From: Capsaspora owczarzaki ATCC 30864
Lineage: Eukaryota; Opisthokonta; Filasterea
NCBI RefSeq assembly: GCF_000151315.2
Contig: NW_011887303.1
Coordinates: 986,531-1,050,530 of the forward strand
Reading direction: 5' to 3'
Length of the DNA stretch: 64,000 bases
The translations under genes and the position numbers were made by a program. The notes beneath the pieces are model-generated. The model was given only the letters and a program-made list of their open reading frames with translations. It did not search any database and was not told the DNA's origin. Positions within the stretch are counted from its first letter, which is position 1, and each line of letters opens with the position of its first letter. Shown piece after piece: positions 1-64,000 of the stretch.

Positions 1-850
1 GCGGCGGCGGGGTGTGAACGCCACCACCACCACTACCACGAGCCGGCAGTTCGGGTGCGCCACGGGGCTTGTTATCGCGTGACACTGGCGGCAACGCTGC
101 GGGGCTGTTGTGGCCGCCGTGCGATGGGTACGAGTGGCCGATAGGTTGGCCGTCGTCAAAGACGTCGTCGTAGGGATGTAGACCTCCTTCTTCCTCGTCT
201 GACTCGAGATCGACATAGTCGCCGTTGTGGACATCGTCGTCGTCGTCATCGTCGTCCTCGAGTTGGATGTACGCATCGCCCTCTGCTCCCGGCTCGAGAT
301 CGTGGTAGTCGTGTGCGGCGTCGTAGCTGTCAAAGTCGTAAATGTACGAGCCTTCGCCTTGGCCAGGCACCGGAGGCGCGTGCGCAGGCGAGCCGCCCAG
401 CGACAGCGACGAGCGGGCAGAGGTGAGTGGTGCAGGTGCACGGGCGGGGGGTGTCGAGGGCGCGCCGCCAACAAACGATGGGCGCTGGACAAAGCGCGCG
501 GCTTCTGTTCGGAAGACCTTGAGCCACGCCTCCATGTCTGTCAGCGAGGCTGCTGCAAGGTATATGGGGTTGATGGACGGGCTTTTGGGCACGAGGCGCA
601 TGACATGCTGGACCTTTCGGAACTCTGACTTGCCCTCAAAGTCAAACAAGACCAGCGGGTACTGCTCCTGCGAGCTCGATGCCGTCGCGGTCTTGTAAAT
701 GTAGACGCATCCGGCGCGCACCAGAATGTACCGCAACTTCCAGCTGCCCATCGCGCCCGTGAGCTTGCGCAAAAAGCCGAATCGAGCACAGCCCGCGCGC
801 TTGAGGTCGGGTGCCGAGACGTTCGACAGCGGAATGGCGCTTGCACTCAT
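1..850 (-). CDS. PH-domain protein with acidic tyrosine motifs (5' part; runs off the left edge)
   Basis: Reading from an ATG at 850 on the minus strand, the frame stays open to base 1, giving about 283 residues with no stop; the 3' end lies outside the window. Residues about 18-120 read as a pleckstrin-homology domain: a hydrophobic first strand (RFGFLRKL), then W-K-L-R-Y-I-L, and a final helix containing the invariant Trp (MEAWLKVFR). After a Pro/Ala/Ser linker comes an acidic segment with tyrosines in YIYDF, YDAAHDY, YIQLE and YVDLE contexts, which resemble SH2-docking sites once phosphorylated. This layout, PH then tyrosine motifs, is seen in SKAP- and SH3BP2-like adaptors, but I cannot assign it to either. 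The likely role is a membrane-recruited scaffold in tyrosine-kinase signalling; that is inference. No intron is visible in the part present. Confidence 0.75.
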   Translation of the reverse strand, partial: MSASAIPLSNVSAPDLKRAGCARFGFLRKLTGAMGSWKLRYILVRAGCVYIYKTATASSSQEQYPLVLFDFEGKSEFRKVQHVMRLVPKSPSINPIYLAAASLTDMEAWLKVFRTEAARFVQRPSFVGGAPSTPPARAPAPLTSARSSLSLGGSPAHAPPVPGQGEGSYIYDFDSYDAAHDYHDLEPGAEGDAYIQLEDDDDDDDDVHNGDYVDLESDEEEGGLHPYDDVFDDGQPIGHSYPSHGGHNSPAALPPVSRDNKPRGAPELPARGSGGGGVHTPPP

Positions 851-1513
851 GATCTGGTTGGAGATGTTGATGTCGAGTGGGGGCAGAGTTAGGGAATGCG
901 ATGAGCAAGAAGCAGGGTGGGTGGGGGGGGTGATCAGGCGACAAGCCGGACAGAGCGAGAAGAAGAAGAAGGAGTGAAACACAAAACAACAAGAGAGAAG
1001 GGAAAAAAAAAAAAAAAAAAAAAAAAAGAGTGAAGCAAAACGCAGTAGGATCACGTCTTTAAAATGGAACGAGTTTATACGGCGACTCATGCGAACCGAG
1101 TACCCGGTTGTAGCTATCGAAAAAAGGCAGGTTTTTTTTCCTTTGGGGGTTTCACTCGTTTGTTCCACCCACCCCCCGTCTCCACTGCGCCGCTCTCCAT
1201 TCCATCCCGTTCTTGCCAGCTCCAGTCCTCACACTTCTCGCTCGTTGGTGTCTTGTCTTCGTTGTTGCATCGCGTCTTTCGCAGCAGAGCGCGGCGTTCT
1301 GAGGCCGTCCTTATTTTTTTTTTATTATTTTGTTTAGATCCCTTTTTTTTTTTTTTTTTTTGGAAGCCTGACTCCCGAATGGAAGCCTCAGCAAAGCGGC
1401 TCTTGGGGAGGAGGCAAGGGGGGGGGGGTGGAATGAAGCTTGCTAAAAACCCTTAGTAAGAGACGCAAAAAGTGATTATCAACGCGGCAAAGCGGTAAGC
1501 AACCTTTTGCCGC

Positions 1514-1548
<35 letters not shown>

Positions 1549-3241
1549 CACCATCGAGTCTTTCCCCTTCGTTCGCCGTGGGTGGCCGACGTCGGCGACG
1601 CAATCCAAGGAGAGATCCATGAGAGCTGACCATCAGTCGAGTGTGCTGCTCTCGCCCCCCCCCCCCGCCTGCGACTGGGCCTCGGATGGGGTGTCCAGCG
1701 TGTCAGCAGAAAGTGGGAACAGCCAAAGGCTTGACAGCGCGCGATCCCAGCGCCCCAAAGCCCACCACAACCACACGCGTGTTAGCACACCAGACTGGCT
1801 ACAGGCACTCGCTGATGTCCCCCCTCCCCACGGCAAGGCTGAGGTGGAAGAGTGCAAGCGAGGAGACAGCTGACACGCCTCGCGCTCCTTCCAAAGCACC
1901 AACCACCCCCTGCACGACGCTGCTGCTGGAACGAGGCTTGTCACAAGAATGACGAGGATTGACGAGGAGCATGGCAACGTTTGGTGGAAGTGCGATGGAA
2001 GAGCGAACATGCAGCAAAACAACAGGTGATGATGATCGACACATACAAAAAAAAACAACGAAAACAACCACAAAAAAAAAAAAGAATAACAATAACAAGC
2101 AAAAGGAGAACTGATCCGGATTCCCTTGACGACCGACCCGCGACATCAGCATGAAGAATCGGCGCGACGTCACAAGGTCGCAAAGTGCAGTGAACAGCGT
2201 CGGTTATTGGTGTGGTGATTGCGATTTTGCTGATGGATGAACGACCGTAGAGCTCGCATTGCACGCGCTAAATCGTCCCTCTCCACGCTTTTGACGTTGT
2301 GTTACAAAGCAAACCCCCCCCCCGCGCATCGCCGCAGGGGATCAGGTCGTCAGGACACTTTGAGTGTGATTTTTGATGGATACAGTACCATCCCATCCCT
2401 CCTCAAACAAGCCAGGTGGGGCTTGGTTTTGCGGGTTTTCGTTGCTTTTGTTTGTTGTTTGCCGTTCGGTCGCTCTCTTCACCATCCTTCACACCATCCG
2501 CCTGCTCGTCGCTGTTCCGACAACCCCTTTTCAATGCACTTGACAGTTCTTCCTTTCTGATGATGACGCACTTTCATTTTTGGACAAAGTGTCATTGACT
2601 CAGTTCTTGTTTTTCCCGTTTTTGTCTTTGTTCATTTTCTTGAGAGTTTGAGGTGAGTTTGGCTTTTCAGTTGTTGTTGCCTTTTTTTCAACTGCACACG
2701 ATCCAAGTCGCTAGTGGTTGGTGTTACGAGAAGTGCAAATCGAGCAAAGCGAACAAAGCGAGAAGGAGCAGGAGGAGGAGGCGAGACAGCATCCGTGAGA
2801 GCGGGGGCACAAGCGCGAGCTGAGAGTGAGTCCCACCTCTCTGTCACGCGTTCCCCTCTCGCTCGAGAGCAAAAGCGAGCACACACACAACAGTGACATG
2901 AGCCCAGCGCGGACGCCGCTGCAATGCAGACGTGCCAGATGCATGTCTTGTTTTGTGATTATTCCCATTATTTGCATGATGTTTTTTTTTTTTGATGTTT
3001 TATTCTGAGCTCCTTTTTTGGACTTGTCGGCTTTTTTTTTTCCTTTTTTTTTTTTTTTTTGGCGCGAGTGTTCACCTCTTTGGCCTGCCACTGCGCCGCG
3101 CACCCGCTGCCGAGCACCCAGCCCCCAATGGTCGTCGTTGTGTCGGCGCATGTGGAGAGTGCCCATCGCGACGGATGCGACCGATGAGGGGGGACGAAGA
3201 GGGGTTTGGCTCCGAACGCGTCTGGATTTGTTGGCTGGAGT

Positions 3242-3277
<36 letters not shown>

Positions 3278-4015
3278 AACAAAAGCAAAAAAATGAGACA
3301 ACAGTTGATCTGTGGGGCCCGAGCGGGGCGTGACGGCTGGTGCATGCTGATCGCGCTCGCTGCGGCTTGTGGATGGCGGTGTTGCTGGCGAGCACGACGA
3401 CGCGTGTGCGCAGCATCGGCGGCAGCAGCAGCGCTCGGCGTGTGGCTGCAACGACGCAGAAGCAAACGCATGGCAGGCGCCAAAAAAAAAAAAAAAAAAA
3501 AAAGTTGTACCACCACCACCGCCGCGAATCGATCGTTCGTGCGGTCGCTTTCTGCGCTGGATGGCTTGCTCTCTCGGGATGTGCCGCGTGTGTCGTGCCC
3601 TGCCCCTGGGTCGGGCGCAATCCAAGCCAGCCAGCCAGCGAGCGAGCGAGCGCTGCAGCCAAGCTTTGCACTCGATTTTTTTTACTTTTATTTATTTTTA
3701 TTTTTTTTTTCAACTTGCAATGTTTTTTTTTTTTTTTGTTTTTTTCGGGTTTGTTTACTTCTTTTTTTCATCCTTTTGCCATCTTTTTTTTTTTTTTTTT
3801 TTTTTTTTCTTCATCCTTTTTCTTCATTCTTCTTCATTGCAACAGTCAGTCATGTTGACCTTTTTTGAATGGCCTTTTGAGTGGTCGTTTCTGATGGCTT
3901 GTTTTGTTGTGCTCAAAATTCCATGCAACCGTCGCTCACTTCACTTCACTGAACAAACCCCGCTTCACACAGTCAACAACGCCGCCAAAAAACTCCCATT
4001 TTGAAAAAAACAACC
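851..4015. other. 3.2-kb spacer rich in homopolymers; no gene supported
   Basis: This stretch separates the divergent PH gene (minus) and SAM-SH2 gene (plus). It holds many long A or T runs, for example near 1003-1026, 1515-1547, 3243-3275, 3482-3503 and 3791-3809. Open frames here translate mostly into poly-Lys or poly-Phe and have no recognisable domain. GC-rich patches at 1620-1960 and 3090-3480 are open in several frames but show no family. It probably contains both promoters and 5' untranslated regions. Confidence 0.6.
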
Positions 4016-6583
4016 ATGGAGCAAGGCACGGATGCACACAACTGGACAACCCCAGAGGTGACGGTGTGGCTGCAGCACGCCGTCAAGTTGCCAGAGTTCC
4101 TGGCGCCGTTCAGAGCGCTTGCGGTGGACGGACGCACACTTTTGGCGTACGACGAGGTCACGCTGGCCCATGCACTCTCGGCGTATAGTAACATTGACGA
4201 GAAGACTCGCCGCAAACTGCTAAAGGAAATCTCGCATTTGAAAGCCCCGCCGAAGGCCGCAGAGAAGAGCAACGCGTTCAAGCGCATTTCCGTGATGGGC
4301 AAGAGCTTTGCCAACAAGATCAGCGGCGGGCACAGCAACCTTCCGCCCACCGTGCCCGAGTCAGACTACACCCATTCATCGATGAGCCCGGCGGGAGGCT
4401 CGCCTGGCCCGCGGGCGGGTACCGGGCCAGCCGGTGGCCGAGGCGCCTTGCCCCCAACTCCCCAAGAAGTTCAACCAGATAGCTACACGGTTCCTGCAGA
4501 CGCCATGACACGCCAGCGATTGGCCTCGATCGTCGAAATGCGCAAAGCTTCCACCAGCAGCAGCAACAGCAGCAACAGCAACAGCCACATTGCACAACAC
4601 AACACGACGCAAGACGACAGCGCTTACGGAGTACCGTGGGATGTTTTGCAAGCACAACGCGCAAAAGCCGCTGCCGCCGATCCCAACAACCAGCCATTGT
4701 ACGATGTTGTGAGCGACGACAGCCCGGCCGTCCCACAGCCCGCTGCAGCAGAGGCCCTTTATGAAGCCCCGCTCGACATTCCTCACCCTGCAGTGCGTGC
4801 CCCACCGGCAGGTTCTCACACTCCCATTCGACCCCCTGCAGTCATGGCCAACCAAGGAGCAGCCAATCATCCTCTTCCTTCTTCTTCCTCTGCTGCTGCG
4901 GCGACAGGAGCCGCACAGCGCCACAATTCGAATTCCGCGCCACGTGCGCCTGCTGTGATTGGTCTTGTCAAGCCGCGTGCTGACGAGCCCGACACGGACG
5001 TGCACGAATACGAGGTGCTCTCGCCCGAAGATGACTTTCCCACACCTGTCGTCAAGCCTGCCAACAAGGCCGCATCGGCAGTCTCCGCTGCGCCAGCCCC
5101 CAAGGCAGAGGCCATCTACGAGCTCACCTCAGAGGAGCAAGACCAGGTTACCAAGTCCACCAGCAACGAGGCCCTGTACGAGATACCGTTCGAAGACGGC
5201 TCTCCCATCACCACCGCGGCGGCCCACGTACAGCCTCATGGCCCCGGCCGAGCTGCTGCAGCTCCCTTCTCAACGCAAACTCCCCCACAGGCGCAGGCGG
5301 CTCGCCCCGCTGCTCTGCCAAGCCAGGCTGCCATCCCCAAAGTTGCAGCGCTCACCAGCCAACTGCGATCGGTCGTTGGCAACCGCGCGGGTGGCAACGT
5401 TGTGCCCAACGACAGGCAACCCGAAACGTTGTACGAAACGCCCTCCGAACTTCCAGTGAATGAGTACGAGGAGCCGTTTGATGATGGATCAATGTATGAA
5501 AGCCGCCATGTGCACTCGGCGGTCACTCAAAAGAGCACCTCCCAGACCTCGGTTGGCAGCAGCGGCGGCAGCAACGGTGGTCTTTCGCGCACGCCGTCCA
5601 TTTCCGCCAATTCGGCGCGCTCCTCCCCATCGCCGTCGCGCACAAGCTCCACATCCAGCGGCTCGGGCATTGGCGCGACCGTTCCGCGTCAAAAATCCCT
5701 CAGCCACCTTGACGAAGGAGATTCGGCGGTGCACGAGTATGAGATGCCTTTTGAGGAGCCTGCCCCACTCGCCGCCCGCCCGCAAGCTCAATCAGAGGCA
5801 CCCTCGACCACTTCTGCCATTCCGCACGCGGGCGGAGCAGGATTGGTTGCAATGCCTGGGTAAGTTTGTTGTTGTTGTCGTTGTTGTTTGCTTTCGTTCG
5901 TCGGTGGAAGGTCTGTTGTCGATTTGGTGATCAAGCAAAGACGCACGGAGCGGGGGTGGTGGTGTTGGTGGTGTTGGTGGGCGTGGAGATGCGGTTGACA
6001 AGGACTGCATGGCATGGACGTCGGAACTTGAAATGTAACTTTACTCATCCAACGCGCTTGCTCTTTCTTCCCCACCTCTTTGGTCAGCTTCCGAGCATCC
6101 ATGGCAACTAGTGGTGCAAACAATCTGCACAAGAAAATGAGCGACTTATTTGAGGAGGCTGCCGCGCCACCCGTTTTCCGCGCCCAGAAGCCACAAGCCA
6201 TTCCCTCAACCGCTCCAAGCGTCGCTGCCGCTGCTCCGCCAACTGTTGATCAGGACGCGCTTATCCGACAGCAACCATGGTTTAAGAACATTGGTCGACC
6301 CGAAGCCGAGGCGGCAATCGCTCGCGACCGTCGCGACGGCTGCTTTATTGTCCGCCCGTCTGACGGCCGTTATTCCCTCTCCCTGTGGGCTGACAACAAG
6401 GTTTACAACATCAAGTTGCGTGTGGTTGACGGCAAGTGGGCGATCGGTGAAAGCTCTGAAGATCGCTTCTCCACCTTGATTGAGCTTGTGCACTTTTTCA
6501 CGCTGAATCCAGTGCAGCTGCGCAACTCGACCTCTGTGGTCCGCCTTTCTCACCCTTGCTCCTTCGCGCCGGAACATTCTTAG
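4016..6583 (+). CDS. SAM...SH2 adaptor of SLP-76/BLNK layout
   Basis: Model join(4016..5859,6088..6583), 779 residues. The start ATG lies in ACCATGG. The intron has gtaagt and tttggtcag ends and splits a Gly codon. Residues about 8-75 form a SAM domain (W-T-T-P-E-V..WL, F-R-A-L-A-V-D-G-R-T-L-L). Residues about 80-640 are disordered and Pro/Ala/Ser-rich, with 12 tyrosines at about 118, 157, 204, 229, 249, 332, 368, 388, 473, 484, 494 and 575; seven are YxxP (YTVP, YGVP, YEAP, YEIP, YETP, YEEP, YEMP). Residues 679 to about 772 are an SH2 domain: WF..I.RPEAEAAI, the phosphate-binding strand GCFIVRPS with its Arg, and KVYNIKLR in strand D where most SH2 domains have His. SAM, YxxP tyrosines and a C-terminal SH2 is the SLP-76/BLNK/CLNK order, and VYNI followed by x-(V/I/L)-R also matches those SH2 domains as I remember them. 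Likely role: a phosphotyrosine scaffold. Grb2-, Nck- or Crk-like partners are not in this window. Confidence 0.85.
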
Positions 6584-7051
6584 TATGCCTTCGTTCCCGA
6601 AATCACGCTCGGGTCGTTCCACGCTCGTTTCGATGCGACTAGCGCTTGATTTTTTGTTTTTTGAACTTTGTATTTTTTTTTTAATTTGTTTTTGGTTTTT
6701 GTTTTTGGGGCTTAGGGCTCGGTTGTAGTCAGTCGTGTTTTGATCGATGGTCACGCCGGCATGCTCGTAGTTGCCTTGTCGAATATCGTTGTGATTACAA
6801 GTTTTGATAGTTTTTTTTTTTTTTTTTTTTTTTGGTTTGTTTGTTTGTTTGTTTGTTCATGGCAAAGTCCATCAAGCACAATACCTGTCACTTTTGTTCG
6901 CCTGCTAATCGCGAGTGTGAACAATCAACTTTCATTTGGCACAATCCACGCTCGTCCACCCAAATTCAAACAACCAAATCATAACATCAACAAAAACAAA
7001 AATTCAACTGGCGGCGTTCTTTGCGTCACTTTGTGTTTTAGGCTTTTCTAA
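6584..7051. other. Convergent 3' spacer, SAM-SH2 gene / kinesin-5
   Basis: 468 bp between two converging stop codons. It is T-rich, with a T23 run at 6811-6833 followed by GTTT repeats. It presumably holds both 3' untranslated regions; nothing else is seen. Confidence 0.5.
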
Positions 7052-10000
7052 CTAATGGTTTGCAGACAGGCGCCCAGCAACCTTGCGAGCGGCAACAGGC
7101 GCAGCGCCAGTCGACGATGTCAAAGGCACGCTGGTGCGAGCGGTGGCACGCGGTGCTGGTAGCCTGGAAGCGGTGGTGGCTGGCTTGACGACCCGAGTTG
7201 AAGCGGCAATCTGAGCAGGGGCATTGCTGCTCAAAATAGGAGAAAGCACAGCAGCGGCGGCAGCAGCTGGGGCTGCGCTAACTGGAGTTGCTGAAATGTG
7301 CACTTCGACCGGAGAAGCGTCGTCCGTCGAGTCGTTCTCTTGCTCAACTTCGGCAACAGCGGTCGGCGAGCTTGGGATGGTTTGGCTTGGGATGCCAACG
7401 TTGGACACAGCGGTCTCGCCCATTTCTTCTGCTTCTTCTTCTTCTTTTTCTTCTTGCTGGGCTTTGCTCACCAGCTCGGACATGGGGCGCGACGAGGGCA
7501 AGCCTGGCAACTCATTCCAGCTCGAGATTGAGGGCAAGCGGAAGGAAGTGCGACAGTTGGACACAGTTTCGTCAAAGTCACCGACGTCACTCATGCGCCA
7601 CTGCGCAAACGGCTTGGAAGGCCGCCGTGGAGCGCGGCTGGTGCCCATGTCGGATAATCGCTGTATCCGAACCTGCTCGTCATTCTTGCGGAATGCATCA
7701 AGCAAAACTGCATGGTCGCTAGTCTGTGTAAACTGCTGCGGGAAGGCATAAGAACGCTTGCGCGGAGTATCGCCGGTGGGCACATCCTCTCGCAGCGCAG
7801 CGTGCACAAAGTCGCGAGCAGCGTTGTCGATGCCATGCAAGTCCTTCAACGAGGCGCTGTGCGTCTCTTGGGCCACGTGCTGGGCGACATCAATCTGCTC
7901 TTGCAGAGTGTCACAGAGGGCCGCGCCAGTTTGAACGCCGGATCGAATGACCTGGCAAACGGCTGTCTCAGTCTGCGCCTTGATGTTCTTGGAGCACTGC
8001 CTGGCTTGCTCCACGTCGGCGTCACGCTGGTCGGCCGAGCTGGACGCGCGGGCTTCAGTTTCAACGCGGACAGAGTGAGCGTAAGCGGTGACGGCGCACG
8101 GGATGTTGTCAGCGTTGGCATCAGAGTTTCGAGCATCGAGCAACGCGCGAACAGCGGTATCAATCGACGTGACGGACTCGTCCACGTCGTTGATCTTGCT
8201 CGCCATGGACTGTTGGCGCTGGGTGGTGGACTCGTGCATCGACGTGATGGCGACGAGGTTGGCTTGCTCGGCAGCTGTGCAGACGGAAGTGGCTTTGGCC
8301 ATCGTCTCTGAGCAACGCGTTTGAATTTCGGTATGGGCAACCACAGCGTTGGTCAGGGCAGTTGACCATCCAGTGGTCAAATCTGCAACCGCTTGGTGCG
8401 AGTCGGCATAGACGGAATCCAAAAGTGCAGTCATCTGCGCCAGCACAGCGGCTCGCTGGAGTGCATTCCGCTCGGCGTGCTCGGCCGCTTGGCGTTGCAT
8501 GTGTTGACGCTGGTTGTCGGCAGTGCGCGCCAAGTCGCCGCTCTTCTCTGCAACGAATCGACCAAGGTCATCAAGGGCAGACTTTTGGGCGAGTGCCAAC
8601 TGCGTGAGCGATCGAGCCATCGCGCTGGCTTCGGTGCAGGCGGCCTCCTTCCATTCTTGTGATTGAAGCAACTGCTCCTCGAGCGCGGTGCGGATTGATT
8701 GCACAATGGGCGACAAGTGACCCTCCAAGGCCTGCTGGCAAACAGTTGCCACGCGGGAGGCGAAGAACGCCGCGCTCTCGTTGGTGGCCGCGAGCTGAGC
8801 CGATTCTGCCCGGGCCTGCGACTCGATTGCGCCCACAATTCGCTCGGTGGACGCATCAACGTCTGCCATCAGCGAAGCAAGCCCTTCCAGAGCCTGGCTG
8901 GCCGTGGATAAAGTGGCCTCCGAGACGGACGCGACATGACGCGTGATTTGCGCAATCTGCTCACGATGCGCGGTCATGCATCGATCTGCTGCGCTGGTTG
9001 CGTCGGCAATACGCGTCGCCATGTCGGTGGCAAACTCACTGCGAGCACTGCGGTTGTGGGTTTCGACGGCGGCCTTGCGGGCGAGCTTCGCTTGGAGCCC
9101 GTCAATGTCGGAAAGCGACGCGCGAACGGTGGCCAGCAAGCTCGATGCTTCCTCCGAAAGCGTTTGCTCGTTCAGGGCATGTTCGTACATGAGATACTTG
9201 TGCTCGTCGCGATCGGTGGTCATGCGCTCGAGAGCAGCGACCGTAGACCGCAATTCCTGCGTCGTGCGCTCGAGGATGGTGCGCGTGTGCGCCAGGTCAT
9301 TGTTGGTGCTTTCAAGTCGCATTTTGAGCATCTCGACCTGGCCCACGGCAGAATCACGCTCGGCTTGAACTGCGTCCATGCGTGTCTGATGCTCGGCCAG
9401 CTGCTCGCGCTGCGTTTTGATCGTCTCTTCCATGGCCTCGTAGTTTTCTTGGGCAATGAAAAATCCATTCTTTTCGCGCGAAGCCACCAAGTCCCGCTTG
9501 AGTCGCTCAATTTCCACAGTATAGTCTCGAATGAGCGAGCGCTTGGTGAGCTTTTGATTGATTTCGGGGCGGTTTTTGACGTTCTTGGCGCGATGGGCAT
9601 AGTCCAGAGTGCTCAAGGTTTCCTCGACATTGATGGCTGCAGGCGACACGGTCGCAATGATGCACGTACGCGTGGTGCCGCCGAGCGAGTCCTGCAGAAG
9701 GCGAGTCAGTTTGCTCTCACGGTACGGAACGTGATCACGGCCCTCGACCAACGAAGTAATGACACGACCAAGCGTGAGCAGAGACTGGTTGATATTGCCC
9801 GCCTCACGCGCACGCTGGGAGACAGCGCCCGAACGCCCAATATTTTCCGACCCAGCAAGATCGACCAAGTTGAGCTTGCCGACCTTGAGCAGATCTTCGC
9901 CTTCAGGCGTCGACTCTTTCATGTGGATGGTGATGGAGAACACGCAATGCGAGCGGCTCGAGGCGTGGTTCATGGCAGTCACGGCCGTCTGGCGGCGAGC

Positions 10001-11514
10001 AGAGCACTTTTCCAGGACGGCATAAATGTCGTTGCGATGCTTGAGGCTCATCTCCTCGACGCCTTGAACGACGACGGCACCTTTGCGCGAGCCATCTTCC
10101 AAGATGCGGAGCTTTGTGGGGTCGTCCGACTTGGCGTCGCTCAGCAGATCGCGAAGCTCCTCATTGTAGAGCTCGAGCGATGAAACCTTGATGGAAAACT
10201 CGGCGTCTTGGCTTTCCAGCACTTCAAACAGGTTGTGCAGCGCGCGGGGCACAATGCCTGCCTCGGGATCGCTTTGGAATGAGTAGTTTCCTTCGGTGCG
10301 ACGACCCTCCATTGTGTACGTTTTACCAGTGCCGGTTTGGCCGTAGCTGTGTGTGTGGGAGTGTGTGAAACGGAGGGAGAGGCGAGTTAGGCATTTGATT
10401 GCGATCGGTTTGGTTTTTTTGCCGTTGTTGCTCTTGGCAAGCAACACGACAAAGAGAGAAAAGGGAGGGGGGCAAGGAAATGGCGCAACGCTTACGCAAA
10501 GATGGTGCAGTTGTAGCCCATCAGAACTTCCGTCATAATCGGAGCAACGACTTCGTTGTAGATTTCAATTTGGCGAGCATCATGACCAAACACCTGCAAA
10601 ACAAACCATGGAACCAGCCCCAAAACAAAGTCAGTCAGTACTGGATGACTCTTGATCGTCGCACCATGACAGTTACCTTGTCAAAGTGGAAAGTCTTGGT
10701 GGTGCTCTTGTCGACGACGCCTTGCTTGACATTGACTTGGCGCATTGTCTCGTCGCATTCGACGACCAGCGGGCTGACTGCGGTCTTTTCCATGTTGTTC
10801 AGGGGCCTGCAGCAGCAGAGCAGAGCAGATCAGTGTAAAGTGAGAACGACGTTTTTTTCAAGATTCAGTTGGTTTCCAAAGTGAGCAACTTCACGTCCCC
10901 GCCGTTCCTTTTTGTTTGGTTTGATAGATTTTTGCTCTGTTCGATGCAACCATCCACACACGGGCGAGATGGAGGTGGGATTCAGAGTATGAATTGGCGC
11001 GGTGAAACAGTTTTTTCCATTGCTTGGGGTTTTTTTTTTTTCCCTTCGCCCTGTCGCGCCTGTCAATGTCGCATCCAATGAAACAGAGCCTTCCACCCTT
11101 CTCCTATCAGCATCATCTAATCATCCACGCCACTGCTGGAAACGCGGTGCATTCGCGCAATGTTACTCAAACAAACAAAAAGCCGACCAAAACAAAAAAC
11201 CGTTTGCGTTTTTTATTTGGTTTCAAACTGTCAAAAAGTGTTTCAAATTTTGGCGGCGCGCATTTTGCGTTTGCGACGTTGGGTCGTTTGCTTGTCGGAA
11301 GAAGGCGAGATGGAGTCAAGTATGAAAGCTGAATCGATGCGCGTGTTCGTCGCATGCACGGGGAGTGTAGTGAAGCGGCGTTTGGGGCAGGGTGAAGAAA
11401 AAGAGTTCAGGAGGGTCGAATGGAAACTGGTGCAAAAACAGTTCGTTTCGTCCGTTGTTACCTGCAGCGCAAGACGACCTGAATGTTCTTCTCCTTGGGT
11501 TGCTTGGACGACAT
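7052..11514 (-). CDS. KIF11: Kinesin-5 (Eg5/BimC/KIF11-type) mitotic motor
   Basis: Minus-strand exons 11514..11462, 10806..10677, 10593..10496 and 10346..7052, 1191 residues. Exon 1 encodes [17 protein letters not shown] and exon 2 begins with the codon completing R-P-L-N. The motor spans about residues 11-360: P-loop GQTGTGKT, switch I NHASSRSH, switch II DLAGSE, and [19 protein letters not shown]. The insert in the P-loop neighbourhood (YTMEGRR...[11 protein letters not shown]) is typical of kinesin-5. A neck and long coiled coil follow. Near residue 950 is a BimC box (TPRKRSY), the CDK1-phosphorylated spindle-targeting motif of this family; then come a Ser-rich tail and a short acidic run. 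Kinesin-5 forms bipolar tetramers that slide antiparallel microtubules and separate spindle poles. The length agrees with the family. Introns are confined to the N-terminal motor region, and the first is about 650 bp. Confidence 0.95.
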
Positions 11515-12291
11515 GTTTTGTTGCACACGCTGAAAATCCAAGTGCAAGTTGCAGAGGGTGTGGAGAGTCGGGTGGAAGTGAGTTTGGGTGAGTGAGTTGG
11601 AAGTTGGATTGAGTGGGTGAAGATGGAAAACCAAAAAGAACAGGACTGACTGACTGTCCAGCATCATCAACCATCATACAAAACAGTGATGACTCGGGAT
11701 GACACGACAAATCATGCACTTGTCTTGACGCGCAATCATCTCATCAGCACACCCAACACATCCACTGGCGTGGGCAGCAAGGCATCAGCTTGGCTGTCGT
11801 CGGCCGATCGATATCCGGTTTCAATCGCTGAAGGGGAAGGTGTGTTGCTCTCTTGTTCTCTTGCGTTAAAACCAAACAGTGTGTTGAAGGGTCGAGGTTC
11901 CAGACGACCAACAGCAGAGAGTCTGGAGGTTCGGGATGTCATGTTGTCACATTCACTCACTTTTGGTTTTGCTTTGGTTCCTCCGCTCGGCCACCCAATC
12001 CCCACATGCCAATTCCCCACCCCCAGCCCGCCTCTCGTTTCCATTGCTATTATATTCCGTGCTGTTGTCCAACCTCCCGTCCTTGTCCCACTAAATTCTC
12101 CGTTTCGCATTCGGATCTTCAAAGTTCCGCCGGTCGTTTTGGTTGAAATGCTTCCGCATTTTTTATCTCTTTTAAAAAGGCCAAACCGAAACTCAGTTGC
12201 TCAGCAGCAGTCTCTGTTTTTTTTTTATTTGAAATCACTCGACTAACACAACTAGCAGCGAAAAGCAACCAACGCACATCATCACACAATA
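11515..12291. promoter_or_regulatory. Divergent promoter region, kinesin-5 / VAT1-like
   Basis: 777 bp between two start codons on opposite strands. No TATA box or other defined element could be assigned by eye. It contains several ATG-initiated short frames with no recognisable product. Confidence 0.4.
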
Positions 12292-14122
12292 ATGAAGGTT
12301 TGTAACGCACACTTTGCTGGTCTGAATGGCTGGCTGGCTGGCTGTGGCTGGAGCTGGAGCTGAGCGGAACGTGACGTTTGCAGCCAATTGATATTGATAA
12401 AGCCTCACCCTCGCTCGTTCTATTGTTCCGCTTTGCTCTGCACTCCGACTGGACTGGGCTGGCATGATGTGGTTATTTGGCACGCTTGCCTATGAATTAG
12501 GTCATCATGCTTACTTCGTTCGGCGGACCCAGCTGCCTCCAAGTGCAGACGCTGCCGGATCCTGTGGCCGGGCCAGGCCAAGTGCTCGTTCGCGTCCACG
12601 CTGCGTAAGTTCCCGCCCGCCCCCTGCTCTCTGGGTTTGTGCCTCGTGCTTGCTGCGGTCGTGTGCTGTATGATGCTCCGTTGGACGGTGGCGTTGTCAC
12701 TCGCAGACCAAATTCGACTGCGGCAATGCACAGCGCTTGTGCTGCCAAATGGACGATTCGCAATACTCATTCTGCACGTTGTTACTCTTCTTCATTACGA
12801 TGCTCGTCATGTCGGATATGACTCTCTCTCCATCTCATCAACGTCGACAGCGGATTGAACTTTGCCGAAGTAAGTCTTCGTTTTGGGTTTATCTTTCACC
12901 CTCACAAGCACTCAACTCGTCTATCTATTGATTTTTGCCTCCCCCCCCCTCGCTTGGTTTAGATTATGGCGCGCCAGGGCTTGTACGACGGATGCCCCAA
13001 GCCACCCGTGGTGCTCGGCTATGAGTGTGCAGGTGAGTCGTTCGCTGGGTTTTTGTGCCACACATTTTTGGCCAACGCATTTTGCCAACCATCATCTTGA
13101 TCGTTTGCTCTGCTAAGGCGTCGTCGAGGCGGTCGGCCCTGACGTGACCTCTATCGCCGTCGGAACGCGTGTCATGGCCATGAAGAACTTTGGCTGCTGG
13201 ACCGATTTGCTGCAAACGGACGCGGACGCCGTCTGGCCCATTCCAGATTCCATGAGCTTTGAGATTGCCGCTGCTATTCCCGTCACGTACATTACCGCGT
13301 ACATTTGCCTCTTTGATATGGGCAACCTGCGCCCCAACCAAAGCCTCTTGGTTCACATGGCGGCTGGTGGTGTTGGCATTGCTGCTACGCAGCTCGCGCG
13401 CACCGTTCCGAACGTTCGCATTTTTGGCACGGCCTCTGCGGCAAAGCACCAGGTCGTCAAGGAGAACGGCGTGGATGTTCCGATCGACTACCGCACGACC
13501 GACTACGCCCCCATCGTCCAACAGGAGACGAACAACAAGGGCGTCGACCTCATCCTCGACCCGCTGGGCTCTGAGCACTTCATGAAGGGCTACAACCTGC
13601 TCGCGCCCCTTGGCCGCCAGATCTCGTACGGTGGCTCTACCTTCCTCAACGGTCAATCGCGCAGCCTGCTCCACGTCGCCTCCGAGTGGTGGAAGTGGAA
13701 GAGCATTCATCCGATGCGATTGATGAAGGTGAGATTTTGGCCATGATGATGCGTAGTGGTGTGCTTTTAGTTTGATTCGATGTATTATGACGATGATGAT
13801 GGTGTTATCGTTGCCTGTTTTGTTTGTGTCCTAGCTTGCTCACTTGATCCCTTTTTGATTTTGAACATTGGTTTTTTGACTTGGGGGTTTTTAGGACAAT
13901 CGCATGGTGGGCGGGTTTTTCGCGGGTGCCCTTGCCAGCGAAAAGACCATCCTCAAGCGAACGGTGGATGCCATCATTGCCCTGTACCACGAGGGCAAGG
14001 TCAAGCCTGTGATTGACTCTGTTCACCAGTACGAGAACGTGAACGATGCCATTGATCGCATCATTACCCGTCAGAATGTTGGCAAGGTGATTCTGACCCC
14101 GAATCCTCCCGCCAACAAATGA
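12292..14122 (+). CDS. VAT1-like zinc-independent quinone oxidoreductase (MDR family)
   Basis: Join(12292..12297,12501..12604,12851..12869,12963..13032,13118..13728,13895..14122), 345 residues. The first coding exon is only ATG-AAG and the third is a 19-nt microexon (GLNFAE). This join restores the family N-terminus (MKVIMLTSFGG, GPGQVLVRVHA, GLNFAEIMARQGLYD). A GroES-like domain is followed by a Rossmann domain with A-A-G-G-V-G-I-A-A, and the C-terminal segment DNRMVGGFF matches the VAT1/quinone reductase group. The structural-zinc cysteines of classical alcohol dehydrogenases are absent, as expected for zinc-independent members. The reaction is probably NADPH-dependent reduction of quinones or enones, and VAT1 relatives associate with mitochondria and vesicles. 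The substrate cannot be read from the sequence. Confidence 0.88.
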
Positions 14123-14450
14123 AAAAGCGCAATCCAACACTGTGAATCGCTGGAGTTCTCGGTGCAGCTGTATCGATTATTGGTTTTGACTTTCTGTTTT
14201 GGTTGATTTTAGATTGCATGGTTGTTTTCTGTTGTTGTTGTTTGTTTTCTGTTGTGACATGAATGTCTTTGGTGCATCTTTCCATCCTTCCATCTTTATC
14301 TTGATCTTTCAATTCTGTTCATTGGAATCTAACGCTAAGCAACCACAATTTCTCATTCCCTCTCCGCTCCTTTCTCCTCTTCCTCAATTCCTCCATTGCA
14401 TTTGCTGATTCCAGCTGTTTTGCACCTTGTCGTTCCCCACACACCCCAAT

Positions 14451-14493
<43 letters not shown>

Positions 14494-14859
14494 GCAATGC
14501 ACCTTCAGTCTGTCGATTCAACACTTTGGAGTGGTTTTTTTTTTTTTTTCACCATTCCAACCAATTTCCCAGATTTGGTTTCCATTCCGACGCTCACCTT
14601 CAATCCATTTCAATTCATCCATTTCAATTCATCCATCAATTCATCCATCTAATGGTTCACTCATTCATTCATTCGTTCTTTCCATTATTCAATTATTCAA
14701 CTCACTTTTCTTTTTGTTTGTTGCTTCTTAGCTTTTTTTTTTTTTTTTCAAATTTTTTTTCCTTTTTTTTTTTTTTTTTTGGCTTTTTTCCATACATTTG
14801 TGTCTGCTGCAAAACGAACCATTCAGTCCACTGCTTCACCCTCAACTCGCTCATCAGTC
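14123..14859. other. Spacer with (CA)n microsatellite
   Basis: 737 bp between two same-strand genes. It contains a CA repeat at about 14452-14492 (about 20 units), ATTCATCCATTT-type near-repeats at 14600-14660, and T-rich tracts just before the RhoGEF start. No coding exon is supported. Confidence 0.5.
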
Positions 14860-17800
14860 ATGGCAGCCGAGTCATCGTCATCGTCATCGTCATCGTCTTC
14901 GTCCGCGCTGGGTGGGCCGCAGCAGTTAAACCGGCCGCTGTCCGCACTCTCGCCCGCAAACAACGGACTGGGCGACATTCTGGTCCCGCCGTCGCCGACA
15001 GCAACAGCAACAGCAACAGCAACGCCCGGCATTGACGACGAGCAACTCACAGAGCTGTACATGACGTCGTTCGGCATCACGCGCGACGAGGCCAGCCGCA
15101 TCCTGCTCCTGCGGCGGAAGCTCGTCCAGAAGGGCTTCCTGTCATCCACTGCTGCTGCTACTCCAGCTGCTTCCGACCACCAAGCAACCCAACCTCAAGC
15201 GGCCACCACAAGCAGCAGCCACAACTCAAACGTCCTCAATGACGAAACAGTCCTCCTCGCAAAGTTCCTGTTTGCCCGCGAGTTTAACGTCGAAAAGGCG
15301 CTCGCGCTGTACACGGTCTACATGAACCACTTTGGCATCACCCAGCGGTTTGCCGTCGATGTCATGGACTCGCTGAGGGACGGCACGCTGTACCTCCCTG
15401 GATCGCGCGACAAGGACAATGCTGCCGTGCTCGTCGTCGCTGCCAAACTGCAGGAAATGAGCTTCCCGTCGTCGCCGGCGTTCTCGGCCAGCTCGTCGTC
15501 CAACTTGTCGGCCATTCTGGACTTGGCATCGTATCTGCTGGACATTGCCACGACAGACACACTCACCCAGCGCAACGGCATTGTGGTGGTGGTCGATCTC
15601 TCGCGCGCCAGCTGGAAGCAGTTTGATGCCTCGCTGCAGTCGCAGTTGTTTGGCTTGATGGACGAAAAGTACCCCGTGCGCCTGCGCCGCATCTACCTCG
15701 TCAACGCTCCGTGGTGGCTGTCCATGGCCATGAAGACGTACAAGGCTGTCATGTCTGCGCCCTTGGCCGCCAAGCTCGAGGTGGTCGACAACAACGCCTC
15801 GCTCGCCAAAATCATCCCGCCCACCAGTCTGCCGAGCGACTTTGGCGGAAGCCTGCCTTACAACCACGAGGCATTCGTCGACCAGCGCGTGCAAGCCGAG
15901 ACAGATCTTCTTGCGGCGGCACGACGCGAAGGATACGTCTACCAGCTCGTGCCCACGTCCGACGAAAGCGAGGAAATGTTCAAGCGCCAGCTGTCCGAGC
16001 GTCGCCACTTCCACGAGCAAATTGCTCGCTTCTCGACGGTGTTTGACGATGATGTCGATGATCCGTTCGAGCAAATGCAAGCCCACGCAGGGGACGACAG
16101 CACAAGCGGTAGCAGCACGCCTGGATCGCCGCCGCAGATGCGCACCATTGCACAGCTGCCGGCTTCCATGTCGACATCCCTTCATTCAGTGTATTCGCTG
16201 ACTCCGTCCATGTCCAGCGAGTCCCAGACCTCGGCAGCTGCTGCTGTCAAGTGGGTGCGTCGCTACTTTGTCACGCGCGTCAAAGAAATGATCATTACCG
16301 TCTATCGCACGGCCGATGATGCCGCTGCGCTCGAAACGATTGATTTGCACAAGTGCTCTGACATTGTGGTGGACGAGCGAACGGTCAAACTCTTGCAAGA
16401 GCAATCGGCAAACAACACCGTGTCCTCGACCTCATCGCCCGCCGCTGGTGGTGGTGGTGGTGGTGCGTCCGCCAACCGCCTGAGCACGCTGAGCACCAAA
16501 AAGAGCGACCAGACGGTGACGGCGCTTGGTCGTGGTGCGTTTGTGAGCGCCCTGGATTCGCCCGAAGCGCAAAACTCGCACGCCTATTTCGGTTTCCACA
16601 TCCTTGGCATTGACGGTACCAAATGGTCCATCCGTCTCGAAGGTGCTCGAGAGTTTGAAGGCTGGATGGCGTCTCTCCGCGGCAAGATGAATGTAAGCAG
16701 TGGGCATTCTGCCTTTATTTTGCTTTGGTAGTGTGCAGCGACTGATTGTTTTGTTTGTTTGTTTTTTGTTTGTTTGGTTTTTGTTTGTTTGGTTTTTGTT
16801 GTTTTTTTTTTGTTTTACAATGCAGATTGTTCGCGAAGAACGCCGCCGCCGTGAAGAGGAATTGGCGCGCCGTCAGAAGGAGGAGCGAGAGCTGAAGGAA
16901 CGGCTCGAGAAGGCTCGTGAGGAGGAGCGCGCCCGACTTGCCCAGGAAGAGCAGGAGCTCCGCGAGCGCCAAGAACGCGAGGCTCGCGAGGAAGAAGAGC
17001 GAGCCCGCGAGGCTGTGCGATTGGCCCGCGAGGAGCGCATCCGCACCCTCCACCCCAAACGCACCAACATTGTGCAGGAACTTCTGGCGACCGAGCAATC
17101 CTACGTGAACAACCTTGTCATGGTGGTGGATGTAAGCGAACAGGAGTAGGTGCTGTGTTGATTGTTTCTTTTTTGTGTGTGTGTGCTCATGCCGTCGTAC
17201 GACTCAGTTCTTCATCAAGCCGTTGCGAGCAACGATCGAGACTGGCAAGCCGCTGGTGACCAACGCCGATCTCAAGAAAATGTTCCCCGATTTGGAATCG
17301 ATTGTTAACATCAACAAGCAGCTCCTGGCAGAGCTGGCCGAGCGTGTTGAGAACTGGTCGGCCGTTCAAAAGATTGGCGACATCTTTTTGAAGATGGTAC
17401 GCTTGCTGTTTCTGCCATGACACGGGTGTCAAGATGCTTGTTGATCCTTTTTATTTTGCTCACGCTACCCTCGCAACGCAGGCCGTTTACCTCAAGGTTT
17501 ACACTGGCTTTGTCAGCAATTTCCCGATGGCCACCGAGTTGATATCGCGACTGACTGAAACTTCGGCTCCGTTCAAGGCCTTTTTGAAGGTAAGGCAATT
17601 CATCAAACGTGCTTTGTGTGTAGTGGTGTTGAATTTGATGGCATTCTTGTCGAGTGGTGTTAACGGGACTCGGCAAATTGTCTACTTGTCAGGAAACTGA
17701 ATCAAGGCCTGAATGCAAACGCCTCGGTTTGCTCCAACACATGCTTACTCCGATTCAACGCATTCCTCGCTACGTCTTGTTGCTTGAAGGTGGGTCTGCT

Positions 17801-18626
17801 CTTCCTTTTTTTTTTGAAATTCAGCTTCGGCAGCTTTCTCACTCATTGACGTGTTTTTTCCCGTCGAATAGACCTTGCCAAGCGCACCGATCCAGAGCAT
17901 GTTGACTACGCCGACATCACCGCTGCTGTCAAGCAAGTCAAAGAACTCGCCAACTTTATCAACGAGACCAAGCGTCAAGCAGAGTCCCGCGCAATGATGG
18001 TTGCCATCCAAAAAGACGTCAAACGCCTTCCCGAAGGATTTGTGAGTCGAGTGCTTTTGTTCTCGTTGTTCTTTTTGATCGTGCATCAAACTGTCGACTG
18101 TTGCTGACTTTGGGTTGGCGCAATAGGAGTTGCTGCAACCTCAACGACGCCTGATTTCCGACACCCATTTCATCGAGCTGGAAATCCTCTCTGGGTCTCG
18201 CCAGTACACGCCCGGTCACACAATCATTGTTTATCTCTTCTCGGATTTGGCTCTGTTCGTTCAGCGCAAAAAGAAGAAGCAAGGAGTGTCGGATGGCTTC
18301 CGCGCCAAGTCTGCGCTGAGCGACATTCACGTCGTTCCGCTGCCCGATGTTGGTGGTGAGTGGTGACATTCATTTGATTTGACGGATGAGATTTCGAATT
18401 GGCGTCCTCTATCCCGTTTGATGCTAACTTGACGTTGCAAAAAAAAAAAAATACTCGGCTGTCCGTTCTGCTTGTAGAAAACACCAACCTGATGCAGATC
18501 TCAGCCGGCGACCTTGTTGTCATTGCTCAGGCTACTAGCAAGCGAATTCGAGATGACTGGATTGCGCAGCTGAAAGACACACAACGATGCGAGTCTGCTC
18601 CTGCTGCCCCAAGCACTGCACAGTAA
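14860..18626 (+). CDS. RhoGEF with Sec14 (CRAL-TRIO), PH, DH and PH domains
   Basis: Join(14860..16692,16826..17131,17208..17396,17482..17589,17693..17789,17872..18041,18127..18355,18478..18626), 1026 residues; all introns are GT-AG and 60-135 bp long. The start is the ATG of MAAESSSSS; no in-frame ATG lies upstream. Residues about 125-345 are a Sec14/CRAL-TRIO lipid-binding domain (LAKFLFAREFNVEKAL; GIVVVVDLSRASWKQFD; RIYLVNAPWWLSMAMK; LPSDFGGSLPY). Residues about 460-610 are a PH domain (KWVRRYFVT...FEGWMASLRGKM). A charged Arg/Glu helix covers about 612-690. Residues about 695-890 are a DH domain (RTNIVQELLATEQSYVNNL; TPIQRIPRYVLLLEDL). Residues about 905-1020 are a second PH domain. DH-PH tandems exchange GDP for GTP on Rho GTPases; Sec14 and PH modules should place the enzyme on phosphoinositide membranes. 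Dbl/MCF2 proteins have Sec14 and DH-PH but normally spectrin repeats between them, not a PH domain. Confidence 0.92.
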
Positions 18627-18801
18627 CCATTTGTGTTATCCTCGTTTGCTCTTTCCCCCCCCCCCTTCCTTTTTTTCTGTATGTAGTACTTTGAAAAGTA
18701 GCCGTGTTTGTATTTTTGTATTTCCCTCCTTTTTTATTTGTTCCTTGTTCAATACTAGTACCTTCAGTCAAGCCATTCTTCAATAGCATTCTCAGGTAGA
18801 A

Positions 18802-20909
18802 TCACAGCTCTGCACGGAGTGCGCGAACGCCTTCAGCATCGAGGCGCGACCCAAATACATCCTCGAAGGGCACCACATTGCCGCAAGGGTTGTGCGACAG
18901 ACGCGAGTTCTTGTCGTCAAAAATGGCAAACGAGATGACGCGGAATCGATGCATGAAATCAAAGCGACGGTCGTTCAGCACCTCTTCAAAGAGACGCGCA
19001 ATGTGATTGGGCGGGTTGCCAAATGCACCGCATCCCATCGCAGACAGGACGACCGAGTCGTGTCCAGCAGCGCACGAGACGGCGAGGATGGTTCGCATCT
19101 TTTGGCGCGTCTTTTCGGCAAACTTTTCAGTCAGCCGAGGCTCTGGGGTGGATGTTGAAGGGGCTTCCGCGCCTGCCTTGAGTTGCTTTTTGCTGGGACG
19201 AGCATTGACAAGGTCTGGGCGAGCGTACGCAGGGACGCCAATGAAAGCCATGGTCTGGGGCGCGGCCAAGAATGGGTAGCCCTCTTGCTCAGTGCCACGC
19301 ATCACAAATACCTCAGGGTTGTACACTCCGGCAAACTCGGGCAGCGGGAAGCGCCACGCACGCTCGCTGTCGTAAAACTCTGTGGCGCCAAGTTGAGCGT
19401 CAGTCGAATGGACGAACATGAATTCTAAAGTTGCGCCACAAACGTACCATTGTTGCCAAGAGATTGCACGTAATTGGTTCGGCGGAAGAGATTTTCTTCC
19501 TGAGCACCAGCACCAGTAGAGTAGCCTGGGCGTGGTCGAGAGAAGGACAGACGTGAGTGAATACTCGTTGCCCAAAATCAAAACCAACCCACCACCACTT
19601 CATTGCCCGAAAACACCCTTTCCCAAAACAAAAGAAACAGCGCAGCAGTAGTACTCACCGCCTCCCGGTCGCTTGTGCGATGCCATGTTCAAGACAACAG
19701 GATTGAGGTGGAGGTCGTTCTTCAGCTGCAGCCCGAGCTCGAGGCAGTCGCCGCCGTAGACAAAGCATTTGGCAGGCCTCTCAAACTTGCCAGCAGGACG
19801 GCCCACAGTGAAGATGCCGCGGGGCGCCGAGCGATTGTTCTTCTCAAAGTACGGCACAGCACCGCGCTTGGACCTGTCCGCGGGCTCGTCGTCGGCATCC
19901 AGGTTCAAGGCATTGGCAGCCACGGCGACAGCCTCAACTTCGGATGCCGCCTTCAATGCAGCATCCTGGATGTCTGTCGTCCCAGTTGCCAGCAAGTTGG
20001 CAATCTCCTGCGAGGTTCGGATGTCAAAGTACGCGGTGGCGCGCGCTTGAGCCTGAATTCGCTCCACAGCCGTCAGAGTGGATCTGGACGCAGGTACAGA
20101 GGTTGGCTTGAACGCCGCAAGCGGGTGCGCCACAGCTGGCGAGGTACTCGCGGCGCCATCACTTGAAGTCGCAGTGTTCAGATCCAAACCCGGCAACTGA
20201 ACAAAGTCGCCGTTCGGAAGACGGTATTCTTGTGTTGAGCACGCTTGGAGTGTTTCACGCATCACGTAGACGCTGTCAAGTCAGAACCAGACAACGGAAA
20301 ACACTTTGAATCAGAAGAAGAGCGACCTTTGCTTTGTTGCGAAGGGTTGAGCTCTGCTCCTGACGGAACAACACAACGGCAAGTTGCTGATCTCTTGTCT
20401 CGGCACCATCGCGTTTGTCGTCGTGTGGGCAATCAGCAAAATCAAAATGGCGACCTGATTGAAAATTGTTGCGCAACGCGGTTTGGCTTGTCTGGCGTGA
20501 TGTGCACCATGTTACATCACCAAATCTCCCAAATCTGAGACAGACAAATTTGGGTTTATTCGTTCACTCATCCCCAAGTCCTCCACCCCCCCCCCATTAA
20601 GACCACGGCACACACTGAGATAGACTACCAGTCGTCTCAAGTATTGGATGGTGTGCTTTGTGCATACCGGAGATCGCGCAGGGCGTCCTTGCGAGTCGCC
20701 GAGTGGTACTCAAACCAGGCACGGAAGGCGACCGGGTTGAATGGACGCGCCATCAGCGGAGCATCCGTCAGCCCAATATCAGCATAGTGCCTGTCGAGCT
20801 GGGCGTTGGTGCGCGGCGGCTCAGGCTTGGGTGCGCGCGCGAAATTCGGATTGTAAGCACCGCTGGTTGCCGCCGACGATGACGCGCCTCGACTGGATGA
20901 CGCGCTCAT
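18802..20909 (-). CDS. Microbial-type poly(ADP-ribose) glycohydrolase
   Basis: Minus exons 20909..20668, 20272..19659, 19525..19448 and 19379..18802, 503 residues from the ATG at 20909. The PARG signature is split by an intron and restored by the join: R-P-G-G-G, then seven residues (YSTGAGA), then Q-E-E-N-L-F-R-R, about residues 283-300. GGG-x6-8-QEE is the catalytic loop of PARG macrodomains. Upstream motifs (VLNMASHKRPGG) and downstream ones (EVFVMRG, LSAMGCGAFGNPP, FAIFDD) match the TIGR02452/DUF2263-type family. The enzyme removes ADP-ribose polymers. The N-terminal 80 residues are Ser/Ala-rich and variable. The frame stays open upstream to an ATG at 21011, which adds 34 Arg-rich residues lacking any acidic residue, a possible mitochondrial presequence. 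The stop lies 175 bp from that of the convergent RhoGEF gene. Confidence 0.88.
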
Positions 20910-21252
20910 GATGGAGTGATGATAATAATATCGGAGGAGTAGATTCTGGTTCAAGTGGACAAAGTATGAGTGCTGCGATGCGACACGCAATAGCGTTGAA
21001 CGAAATGCCATACAAAACAACGACTGAGATTGGAGATTGGAGATTTGGATTGGGTGATGTAACAAGTATTTGAATGCCAAGAGATCACAAGGTCGGGGGA
21101 GGGAAAGCAAAATAGTGCTGAAGTATGCAAAAAATATGGAATTATGAAAGAAACAAAGGAAACCGACCGCTTCAAGGGAAGGGAGGGACAGAGAGGGGGG
21201 GCGGGCAGGACAAAACACTGACAACCAAACGAACCGACTGTACTGTATTCTA

Positions 21253-22814
21253 CTACATCAATTGACACCCACTGATGATGCACTGAGCAAGAGCTGCAGA
21301 CAATGCATCCATATCGAGCCACTTGAGGGCAGCCGTAATCCGGTCGGGACCGTTCGGTGTTGGGGTGGTGAAGCCAGTGTCGGTGACTTGCAGCGTGACT
21401 TGGTCGTACTCCATATAGCGTTCGGGTGTGGCCGAGATGAGCATGACCGTGGCAATCACATCGTACAAGACCGACGAGCGAACAGCCGGGTCTAGAACAA
21501 GGTGTGAATTGGGGAGATGTTTCGAGCCAAAATTTGAGTCAAAGGTCACCGACTAACGAGCAGCAAAAGGCAAAAAACAACCAGCAACAAGACAAAGTTG
21601 CTCGCTGGGTGCCGGTCTTACCACATGGCTTGGGCCCCTCGGTGTTGGCCCACGGACAGAGCGGAAGCCAGATCTTGTACATTTCCAGGACGGTGGAGAT
21701 GAGACGAGACCCGTTGGCTGCGCTGAGAAGTTGCTGATAGAAGATGCCATCCAGTTGGTACAGGCCGGAGGTGTCGAGCGGCGCAGTGAAGAGCGACCAG
21801 ATGGGCAGACTGGCGGAATGGTTGATGCTGGCAAAGCTGTACACGAGCTGGGACGACGCCGGGTCATCTCGAACATTGTATTCGTTGGTTGGGACCAAGG
21901 AGTCGTTGTATCCGCGGTAGATGCTGCCACTCATAGCAAACGCGCGAGACACACGCTGGAGCGCGGCAGGGAAGCGTCGCTCGGCCTCGGCCATGTTGTT
22001 GCAGGGCGCAAGCAAGAGCATGACCACGGGGTTTTCGACTTCAGCGGCGAGGATGATGTCGTTCATTGCTGTCACAGGTAAAGTCAGATGATGGTGAGAG
22101 GTCGTTCACAACCCGGCAGAGAAGTACACAACTCCGGCGTAAATACTTTGGTCCTCACCTTGAACACCGTCGTAGTAAATCTTGCCAGGGTACGAGTCAA
22201 GGCTGTAGTTTGCAGCCCAGCCTTGCAGCTCGACCGTCATGTTGTCGTACTGCGTTCTGAGACAAGCAGCGAAACGAAATCAGCCTCGCCTTCATTCTCA
22301 GAGGATGCGAATTCTCATGGAGCAGGGGTCCTTGATGATAAGCTTACCCAATGCCAATGGGAATGTCAGTGCGGTTGATGCGAGTGAGGAACTGCGCTGC
22401 AATCTGAGCGCGAACGGGCGTGTTGTGGGTCGCGACGAGTACGAGGCGGACGTCGATGACTGGCGACGCGAGTGCGACTGCAATGGCCCACGTATCGTCC
22501 ATATCTGTGCCTGTGACGTCGTTTTGCAAGAATGCGAGTGCGTCCGTCGTGAGTATGATCAAGTTGATCAAAACAAGGTTTGATGGGTTTGATGTGCGGT
22601 TTCGCTGTGGCAGGAGCGGCAATTGCAGTGGTTTACCAATGTCAGTGTCGATGATGACCGGCGTGCGTCGGCTTGGCGCAGTCAGAGGAGCAGCAGCAAC
22701 AGAAGAAGAAGAAGGGTCCACTGCGTCCATGGCGAGTGCGGACGGGAGCGAGTGAGCGAGGAGGGTGGTCGCCGCTGCCATGAGGATGACCACCAAGAGT
22801 GACTGAGTTCGCAT
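21253..22814 (-). CDS. Secreted nucleoside hydrolase (IU-NH family)
   Basis: Minus exons 22814..22637, 22510..22348, 22256..22159, 22068..21622 and 21491..21253, 374 residues. A signal peptide is evident at the N-terminus (MRTQSLLVVILMAAATTLLA). The join restores the metal-binding motif of the family, PVIIDTDIG followed by TDMDDTWA, around residues 52-68. Other blocks are LVLVATHNTP, RTDIPIGIGTQ, and EVENPVVMLLLAPCNN, which corresponds to the core around the family's calcium site. The enzyme should cleave the N-glycosidic bond of nucleosides outside the cell or in the secretory pathway. The family's C-terminal catalytic His-Asp seems to be replaced: the aligned stretch reads SSVLYDVIA, with Tyr before the Asp. 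This occurs in some subgroups, so substrate and activity are uncertain. Confidence 0.85.
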
Positions 22815-23305
22815 GACTGGTCAATCGAGCTCAGAGCTCAGCGGAAAGGAAGACTGAGCAGGAGAACTCGAAAATGGAAATCGGATAGGACGAGATCGAG
22901 TGAGCAGATCATCACCATCATCAACATCACAACAGTGACACACCCGAGCGGGAGGATTGCCAGAGACTAAGCGCTTCAGCTTTGGTCAGCCTCCGCCTGT
23001 TTCAGCAGCCAATCCAGCTTATGCTCCTGTCGGAATACAGTCGCGCCTGCACAAATCCGCCCTCCATCCCTCCTTCGCGTGTTTGCGCGCGAGCCTATTG
23101 CCTAATATATATTGCTCTCAGTAGTTCCTACTCGATTACCAAGTTTGTCCACAATTTGAAAATTCAAACCAGTCGTTTCTCATAAAATGGCTCAAGCCGT
23201 GATTTTGGCGGGAAACGACTTTAAACGGTTTTCTCAGAGCGGTGCCGCCGTGCATGTCCCCGCCGCCCGCGTTCCACTCCGGTGCACTCTTTTTGCATCC
23301 CAGAT
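22815..23305. other. Upstream spacer and presumed left end of the first Tc1-type element
   Basis: 491 bp between the nucleoside hydrolase start and the transposase start. A clear terminal inverted repeat was not found. A CAGTA at 23119 and TACTG at 24479-24483 could be outer ends, but they are not flanked by TA and the similarity beyond them is weak. Confidence 0.35.
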
Positions 23306-24358
23306 ATGCGTCCACAAGGGAAGACGGCGGAAAACAAGCAGCTGCAGCTCGTGCATCGGCGTCAAGCTGTGCTCAATCTTCGCGCTCAGAAGGTTCCTGT
23401 CAAGCAGATAGCCACTCAAACTGGCCTGTCTTTGCGTGGAATTTACCACATTATTGATAGATACCCCGATGGTATCGCGGCAGCTGATGCACGTCGCCCT
23501 GGGCGCCCCAACGTGCTGACCGACCGAGATTCCCGCCAACTCCGCCACCTTGTCTCGAGCACCCCAGCCATTTCAGCCAAGACTGCCGCTTCGATCTTAC
23601 CTGCGAGAAATGGCCGACACCCGGGTACCTCAACCATCAAGCGGGCACTGCACGAAATGGAGTTTGTGAATACTTTGCGGGCGTTGAAGCCCAGGCTGAA
23701 CAAAAAGAACGCTGCCGAACGACTCGCCTGGTGCACTGACCATCGCAGCTTTACTGTGGCTGACTGGCGCAAGGTCGTGTTCTCCAGCGAAGCACACATG
23801 AGGCTGCATGCCTCTACTCCGCGTGGCCGGGTGTGGCGGAAGAAGGGCGCGCCGCTGACCCGCGACATGGTCAAAGAGACGGTCCAACATGGAGGAACTG
23901 AAATTTACCTCTGGGGTGCTATCTCGTCGCGCGGGCCCCTTCCTCTGGTGCCGCTCGATGAGGCTCTCACCGGCAAGCAGTACGCGCAGATGCTAGACAA
24001 GAACCTGCTGCCTGGTATGAACCGGTTGAAGATGGGAGGCACGTTCATCTTCATGCAAGACAATGCGGCGGTGCATACCAGCAAGCCGGCGATTGACTAC
24101 TTGGAGGACGCCGATATCAAAGTTTTGAATTGGCCGCCCTACAGCCCCGACCTCAACCCCATCGAGAACCTGTGGGCTGAGATCCAGAAGGGAGTACTGA
24201 GTGAATTTCATCCGCAGAACAAGCAGCAGCTGTGGGAGGCGATCGAAAAGTGGACGGAAAAACATGTCACGCCACAGTACTGCCGGGCCTTGATTGATTC
24301 GATGCCGAAACGGATTGAAGAGTGCCTCAGCGCGAAGGGTTGGTACACCAAGTACTAA
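23306..24358 (+). mobile_element. Tc1/mariner-type transposase ORF (element A), uninterrupted but first catalytic Asp replaced
   Basis: An uninterrupted frame of 350 residues from the ATG at 23306. The N-terminus has a helix-turn-helix (VKQIATQTGLSLRGIYHIIDRY) and a GRP linker (RRPGRPNV), then a second helical DNA-binding segment. The catalytic domain has FMQDNAAVH (second Asp) and PYSPDLNPIENLW (Glu) separated by 34 residues, the DD34E spacing of Tc1. The position of the first Asp, usually FSDE, reads FSSE, so the triad is incomplete in this copy. The frame ends with GWYTKY, a Tc1-like terminus also found in the element at 59.7-61.3 kb (GGYTKY). GC content resembles neighbouring genes. Recent loss of activity or a domesticated copy are both possible. 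Confidence 0.85.
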
Positions 24359-25662
24359 GGTTGAATTGCAGCGGGAAGTGTCACTTGTGACAACACTTGT
24401 TGTGAAATTTCGTGATTTTGCCCTCTCTCATCCAACCCCTTCGGCTGTTTCCTCCGCCCTATGTTGGTTTGTGATGAGTACTGTTGTTGAAATGTATTAA
24501 ATGCCACGCGAAACATTGGATCACACTTCTTCCGAAAATCGCCAATGTGCCTTTTTTTTGGGCGCGACTGCAGTTCTCGAGTGTTTCATCGTCCTCTTCC
24601 GCAACTCTTCACTTTCACTTCTCTCTCTCTCTCTCTTTCTTTCTCATTGAAACTCTTTTTCACATGCATATCACTTGGTTTTTTTTAGTTGTTTTTTGAT
24701 TATGATTAAGTTCAGTCTGTTTTTTCAATTGTTTCTCATCGACTGATTTTATTTTCGTGTAAGTTTTTTTTTATGTTCGTTTCGTTGGCAACTCGAACTT
24801 TTTTTTTCTTTTTTTTTTTTTTTTTTTTTTTCTCCTTCTTTTCTTTTCTTTCGTTCTTTTCGTTCTTTCTTTGCAGTGTTTTGCATTGCATTGCATTGTG
24901 CTGATGATGATGATGAAGCGATGATGCTGATGAAGCGATGAGCCGTTCGAAGCAGCGAATGATGATGAAGAAGCGAGCGAGAATGCCCAAATCGAGGTGG
25001 AGAGTGATAAAAGTGCGACGAACTGAGTCATGAAGCATGTCTGGGCCCAGATGGAAGTCCCCCCTCGCTTGTTGCTGGGAACTGTGAGAGACAGAGAGAG
25101 GGAGAGACAGAGAGAGAGGGGGGGAATGGGGCGGTGTGCATTGTGCTTGCAATGCGCAATGGCAGGGGGATTTTTTATCAATTTCAGGGTCCGACTGCTG
25201 TTCGCTCGCGCTCCTCTTCTCACTGTTCACTCCCTCGCTGTTCACTCACTCAATCACTCACTCACGCTAGTACTCACTCAGCACTCTGCGCCGTGGTGTT
25301 GCAAACAGTCGCAGCGTCCCAACCTTGCACACTCTTTACACTGCTTGTTTCTCATCTCTCTCTCTCAAATCGATGACACGTCGCACAACGCAACCTCCCC
25401 CTCCCTATCATCATGATACACGACGATGCTCACTCTCTATCGGTTGTTGTGTGGCTGTTTGAGACAGGGATTCAAAAGTTCTCAAAAGTCGCTGAAACCC
25501 GGCGACGCAAGACTTCTCAGACGCTCATTGACACCAAAAGCAGCAGCATCCAAGTTGCTCAGCAACGAGTTTGGTTGCATCGGAAAGTGAATCTCCAACA
25601 AGAACTCCTCAAGCACGATTCTGTTTGCTCTGAAACAACTCAAAACATCCCACTGAAACCCG
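24359..25662. other. 1.3-kb spacer; no gene supported
   Basis: AT- and homopolymer-rich DNA between the transposase and the LIM gene, with a T21 run near 24811-24831, CTCT tracts near 24621 and a GAT/ATG-rich patch at 24903-24960. It includes the right end of element A and presumably the LIM gene promoter. Open frames in it have no recognisable domain. Confidence 0.45.
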
Positions 25663-27982
<2,320 letters not shown>

Positions 27983-28320
27983 TGGACTTTGGAGCGAGCT
28001 CAAGTTTTGGGCTGTGATTGCCGTTTGCTGTTGTTTTTCGCTTGGGTCGCTTCCCATCCGAGGCGGCGTCATGTTCGTTGTTCTCTCGTTGTTGTTGTTT
28101 CTGTTCTCGTTATTGTTTTGATTTTGTTTTTGTGATACTGGTGTTGTGATGTAGATCTTCGATGAATGGTCTACCAAAAAGAGTTTTGCTGTTGTGATTG
28201 ACTGGCACGTTCAATGCATTGATATTCCGTGTTTCCCCCGTTTTCTTCCTTTTGAATTACCGTTTATTTCGATATTGAGAGCTCACTCTTTTTCACTCTT
28301 ATTCTTTAATCTCGTTCAAC

Positions 28321-29743
28321 ATGCACATTCAAGACAAGGTTGCGCTTGTGACTGGCGGAGCGAACGGAATCGGCCGCGAGTTTGCGATTGCGCTGCTCGA
28401 GCGCGGTGCAAAGGCAAGCACAAATAGGCGTGCGCAACCACGGCATTCCCATGCAACATCAAGGCAGGGGGTGGGGGGAGCACAGGTCGAACGTGGTGGT
28501 GGCGAGATTTGAATGGGGCGACAGCGCGGAGCGACAGCGCGGGCGGCGATCGGAGTCGGAGCGTTCTAATGGTGATTCACTGGCCTACTCGAGTGGACTG
28601 CGAATGAGCGAAGAGTTGTGTTGAAGTTTGCTGATTGGGTTTGAAACGAGTGCAGAATGGAAGAGCGAGCGAGTGAGATTGAGTGAGTGATGAGCGTGAG
28701 TTTGGTCAGAAGAAGATCACAATCCATGACCCGGTGATCAAGCGATCAAGCGCCAGAGTTATAGAGCACAACAATAGTAGTGAAGGTGCATCATGATGGT
28801 TGATGATGTGCAGCAACATTACGAACAATGCAAAAAAAGGGTGGGGGCTGATCATCGCGACTCAGAAGTCAGGTATTTCTGAGATTCTCATGTGTTTTCT
28901 AACGCTGCAAATTATTCTTATTCTTATTATTGGAGATGCAGGTCGCGCTCGTCGATCTGGACACCAACACTGGCGAAAAGCTCAGCGCCGAGCTCAACGC
29001 AAAGTACGGCAGCGACCGCACCGCATTTATCAAGTGCAATGTGACCAAGGAGGCCGAGCTCGAGCGTAAGAATTTGCGTAGAATAGCTCAGAGAACGAGA
29101 TTAAAAAAACCCCCTTCAAAAATCTCACTTCGACGACTACTCCGACTACTACTACACATCTACACATCGCGCACATTTTGCAGACGCATTCTCGCACACA
29201 TTCAAGCTGTTTGGCAGACTCGACATTGTCGCAAATAACGCAGGCATTGCGCGCGAGCCCGACTGGCAGCTCGTGATTGACATCAATCTCACGGCGGTTG
29301 TCGCAGGATCCCGCCTGGCCATCACGTACATGTCGGCACCGCATGGAAACGGCGGTGTCATCATCAACACTGCCTCGATGGGTGGACTCATCCCCATGCC
29401 ATACGCACCCGTGTACGCGGCGACCAAGGCCGCAGTCATTCAGTACTCGCGCTCGCTCGGTCAGGCGCACGAGAACATTCGCGTCAATGCAATCTGCCCA
29501 TCATTCACTGACACTGCGTTGGTCGCCGAGGGCAAAACCATGCTCCCAACCGTGTTTGGCGAAGTGGTTGCTGCCACCGGTCCGCTGCTCTCCCCCGAGC
29601 TGATCGCAACGTCCATGATTGCGATTGTCGAGGACGACAGCAAAAACGCGGCTGTGATGCGCGTCACAAATGCTCGCGGTGTGGATTACCAGTCCTACGA
29701 CGGTTTCTTGAACAAGTCGACTCCTTTGACGCCCAAGCTGTGA
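28321..29743 (+). CDS. Short-chain dehydrogenase/reductase, 15-PGDH-like
   Basis: Join(28321..28413,28942..29065,29184..29743), 258 residues. The SDR hallmarks are all present: TGGANGIG cofactor loop at residues 11-18, NNAG, the catalytic Ser in NTASMGG, and YAATK (Tyr-x3-Lys). An acidic residue after the second strand (VDLD) predicts NAD rather than NADP. Overall similarity, including INLTAVVAG, IRVNAICPSFTDTAL and the C-terminal VTNARGVDYQSYD, is closest to NAD-dependent 15-hydroxyprostaglandin dehydrogenase-type proteins. The first intron starts with gcaagc, a GC-AG intron: only this donor keeps the frame and yields the conserved RGAKVALVDL. The substrate in a protist is unknown. Confidence 0.9.
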
Positions 29744-29944
29744 TGAAGGGGGCGGGGGCGGGCAGAGTTTTTCAACGATCATCATCGGCATTATGATGTG
29801 TCTGTGTGATTGTGCAAAATACGGGTCCGATTCATTGTAGAGCTTTGGAGTGCTTCTTGCACTCGTCGAATCAACAGCGCAAGCTTTCAAAGTCGCTCGT
29901 CGTAGCTAGCCAACACACATCAGTTGCACTCAAAAGCTCACGCT

Positions 29945-31198
29945 TTATTCATCGTATTGTACCATATCTTCAACATCATCGCCAGTGTCTGCGCTTGCTG
30001 CAGCAGCAGCAGTCGCCTGGTCGAAAATCGGTTGACTGGTTGCGCTGGATTCGCCGTCGTCGCCCATCCGCTGCCGCTTGCTTGCGTGCTCCGAGCTGTC
30101 GTCTGCGGCGGCGGTGGTGCTGACCGTGTTAGCGCTGTCGCTGGGGCTGTTGGCGTCTTCGTGTGGTCGTTTTGCCGACGCGGCGGCCGCGGCAGCAGCA
30201 GCAGCCTCTGCAATCGCAAACGCAGATCCCAGAGCCGGCGGCGGTTGCTGCGCGTACAATGGCGCCTGCTGGTAGTTGTTACCCCATCCTGATGATGATG
30301 ATGATGAGTGATGATAGCGTCCTCCAGCATTGCTATTGTTGCTCTGGTAGTTGTTGCTCTGGTGGTTGTTTCGATTGTTGCGTTGCTGCTGGCCACCGCC
30401 GCCGTAGCCACCGCGCGATCCGTTGTATCCATGGCCTTGACCTTGGCTTCCTTGGCTTCCGTTATACCCCTGATGACCTTGACCACCTCCTCCGTGGTGG
30501 TGGTGATGCCTGCCACTGCCACCGTAGCCCGCGTTGAACGGCCCGCCTGGCCTGACGCCAACGCCGCCCGTGCCGCCTGTCGGCGTGCCCTTGCCAAACC
30601 CGCCGCGGCCCTCGTCAAAGTCATCGCGGAACTCGTCGCGGACTTGGCCGCCGCTCATCCCGCGGCCAAACTGGCGGCCTTCCTCAAAGCCGACGTCCCA
30701 GTCGGTGCGGATTGGGCGGTCGTCCAGCCGCGTCCCAGTCACGTACTTCATGCAGTCCTCGGCGTCTCTCCGCGTGTAGTACCTGAGGTCGGCCGGGGGG
30801 GGTTGGAGAGGGAAGGGGGTGAAGGGGAAAATGGAGAGGGATTGAAGAAAGCAAAAACATAAAAGACGGGTAGGCGAGTTAGTGAGAAGCAGCGTAGCCA
30901 TCTTCCTGTAAAACGCAAACAAATCCCCCCCCCCCACTCGCATACTCGGCACGTACTCGACAAAGGCAAATCCGCAGGGGGTGCGCTTGATGCGGTCGAG
31001 GCCCATGACGACACGGCGAACGGGCCCGCACTTCGAGAAGAGCTCGACCATCTGCGGCTCGGTCGTGGTGAAGCTCAGGTTGCCGACATAGAGCGTCGTC
31101 GAGTTGGCGAGCTTGCGCGATTGCTCCTCCTTCTCGCCCTTGAAGCGCTGGTCGCGGTACTGCGACTCGGTGAAATCAATAGGAATGACGGACGCCAT
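29945..31198 (-). CDS. NCBP2: Nuclear cap-binding protein subunit 2 (CBP20) with long low-complexity tail
   Basis: Minus exons 31198..30957 and 30782..29945, 359 residues. Residues 1-140 match CBP20 closely: [17 protein letters not shown] (RNP2, 36-43), CGFAFVEY (RNP1, 75-82), NGTRLDDR-type loop (here [16 protein letters not shown]) and [12 protein letters not shown]. The two tyrosines that sandwich the m7G cap in CBP20 correspond to Tyr14 and Tyr37. The intron falls inside the RNP1 strand; the donor gtacgt and acceptor ctcag give V-E-Y-Y-T. With CBP80 this protein binds capped nuclear transcripts and promotes splicing and export. Known CBP20 proteins are near 156 residues; here about 200 more follow, rich in Gly, Asn, Gln, Tyr, His and Ala, with RG/GG-type stretches. 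Confidence 0.93.
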
Positions 31199-31601
31199 CG
31201 TAGCAGGACAATCGACGACAATGAAAATTATGCAGAGCGGGGGAAAGCACTGAAGAGAAAGGGGAAAAGAGCGGACTGAGCATTGCCGCGTTTGGAAGCA
31301 ACGCCGATCTGAGCAAACAGCACCCAACTGGAATCAAGAGGAACAAAAGACAATTGTATTGCATATCAATAAATGACAGTTGGGCGGAGAGCAACTGCTA
31401 AAAGCACAATGAGGCACAGAAAAACAAATAAAAAAGAAAACACAAAGACCGCACGGAACAAACCAACAAAAAAAAAAAAAAGGTTCGTCCAGGGTCTGCT
31501 GTACAGATCAAGACATGTTCGATAATTGGGGGGAGAGAGAGAGAGAGAGTTGACTAAACGAATAGAATGAAAAAAAAAACCTCATGAATGCCGGAAGGTG
31601 G
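31199..31601. other. Spacer between CBP20 and desaturase genes
   Basis: 403 bp lying upstream of the CBP20 start and downstream of the desaturase stop, both genes on the minus strand. It contains an A14 run and a short GA repeat at 31537-31548. No further feature is seen. Confidence 0.5.
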
Positions 31602-31785
31602 TTACTCTTGAGCAACCTGGCCGACAAGCATGCGCTTCAGCGTGGCAATTGCAAACTTGGAGTGAATGTGCTCGCCAGTGTCGCCACTAAGCAGCAGAAA
31701 GATTGAAAACAAGTCAATGCAAGAAAGAGGGAGCGGGAGAGGGAAACGGGTGAGTCACAGACACTCGCACATTCGACGACAGAAG

Positions 31786-31816
<31 letters not shown>

Positions 31817-34097
31817 CCTCTCTCCCTCTCTCGACTCCAACATGCTGATGCGGCTTACCGGAACAGAGGGGTGACATCCTCGCCAACGTGCTTGAGCAGT
31901 GTCTGGCGACCGCCGGGGTGGACGTCAACAAACTTGCTTGCATCGTACACGCGGTTGGACACAATCACAAGCGAGCGGCCAGAAGCGGCTTCGGTGCGAA
32001 CTTGCTGGCGAGTGAACACGGGCAAGTCCTTGGACAGAGTCTTGCCAAACTCGAGCAGAGCCTTGTGCTCATCAAGAGCGTTCTGTGAGATTGGATGAAT
32101 TCAGAACGAACGTGAGTCGCGGCTGCAAACCAACGCCCAAAATAAACAAGCAACTCAATGAAGCCCTACCTGAGACATCTGCAGCTTGGCCTTGTCAATC
32201 TCGTTCTTGGGAATAAACTTGAGGTTGTAGGCGAGACCAACGTACGAGCAGGCCACAATAAACCACTTGGTGGGGTCGTAGTGGTACCACTTGATGCCGT
32301 TGCGGTAGTCCTGGGGGAACTCGTGGTGGTAGTTGTGGTAGCCCTCGCCGAGCGAGAGAACGGCAGTGATGAACGAGTCAAAGGCAGTGTGCATGTCCGA
32401 GTACGGCTGGTTGCCGAGGTAGTGCGCGAGGCTGTTCACAAAGAAGGTCGAGTGGTGGATAAAGACGAGGCGGAGGATGACGCAGTAAAAGTAGCCGCCC
32501 CACCAGTCGCCCCAGAGGAGACCTGCAGTCAGCCACGGCACGGCGACGCCGCAGAGGAGCACGAGGAGGGGGTAGTTGCGGTGCTGCCACTGGAGAATCT
32601 TGTTCTCGTCGAGGTCGGTAATGTCAGCGTAGCCGACCTCGTTCTTGTTTTGCTTGACAAGCATCCAGCCAATGTGGGCCCAGAGGAGGGAGCGGCGGAC
32701 GTTGTAAGGGTCCTTGGGGGTGTCGGTGAACTTGTGGTGAGCGCGGTGGTTGCGGCACCACCAGCGACCCGAGCCCTCCATGGCCGCGGCGCCCGACAGC
32801 GCCAGGAAGAGCTCGAGCGGCCACGCGGCGTCGTACGCCTTGTGCGACCAGAGGCGGTGGTATCCCGCGGTGATGCCTGTTTACAGACGATTTTCGAGCA
32901 TCAAAGCAAGGGTTTTAGCGAAACAAAAAGCCAAAACTCTTGGAAATTTTTCAAATTGAATGAATATACTGACCGAGTCCCGAGGCAAAGTAGAGGAGGA
33001 CGGTGTAGATGAGGGTGGGTGTCTGGAGCGGGACGTTGATGATGCCCCAGATGGCAATGAACGGGGTGATGAGGAGGACGCTTCCGACAATCCTGTGATG
33101 AAGGCAAGCGCAAGGAGGCGGGTGGGGGTGCAGGGTGAGCGACAATAGGGTTTGTTTCTGCCGTTGTTGTTGAGGGAGGGAGGGGGGGGGTTTGTCTTCA
33201 TTTTTGCTTGTATTGAGCTCTATTTGAGTTGATGTTTGAGTTGATCTCCGTTTGAGTTGATGTTTGAGAGGTTGAGCATGGGTTTGAGTGAAGTACAGCA
33301 CACGATCAACTTTTTGTGCCCCTCGATCTCGTTCTTTGAGTGCTGCGTTCGTCTTGTTGGGGGTGGGGTTGGGGTTTTGTTTTTCGTTTCGTGGGTTAAA
33401 ACTGGCTGTGTGCCGTGTTTTCCAATGCACTGCAACGGCAACGGCAATGGCAATTGGCAATGGCCAATGCTTCCATTCAGAGTTGACTGTTGGGGCGGTT
33501 ATTTGCCGTTCCCTTTTCAAAAATGCCTTTTGCCTTTCCCCTTTTTTGTTGAGTTTTCGTATTTTTGCCGTCGCCTGTTTGTTCTCAACGTTTTGCAGCT
33601 GCTGCTTTCAATCTCACTCACTCACTCACTCGCTTCTAATGCACTGGCTGCTGCTGCTTGCTGCTGCTGCTGCTTCATCTTCATTCAATCACTCCATCTG
33701 TGCAGCAAGAACGCACGCACGCCGAAGAGAGCGAGCGAGAGAGAGGGACTATTCGGCATTGCCCCAACAAAGCAGCATGTGTCACACCTCAACCTCAAAA
33801 AGCAGTCACACCATCATCATCATCATTCACTCTCACTCACTCACTCACTCACTCACACAATCACGCGATCCTACAACAGAGCACTACAATACAATACAAA
33901 ACAAGAAAACAAGCGAGAGCTCACCAGTCAAACTGCGCGGCGGGGAGCGGCTCGGTGCGCGGTCGCATCCCTTTGCCGGGCAAGTAACGCTGGTCATTCG
34001 ACGGCACAGACGACAGCATCCGATCAGCCTCGAGCGCAAACGGCTCGGCAGACGCACCGCCAGCGACAACGGCAGCCTCGCGAACAAACGGTGGCAT
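31602..34097 (-). CDS. Acyl-CoA delta-9 desaturase with C-terminal cytochrome b5 (OLE1-type)
   Basis: Minus exons 34097..33925, 33092..32974, 32876..32170, 32082..31859 and 31686..31602, 435 residues. The three histidine boxes of membrane stearoyl-CoA desaturases are present: HRLWSH (about 104), HRAHH (about 143) and HNYHH (about 277), with hydrophobic pairs between them (for example LITPFIAIWGIINVPL). Residues about 340-435 form a cytochrome b5 domain with HPGG (about 388) and the second haem His in GEHIHSKFA. The enzyme inserts a cis double bond at C9 of stearoyl/palmitoyl-CoA at the ER, and the fused b5 feeds electrons to the di-iron centre. Animal SCDs use a separate b5; the fused C-terminal b5 is the fungal OLE1 arrangement. 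The first intron is 832 bp, long for this window. Confidence 0.95.
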
Positions 34098-34673
34098 TGT
34101 TGGATGGAGTGAAAGAAAAGAATTGGATTGTGAATGAAAGAAGAAGGATTCAGAAACAAAAAAAAAAAAAAAAAAAAAATTGAAGAATGAAAAGCGAGGT
34201 AAATTTGATTTGAAAGCCTCAACATCCTAAATACCCTGATCGACAAGATGAGATGATGAGATGATGAGATGAGATGAGATGGGGACGAAAATGGAAGATG
34301 GGGGTGTTGTGAAACAGAACAACTCAAGAGGGACGAAACTGGAATCGCTGCAGCTCAATGATTGCACGCGCGCAATGAGCGGCTCGATTCCCCCCCCTCC
34401 TGAGCCTTCGTCAGTCATTCTTCACCATGCTCTCAAGTACACAATCGTCCTTTCACGTCCATTCGAGCATGCTTGAGTAGGGATTCAGGAAGTGCTCCAA
34501 GTTATCGGAACAGCACCTTCAAGCAGCCATTTCTGCTACCTCCAAAAACACACACCCGCCCCCCCCCCTTTTTTTACATCCAATATACAGAGAATCACTC
34601 ACATACAATTGTATTTTTCAAATAAAACAACGAAAAAAAAATAACAGTACAAAACGAAACGCGTCTCGCGGAT
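34098..34673. other. Spacer between kinesin-FHA 3' end and desaturase 5' end
   Basis: 576 bp with an A22 run near 34158-34179, an ATGAG-type pentanucleotide patch at 34250-34282 and AT-rich sequence near 34600. It should contain the desaturase promoter and the kinesin-FHA polyadenylation region. No gene is seen. Confidence 0.45.
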
Positions 34674-37600
34674 CTACCGCTTGCGACCGGCAAGCCGACT
34701 GGCAGCAGCAGCAGCGCGCTTCTTTGGCGTCGCGGGCTTGGACTTGGTCGCCTCGGCTTCCATCTGAGCTGCACGAAGATGGTCGAGCTCTTCTTGCGAC
34801 TCGATGACCAGTTGTCCGAGGCGCGAAACCTCGACCATCAGCGACACTTCGTCACGGTCTGGCTCCATCGCTTCCGAACGCTTGAGCTCGTCCTCGCGCA
34901 AACGAAGCAGAACAAGATCGTGTTGGGCCTCTTCCATCTCGGCGGGACTCAACTCATTCTTGTCAATGGCTGCGGCAAGGAGCTGGGCCCGCGCGCGGAG
35001 CTCAATCAACGAAGTGAATTGCTCAACATTCTGCGCACCGAGATCCGAGACGGCAGCGCCTGCGGATGCAGCGGACCCGTTGATGGTGTTGTTGTTGTTG
35101 TTGCTGTTGCTGTCGCTGTTGTTGGAAAGCGAAATGCTGACGCTGTCGCGCAGGTGAGCCGGCCGTGGCGGCGGGATGGGCGCCCCTGGGCGCTGTTTGA
35201 CAACAACTGGAGGTTTGGTGGGGGTGGCCACAGGAGTCCCGGGCATCGAGCCGCCAAACTGGAGCGCTTGTGCTCGCGAAGGACGCTTCATCGGGCTCGC
35301 CTCAATCAGCGACTTGCGAGGAGGAGTCTGCAACGCCTTCGGCACCAGCCCGCGAAGCTCGAGAATTTCGTCGCGCGAGCCAAGCACGAGACGGCCCAGA
35401 CGATCGACTTCGGCCATCAGCGCTTGCTTTTCGCTCGTTCGTCGAGAGTCAACCAGGGAGCCAAAGTGATCGGTTGAGCTCGAGCTCGAACGTGCTTGCG
35501 CCAGCGGCGTGAAGGGCGCATCCGGGTCGTTCGCATCCTCTTCATCAAAGACTCGGCCCGCTCGTTTGTTGGGAGTGATCGGAGAGCTGGTGACGGTGGT
35601 CGAAAAGGCAGAGTTGGCAGAAGCGGAAAACGCTGCGCCGCTTGCGGTGGTGATGGTCGGTGGCGGAGTTTGCGGCTGGGCAGGTTCAGCCGAATGCGTG
35701 ATCGTTGCTTGCGGAAGGTCGAGCTGGGGTTCCGGATTGGCAAAGGTTGCAGGCGACTGCGGCTCGAAGGCAGCTGGTTCAAAGGATGGCTCGGCTTCCA
35801 CGGTGAGTGGCTGCTCCGGGGTATGCGGGCTCGACAAGCTGACAGCCAGCGACGCTGCTTGCGCCGAACTTGTTTGGATTGGGGCAAATCCGTACTCGTC
35901 GACTTCAGTATCTCCACTGAGCGGATCTTCGGGGAAGGCGGCAAGTGCGGACTCGAGCAGTGCCGCCGCATGGGCCTCGCCGGTCAGACTAATTGGCTCA
36001 AACACGGGCTCCTGGGCAATGGTGTCATGAGCGTCGGATGATGAATGACCGTCAGATGCGGCAGCCGCCCATCTCTCCGCCGTTTGGGAGCTGTGAGCAC
36101 CATCGGCGTGCTCCTGCTCCGGCGCCGCATGAGCAACTTCGGTTCCGTCGCCATGTGCAACGTGCTCGTCGCTAGGATGGTCAGAAGCCAGAGAGGTCTG
36201 TGCTGCCTTTTGAGCAGCAGCGGCAACTTCCTGCGAATTCTCATCGTGCGGCCCTTCTGCGTCGACCAACACGAAAGTGTGCTCGCTGTCAGTCGAGTTC
36301 TCCTCGTTGAGAGTCTGGATGGGATTCGCCATGCTCTCATCCACGAGGTGCGCATCGCCTCCGAACAAAGGGCTTTGGTCAGCCGGCATAGGCGAGGAGG
36401 CATGCGACGAGTCGTGCAAGGCAGAAAAGTTGTCAAAGTAAAACTTGAAGAAGGGGTTTTTGGGAGAGGGCACAGCAGCGTGATCCTCAGGTTCCTCCGC
36501 GTCTGGCACCATCAAGAACGGGTTGTGTGGAGAAGCATGGCGCTCCAAGGGTGACTGGTTGTTCGGGTCGTTGTCAACGGCAGCGACAGCAACAGCGTCC
36601 GTCGCGGGCTGGTCGGTAGCATGGTCTCCTGTCGGCTGAGCGTGTGCAGGAAGTACAACAAAGCCAGCTTCCCCATCCGCCTCCGTTGCACCTGGGCCGG
36701 AGGAGTTAGACGAGATCAACACCAAAGAGTCCGAGGCAGTGTCGACAGTATCACCCAGAGAGGAGGACTGCTCTACAGTGGCGCTCGGCAAGATGAACTC
36801 CCCTGTCGACATGTCGGTCGTATCATCCGAAAGCTCGCCGTTCTGAGCAGTATCAAGCTCCGCAGGAGCGCCCGGTGAAGGTTTATCGCTGAGGTCAGAG
36901 GCTGGCTCAGCGGTTGGCTCAGCGAGCACACCCGACTCTGGCGTCGAAGAGACAAAGCTGTCGGTTGGCTCAGGAGTCGAGTTGGATGATTCGACCGGAT
37001 CGACAGAAGCCTCCTCGACGACCGAGTGAGTAGTCTCGGTCAAGTGCGCGGCGGTATCACCATCACGAACGGACTGGGGAATCACAGAGTCAACAGCCAG
37101 GTCGACGTCGCCTCCAGCAACAGCAGGGGCGTCATCGGGCTCGGCAGCAGCTTCAACAACGTCAGACGCGGGCTCGATGAGCGTCGACTCGACAGTCTCG
37201 ATGGCCGGCTCCGATGCAGGTTCAGACGCTGGCTCAGATGCATCTTCATGAGTCGGCTCAGTGGCAGCCGGTTCGGCATCTACAGACTCTGAAACGGGCT
37301 TGTCTGCAATTTCTGATGCTGGCTCGGCCACGACAGACACGGAAACTGGCTCGACCACGACAGGTGCCGAAATGGACTCGTCTGCGGTCTCGGAAACTGG
37401 CTCGACAATGACAGGCGCCGAAATGGACTCGTCTGCAATTTCTGGTGCTGGCTCGGCCACGACAGACACGGAAACTGGCTCGACCACGACAGGCGCCGAA
37501 ATGGACTCGTCTGCGGTCTCGGAAACTGGCTCGACAATGACAGGCGCCGAAATGGACTCGTCTGCAATTTCTGGTGCTGGCTCGGCCACGACAGACACGG

Positions 37601-40533
37601 AAACTGGCTCGACCACGACAGGCGCCGAAATGGACTCGTCTGCGGTCTCGGAAACTGGCTCGACAATGACGGAACCAGCCGTAGGCACGAGAGCCGAATG
37701 AGCAGCAGCAAGTTCAGAAGCGTGCTCCGTGGCAAGAGACTCGGGAACCGTGTCGGCATCGAGCTCCGACTTCGGAGTTGGCTCACCAAGAGCAGGCTCG
37801 GTGACAGCAAGCTCAAAAGCTGGCTCGGCAGCTTGGCCGGCTTCAGACTCCACAACACGCTCGGTCGCGGGTTCAAGAGCAGCTTCAGTGGCCAGATCGG
37901 TAGAAGGCTCAGCGGCGATTTGGACAGGAGCTTCAACAGCGGACGCGGCAACCGGCTCGAAAATAGCATTGTCCACCAACACATTCTGTGAAGTAAATCC
38001 ATTGGCGAGGTGGAGGTGGGGTGCGTGGACATTGGCCTCTGCTGCAGTCTCGTCCAGGCGCGAGGTCTCGTGAACGGAAGAAGTAACAGCCCTAGCCTCG
38101 ACGTGTGACGGTGCATTCAAAGCATCGACAGTGAGAGTCGACTGGTCGGCCTGAATCGCAGGTTTGGTCAGCAGGGCTCGCCGTTGAGCAAGCCGTTCCA
38201 TCACAGCAGGGTGAGAAAACTCGGCTCCGTACGGATCCTCAAACGATGCGAGATTTGCCAGGGCAGATGCGCGAGCAGGCGACACAATGGCACGGCAGAG
38301 CGATGCGTGATCAGGGCGCAACCCCATGAGCCGAAGCTCTGCAGCTTCCGCGGGATCATTGAATCGGAAGGTCGTATGATGGCCGAGCTCGACAATGTAG
38401 CCTGAGCCATTCACGGAAAGCATGTTGAGAGGACAATAAATACAAGGAAAATCGGCCAAAGCAGACACGCCATTCAAAACTTGAAAAAGGCAACTGACTC
38501 ACCGTGTCGAAGAATTACTGGCTTTGAGTGCAGCGGCCGGCCATTGATGAAACACAAGTCTGATTGCGGATGAAACGTGAAAACTCCAGCAGCGGCATCA
38601 ATAAACGCGTGCCGAGGAAGCACGCCAGGGTCGTAACTAATGCCGACGTGCCGCTTTGGATCCCGCCCAATTGTTGTGACACCGCTCGGCAGAATGGGCC
38701 AGAATGTCGCGCCACAGGCGTGCAACGAGTCATTCCAGCTGAGAAGGTGGGGTGTGGATGGTTCGATGCGAATCGGCACAACCGTCGCCTCGGCTTCCGC
38801 GTTGCCAGTGGACGTGGCAGCGACGAGATCGGGGGCCGTGAGCACTGTCTTTTCAAATTCGGACGACGCTGTTTCCAATTTGGCCATTTTGCGATCGATT
38901 TTGGCGACAATCTTGTCGTGAAGCTCGCCAGATCCCGGTGCTTGCTCAAGCCGAAACTGGAGCTCCGTGATGGCAGACTGAAGCTCATGAATGCATGCTA
39001 GTTCGGGCCCCTGATAAGATCAAAACGAGTGAGTTGCAGGGTCGACCCAAAATCACGAGCAAAAGTAGCAGAGAGCGTTGGTCGGACGGAAGAAGTCTTA
39101 CAAGAAGGATGGTGGAGCGATTCACAATGGCACGGCACAAGCTTGCCGTGCGGAGTGTATGTGCTGACTGTTGTGCTTGTTCCGCGGTCGCAGAGAGGGC
39201 TGGGACAAGCGAGAAAGGAAAAGGGGGGAAAAAAAAAACAAGAAAAAAAAAAAAACATGAGCGAGCCAAACAAAGGGGCAAAGAAGCAAAGAAACAAAGC
39301 GTGCGAGGCGACCCGGCTTGCACGTTGTATGCTTACTTGCAATGACATGGGTGACTGAATTGCCTCCAAATGCATCAGTTAGCAGCCAGGACAGCGCAGA
39401 ACTACGGTGAGGGATGATGGGAGCGTCCACGACAGCCGAGTCACCGTTCGTGAGACTCTCTGACTCGTGTGATGCCAAGAGTGATTGGCGCGCGGAGAGT
39501 GTGTCAATAACGGTCGCAAGTGTGTTGAGTGAATGCTCGAGTCGGGACGGATACGCGGTTGCCTGGTGGTGCTCGACTGACGGCAAGGTGGATTCCCTGG
39601 GGGTGAGGAACGCATCGGAAAAGAGAACATCGCAACAGATACAACATCAAGGTGAGCAATCTCGAGGCGGGGCACAAAACGAACTCGCGCTCGCACGTTC
39701 GCGTACCAGCCGCCGAGATCAGCAAAAACAACCCGTCCAACGAGTTCAGAGGCAGTCTCAATGTCGCCAGGGACAATTGAAGCTCGCCGAACGCTCATGG
39801 TCAAGATGCCGTGGGAGTGACGGCTGGTGGCTGGGAAACGCTCGAGGCTGCAGATTCGTGCGCGAAGCCCGGCCGTCACCAGTTGTCGGACAGCATCGAG
39901 GGAGGTGATGCGGGTCGAAGAAAGGCCATCAACATGGACGCTTGTGACTGGGTGTTCGCGAATGACGCAGGGAGTCGCGTCCGGATTCCGCGCCAGCAAA
40001 TCGCGCAATCCTTCGTTGAAAATCTCAAGGAAAGAGATGCTGATTTCGGCACTGACCGCAGGAGTTGGTGCAAACAACGCAGAGGTGGATAATGGGCGGC
40101 CCGGCGATGCCACGAGCGACGCGCGCGGTGTGACTGGCGTGACTGGCACAGTGTCGGGTGTGGCCAGCCGGACGAGCAGCGCATGCGCGACATGGTGCAC
40201 GAGTCCAGACGACGCGTGGTGGGTGGGATGCGCCGCCGATCCAAACAACGCGGTCGTCTTCCCAGTGCCGGTGGCTCCGATCGCAACGACCGACACGCCG
40301 CGCCCAGCAAGCGCAGCGTCGACGATGGACTGGACGATTGGCGGCGGGTCGTCAAAGTTGGCAAGGTCGTCCGCACCAATCAGGCTGTCGACAATCCCCG
40401 AAGCAACGACGGCTCCAGATTCTAACAAGACGAGGGCAGAGCCAAAGAGTTTTGTTCAAGTGATGGTGAATGCAACGTGCGTGGACGAAAAGACGTCGAA
40501 ACACAATTGGGTTTCGCGAATTGAGATTGAGAA

Positions 40534-40580
<47 letters not shown>

Positions 40581-41218
40581 AAGAGCAGGCTCGAAACCGG
40601 AATTTTTTTTTTTTTTTTTTTTTTTTTTGAAAAGGCGTTCCAGTTCAAAAACCGCTGCTGCGAACTGAGTGCAAAAGCCGAGCGAGAGAGAAGCAGCAAA
40701 AGCCAGATCGAGCCATGAGATTGAGCTCCCAAAAAGGGGGGGGGGAAATGCAAGTGCCATGTCGCAACAGAACAAAGCCCGGCGCAACAGAACAAGTCGA
40801 GGGGAGGAACGACGAACGAAGTCAAAAAAAAAAAAAAAAAAAAAAAAACGATGCGGTTCCACGATTGTTGCACCGTTCGCAGAACGACCCCCCCCCCCGA
40901 ATCACAGAGCCCCATGAACGCATGAGCCTCAGCTGAGGCTGAGCCAGTTTGCATGACAGTGGATGCCGCACACACAACAGACGAACGAGCGGGCGTGGCG
41001 AGCGCAGGCTCAGACGAAAACGGGAGCTTACCGTCGTGGACAAGGGCTTCGATGGCCGTGTCGTCGTCGCTCGCAGCGTCCACGGTCACGGCAGATGATG
41101 CACCTGTGCCGTTGTGCGCGTCAGTAGTGTCGCTGTTCGTCGGCAGATTGACGATTTGCAAGTGGACGGAGACGGGAGCGACGAGAGCGGCTTCATCCTC
41201 GTCCTCGTTGCCGAACAT
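34674..41218 (-). CDS. Divergent kinesin motor fused to FHA domain, with long acidic repeat tail
   Basis: Minus exons 41218..41032, 40421..39707, 39596..39337, 39199..39102, 39010..38503 and 38401..34674, 1831 residues. The motor retains the P-loop (GATGTGKTT) and switch II (DLGGWE), the latter restored by splicing. Switch I is degraded (ATSRHSH instead of NxxSSRSH), and the microtubule-binding loop reads IPHRSSALSWLL where kinesins have IPYRxSKLTxLL. The final motor strand reads TLRTASLCRAIVN. A short helix leads to an FHA domain (TTIGRDPKRHVGI, VLPRHAFID, FINGRPL, YIVELGHHTTFRF), a phosphothreonine-binding module. Motor-then-FHA is the kinesin-3/KIF14 order. The last 1200 residues are disordered and Ala/Glu/Pro/Ser/Val-rich, with a 43-residue tandem repeat and coiled coil near the end. 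Weak ATPase or loss of motility is inferred. Confidence 0.8.
37342..37680 (-). repeat. 129-bp coding tandem repeat in the kinesin-FHA tail
   Basis: Near-identical units start at 37342, 37471 and 37600 (period 129 bp, 43 codons); the third is incomplete. Each encodes VEPVS, ESISAPV and AEPAPEIAD-type segments. Units differ at only a few bases, for example ggtgcc against ggcgcc, so the expansion is recent. Confidence 0.9.
40535..40628. repeat. A45 ... T26 inverted homopolymer pair in a kinesin-FHA intron
   Basis: Forty-five A (40535-40579) are followed 23 bases later by 26 T (40603-40628), within the first intron of the minus-strand gene. It can fold into a long A-T hairpin in RNA or DNA. Confidence 0.9.
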
Positions 41219-41547
41219 GTTGCTTCAAAAAGAATAAGACTGGCAGATGGCATTCAGAAGAAGAATCTTAGCCGCTTGGTACCCAAGCAAGTATGATGGT
41301 ACTAGACCATTCGCAGTAGAATAGGATTGAAGTGGAATTGTCAGTGAATCAAGAAAAAAAAAAAAAAACAGTGTGAAAACGCTCCGTTCGCCCCTTCCTC
41401 GACTCGCTCGACTCGTTGGCAGCACAAACCACACTTGTGAATAAAAACAAGGACTAAAACTGTGAAAGTGCGTCTTGGAGTAGGAGGAGAATGCAGCGCG
41501 AAACTGCCAAAATCGAAAAAAAAAAAAGTAAAAAAACCTCAAAGAGC

Positions 41548-41554
41548 AAAAAAA
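41548..41554 (-). terminator. Pol III terminator of tRNA-Lys
   Basis: A run of seven T on the minus strand begins six bases after the tRNA 3' end, the standard RNA polymerase III stop signal. Confidence 0.85.
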
Positions 41555-41560
41555 GTAGCC

Positions 41561-41633
41561 AGCCCGATACGGGGCTCGAACCCGTGACACTGAGATTAAG
41601 AGTCTCACGCTCTACCGACTGAGCTAATCGGGC
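41561..41633 (-). tRNA. tRNA-Lys(CUU)
   Basis: A 73-nt minus-strand cloverleaf. The 7-bp acceptor stem is GCCCGAT paired with ATCGGGC, the D arm is GCTC...GAGC, the anticodon stem is TGAGA/TCTCA with loop CTCTTAA (anticodon CTT), and the T arm is ACGGG-TTCGAGC-CCCGT. No intron and no encoded CCA are present. It reads AAG codons, which are frequent in the GC-rich genes here. It lies 342 bp upstream of the kinesin-FHA start, on the same strand. Confidence 0.97.
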
Positions 41634-42528
41634 TACGAATGAACCAATGGGGCAGTGCATATGTGATTCGAGTAGTGAGTGAAACTCATTCTCAGCTCGA
41701 CGACAAGCTTATCGGCAAGGTTTATCATCATGACATCATGTGCACTGGTGGTAAAGAGTGCTCACGCCGGTCAAAACCAACAATCGCTTGCTGAAACTCC
41801 GCCATATGTTCCATGCGCACCGTGTTTGTCCACAGCGTCAACCCGAGGCCGCTGAGTGGTCGCCCGTTGCAAACCCAAGCGAGAAAGTGCCCTCGAGTAG
41901 CTCTACTGCGTGGGCAGAAGGAGATCGGACGAGGTTCGCGATGGATGTTGTTCGGCAATTCGGGTTTCAAAACAAAAGTTCCATATTGTACCTCCCTTTC
42001 TCGCTGTGTGGCGGTGTTCGGACATGGTAACCTGCGTAAAATGATACGTCTCAAGCCTTTAGGTTGATTTATCAGGAGAACGGGCATAATAGTCGAAATT
42101 GTGACCGCTTCCAACGCCACAATCATAAAAATTTTGTTGCTGGTTGTCAGTTTCGCCGTCGTGCTCGTCCCGACGGTCGACCAAGTCAAGCTTGTGCGAT
42201 TCGCCGACAACACACCTCAATAGTGAGAAAAAAACGTCATCAATCGAATATTTTGACCAAGGGGTGTCCTTGTGAGTTGGAGAACGCGTGAGGTGGTTTC
42301 GAGTGTGTGGGCAAGCAAAGGCGCCGAACCAAGTGGCTGTCGCATAGTAATCCACCATCCAGAGGAGTCCAATGCACAAAGAATCATATTTGTGAATTAG
42401 ATTGAGGTGTTGCAAGGGGCGCGGTGCTCGATGGTTCGCTCTGCGGGTCCTCAAAAAGACGCGTTCGATGGGCTTCCAATCAAGTATCTCCGGCCAATCA
42501 AGAGGCGATTTGCGAGGCCGCGCGGACA
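41634..42528. other. Spacer with no confident gene
   Basis: About 900 bp between the tRNA and a small ORF. Minus-strand frames at 41728-42213 and 42059-42529 are open, but their translations show no family and codon use is unlike the neighbouring genes. Degraded coding sequence is possible. Confidence 0.4.
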
Positions 42529-42741
42529 ATGGCCATGGCAGGCTACAGGCACGACGATCTCCTGATGCGTCATGTCGGCTTCTACATGAAGGTTTCCAAG
42601 AACAAGAAGAAAACGCAGACCATGATGGCCGTCTTTTGCGACTTGTCGCGAGTCACCCGGGTGAGCTCCGACGAAGATAAGGAAGCGGCGCGCATGGCCA
42701 TGCTCACCAAACTTTCGCTTGAGCCCGGCGATGTGTTGTGA
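42529..42741 (+). CDS. Small orphan ORF or terminal exon
   Basis: Seventy residues from the ATG at 42529 (the frame is open back to 42424), ending GDVL-stop. The GC-rich codon use is like that of real genes here. It contains a basic stretch (KVSKNKKK) and two amphipathic segments. An acceptor-like aatcaag lies at 42496-42502, so this may be the last exon of a gene whose upstream exons I could not find. No family recognised. Confidence 0.4.
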   Translation: MAMAGYRHDDLLMRHVGFYMKVSKNKKKTQTMMAVFCDLSRVTRVSSDEDKEAARMAMLTKLSLEPGDVL

Positions 42742-42883
42742 GGTGTGCTTTTTGGAACCATGGCTCCATCTGTTCCTCTGTATGCACTCCAACCCCCTTT
42801 GTGAAAATCAACCGGAATTAAAACTGTTTATTAGGCACTGCTTGGTTGTCAAGTCCCGAACGGCCCGCTAGTTAGATCCGAGT

Positions 42884-45676
42884 CTACTCGGATTGGATTC
42901 CGTCCAGCTCGCGCAGACCGAGGGCAATGTTAATGTTCTGTGAAGCGGCGACACAGAAGAGCGCGCGGTTAGCCAGCAATCCAACGCACAAAACCGTCGC
43001 CCAATGAGAGAAAAGAGAAAAACCAACCATCCACATCCAATCAAAAATTCATGTTGCAAATGCAGAACTGCAGGACTTGCGCAGTTACGATGAAGTTCCA
43101 TGATTGTGCGTTTCGCCGCCCAACCCCAACCCACCCTCCCTTTTCGCGCTCAATTCAACAGAATGCCGACGCACTGACACCAGCAACATCGACAACAAAA
43201 GCTCACCTGAAGTGCCTGGGTGGCAGCTCCCTTGAGGAGGTTGTCAAGGGTGGCAACGACGACGACACGGTTGGTGGCAGGATCGACCGCAAATCCACCG
43301 AGACGAACAAAATGCTTTTGCGCATTGTCCTTCACGACGGGAACAGCATCCTTCTGAGCGACAATCTCAATCAGCGGCTCCTTCCCAAACATGTCCTGGA
43401 AGCGCTGCACGACCTGCTCGCGAGTGAGCTTGACGTTGAGCCGGATGTCGGTGGTCAAAGTAATGCCTTGGAAGAATGGGGCCACATGGGGCATAAAGTT
43501 CACCTGTGTTTGACGCGAGTAGACCAGCGAACGTGGTTCAGAATGAGAACGACTCGCTCCAAGCGAGTTTTTCGCATAAATTCAGGCTGCAATCACCCCT
43601 TCTCCAAACCCCGCAATCCCAATCACCCCTTGCTTCAGCAAGCCCCCCCCCCTCCAATCCAAATCACTCACCTTGGAGCCAACCTGGCGCGACACCTCAC
43701 GCTCGTGCAGATGGTTGACCAGCGAGTACGGAACAATGTTGTCCTTGAGGTAGTTGACATCGTTCTTTTCGGAAGGAGTGGTGCCGGCACCAGAGTAGCC
43801 AGAGATGCCAAAGACTGCGGGCGGGTTGTTCGGGGCGAGGACGTCAGCGAGGGGCAGAATGGACAGCTGAGCGCCGGTGGCGTAGCAGCCGGGGTTGGAA
43901 ATAAAGCTCGCAGATGCAATGCGCTCGCGGAAGCGCTCGGGAAGACCGTACTGCCACTCGTCAGTGAAGCGGTTGTCGCCCGAGAGATCGACCGTCACAA
44001 TTTTGCGGTCTTTCTGCGAGGCGGACAGCTTGCGGATGGCTTCGACGTACGGGCCGCAGTGGCCGTTGGGCAGGGCGAGCACCCAGACGCTAACATCGTT
44101 GGCGTGCTTGGCAATGTCGTCTGGGGGAAGGGCCTCATAACGCAAATCACCCTTGAACTCGGGAATGTGGTCGGCCAACTTTTGGCCGGCATTGGCGCGG
44201 GAACCAACGCAGCGCAGCTCGAGCGCTGAATGGTCTCCTAGCAAACGAATGAGCTCACGACCAACATAGCCACGCGCTCCGATAATACCGACACCAATCG
44301 ACTTGGTGGCAGCGCGAGCAGCAGCGGAAGCAGCGGCAGCAGCCGATGTGGAGAAGGAGCGCGCACCAGCAGCATTTCCGCCAAGAGCCGCAGCAGCGCG
44401 GGAGGTACGACCAAGCGAGACGGTCGTGCCCTTGGCGCACTTGCCAAAGAGCAACGAGCGGGTGAGGTGATCGGTCGAGGTGATGGTGACGGACGAGGCC
44501 TTGGGCAGGTCTTCGAGCAGCTCCTTGAACTCTTTGATCTTGAGCCGAGTGCCGTACTTGACCCATGCCTGACCCATCAGGTGATCAAACTCCTTGTGAA
44601 TGTTGATGGTCTCAATGATCTGGCCCTTCTCGCCGGGAATGCCGCCGGTCGAGTTCAAAAAAACGGTGCTGATCGGGTTGACCGCCTTTGCGACCTCGCA
44701 GGCGGCAATGTCGGCGTTAATGTTGAGCGTCTGGCCCGTCTTGTCCTGCGCGAGACTGGTGATGACGGGAACAATGCCCTTGCCAACCAGCTCGTTCAGC
44801 AGCTTGCTGTTGGCGCCAGTGGTCTTGCCGACGAGCTTCCACTTGCTATAGTCGAGCACATCGGCGTACAGAACGCCCGACGTGCACGGCGCGCAGGGGA
44901 TGCCGGCCTTGGAGAGGCCCTCGATGGTGAGCTTGTTGGCCTCGTTGAAGACGCGCTGGGCAATCTTGAGTGTGTCGGCGTCCGTGACGCGCATGCCGTC
45001 CTGGTACTCTGGCACAATGCCGGCGTTCTCGAGCAGCTTGTTGAGCTGAGGGCCGCCGCCGTGAATGACGATCGGCGAGATGCCCAAGCGGTACAAGAGC
45101 GAGACGGCGGGAGCGAGGATGTGCATTTCTTCCTCGACGATCGCACCGCCAATCTTGATGACGGCGGTCTTGGGTCCAGCAGCACCAGCAGCAGCAGCAT
45201 CCTTTGTAGCAGCAGCAGACTCGCCAAAGTGCTTGAGGAAGTACTGGATGTCGCTCACATCGCGAGCACCGCTGAGCCACTGTGAGATGACCGACTGTGC
45301 AAACAAGTTTACCACAAGCGAGTGAGCTTTTGTTTTTTTTTTTCTTTCTTCTTTTTGTATTATCACTTGAATGACGATGACGACGAGTGACAAGTTTTGC
45401 ATGAGAATCATCATCATCATCATCACGGTTGGTTTCGGTGGTAAGAATATGAAGTGATAAGAAAATCCCAAAACGAAACGAGAAAATACAAAAAAAAAAA
45501 AAAATCGTAAGATAATCAAAAGGACAGCCGACGTGAACAAGAAGGGCGATTGTTTTGACGTGCTTTTGGCGCAATGATGCTAAGATTCGCCTGCCCGCCT
45601 GCCTGCCTGCCTGCCTGCCTGCCTGCTGCGAGAAACTGAACGAGCTGCACTTGTTGAAGCGGAGCATTGATTCGGT

Positions 45677-45708
<32 letters not shown>

Positions 45709-45851
45709 GTTGGTATTACCTGATCAGAGCCGAGAGCGAAGCCGGAAGCCGCGCGGCGTGCAGTGACCGCAGCGACCGAGGCAAAGCATGCCGGCGCAAC
45801 CGCAGCAGAGGCAGAAGCGAAGGACGAGCGCGCGACAACAGCAGCGAGCAT
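42884..45851 (-). CDS. ARG5,6: Bifunctional acetylglutamate kinase / N-acetyl-gamma-glutamyl-phosphate reductase (ARG5,6-type)
   Basis: Minus exons 45851..45720, 45294..43672, 43503..43207 and 42937..42884, 701 residues. Exon 1 encodes an Ala/Ser/Arg presequence with no acidic residue until near its end (MLAAVVARSSFASASAAVAP), a mitochondrial targeting signal. The kinase half has AVIKIGGA, VIHGGGPQLN and LNINADIAACEVA. A linker near residues 345-370 (AAGARSFSTSAAAA) leads to the reductase half: IGVGIIGARGYVGREL (NADP fold), SNPGCYATGAQL (catalytic Cys) and SGYSGAGTTPSEKN. Together these phosphorylate N-acetylglutamate and reduce it to the semialdehyde. Fungal ARG5,6 is processed into two enzymes inside mitochondria; the linker looks like an internal presequence for this. 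The acetyltransferase-like (DUF619) segment found between the halves in yeast appears to be missing. Confidence 0.95.
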
Positions 45852-46542
45852 CCAGAAACGAATCCAACGAGAATCAAAAAAAAAAAAAAAAAAAAAAAGA
45901 CTGCCAAGTGTGCTTCAATGCACTCAACGCACGTGTTACCATTTCCACTGCTGTTGAATGCTGCAGAGAGCAAGCAGAGCGAGCAGTGCGACTACCTGTT
46001 ATTTGCAACGCATAGGCAAAGTGGGAGTCGAGGTCGGACCCCAGAAAAACCCAACAGTCAAACAAAAAAAAAAAAAAACCAAAAAAAAAAAAAAACACGA
46101 AACGAAACGCCTGTCAAGCAAAATCAGCATGCGACACATTATTAAAGTTACAAATAAAAAAAAAAAAAAAAAAACCCCAGCAAAACGAATTTTACTTTGG
46201 CTTTGATCCGCTCAATACTGTGTGGCTTTGAGTGCGTTTCAGAGCCAAACAACGACAGCTCTTCACTATTCCTCGCTACTTTTTTTTTTTTTTTTTCGTT
46301 CACTCTTCGCGTTTGATGACAAGCGCATGGATCTGGTTTTCTCTCATCGAATCTATTCGAACAGAGACGCTGCTGATCGTGTGTGTTATCTCGTCGCGCT
46401 GCTCTGCTGGGAGATGTGAAAACAAAGCAACAAAAAAAAAAATCATGCACATTTCGTCTCACAGTTCCTTATTTCGCAATGACAAGCTCACTCTATTTTT
46501 TGTCATTAGTACAGTATTATACTTGAAACAGCCACTCTGATC
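45852..46542. promoter_or_regulatory. Shared divergent promoter region of the arginine pair
   Basis: 691 bp between the opposite-strand start codons of ARG5,6 and ARG8. It holds several A runs on the plus strand (about 45877-45898, 46062-46095, 46158-46173) and a T16 run at 46280-46295. No specific operator could be named. Shared position suggests co-regulation; this is inference. Confidence 0.45.
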
Positions 46543-48343
46543 ATGTTTGCTGCAGCTCGCCTTGCTGGTAAAGCAATCGCATTGACTTGACTTGAGGAGA
46601 GAGCTCTTATCCATCTGTGCGCGATTTTGTCATCTCACCGCTCGACCGCGGGGTGGTGACTTTCTGCCTTTTGCTTGCATGATCTCTTACAAAACCCAAT
46701 GTGAATGCACAACTGAAACGACAGGTCGCGCGTCGTCGGTCGCTGTGGCGGCGGCGATCGCTGCTCCTCGCCAGGTGGCCACCCGCGCACTCGCGTCCAA
46801 CGCGGCTGCTGCCACTGCCGTTGCTGCTGCTCAAGCTCAATCTCAAACTCAAGCCCAAGCATCCTCTTCATCGGCCACCCAGACCAACAAGAGCATCCTC
46901 CCGCCCGTCCCCGAGATGGTCGCAATGTACAAAAAGTACCTCATGAACACGTACGACCGCCCCGACGTCGTCTTTGTCCGTGGCGAGGGCCTCTCGCTCT
47001 TCGACTCTGCAGGGCAAGAGTACCTTGACTTTTACGCAGGCATTGCCGTCACCGCGCTGGGCCACAACAACCCGATCGTCAACCGCGCCCTCGCTGAGGC
47101 ACAGCCGTTGCTCCACCTCGGCAACCTCTTCCACTCGGCACCCGCCATCTTTCTCGCCAAGGAGCTCGTCACCTCGACCGCCTGGGCCGACAAGGTTTGT
47201 CCATTGCTCACACGCAATGAGCTGTTGTGGGGTTTGGATTCGCATCGGACTATTAACTTGTCGCTTGTTTTTTTTGTCACACCACTTGCAGGCCTTCTTT
47301 TGCAACAGCGGCACCGAGGCGAACGAGGGCGCCCTCAAGTTTGCTCGCAAGTGGGGCAACACGGCAGACCCATCCCTCAACAAAAACCAAATCGTGGCGT
47401 TCAAGGGCGGCTTCCACGGCCGCACGATGGGCTCGCTCTCGGCCACGCACAACCCTGCCTACCAGGCAGCCTTCCAGCCGCTCATCCCGAACAACCTCGT
47501 GGGCACCTTCAACGATCTGCAGTCGGCGTCCGACTTGGTCTCTGACCGTACCTGCGCCGTCATTGTCGAGCCCATCCAGGGCGAGGGCGGTGTCTACCCC
47601 GCCACGGCCGAGTTCCTCGCGCACCTCCGCAAGCTCTGCGATCAGCATAACGCCTTGCTCATTTTCGACGAAATCCAATGCGGTGTTGGTCGTACCGGCC
47701 ATCTCTGGGCGCACTCTGCTCCCCAGTTCAACGGCGTCCAGCCCGACATCATGACCCTGGCCAAGCCTCTTGCCAACGGCCTTCCCGTGGGTGCCATTCT
47801 TGTGCGCGACCGTGTTTCCGAGCTGATCAAGGTGAGATTGGAGGCGATATCAAGGGGTGGTGGTTTGTGTTTTGGTTGTTATTTTGGTTGTTTGGCTTTT
47901 TTTTTTTTTTTTTTTTTTTGTTCTCACTGTTTGTTCGCTTTCCAATTCCACTCTGGCAGCCTGGCGATCACGGAACTACTTTTGGTGGCGGCCCTGGCGT
48001 CTGCAACGTTGCCCGCGCCGTGCTTGGCGAGGTCCAGCAACTGCTGCCCAAGATGCAGACCAACATTAAGCGCTTTGATGAGATTCTAGAGTCGCTTCGT
48101 CAGCAGTTCCCAAAGGTCGTGCTGGACGTGCGCGGCATTGGCTTCCTGCGCGGTGTTGAGCTGACTGCCGAGTACACTGCCAAGCAAGTCCAGCAGGAAG
48201 CCTTGCGGCACGGCATTGTCATGATCACAGCCGGCAAGAACGTGCTGCGCCTGACTCCGCCGCTGATTGTCGGCGAACCCCAGCTCGAGCGTCTCCGAAC
48301 TGCTCTTACTTCTATTTTCAAGTCGATCAAGCCCGCTGCATGA
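46543..48343 (+). CDS. ARG8: Acetylornithine aminotransferase (ARG8-type), mitochondrial
   Basis: Join(46543..46567,46725..47194,47292..47831,47960..48343), 472 residues. The N-terminus (MFAAARLAGRASSVAV) is a mitochondrial presequence, followed by a Gln/Ser/Ala-rich spacer. The class-III aminotransferase core begins at PEMVAMYKKY. Key blocks are CNSGTEANEGALKFAR (phosphate loop), GGFHGRTMGSLS, EPIQGEGGVYPA, LIFDEIQCGVGRTG and MTLAKPLANGLPVGA, whose Lys holds pyridoxal phosphate. The C-terminal TTFGGGPGVCNVA and VRGIGFLRGVEL agree with acetylornithine rather than GABA transaminases. It converts N-acetylglutamate semialdehyde and glutamate to N-acetylornithine, the step after the neighbouring ARG5,6 enzyme. 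Confidence 0.95.
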
Positions 48344-48960
48344 GCTTTTCTTTTGACGCGGGGGTGGGTTTTTTGTTTAAGTTGGATTGGCTGCTTTTTT
48401 TTTTTTTTTTTCCTTGTTCCACAATATGATCCATTTTTGGTTCCACGCACTCTGTTCCCCGATGCTGAGTTTGACCATTGAGCAACACTGGTATGAACGC
48501 TGGTATTCCGACCCCATCCTTTGTTCCCTTTTTTTTTTTGAATCGGCCAAAGCTTTGATTATGAAAAACAAAGAAAAAGAACGGAGAAATTTCGGTTCAC
48601 AAACAAGTAGACGGCTGGCAGGCGGTGGGACAGCACACTGTCGTAAGACACCGCTTTACGCACAATTTGCGGGTACTAGGTGTACGCGAGGGCAAACAGT
48701 TGCGTGGAAAGACGTTCATTGTACCGGATTTCAAAAGCCTTTCCCCACCTGCTTTCGTAGGAGGGTTGCTCTTGCTCATCAGTATGGAGGGAGGTTGCGA
48801 GCTGTTTCGACTCAATTCGAATGACTGCGACAGACCACGAATGGATAATTCCCAGCCTCTGTAGGTTTCTGCTCAAGGAATTGTCGAGTCAGAAAGCTGC
48901 AAGAAGGCACTCAGCAAAGTGCTTGGCGAGAGAGAGAGAGAGAGCCTCGTCCGCACTTAC

Positions 48961-49367
48961 ATTGCACATGAAGAGCTCTGATGCGACTGCGAGAGGCATC
49001 TTGTCCACAATGACATAGTCGTTGGCAGCCGGCATGCGGTAGGCGACGTTTCGGAGGATGAGCGAGGTGACAACGTTGACAGCGTCTGGCTCGCCGTCGA
49101 CAAACTTCTTCAACGCGTCATGTACTTGCCTATGAGGAGTCATAGATCGAGCGCGGCGAACAAACGGTCAGTTTTGACCATGTCCGTGGTCTAGAATGCG
49201 CATGGTGGACTGTACTGTACCATAGTCCTCGCTGGCGAGGTCAGAGACCGCCTTGAGCTTGAAGGCGAGTGCGTCCGTGTTGCGCTGCTTGATGGCAAAG
49301 ATGACCGAGATGAATGCGTTGCAAGCAAAGTCAAACTCGACAGCACGTCGGTCGAGGCTGTTCTGGT
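48961..49367 (-). CDS. Two well-formed exons of an unidentified minus-strand gene (partial)
   Basis: Exon 49367..49221 (acceptor ctgcag, donor gtacag) encodes QNSLDRRAVEFDFACNAF...ASEDYG. Exon 49124..48961 (acceptor ggcaag, donor gtaagt) encodes VHDALKKFVDGEPDAVNVV...LFMCN. Phases agree (G|TA), together giving about 103 residues with coding-like composition. Upstream and downstream exons could not be joined: the stretch after 48961 meets stops in every splice option I tried. It may be a decayed gene or a gene with exons I missed. No domain recognised. Confidence 0.45.
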
Positions 49368-51974
49368 CTGCAGGCACGAGCGGGTTGCGATGCGAATTCG
49401 ATGCGCGGCAATGTTAGACCAGCCAGCAGCCACTTCCGACTTGACGTGGCAAACACCTGAGCCGCTGTGTGCGACAAGTCAAACTGTGAATCAGAGCGAC
49501 ACTATGATCGAGAGCGAGTCAAGTGAGTGACGTGACATTGGGGTAAAGCTGATGGGAGAGAGGATCACAGTCGGTCTCCATTGGCAGGTATCATGAGTGA
49601 GGCTCAGGCTCAGGAGGCACACACAGCGATGACGCGCGTTCGTGGTGTGGGGAGTGAAAACATGCGACGTGTAGCAAGCAGCGAGAGAGAGTGAGAGTGA
49701 GAGAGAGAGAGAGAGAGGAAGGAGAGACGATGAGAGCTCGGTCTTCTGGCTGCCACTCCAAGAGCACACATGACGCGCATCGATCAAAGCAAGAGAAAGA
49801 CAGAAAGAAGCAGAATAAAAGACGCAAGCAGCAGGAGGAGGAGGAGGAGGAGGAGGAGGAGATGAAGTGTGCCACAACAAAACGCACCGTGAGCGCTGAG
49901 GACGGCAATGCTCAATGCAAGCAGTGCTGCGACTGCTGCAGTGCCATTGCGAGGAATGAAGAGAATAAAAGAAAAGAAAAATGAAGAGTAGATCTAAATC
50001 GAAGGAATGAAGAACAACTGCAAAACCATCAATCAAAGAGCAAAAGAGCAGACTTGAAGGATTTCAACAATGCTCAGCAGTTGCACCCACACAAGGGGAG
50101 ACAAGTGGAAAGAGTCCTTGCTTGCACACTTCAAAGCAGTGCTCTTGTTGTTGAATCAGGCCCTTGTGCACGACTCTGACGACGTGGCATCGTGGAGCTC
50201 GAGGGCAAAGGTGAGTGTCTTTTGGCGGACGAATGGCTGGATTGGATGCATTTGATCGATATCCCTCCTCAGCACCAACGTTCATCGTCATCGATTTGAT
50301 GGGCACAGCAAGGTCCAATCGGTGCTACAGGAGCGGTTTTTGACGGAATTTCATGCCGCCCTCCTCAACAGAGTGCTCAAATGGAGGAGCTGTCAAAATA
50401 ATAAAATAAAAATCAAGATGAAATGACAAAGCCGCTTCAAACGACGCCGCCGTCGCTCAGCCCCAAGCAGCAGACCAGCACACACGATCGTCGTGTGCGT
50501 ACGTGTATGCGTGTTTGAGAGTGCATGGTGCGATCGCACTGTGGATGGGTGCGACTTATGAGGATCGTCCTCACAATAAGACGCCACTTGGTCATGGTTG
50601 CTGCCGATCTCGGTTGCTGCCGATCTCGGTTGCCGCCCCATGCTACAGAGCAACACCAAGAGGACAAGGACATCCATGCGCGACGCGGTGGACGAACAAC
50701 AAACCCCCAAACCAGTTCGGGGTAGTGCGTCCCCTCAACCCACGCAATGTCAAACTTATCAGCCGACAGAATGAATGAATGGAGGTAAGTTAGCTCGTTG
50801 ACGGCGAACAATCACGCGGTCGGCATTTTTCTCCCCCTCTTATTATGATTTGTGCTCTATTTGTGCTCACTCTCTCTCTCTCTCTCTTTTTTTTTTTGTT
50901 GCCTGTTCGCTACCCGCTGTAAGATCGCACGCGGAGCCTCTCTCTGTCTTGCTCTCTCTTTCTCTCTCACTCTTTCTCTCTCTCTCCCCCTCTCTCTTTC
51001 TCTCTTTCTCATCTCATCGAACGCATTCCCATCCGTCTCTCGCTCTCGCTCTCTCTCGTAGCCGTCTCGCTCGCTCTTGATTGCTTTGGCGGCGGTCTTT
51101 AAGTTTTTTTTTTTTTTTTGCTTTTTTTTTTCAACTCCAATCTCGCCGCCTGATCGCTGTATTCTGGCGTCGGCGTTTGCGTTTTGCGTGTGGTGCAATG
51201 CGCTTCATCAATCTGTCATGCGTACTGAAGGGAGAGGGAGCGGAGAGCGAGTGGTGCGGACACCGCGTTTCTTCTGTTGCTTGCTGTTTTTTTGTTTTTC
51301 GTGTTTTTTTTTTTTCTTTTTTTTTTTTCAACTCCAATATCGCCACCCGATCGTCGTATTCTGGTGTCGGCGTTTGCATTTTTCGTGTGATGCAACGCGC
51401 TTCATCCATCTGTCATGCGTAGTGAAGGGGGAGGGAGCGGAGAGTGAGTCGACTTGTGTTGCTTTTTTTCTTCTTTCCTTTTGTTTTTTTTTCTTGGTGG
51501 GTTGAATGGTTTTCTTTTTCTCGATTGATTTTTATTTTCCTTCTTGTCAAAAGCATGACCATAAACAGCACAGTAACGCAAAAAAAAGGAAAAAAAAAAA
51601 AAAACAAAAAAGACGACTTCAGCGTGCTCGGCACTGGGCGCCCCTTTCACCCCCTACCCACCAATACCACCATGGTTATTGATGGAATGTCGTTGCGTGA
51701 TTTATCGAGAAAGTAGGAGAGCACAGAGCGCAGCCTGGGAGCTCGATTCCAGCTTGCATTTGAAGTCAAAACCAAAAATCGCAACGAAAAACAAAAGAAA
51801 GATCAAAAGAAAAGCGAAGACATCAGCAAGTTGTCATCTCAACACAGCGTCTTCTGCCATGATGAAGCTTCATAAAAGAACCAAACTCACCATTCACGAC
51901 GCGATGTCGAAAATAAAAAAAAATCACTTTGACAGGTTGAATCAGTCTTTAGTTTTTGTTTTTCAGTTTTTGCG
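49368..51974. other. 2.6-kb sparse region
   Basis: Short simple repeats (GA at 49681-49715, GGA at 49837-49861, CT at 50870-50890 and 50940-51060), poly-T runs and the 197-bp duplication at 51132-51450. A plus-strand open segment at about 50088-50209 (RGDKWKESLLAHFKAVLLLLNQ) ending at a gtgagt looks exon-like but cannot be linked to anything. No complete gene. Confidence 0.4.
51132..51450. repeat. 197-bp direct tandem duplication
   Basis: A segment of about 120 bp beginning CAACTCCAAT.TCGCC at 51132 recurs at 51329 with roughly 85% identity (shared TGTCATGCGTA.TGAAGG, GGGAGCGGAGAG). Each copy is preceded by a T-rich run. No coding function is evident. Confidence 0.85.
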
Positions 51975-56215
<4,241 letters not shown>

Positions 56216-56556
56216 AATGCTCGTCTTTATGAGCTCGGAGAAGGTTCAACTCAAGTGTTTCAAATACATTTTTGTGGCTCTCTCTCCCATGAAAAGTGAC
56301 AAAGTCAGGCGCAGGATCGGCGAAAAGTCCATGAGGCCCTGATGGATTTGATACCTACACACGAACGGTTGTTGCAGGACTTCGTTGCAGGAATTATCTC
56401 ATCTTCCGAAAGCGTCACATCCATCGAGCTTTGGTTGCAATGACGTCCAAGTTGTCCTCGCCAGCGGGTATGCCTTCACTGGCCGCAAATCGGACCGAAT
56501 ATCCTTCGCGTATCTGATGCTTTCACAGATGCTAGTGAAGTGAGGCCGCCGAAATA

Positions 56557-56602
56557 CTATCCCCAAAAAAAGTTCGTAGAGAGTGCTAGTTCACCATGTT
56601 CC
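56557..56602 (+). repeat. Left terminal inverted repeat of element B
   Basis: 46 bp, inverse of 58121-58166 with 7 mismatches; TA immediately outside. Confidence 0.88.
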
Positions 56603-58120
56603 CCGCCTCCACGCGAGCCCGCTGCTTTATTAATAAATGGGTGCTGTGTGGGTCACACTACTTTATCAAAAATCTGGCTCATCCAATGTGCATGTGAAGG
56701 AGGAGACGAGAAAAACTGCGATTTTTGTGAGGAAAAAAATCTGAAAATTCCCTATTTTTTCAAAATTTGCGGTATAACCGCCCGTTCCACCCATTTCAAT
56801 CCAACCAAACCACTTTAACAACAAACATAATCATGACTCACATCATAAAATGCATGGATGCTCTCGGAGATAGAGCTTATGAGGCGGATGTAATGTGATG
56901 GACTGAGCACTTTGTCGCTCACGTTTCGGAAGCACTCTCGAACCACGACTTGGTCCGTCGCCTCTACACCTTGGTAGTTTTCTTTCCTGACCATGGTACA
57001 TGAGTTTGCGATATGATACAGGTCGGGGGAGTTGGGAGGCTAGTCGGGCACGTCGACTTTGTGGTTTTTCAACCACCTGCTCACAACCTCTTTCTTGTGC
57101 CAGGGCGCATTGGTTCGATGGAATAAGAAGTTTTTACCCTCTGGTAATGTGCGACGGGCGTACTTCAACTCATCATTGAGAAGGGAGAGATAGGGGAGCA
57201 AGTTTATGCGGTCTCCGACCTCACGAAAGTGGGACACGGCGAAACGAGAAATTTTTGGAAAATCGTCAATTTGCCACCTTTCCACACTTCACCTGCGGCT
57301 GGACGACCCTGTGGTCGAGCAGCTGCCCGGTTTCATGCGCACATGTTTGAACACATGCGTTGCTATACCCGGACAGCAGTGTCGCCCGAGGAAATGACGT
57401 TGAGCCACTGCTTGGCGGCATAATGCAAATGCCGTTTGGCGAAGCAAAAATCTTGTTTTGCTCGCATTTTCGGCGACCGCGACTTTTCGCACTTGACTCG
57501 GTACTTGAACCCCCGCCTACCCAGTTCCTTTTGAGCATAAGCTGTAGATGACATCATCGTCGTCATTTTGAGGGTAAAAGCGGCGATCTCAGAGGCAATG
57601 GGGGACTCTCCGGACTGAAATTGAGCTGGAAAAAGGGGGCAAAATTGGGCAGTAACCTCGAGTTTTCAGCCAAAGCTCGGCTTAGTTGCAAACCTGCCGC
57701 CCGCCTTGCACACACGAATGTACCTGAACATTCTTCGGTACTTCAGACCAATCTGGGCGGCGATGGCGGGCCGAGGGACGCTGTACTCTCATCGAGCATT
57801 CACGTTAACACACATGATCCCAGGGCCCGGCCTTCCCTCCATCAACGGCACCAAACACGCCTTGTTGGGTTTTGGAGGTGATGCTAAGCACTTGTGCAGT
57901 GTGCGGGTAGAGGGTGGAGTGGAATGACGTGATTTTGGTGGTGGAAAGCATGAATTGATCGAAAAGTGGCAAATTTTTCGTGAAACAAAATTGCCAAAAC
58001 TTCTTCTTTTCGGCCTCCCTCCTTCTCTGACGGAGCTCAATCTTCCAAATGACAGTGTATTTTGTATGTTCACAAGGTCTGCCAACTACTGTAGGGGGGA
58101 GAGGGTGGGGCATGGGTGCC

Positions 58121-58166
58121 GGAACATAGTGAACTACCATTCTTCACGAACTTTTTCGGGGGATAG
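58121..58166 (-). repeat. Right terminal inverted repeat of element B
   Basis: 46 bp, inverse of 56557-56602 with 7 mismatches; TA immediately outside. Confidence 0.88.
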
Positions 58167-58471
58167 TACAACCGATTCCCATCGGGAAGTTTGTGCGTGC
58201 ATCTCACGTGCGTTGGTGCATGTTGGTAGGGGAATGCTTTAGTTATGGTGCAACGCCGTACGGCACGATGAAAGCCATGGAGACTCTGGCTTATGTGGAG
58301 GCTGGGGGTCGACTGCCCAGGCCGGAGCACTGTACAGCGGAGCTGTTTAGCCTGATGCTGAGCTGCTGGGACATGTCGCCTGAGAAACGACCGACCTTTG
58401 CCCAGCTTGTCAAAGCTCTGACAGCCCTTCAGGATGGGACGACGATTCGCGAAATTGGTGCAATGCTGTGA

Positions 58472-59652
58472 AAGTGCAGATGTGTTTCTTGGTGCACGGT
58501 GCGTCTTGGTCGCGCTGTGATTCTCCTTACACCCCAACCCATTTCTGTTAGCTCAGTGCTTAATTTACTCCATATCTACCTATGGCTCCTTCTCAGGTGT
58601 GACAGTTGATGTTGCTTTATGACACTTCCTTGCTTGATGACTTGCTCAAAAGTAGGAGTCGCGACTCGAACGAATGTGCGAGAAGGCTATTCTTGGTACT
58701 CTCCATCAGCCGCGATCGAGCGACTGTTTGCCTTGTGCTCCTCGTCTTGATGGGCAATGATACAAGTTTGATTGCGCAAAGTTGACTGCAAAACCCAAGT
58801 TGGTTGTTTGTTCAGGTGAAATTGTGTCTTCAAAGAAGGATTCACACTTCAATTTCAATATGCGGTAAGACTAGTGACAATATGGTCCCGTTCCAAACAA
58901 ATTCAATGAAATAGGCCTCATAGAAATGGAAGTCGAACAAATCAGGGTGATTGTCATCCTTTTTTTTTTTTCTTTTTTCGTTTTTTTTTTTTTGGGTTTT
59001 GTCGGTGCTCCATTGGGAACGAAGGTACGTCAAGGCGCATATCAAATCCAAAGAGCAACCCGCTGTTCTTCTTTGATAGTTTCGGTTCATCTTGCAGTTG
59101 CACTGCTCAGCGATAGAGCGGGTGTGCAGCTGAGTCTAAGCCCTAAGCGATCAGCACACAATGCATTGCACTCGTTCCTGGCCGCTCGCTCGCTGTCTCT
59201 CTCGCGCGCTGACCCGATGATGTGTTTTGCTGCAGCACGCAACAAGCACCGAGCAGAACAAGGGGCAGGAGGAGCAGCCGTGTCCTGCGACGGAATAGAA
59301 CAAGCAAGGGAACATAGAAAAGCAACGAAGAAACGAACAAAACACACAAAGAAAAAACTAAGATCTTCCAATGCTGACAAGATCGAACTGATATCGTCCC
59401 TTTTCCGCCGCTCTCTTGATGACGCACATTGTTAGACGAAAAGAGTGGAAGTGATCAGGAAGAGAGCGCTTGGAGTGGACACACAGGTGCAGTGGCAGCG
59501 CGCTACAACGAGGTGTGATGGACCCGCGTGTCTCCCTCTATCTGGAACAGTGCTTTGGGATCCATCCATCTGCACACCGCCGCCATTCAGCACTTCGACG
59601 TTGCGGTTTGCGGGCGAGTGTTTGTTGGAAAGTGCGAGCTTACTTTGTGCTG
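58472..59652. other. Spacer between the kinase relic and element C; no gene supported
   Basis: About 1.2 kb. It contains T-runs at 58960-58994 and several open frames of 60-170 residues without recognisable domains. Its last part adjoins the left end of element C and should be the other half of the interrupted LINE, but no reverse-transcriptase sequence could be recognised there. Confidence 0.4.
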
Positions 59653-59654
59653 TA

Positions 59655-59684
59655 CTATCACCCAAAAACGTTTTTTACATCGCG
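59655..59684 (+). repeat. Left terminal inverted repeat of element C
   Basis: 30 bp; 29 of 30 bases match the inverse of 61302-61331. Confidence 0.95.
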
Positions 59685-59918
59685 ATTTGTTTTGGTTAAT
59701 TCAGTCTCCATCTCCGTGTGACGACGGTTAGTTCGCCCTATTTCACATGTGGGGTGTGCGTCGGTGTACCCTACATCGGAAAATGATGAGGAGCGGGGAC
59801 GGGAAGAGAAGTGTGCGTGTGGGGACCGCGTGGATGCGGGAAAACATCGAAAAAAAGCGCGCGCTTTGGATTGAATTTTTCCCGCCTTTTTCTCTCATTT
59901 CCACAGTTCGACGCCCCC

Positions 59919-61041
59919 ATGGCTCGTTCTACTCGTGCCTCGTCCCCGCCGTCTTCGTCCGTGAAGCGAGTCACACGCGGCAATGTATCCCCACCATCGC
60001 CGCCGAAGCCCACTGTCATCAAGCCGAGTAGGGAGGTCATTCGGTCGAACGTGTTGGAGCTGCACAAAGCCGGCCTCTCCTACCGCCAGATCGCCGACCA
60101 ACTCGGTCTCCTTTGGCACACAGTGCGTGCAATCCATGTACGCTACTCGGCGAGGGGCGGGACGCAGGATTCGCCGCGATCTGGACGTCCGACCAAGGTT
60201 TTTTCGACTGCCGCTGTAAACATCGTGCAGCAGATTAAGACCGGAGAGTCTCAGACAGCTACCGAAGTCGCCGCCACCATGCGCAAATGGAGGCTCTGTG
60301 ATGTCACTGCAGAGACGATCAGGAACGTGCTGCGGCGGGAGGGTCTTTTTTGTGCGGCGAAGGTCAAAAAAAGCGAGGCTGCTGCAGCGTCATAAAGACG
60401 CCCGATTTGCTTTCGCCCGCGCTCACGCCAATTGGACCGTAGAGGACTGGTTGAACGTCGTTTTTTCCGACGAGACCGCTCTCTACCTGTACAGGAACAA
60501 CAACTCTGGCCGTGTGTGGCGTGTGTGGGGTGCACCGCTCGACGACAGGTCGGTCCAGGGCACTGTCAAGTTTGGAGGAGGGCACATCAATGTGTGGGGA
60601 GCGATTTCGCGTTACGGCATCTCCTTCTTCTCCGAGCTCGGCGACCGCATGAACGGCGACGTCTACCTCTCCGTTCTGAATGAGGAGTTGAAAGACAGTC
60701 TGGCCGCTTGGGGAAACGACCCAAACCTGATTTTCATGCAGGACAACGCGCCCTGTCACAAGCGGAAGGACGTGATGAAATGGTTCAAAAACCAGAACCT
60801 CACCCTCTTGGAGTGGCCTGCGAACTCCCCCGACCTCAACCCCATCGAGCATGCGTGGAACATGGTCAAGAACGCTGTGTACAAGCAGCGAGAGATCACA
60901 AACCAAGATATGCTCTGGGAGCGCTTCCAAGAGGTCTACCACAAGGTCCTCACCGTCGAGGTCTGCACCTCGCTCATTTCATCCATGCCGCGCCGCATCA
61001 AAGCAGTTTTGGATGCCCATGGTGGTTATACCAAGTATTGA
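59919..61041 (+). pseudogene. Element C transposase (Tc1, DD34E), one frameshift in an A7 run
   Basis: The frame opens at the ATG at 59919 and encodes a basic N-terminus, a helix-turn-helix (ELHKAGLSYRQIADQLGL) and a GRP hook (PRSGRPTKV). It breaks at 60366-60372, where seven A replace an expected six; the next frame then continues HKDARFAFARAHANW to the end at 61041. The catalytic triad is intact: FSDE, FMQDNAPCH and SPDLNPIEHAW, with 34 residues between the second Asp and Glu. The C-terminus is GGYTKY. Apart from the one-base slip the protein is complete, about 374 residues, so a sequencing error in the homopolymer or a very recent mutation are equally possible. Confidence 0.9.
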
Positions 61042-61301
61042 AATGGTTTGGTGGGGCTCATGCGTCCGTATGGTGTTGTGTTTGTGAAAGTTGAAAAAAG
61101 AACGCCAAAAAGTCCCTTTTTTGGGCGATCGCGTTTTGTCCCTTTTTGCATCCTTTCTCCTTCCCCCGTCGTACCAGTCATCACCCCTCCGCTCCTCTCA
61201 CTCTAAACACATAGAAGGTACATATATACATGCAGTAGAGAGGGAAAAGGGAGATTTGTGGTCAAAACGGTCGCAGGGCGGGGTGAGGAGTGGAAAAAAC
61301 A

Positions 61302-61331
61302 CGCGATGTAAAAAACTTTTTTGGGTGATAG
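61302..61331 (-). repeat. Right terminal inverted repeat of element C
   Basis: 30 bp; 29 of 30 bases match the inverse of 59655-59684. Confidence 0.95.
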
Positions 61332-61333
61332 TA

Positions 61334-63484
61334 GTCTACGATGGCGCAGGCGTAGAACGCGAAGAGCGTCGGCGAGTCGCAGCCTCCCTGGCGCACCGAC
61401 CTTTGGATTGAAAAGTGATCCGAGACTCGGCCTTGGTACACCATCGAGGAGCGGCCATTGGTGTTGTAGAGTTTGATCATGTTGATGTAGCCTGGCCCGA
61501 CTCCGTACGCTCTGAGTGCAGCATACAGGAAGTCGTGTGAGACCTTGTCGAACGCCTTGGACGCGTCTGTCATGGCAATCACTCCAGGGGTTTTGATGGT
61601 GTTGCACAGATCAATCACATCTCGGGTGAGATGGACGCAGCCATCGATGGTCCGAGAGGTGACAAACCCGTTTTGGTTGAGTGGTATGATGTCGTTGACC
61701 ACCAGCTGCAGCCGAGCGATCACTGCTTTGGTCAGGAGTTTGAAGTCGCAGTTCAGCAGCGAGATTGGTCGGTAGTTGCCAAGGTCAGAGCGCGGGCCTT
61801 TCTTGTACAGCAGCTTGACGAAGCCGTCCTGCATGTATTCCGGAAGGCGACCATTTTCGAGCGAGCGGTTGGCGATGGCGGCGAGGATTGGGGCCAGCTC
61901 GTGCTTGAACTTTTTGTAGAACGCAGTGCCCAGCCCGTCGGGCCCTGGGGACTTGCCAGATGCAGTTTTGTTGATGGCGTGGACGATCTCCCATGCCTCC
62001 AGCGGTCTGCTCATCAACTCGTGGTCCTCGTCGTCGAGCATCTCGTTGGGCTTTGCATGGCTGAGGATGTGCTGGGCAGCTGCTGGGTTAATGGGTACGT
62101 GCGCATAGAGCTTAGCGTAGAAATCTCGCTGGGCGTCCGTGATGCCGGCCGCATCGGTGACTTCTTTGCCGTCGACGAGGAGCATTGGGATGTGCGTCGC
62201 CTTTTGGGACTGCTTTTCGAGCGAGAAGTAGAAGGAGGTGGGGTGTTCGCCCTCGGTGCGCCACTTTTTGGCCGAGCGGACTCGTGCTCCTTGCGCGCGA
62301 TGCTCGAGCTCAGCTTTGGCACGGGCTTCCTGCTCCGCTCGTTCGGCTGCAAGCAGTTTTGCCTCTGCGGGGGATGTTGCTGCGAGGAGGTTGCCTTCGA
62401 TGATTTTGAGCTTGCGGCTCGCTTGGGCCAGAGCCTTCGCCCGGTCTTTCGCAATGGAGCCGCACAGGCACTGGGCTAGCCATGCTACGTCGGCCTTGAA
62501 AGCAGTCCAGTGGTTCTCGGGGTCGGGGCGGCGCGCCAGCTCTGCTATCTCGTTGAGGACCATGCCGCAGAAGCCAGCGTGTTCGAGAATGGTGTCGTTC
62601 AGCTTGAAGGGTGGAGTGCATCTGTCTTCCGCGGACGGCGCCACCAGGTTCACACAGACGCCTCGATGGTCCGAGTGTTGGTAAATCCTGGTCGCGGTCG
62701 ACTTGATTGTGAGCGGGAGGTTGGATGACAGGAGCATGAGGTCGATGCGGGAGGCTCGGTGTGTCTGGTTCTTGCTCGGCCATCGTGTGTATTCGACAGG
62801 GTCATCGGCGCGGTGGTTGAGCAGCCAGGCATCCTCGAGTGCGTGCTTGTTGATGAAGTCCTTGAGAGCGTGGTTTGCCTGTGTGGCGCTCCTAGGCTCT
62901 TGGCTTGGCTCTGGCTGGACGTACAGGGGGCTGATGTTGGGTGTGTTGTTGAAGTCGCCGCCGATGATGGCGGGCAGCCTTGGCTCGTCGTCGTTTGGCT
63001 GGGTGGCTGACTTGATGAGGTCGCTGAGTTGGTCCAGGAACGCCACTTTGTCAGCTTGTGAGCCAGATGCCGGGGCATAGATTGATGAGATGATGGTTGG
63101 CTTGCTGTTGAGGTTTGCTGTGATGATGAGGGCTCGCCCTGGGATGGAGCTGAGTAGTGTTGGGCTCGCGAGTGCGGGGTTGGTGTCGCCCGGTGCCGGC
63201 TTCCTGATGAGGATGCCGACCCCGTGCTTGGGTTCCGGCTCGGAGCTCCAGAAGCAAGTGTAGTCGCGGAAGAGGTTGGAGGCGGCTGCTTCGGTCGCTG
63301 GCGTGAGCCAGGTTTCCTGAAGCAGGATGACGGTTGGAGGAGTTGGGCGGCCGTTGTAGGTGGTGGCCGGATTGGAGAGTGCATGGATGAGAGAGGCGGA
63401 GGAGGAGGAGAAGAAGGGGAGGGGCGCATTGCCCCCTACAGAGAGGGAGCGCGCATTTAGAGTTGCGAAGAGAAGGCCGGTCAT
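61334..63484 (-). mobile_element. L1-type LINE ORF2 (endonuclease-reverse transcriptase), cut short by element C
   Basis: From the ATG at 63484 about 717 residues are open. The N-terminal third is an APE-type endonuclease: ATLNARSL, ILLQETW, ISSIYAPA, IIGGDFNNTP, RIDLMLLSS and the terminal SDHRGV. The reverse-transcriptase domain begins near GKSPGPDGLGTAFYK and shows NYRPISLLNCDFKLLTK, QNGFVTSRTID, AMTDASKAFDKVSHDFL (first catalytic Asp) and SVRQGGCDSPTLFAFY. The frame enters the inverted repeat of element C at 61332, before the YADD box, so the element cannot be active. The order EN then RT and the CCHC-containing ORF1 upstream fit the L1/Tx1 group. Confidence 0.92.
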
Positions 63485-64000
63485 TCTTGGCTCGTGTCCA
63501 TCGCGACCCCCGGAGGCTCCTCGGGCACGGTGGTCGGTTCGAAAGTGGAGTGTGAGTCATCAGCGTTCGCCAGAAGTGCATAGCTGTTTGACACTGGAAT
63601 AGGGTCTTTCCTGTGGTCTTCACCACAGAAGCGCTTGTTCCTCGGGTCGTGATCGGGGCTTGTGCGTCCGTTAGCAGTGCTGCTGATCGGAGCGGGTGAG
63701 GCTTGTGTTTGCTCAGCGCTCGAGCTGGTCCTGCGCACAATGCTGACGTCGCCAGGTTGGGCGTTGGGGTCCTTGGATCGGTGGGTGTTCGACCTGACTG
63801 GGATGAAACCGTCCTTGGATTGGCTGGTTGTGGCATGGTGCTTGTACGAGGGGAGCACCTCTTCGGTGTCCGACTCGGGGTCGGAGTGGTGGTGGGTTCT
63901 GCTCACTTGGGTTTTGCGCTTCTTGTCGCCTTTGTGCTTAGCGGGGCAATTGTAGGGAGAGTGAGTCGTTTTTTGGCAGTATCGGCAAGCCGGCGCAGTT
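63481..64000 (-). mobile_element. LINE ORF1 (gag-like, CCHC zinc knuckle), C-terminal part
   Basis: The frame is open from base 64000 to the stop at 63481-63483, about 172 residues; the N-terminus lies outside the window. Near the edge is a zinc knuckle C-R-Y-C-QKTT-H-SPYN-C (CX2CX4HX4C), followed by a Lys/Arg cluster (KHKGDKKRK) and a Ser/Pro/acidic tail. CCHC knuckles in ORF1 bind element RNA. The stop codon overlaps the start of ORF2 as ATGA, so ORF2 may be translated by termination-reinitiation. Confidence 0.85.

Follow-up and report, generated by a model that had tools for sequence, protein, structure and literature searches.

A candidate SLP-76/BLNK-type phosphotyrosine adaptor gene in the unicellular holozoan Capsaspora owczarzaki

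The locus and its gene model

The window, meaning the whole stretch of 64,000 nucleotides of Capsaspora owczarzaki DNA that was analysed, carries a gene on the plus strand whose two coding pieces, 4016..5859 and 6088..6583, join in translation to a spliced protein of 779 amino acids. The start codon at 4016 stands in the context ACCATGG, and the reading frame is continuous across a 228-base intron to a stop at 6583. The features of the gene, all on the plus strand, are as follows.

4016..5859, plus strand: exon 1, with the start codon, the SAM domain and the tyrosine-bearing region; codes for residues 1-614 plus two bases of codon 615
4037..4243, plus strand: predicted SAM domain, residues 8-76, from a sub-cut-off Pfam SAM_2 match and PDB sequence matches
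4484..4486, plus strand: Tyr157 in YTVP, a YxxP site
4625..4627, plus strand: Tyr204 in YGVP, a YxxP site
4760..4762, plus strand: Tyr249 in YEAP, a YxxP and YExP site
5177..5179, plus strand: Tyr388 in YEIP, a YxxP and YExP site
5432..5434, plus strand: Tyr473 in YETP, a YxxP and YExP site
5465..5467, plus strand: Tyr484 in YEEP, a YxxP and YExP site
5738..5740, plus strand: Tyr575 in YEMP, a YxxP and YExP site
5860..6087, plus strand: intron of 228 bases, phase 2, with a GTAAGT donor at 5860, a pyrimidine tract and a CAG acceptor ending at 6087
6088..6583, plus strand: exon 2 including the stop codon, with the SH3-docking motif and the SH2 domain
6167..6193, plus strand: PPVFRAQKP, of PxxxRxxKP form, residues 642-650, putatively of the Grb2 C-SH3 docking type
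6275..6559, plus strand: SH2 domain, residues 678-772, with a Pfam core at about 6281-6499

That the model mis-joins two separate genes, one for a SAM/tyrosine protein that stops at 5863 and one for a short SH2 protein with its start at the ATG at 6100, is very improbable, for although each piece is an open frame by itself and the joined model is read from DNA only, the donor and acceptor are consensus signals and the frame is unbroken over the 228 intervening bases.

The divergent neighbour of this gene lies on the minus strand, from window position 1 to about 850, with a possible start near 850, and continues upstream (L009:1441-3051:-). It encodes a PH domain, an acidic tyrosine tract (YIYDFDSYDAAHDYHDLE, DYVDLESDEEE), the sequence PPVSRDNKP (PxVxRxxKP form) and a C-terminal SH2 domain for which comparison gave no clear family; its layout resembles that of 3BP2. 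Farther along the window are a kinesin with a motor and a C-terminal kinesin-associated microtubule-binding domain, presumably kinesin-5-like (7052-10447, minus strand), a protein with a CRAL/TRIO lipid-binding domain (14779-16731, plus strand), a fusion of amino acid kinase and semialdehyde dehydrogenase, the arrangement of the fungal arginine enzyme ARG5,6 (43582-45540, minus strand), and a LINE-type open frame with an endonuclease/exonuclease domain followed by a reverse transcriptase (61262-63484, minus strand).

The SAM domain and the tyrosine-bearing middle region

The N-terminal domain matches the Pfam model SAM_2 (PF07647) with an E value of 0.018 and 15.6 bits, under the cut-off of 20.5, and the SAM_PNT and SAM_1 models also match weakly and below cut-off, making three SAM models in all. 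A phmmer search of the PDB with the 83 N-terminal residues retrieved 24 sequences (E up to 10), headed by STIM1 at 4e-4 and including STIM2, neurabin, BFAR (so titled; a ring-finger relative), SARM1/tir-1, PHC3, DGK-delta and SHANK2. Because all 24 come from SAM-bearing proteins, the prediction of an N-terminal SAM domain in the position seen in SLP-76 is accepted. The SAM similarity on which the preliminary description had staked its reading was found, as a weak Pfam match and 24 PDB proteins. An AlphaFold2 model of the region has five helices at a pLDDT of 67, and both the model and structure comparison based on it are weak. By sequence, the domain shows no particular kinship to the SAM domain of SLP-76, whose structure 2EAP is absent from the 24 PDB matches of the N-terminal 83 residues (phmmer, E up to 10). 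That entry is named as the SLP-76 SAM structure in PMC3795252, which also describes self-association of the domain.

The middle region between SAM and SH2 spans 595 residues, its disorder being judged from composition. It contains 12 tyrosines, among which are seven YxxP, eight YE and five YExP sites, so the count agrees with the 12 tyrosines, seven YxxP and several YExP first reported; the five tyrosines outside YxxP stand in YTHS, YDVV, YEVL, YELT and YESR. When the region was shuffled 100,000 times, the means were 1.47 YxxP, 0.64 YE and 0.08 YExP, and seven YxxP were reached in 19 of the 100,000 shuffles, eight YE in none and five YExP in none. The frame, Pfam, the PDB search and these counts together bear out the proposed succession of a SAM domain, a long tyrosine-bearing middle and a C-terminal SH2 domain. 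Human BLNK is not known to have a SAM domain, and the same doubt extends to mammalian CLNK. The preliminary description had regarded the full layout as common to SLP-76, BLNK and CLNK, which holds for SLP-76 as described in PMC3795252 but is doubtful for the mammalian forms of the other two. According to the same source, the SLP-76 counterparts of the YExP sites are YESP, YESP and YEPP, which serve Vav, Nck and Itk.

SH2 kinship, docking motif and partner genes

The SH2 domain gave a clear Pfam match (PF00017, E value 2.6e-11; 43.9 bits, where the cut-off is 21). Among the best 60 of its 196 PDB matches, the top chain is human BLNK, with 43.2 bits within one domain, while SHP2 chains reach 42.2 bits as the sum of two SH2 domains, of which the better gives 25.5, PLCG1 38.4 bits across two SH2 domains and Grb2 31.0. 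Searched against the Capsaspora genome, the human BLNK SH2 had three matches, led by the SH2 of the candidate adaptor (40.4 bits, 7.4e-9, 35% identity) with a PLC-gamma SH2 as runner-up at 21.5 bits. The nearest paralogue of the adaptor SH2 within the genome scores 31.5 bits, less than human BLNK.

Score margins were compared in a set of 15 Capsaspora and 10 human SH2 domains, in which BLNK was the sole representative of the SLP-76/BLNK family, with SLP-76, CLNK, SH2D6 and competing families lacking structures left out. The adaptor SH2 scored BLNK 15.8 bits above the next human domain, and BLNK scored the adaptor SH2 21.2 bits above the next Capsaspora domain. Where a Capsaspora domain had its orthologue in the set, the margins were 66.7 (SHP N), 27.4 (PLC-gamma N) and 12.3 (PLC-gamma C, a margin between two PLC-gamma paralogues), and for the other 11, with no orthologue in the set, at most 6.9. 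From human to Capsaspora, true pairs ranged from 17.3 to 97.1, and domains whose orthologue was not in the set gave 5.8 (RASA1 N), 12.3 (RASA1 C), 1.5 (p85 N) and 0.4 (p85 C). The human SHP2 C-SH2, whose own counterpart was left out of the set, nevertheless had a margin of 25.4 to a sister domain, the Capsaspora SHP N-SH2, so that a margin this large indicates close kinship but not necessarily orthology.

A maximum likelihood tree of 25 SH2 rows placed the adaptor and BLNK in one clade with support of 93/90, the bootstrap not having settled, and the clade had support of 91/88 in the same tree reduced to 20 rows by removal of five Capsaspora rows. The tree thus groups the domain with BLNK and nowhere firmly elsewhere, but AU tests left four alternative placements unrejected (p 0.095, 0.121, 0.152 and 0.253), as may be expected from about 100 usable columns and the long branches of both the adaptor and BLNK. 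In the VYNI strand, Asn takes the place of the usual His in the adaptor SH2 and BLNK only (two of 25 aligned domains, with His in 20 of the 25; column read by eye), so that the BLNK-like KVYNI in the earlier account was correctly identified as far as BLNK is concerned. The agreement it had claimed for the RPEAEA helix did not hold up: BLNK has DRKSAEEA, and R-x-E-A-E occurs also in further SH2 domains, among them those of PLCG2 and Capsaspora Src2.

Of all the lines of support for the family assignment, this apparent kinship between the SH2 domain and BLNK is the strongest. That the protein is instead an ordinary SH2 adaptor from a different family, such as one related to PLC-gamma, Grb2 or SHP, and merely resembles SLP-76 is improbable: PLC-gamma and SHP do supply the next best SH2 matches and such placements are among those unrejected by the AU tests, but both score clearly lower in both directions, and their aligned SH2 domains have His where the adaptor and BLNK have Asn.

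Ahead of the SH2 domain lies PPVFRAQKP, the sole RxxK motif of the protein, which the preliminary description had overlooked. The form PxxxRxxKP is favoured by the C-terminal SH3 domain of Grb2 (PMC10968029); Drosophila Dos carries PPVNRKLKP (PMC10532153), and the RxxK motif of SLP-76 is bound by Gads (PMC6669380). In 200,000 shuffles PxxxRxxKP arose in 2,284 and the P-x-[VI]-x form in 189. With PPVFRAQKP included, there are four PxxxRxxKP sites across all six reading frames of the window, and three in 49,813 residues when six-frame open stretches of at least 100 residues in the window are taken; the longer frames, 35,894 residues, hold one site, the PPVSRDNKP of the neighbouring gene, listed twice as two loci hold it. 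Because the count was made after the motif had been seen, these statistics are suggestive only. By its form, PPVFRAQKP may dock a Grb2 C-SH3 in the way of the Gab, Dos and SLP-76 motifs.

The genome searched comprises 27.46 Mb in 29 contigs, with profile matches to 34 SH2, 176 kinase-family, six T-box and two Runt domains and none to Wnt in a search run without a control. Judged by domain content, it encodes most of the partner families of SLP-76/BLNK, namely Vav, Nck, PLC-gamma, Tec and Grb2. PLC-gamma has PLC-X, two SH2, SH3 and PLC-Y domains, and Nck has three SH3 domains and one SH2. The exons of Vav, Tec and Grb2 were read one at a time and joined by position only. The Tec-type kinase has PH (just below cut-off), a BTK motif, SH3, SH2 and kinase domains, and Grb2 has SH3, SH2 and SH3, with human GRB2 C-SH3 as the best match of its C-SH3 (67.8 bits). 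The Vav gene lies as follows.

Genome C19:59000-68900 (locus L031): CH, RhoGEF, PH, C1 (just below cut-off), SH3, SH2 and SH3 in adjoining frames

The origin of Vav has been placed in choanozoans (PMC6562523). SH2 domains of Src, Abl, SHP and RasGAP were named in Capsaspora by eye or through SH2 comparison, and inspection by eye of the kinase matches listed picked out none of Syk type, with tandem SH2 domains and a kinase.

Interpretation and comparison with known adaptors

Taken jointly, the SAM domain, YExP array, Grb2-docking motif and SH2 domain, alongside the partner genes of this genome, are best read as placing the protein in the SLP-76/BLNK family, and the gene probably encodes a cytosolic phosphotyrosine scaffold of that family in a unicellular holozoan. 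The main rival is independent assembly of the same layout by domain shuffling, in which a holozoan-specific combination of SAM, YxxP linker and SH2 would act in the manner of SLP-76 although the two proteins, taken whole, had separate origins. Such convergence is unlikely, though of the alternatives it deserves the most weight: the SAM domain has no special likeness to that of SLP-76, alternative SH2 placements survive the AU tests, the neighbouring Capsaspora gene brings an SH2 together with PH, tyrosines and an RxxK motif of like form, and transmembrane proteins with YxxP repeats are known from choanoflagellates, three of five with SH2-like domains (PMC5043372). Against it stand the reciprocal best match of the SH2 domain with BLNK, at margins like those of true orthologues, together with the same domain order, the same YExP form and an RxxK motif ahead of the SH2.

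The domains, motifs, SH2-BLNK kinship and partner genes are read from sequence, and from these we infer how an SLP-76/BLNK-type scaffold might work in this organism. The SAM domain would mediate self-association, PPVFRAQKP would be held by a Grb2-type adaptor, and Src- or Tec-type kinases would phosphorylate the YExP/YxxP tyrosines. The resulting phosphotyrosines could draw in Nck and Vav through their SH2 domains, leading to actin and Rho GTPases, and likewise Tec and PLC-gamma, leading to calcium and diacylglycerol, while the C-terminal SH2 would engage a phosphorylated tyrosine of another partner or of a receptor. For such a cell, which lacks lymphocyte receptors, a role in actin or calcium signalling during adhesion or phagocytosis may be envisaged. 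The divergent PH/SH2 neighbour might be another adaptor, one that binds membranes and docks to the same Grb2.

The preliminary description had gone on to propose that, given homology, the immune-receptor scaffold predates animals. The family link stands, through the reciprocal BLNK match, the clade, the domain order, YExP and RxxK, but an immune-receptor scaffold exceeds the data because the SAM domain lacks SLP-76 kinship, the family was represented by BLNK only, the AU tests leave alternatives and no Syk-type kinase was recognised among the matches listed. A broader proposal, which we advance tentatively and at somewhat less than even confidence, is that the whole SLP-76-type module (SAM/YExP/SH2 adaptor, Grb2 docking, Vav, Nck, PLC-gamma and Tec) had already come together in a unicellular animal ancestor, where it served phagocytosis, adhesion or filopodia, before LAT, Syk/ZAP-70 and antigen receptors took it over.

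Among the papers searched, none links Capsaspora to SLP-76 or BLNK. According to PMC5431462, the slp76 complex exists as early as invertebrate chordates; its comparison includes a sea urchin slp76, and it describes a squirt slp76 that lacks SAM and WW, two domains that had "not emerged until bbslp76". PMC12065747 reports slp-76 to be absent from Botryllus and other ascidians, which disagrees with the squirt slp76 of PMC5431462. In 2016 the pre-metazoan substrates of YxxP-phosphorylating kinases were called unknown in PMC5043372, where some transmembrane proteins of Capsaspora, subsets of which carry YxxP, also came up in the profile search. If the present reading is true, a pre-metazoan SAM-bearing member would move the origin of the scaffold before animals and immune cells, the ascidian state would become a loss, and the protein would be a candidate pre-metazoan substrate of YxxP-phosphorylating kinases in an organism amenable to phosphosite mapping.

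One scan of viral contigs gave no relative. The Capsaspora protein shares with the T-cell adaptor SLP-76 (LCP2) an N-terminal SAM domain, YExP tyrosines, a proline-containing middle, an RxxK motif for a Grb2-family C-SH3 and a C-terminal SH2. It differs in having seven YxxP sites over about 420 residues where SLP-76 has three N-terminal tyrosine motifs, in an RxxK motif that ends about 28 residues before the SH2, and in a SAM domain not recognisably closer to that of SLP-76 than to others. With the B-cell adaptor BLNK (SLP-65) it shares a reciprocal best SH2 match, including the residues just ahead of the SH2 and VYNI; it differs in possessing a SAM domain, which human BLNK is not known to have. 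BCAR1 (p130Cas) has a similar YxxP array but also an N-terminal SH3 and a FAT-like domain, and Pfam (E up to 10) found in the two coding pieces neither an SH3, such as BCAR1 bears, nor a PH, such as stands at the N terminus of Gab/Dos docking proteins. The choanoflagellate YxxP proteins described in PMC5043372 likewise carry a YxxP array, but unlike the Capsaspora protein they span the membrane. Compared by description only, amphioxus slp76 (SAM-WW-PRR-SH2, 642 amino acids; PMC5431462), despite its additional WW domain, and a sea star BLNK-like protein of about 759 residues (PMC11593052) resemble the Capsaspora adaptor in their N-terminal SAM, long middle and C-terminal SH2.
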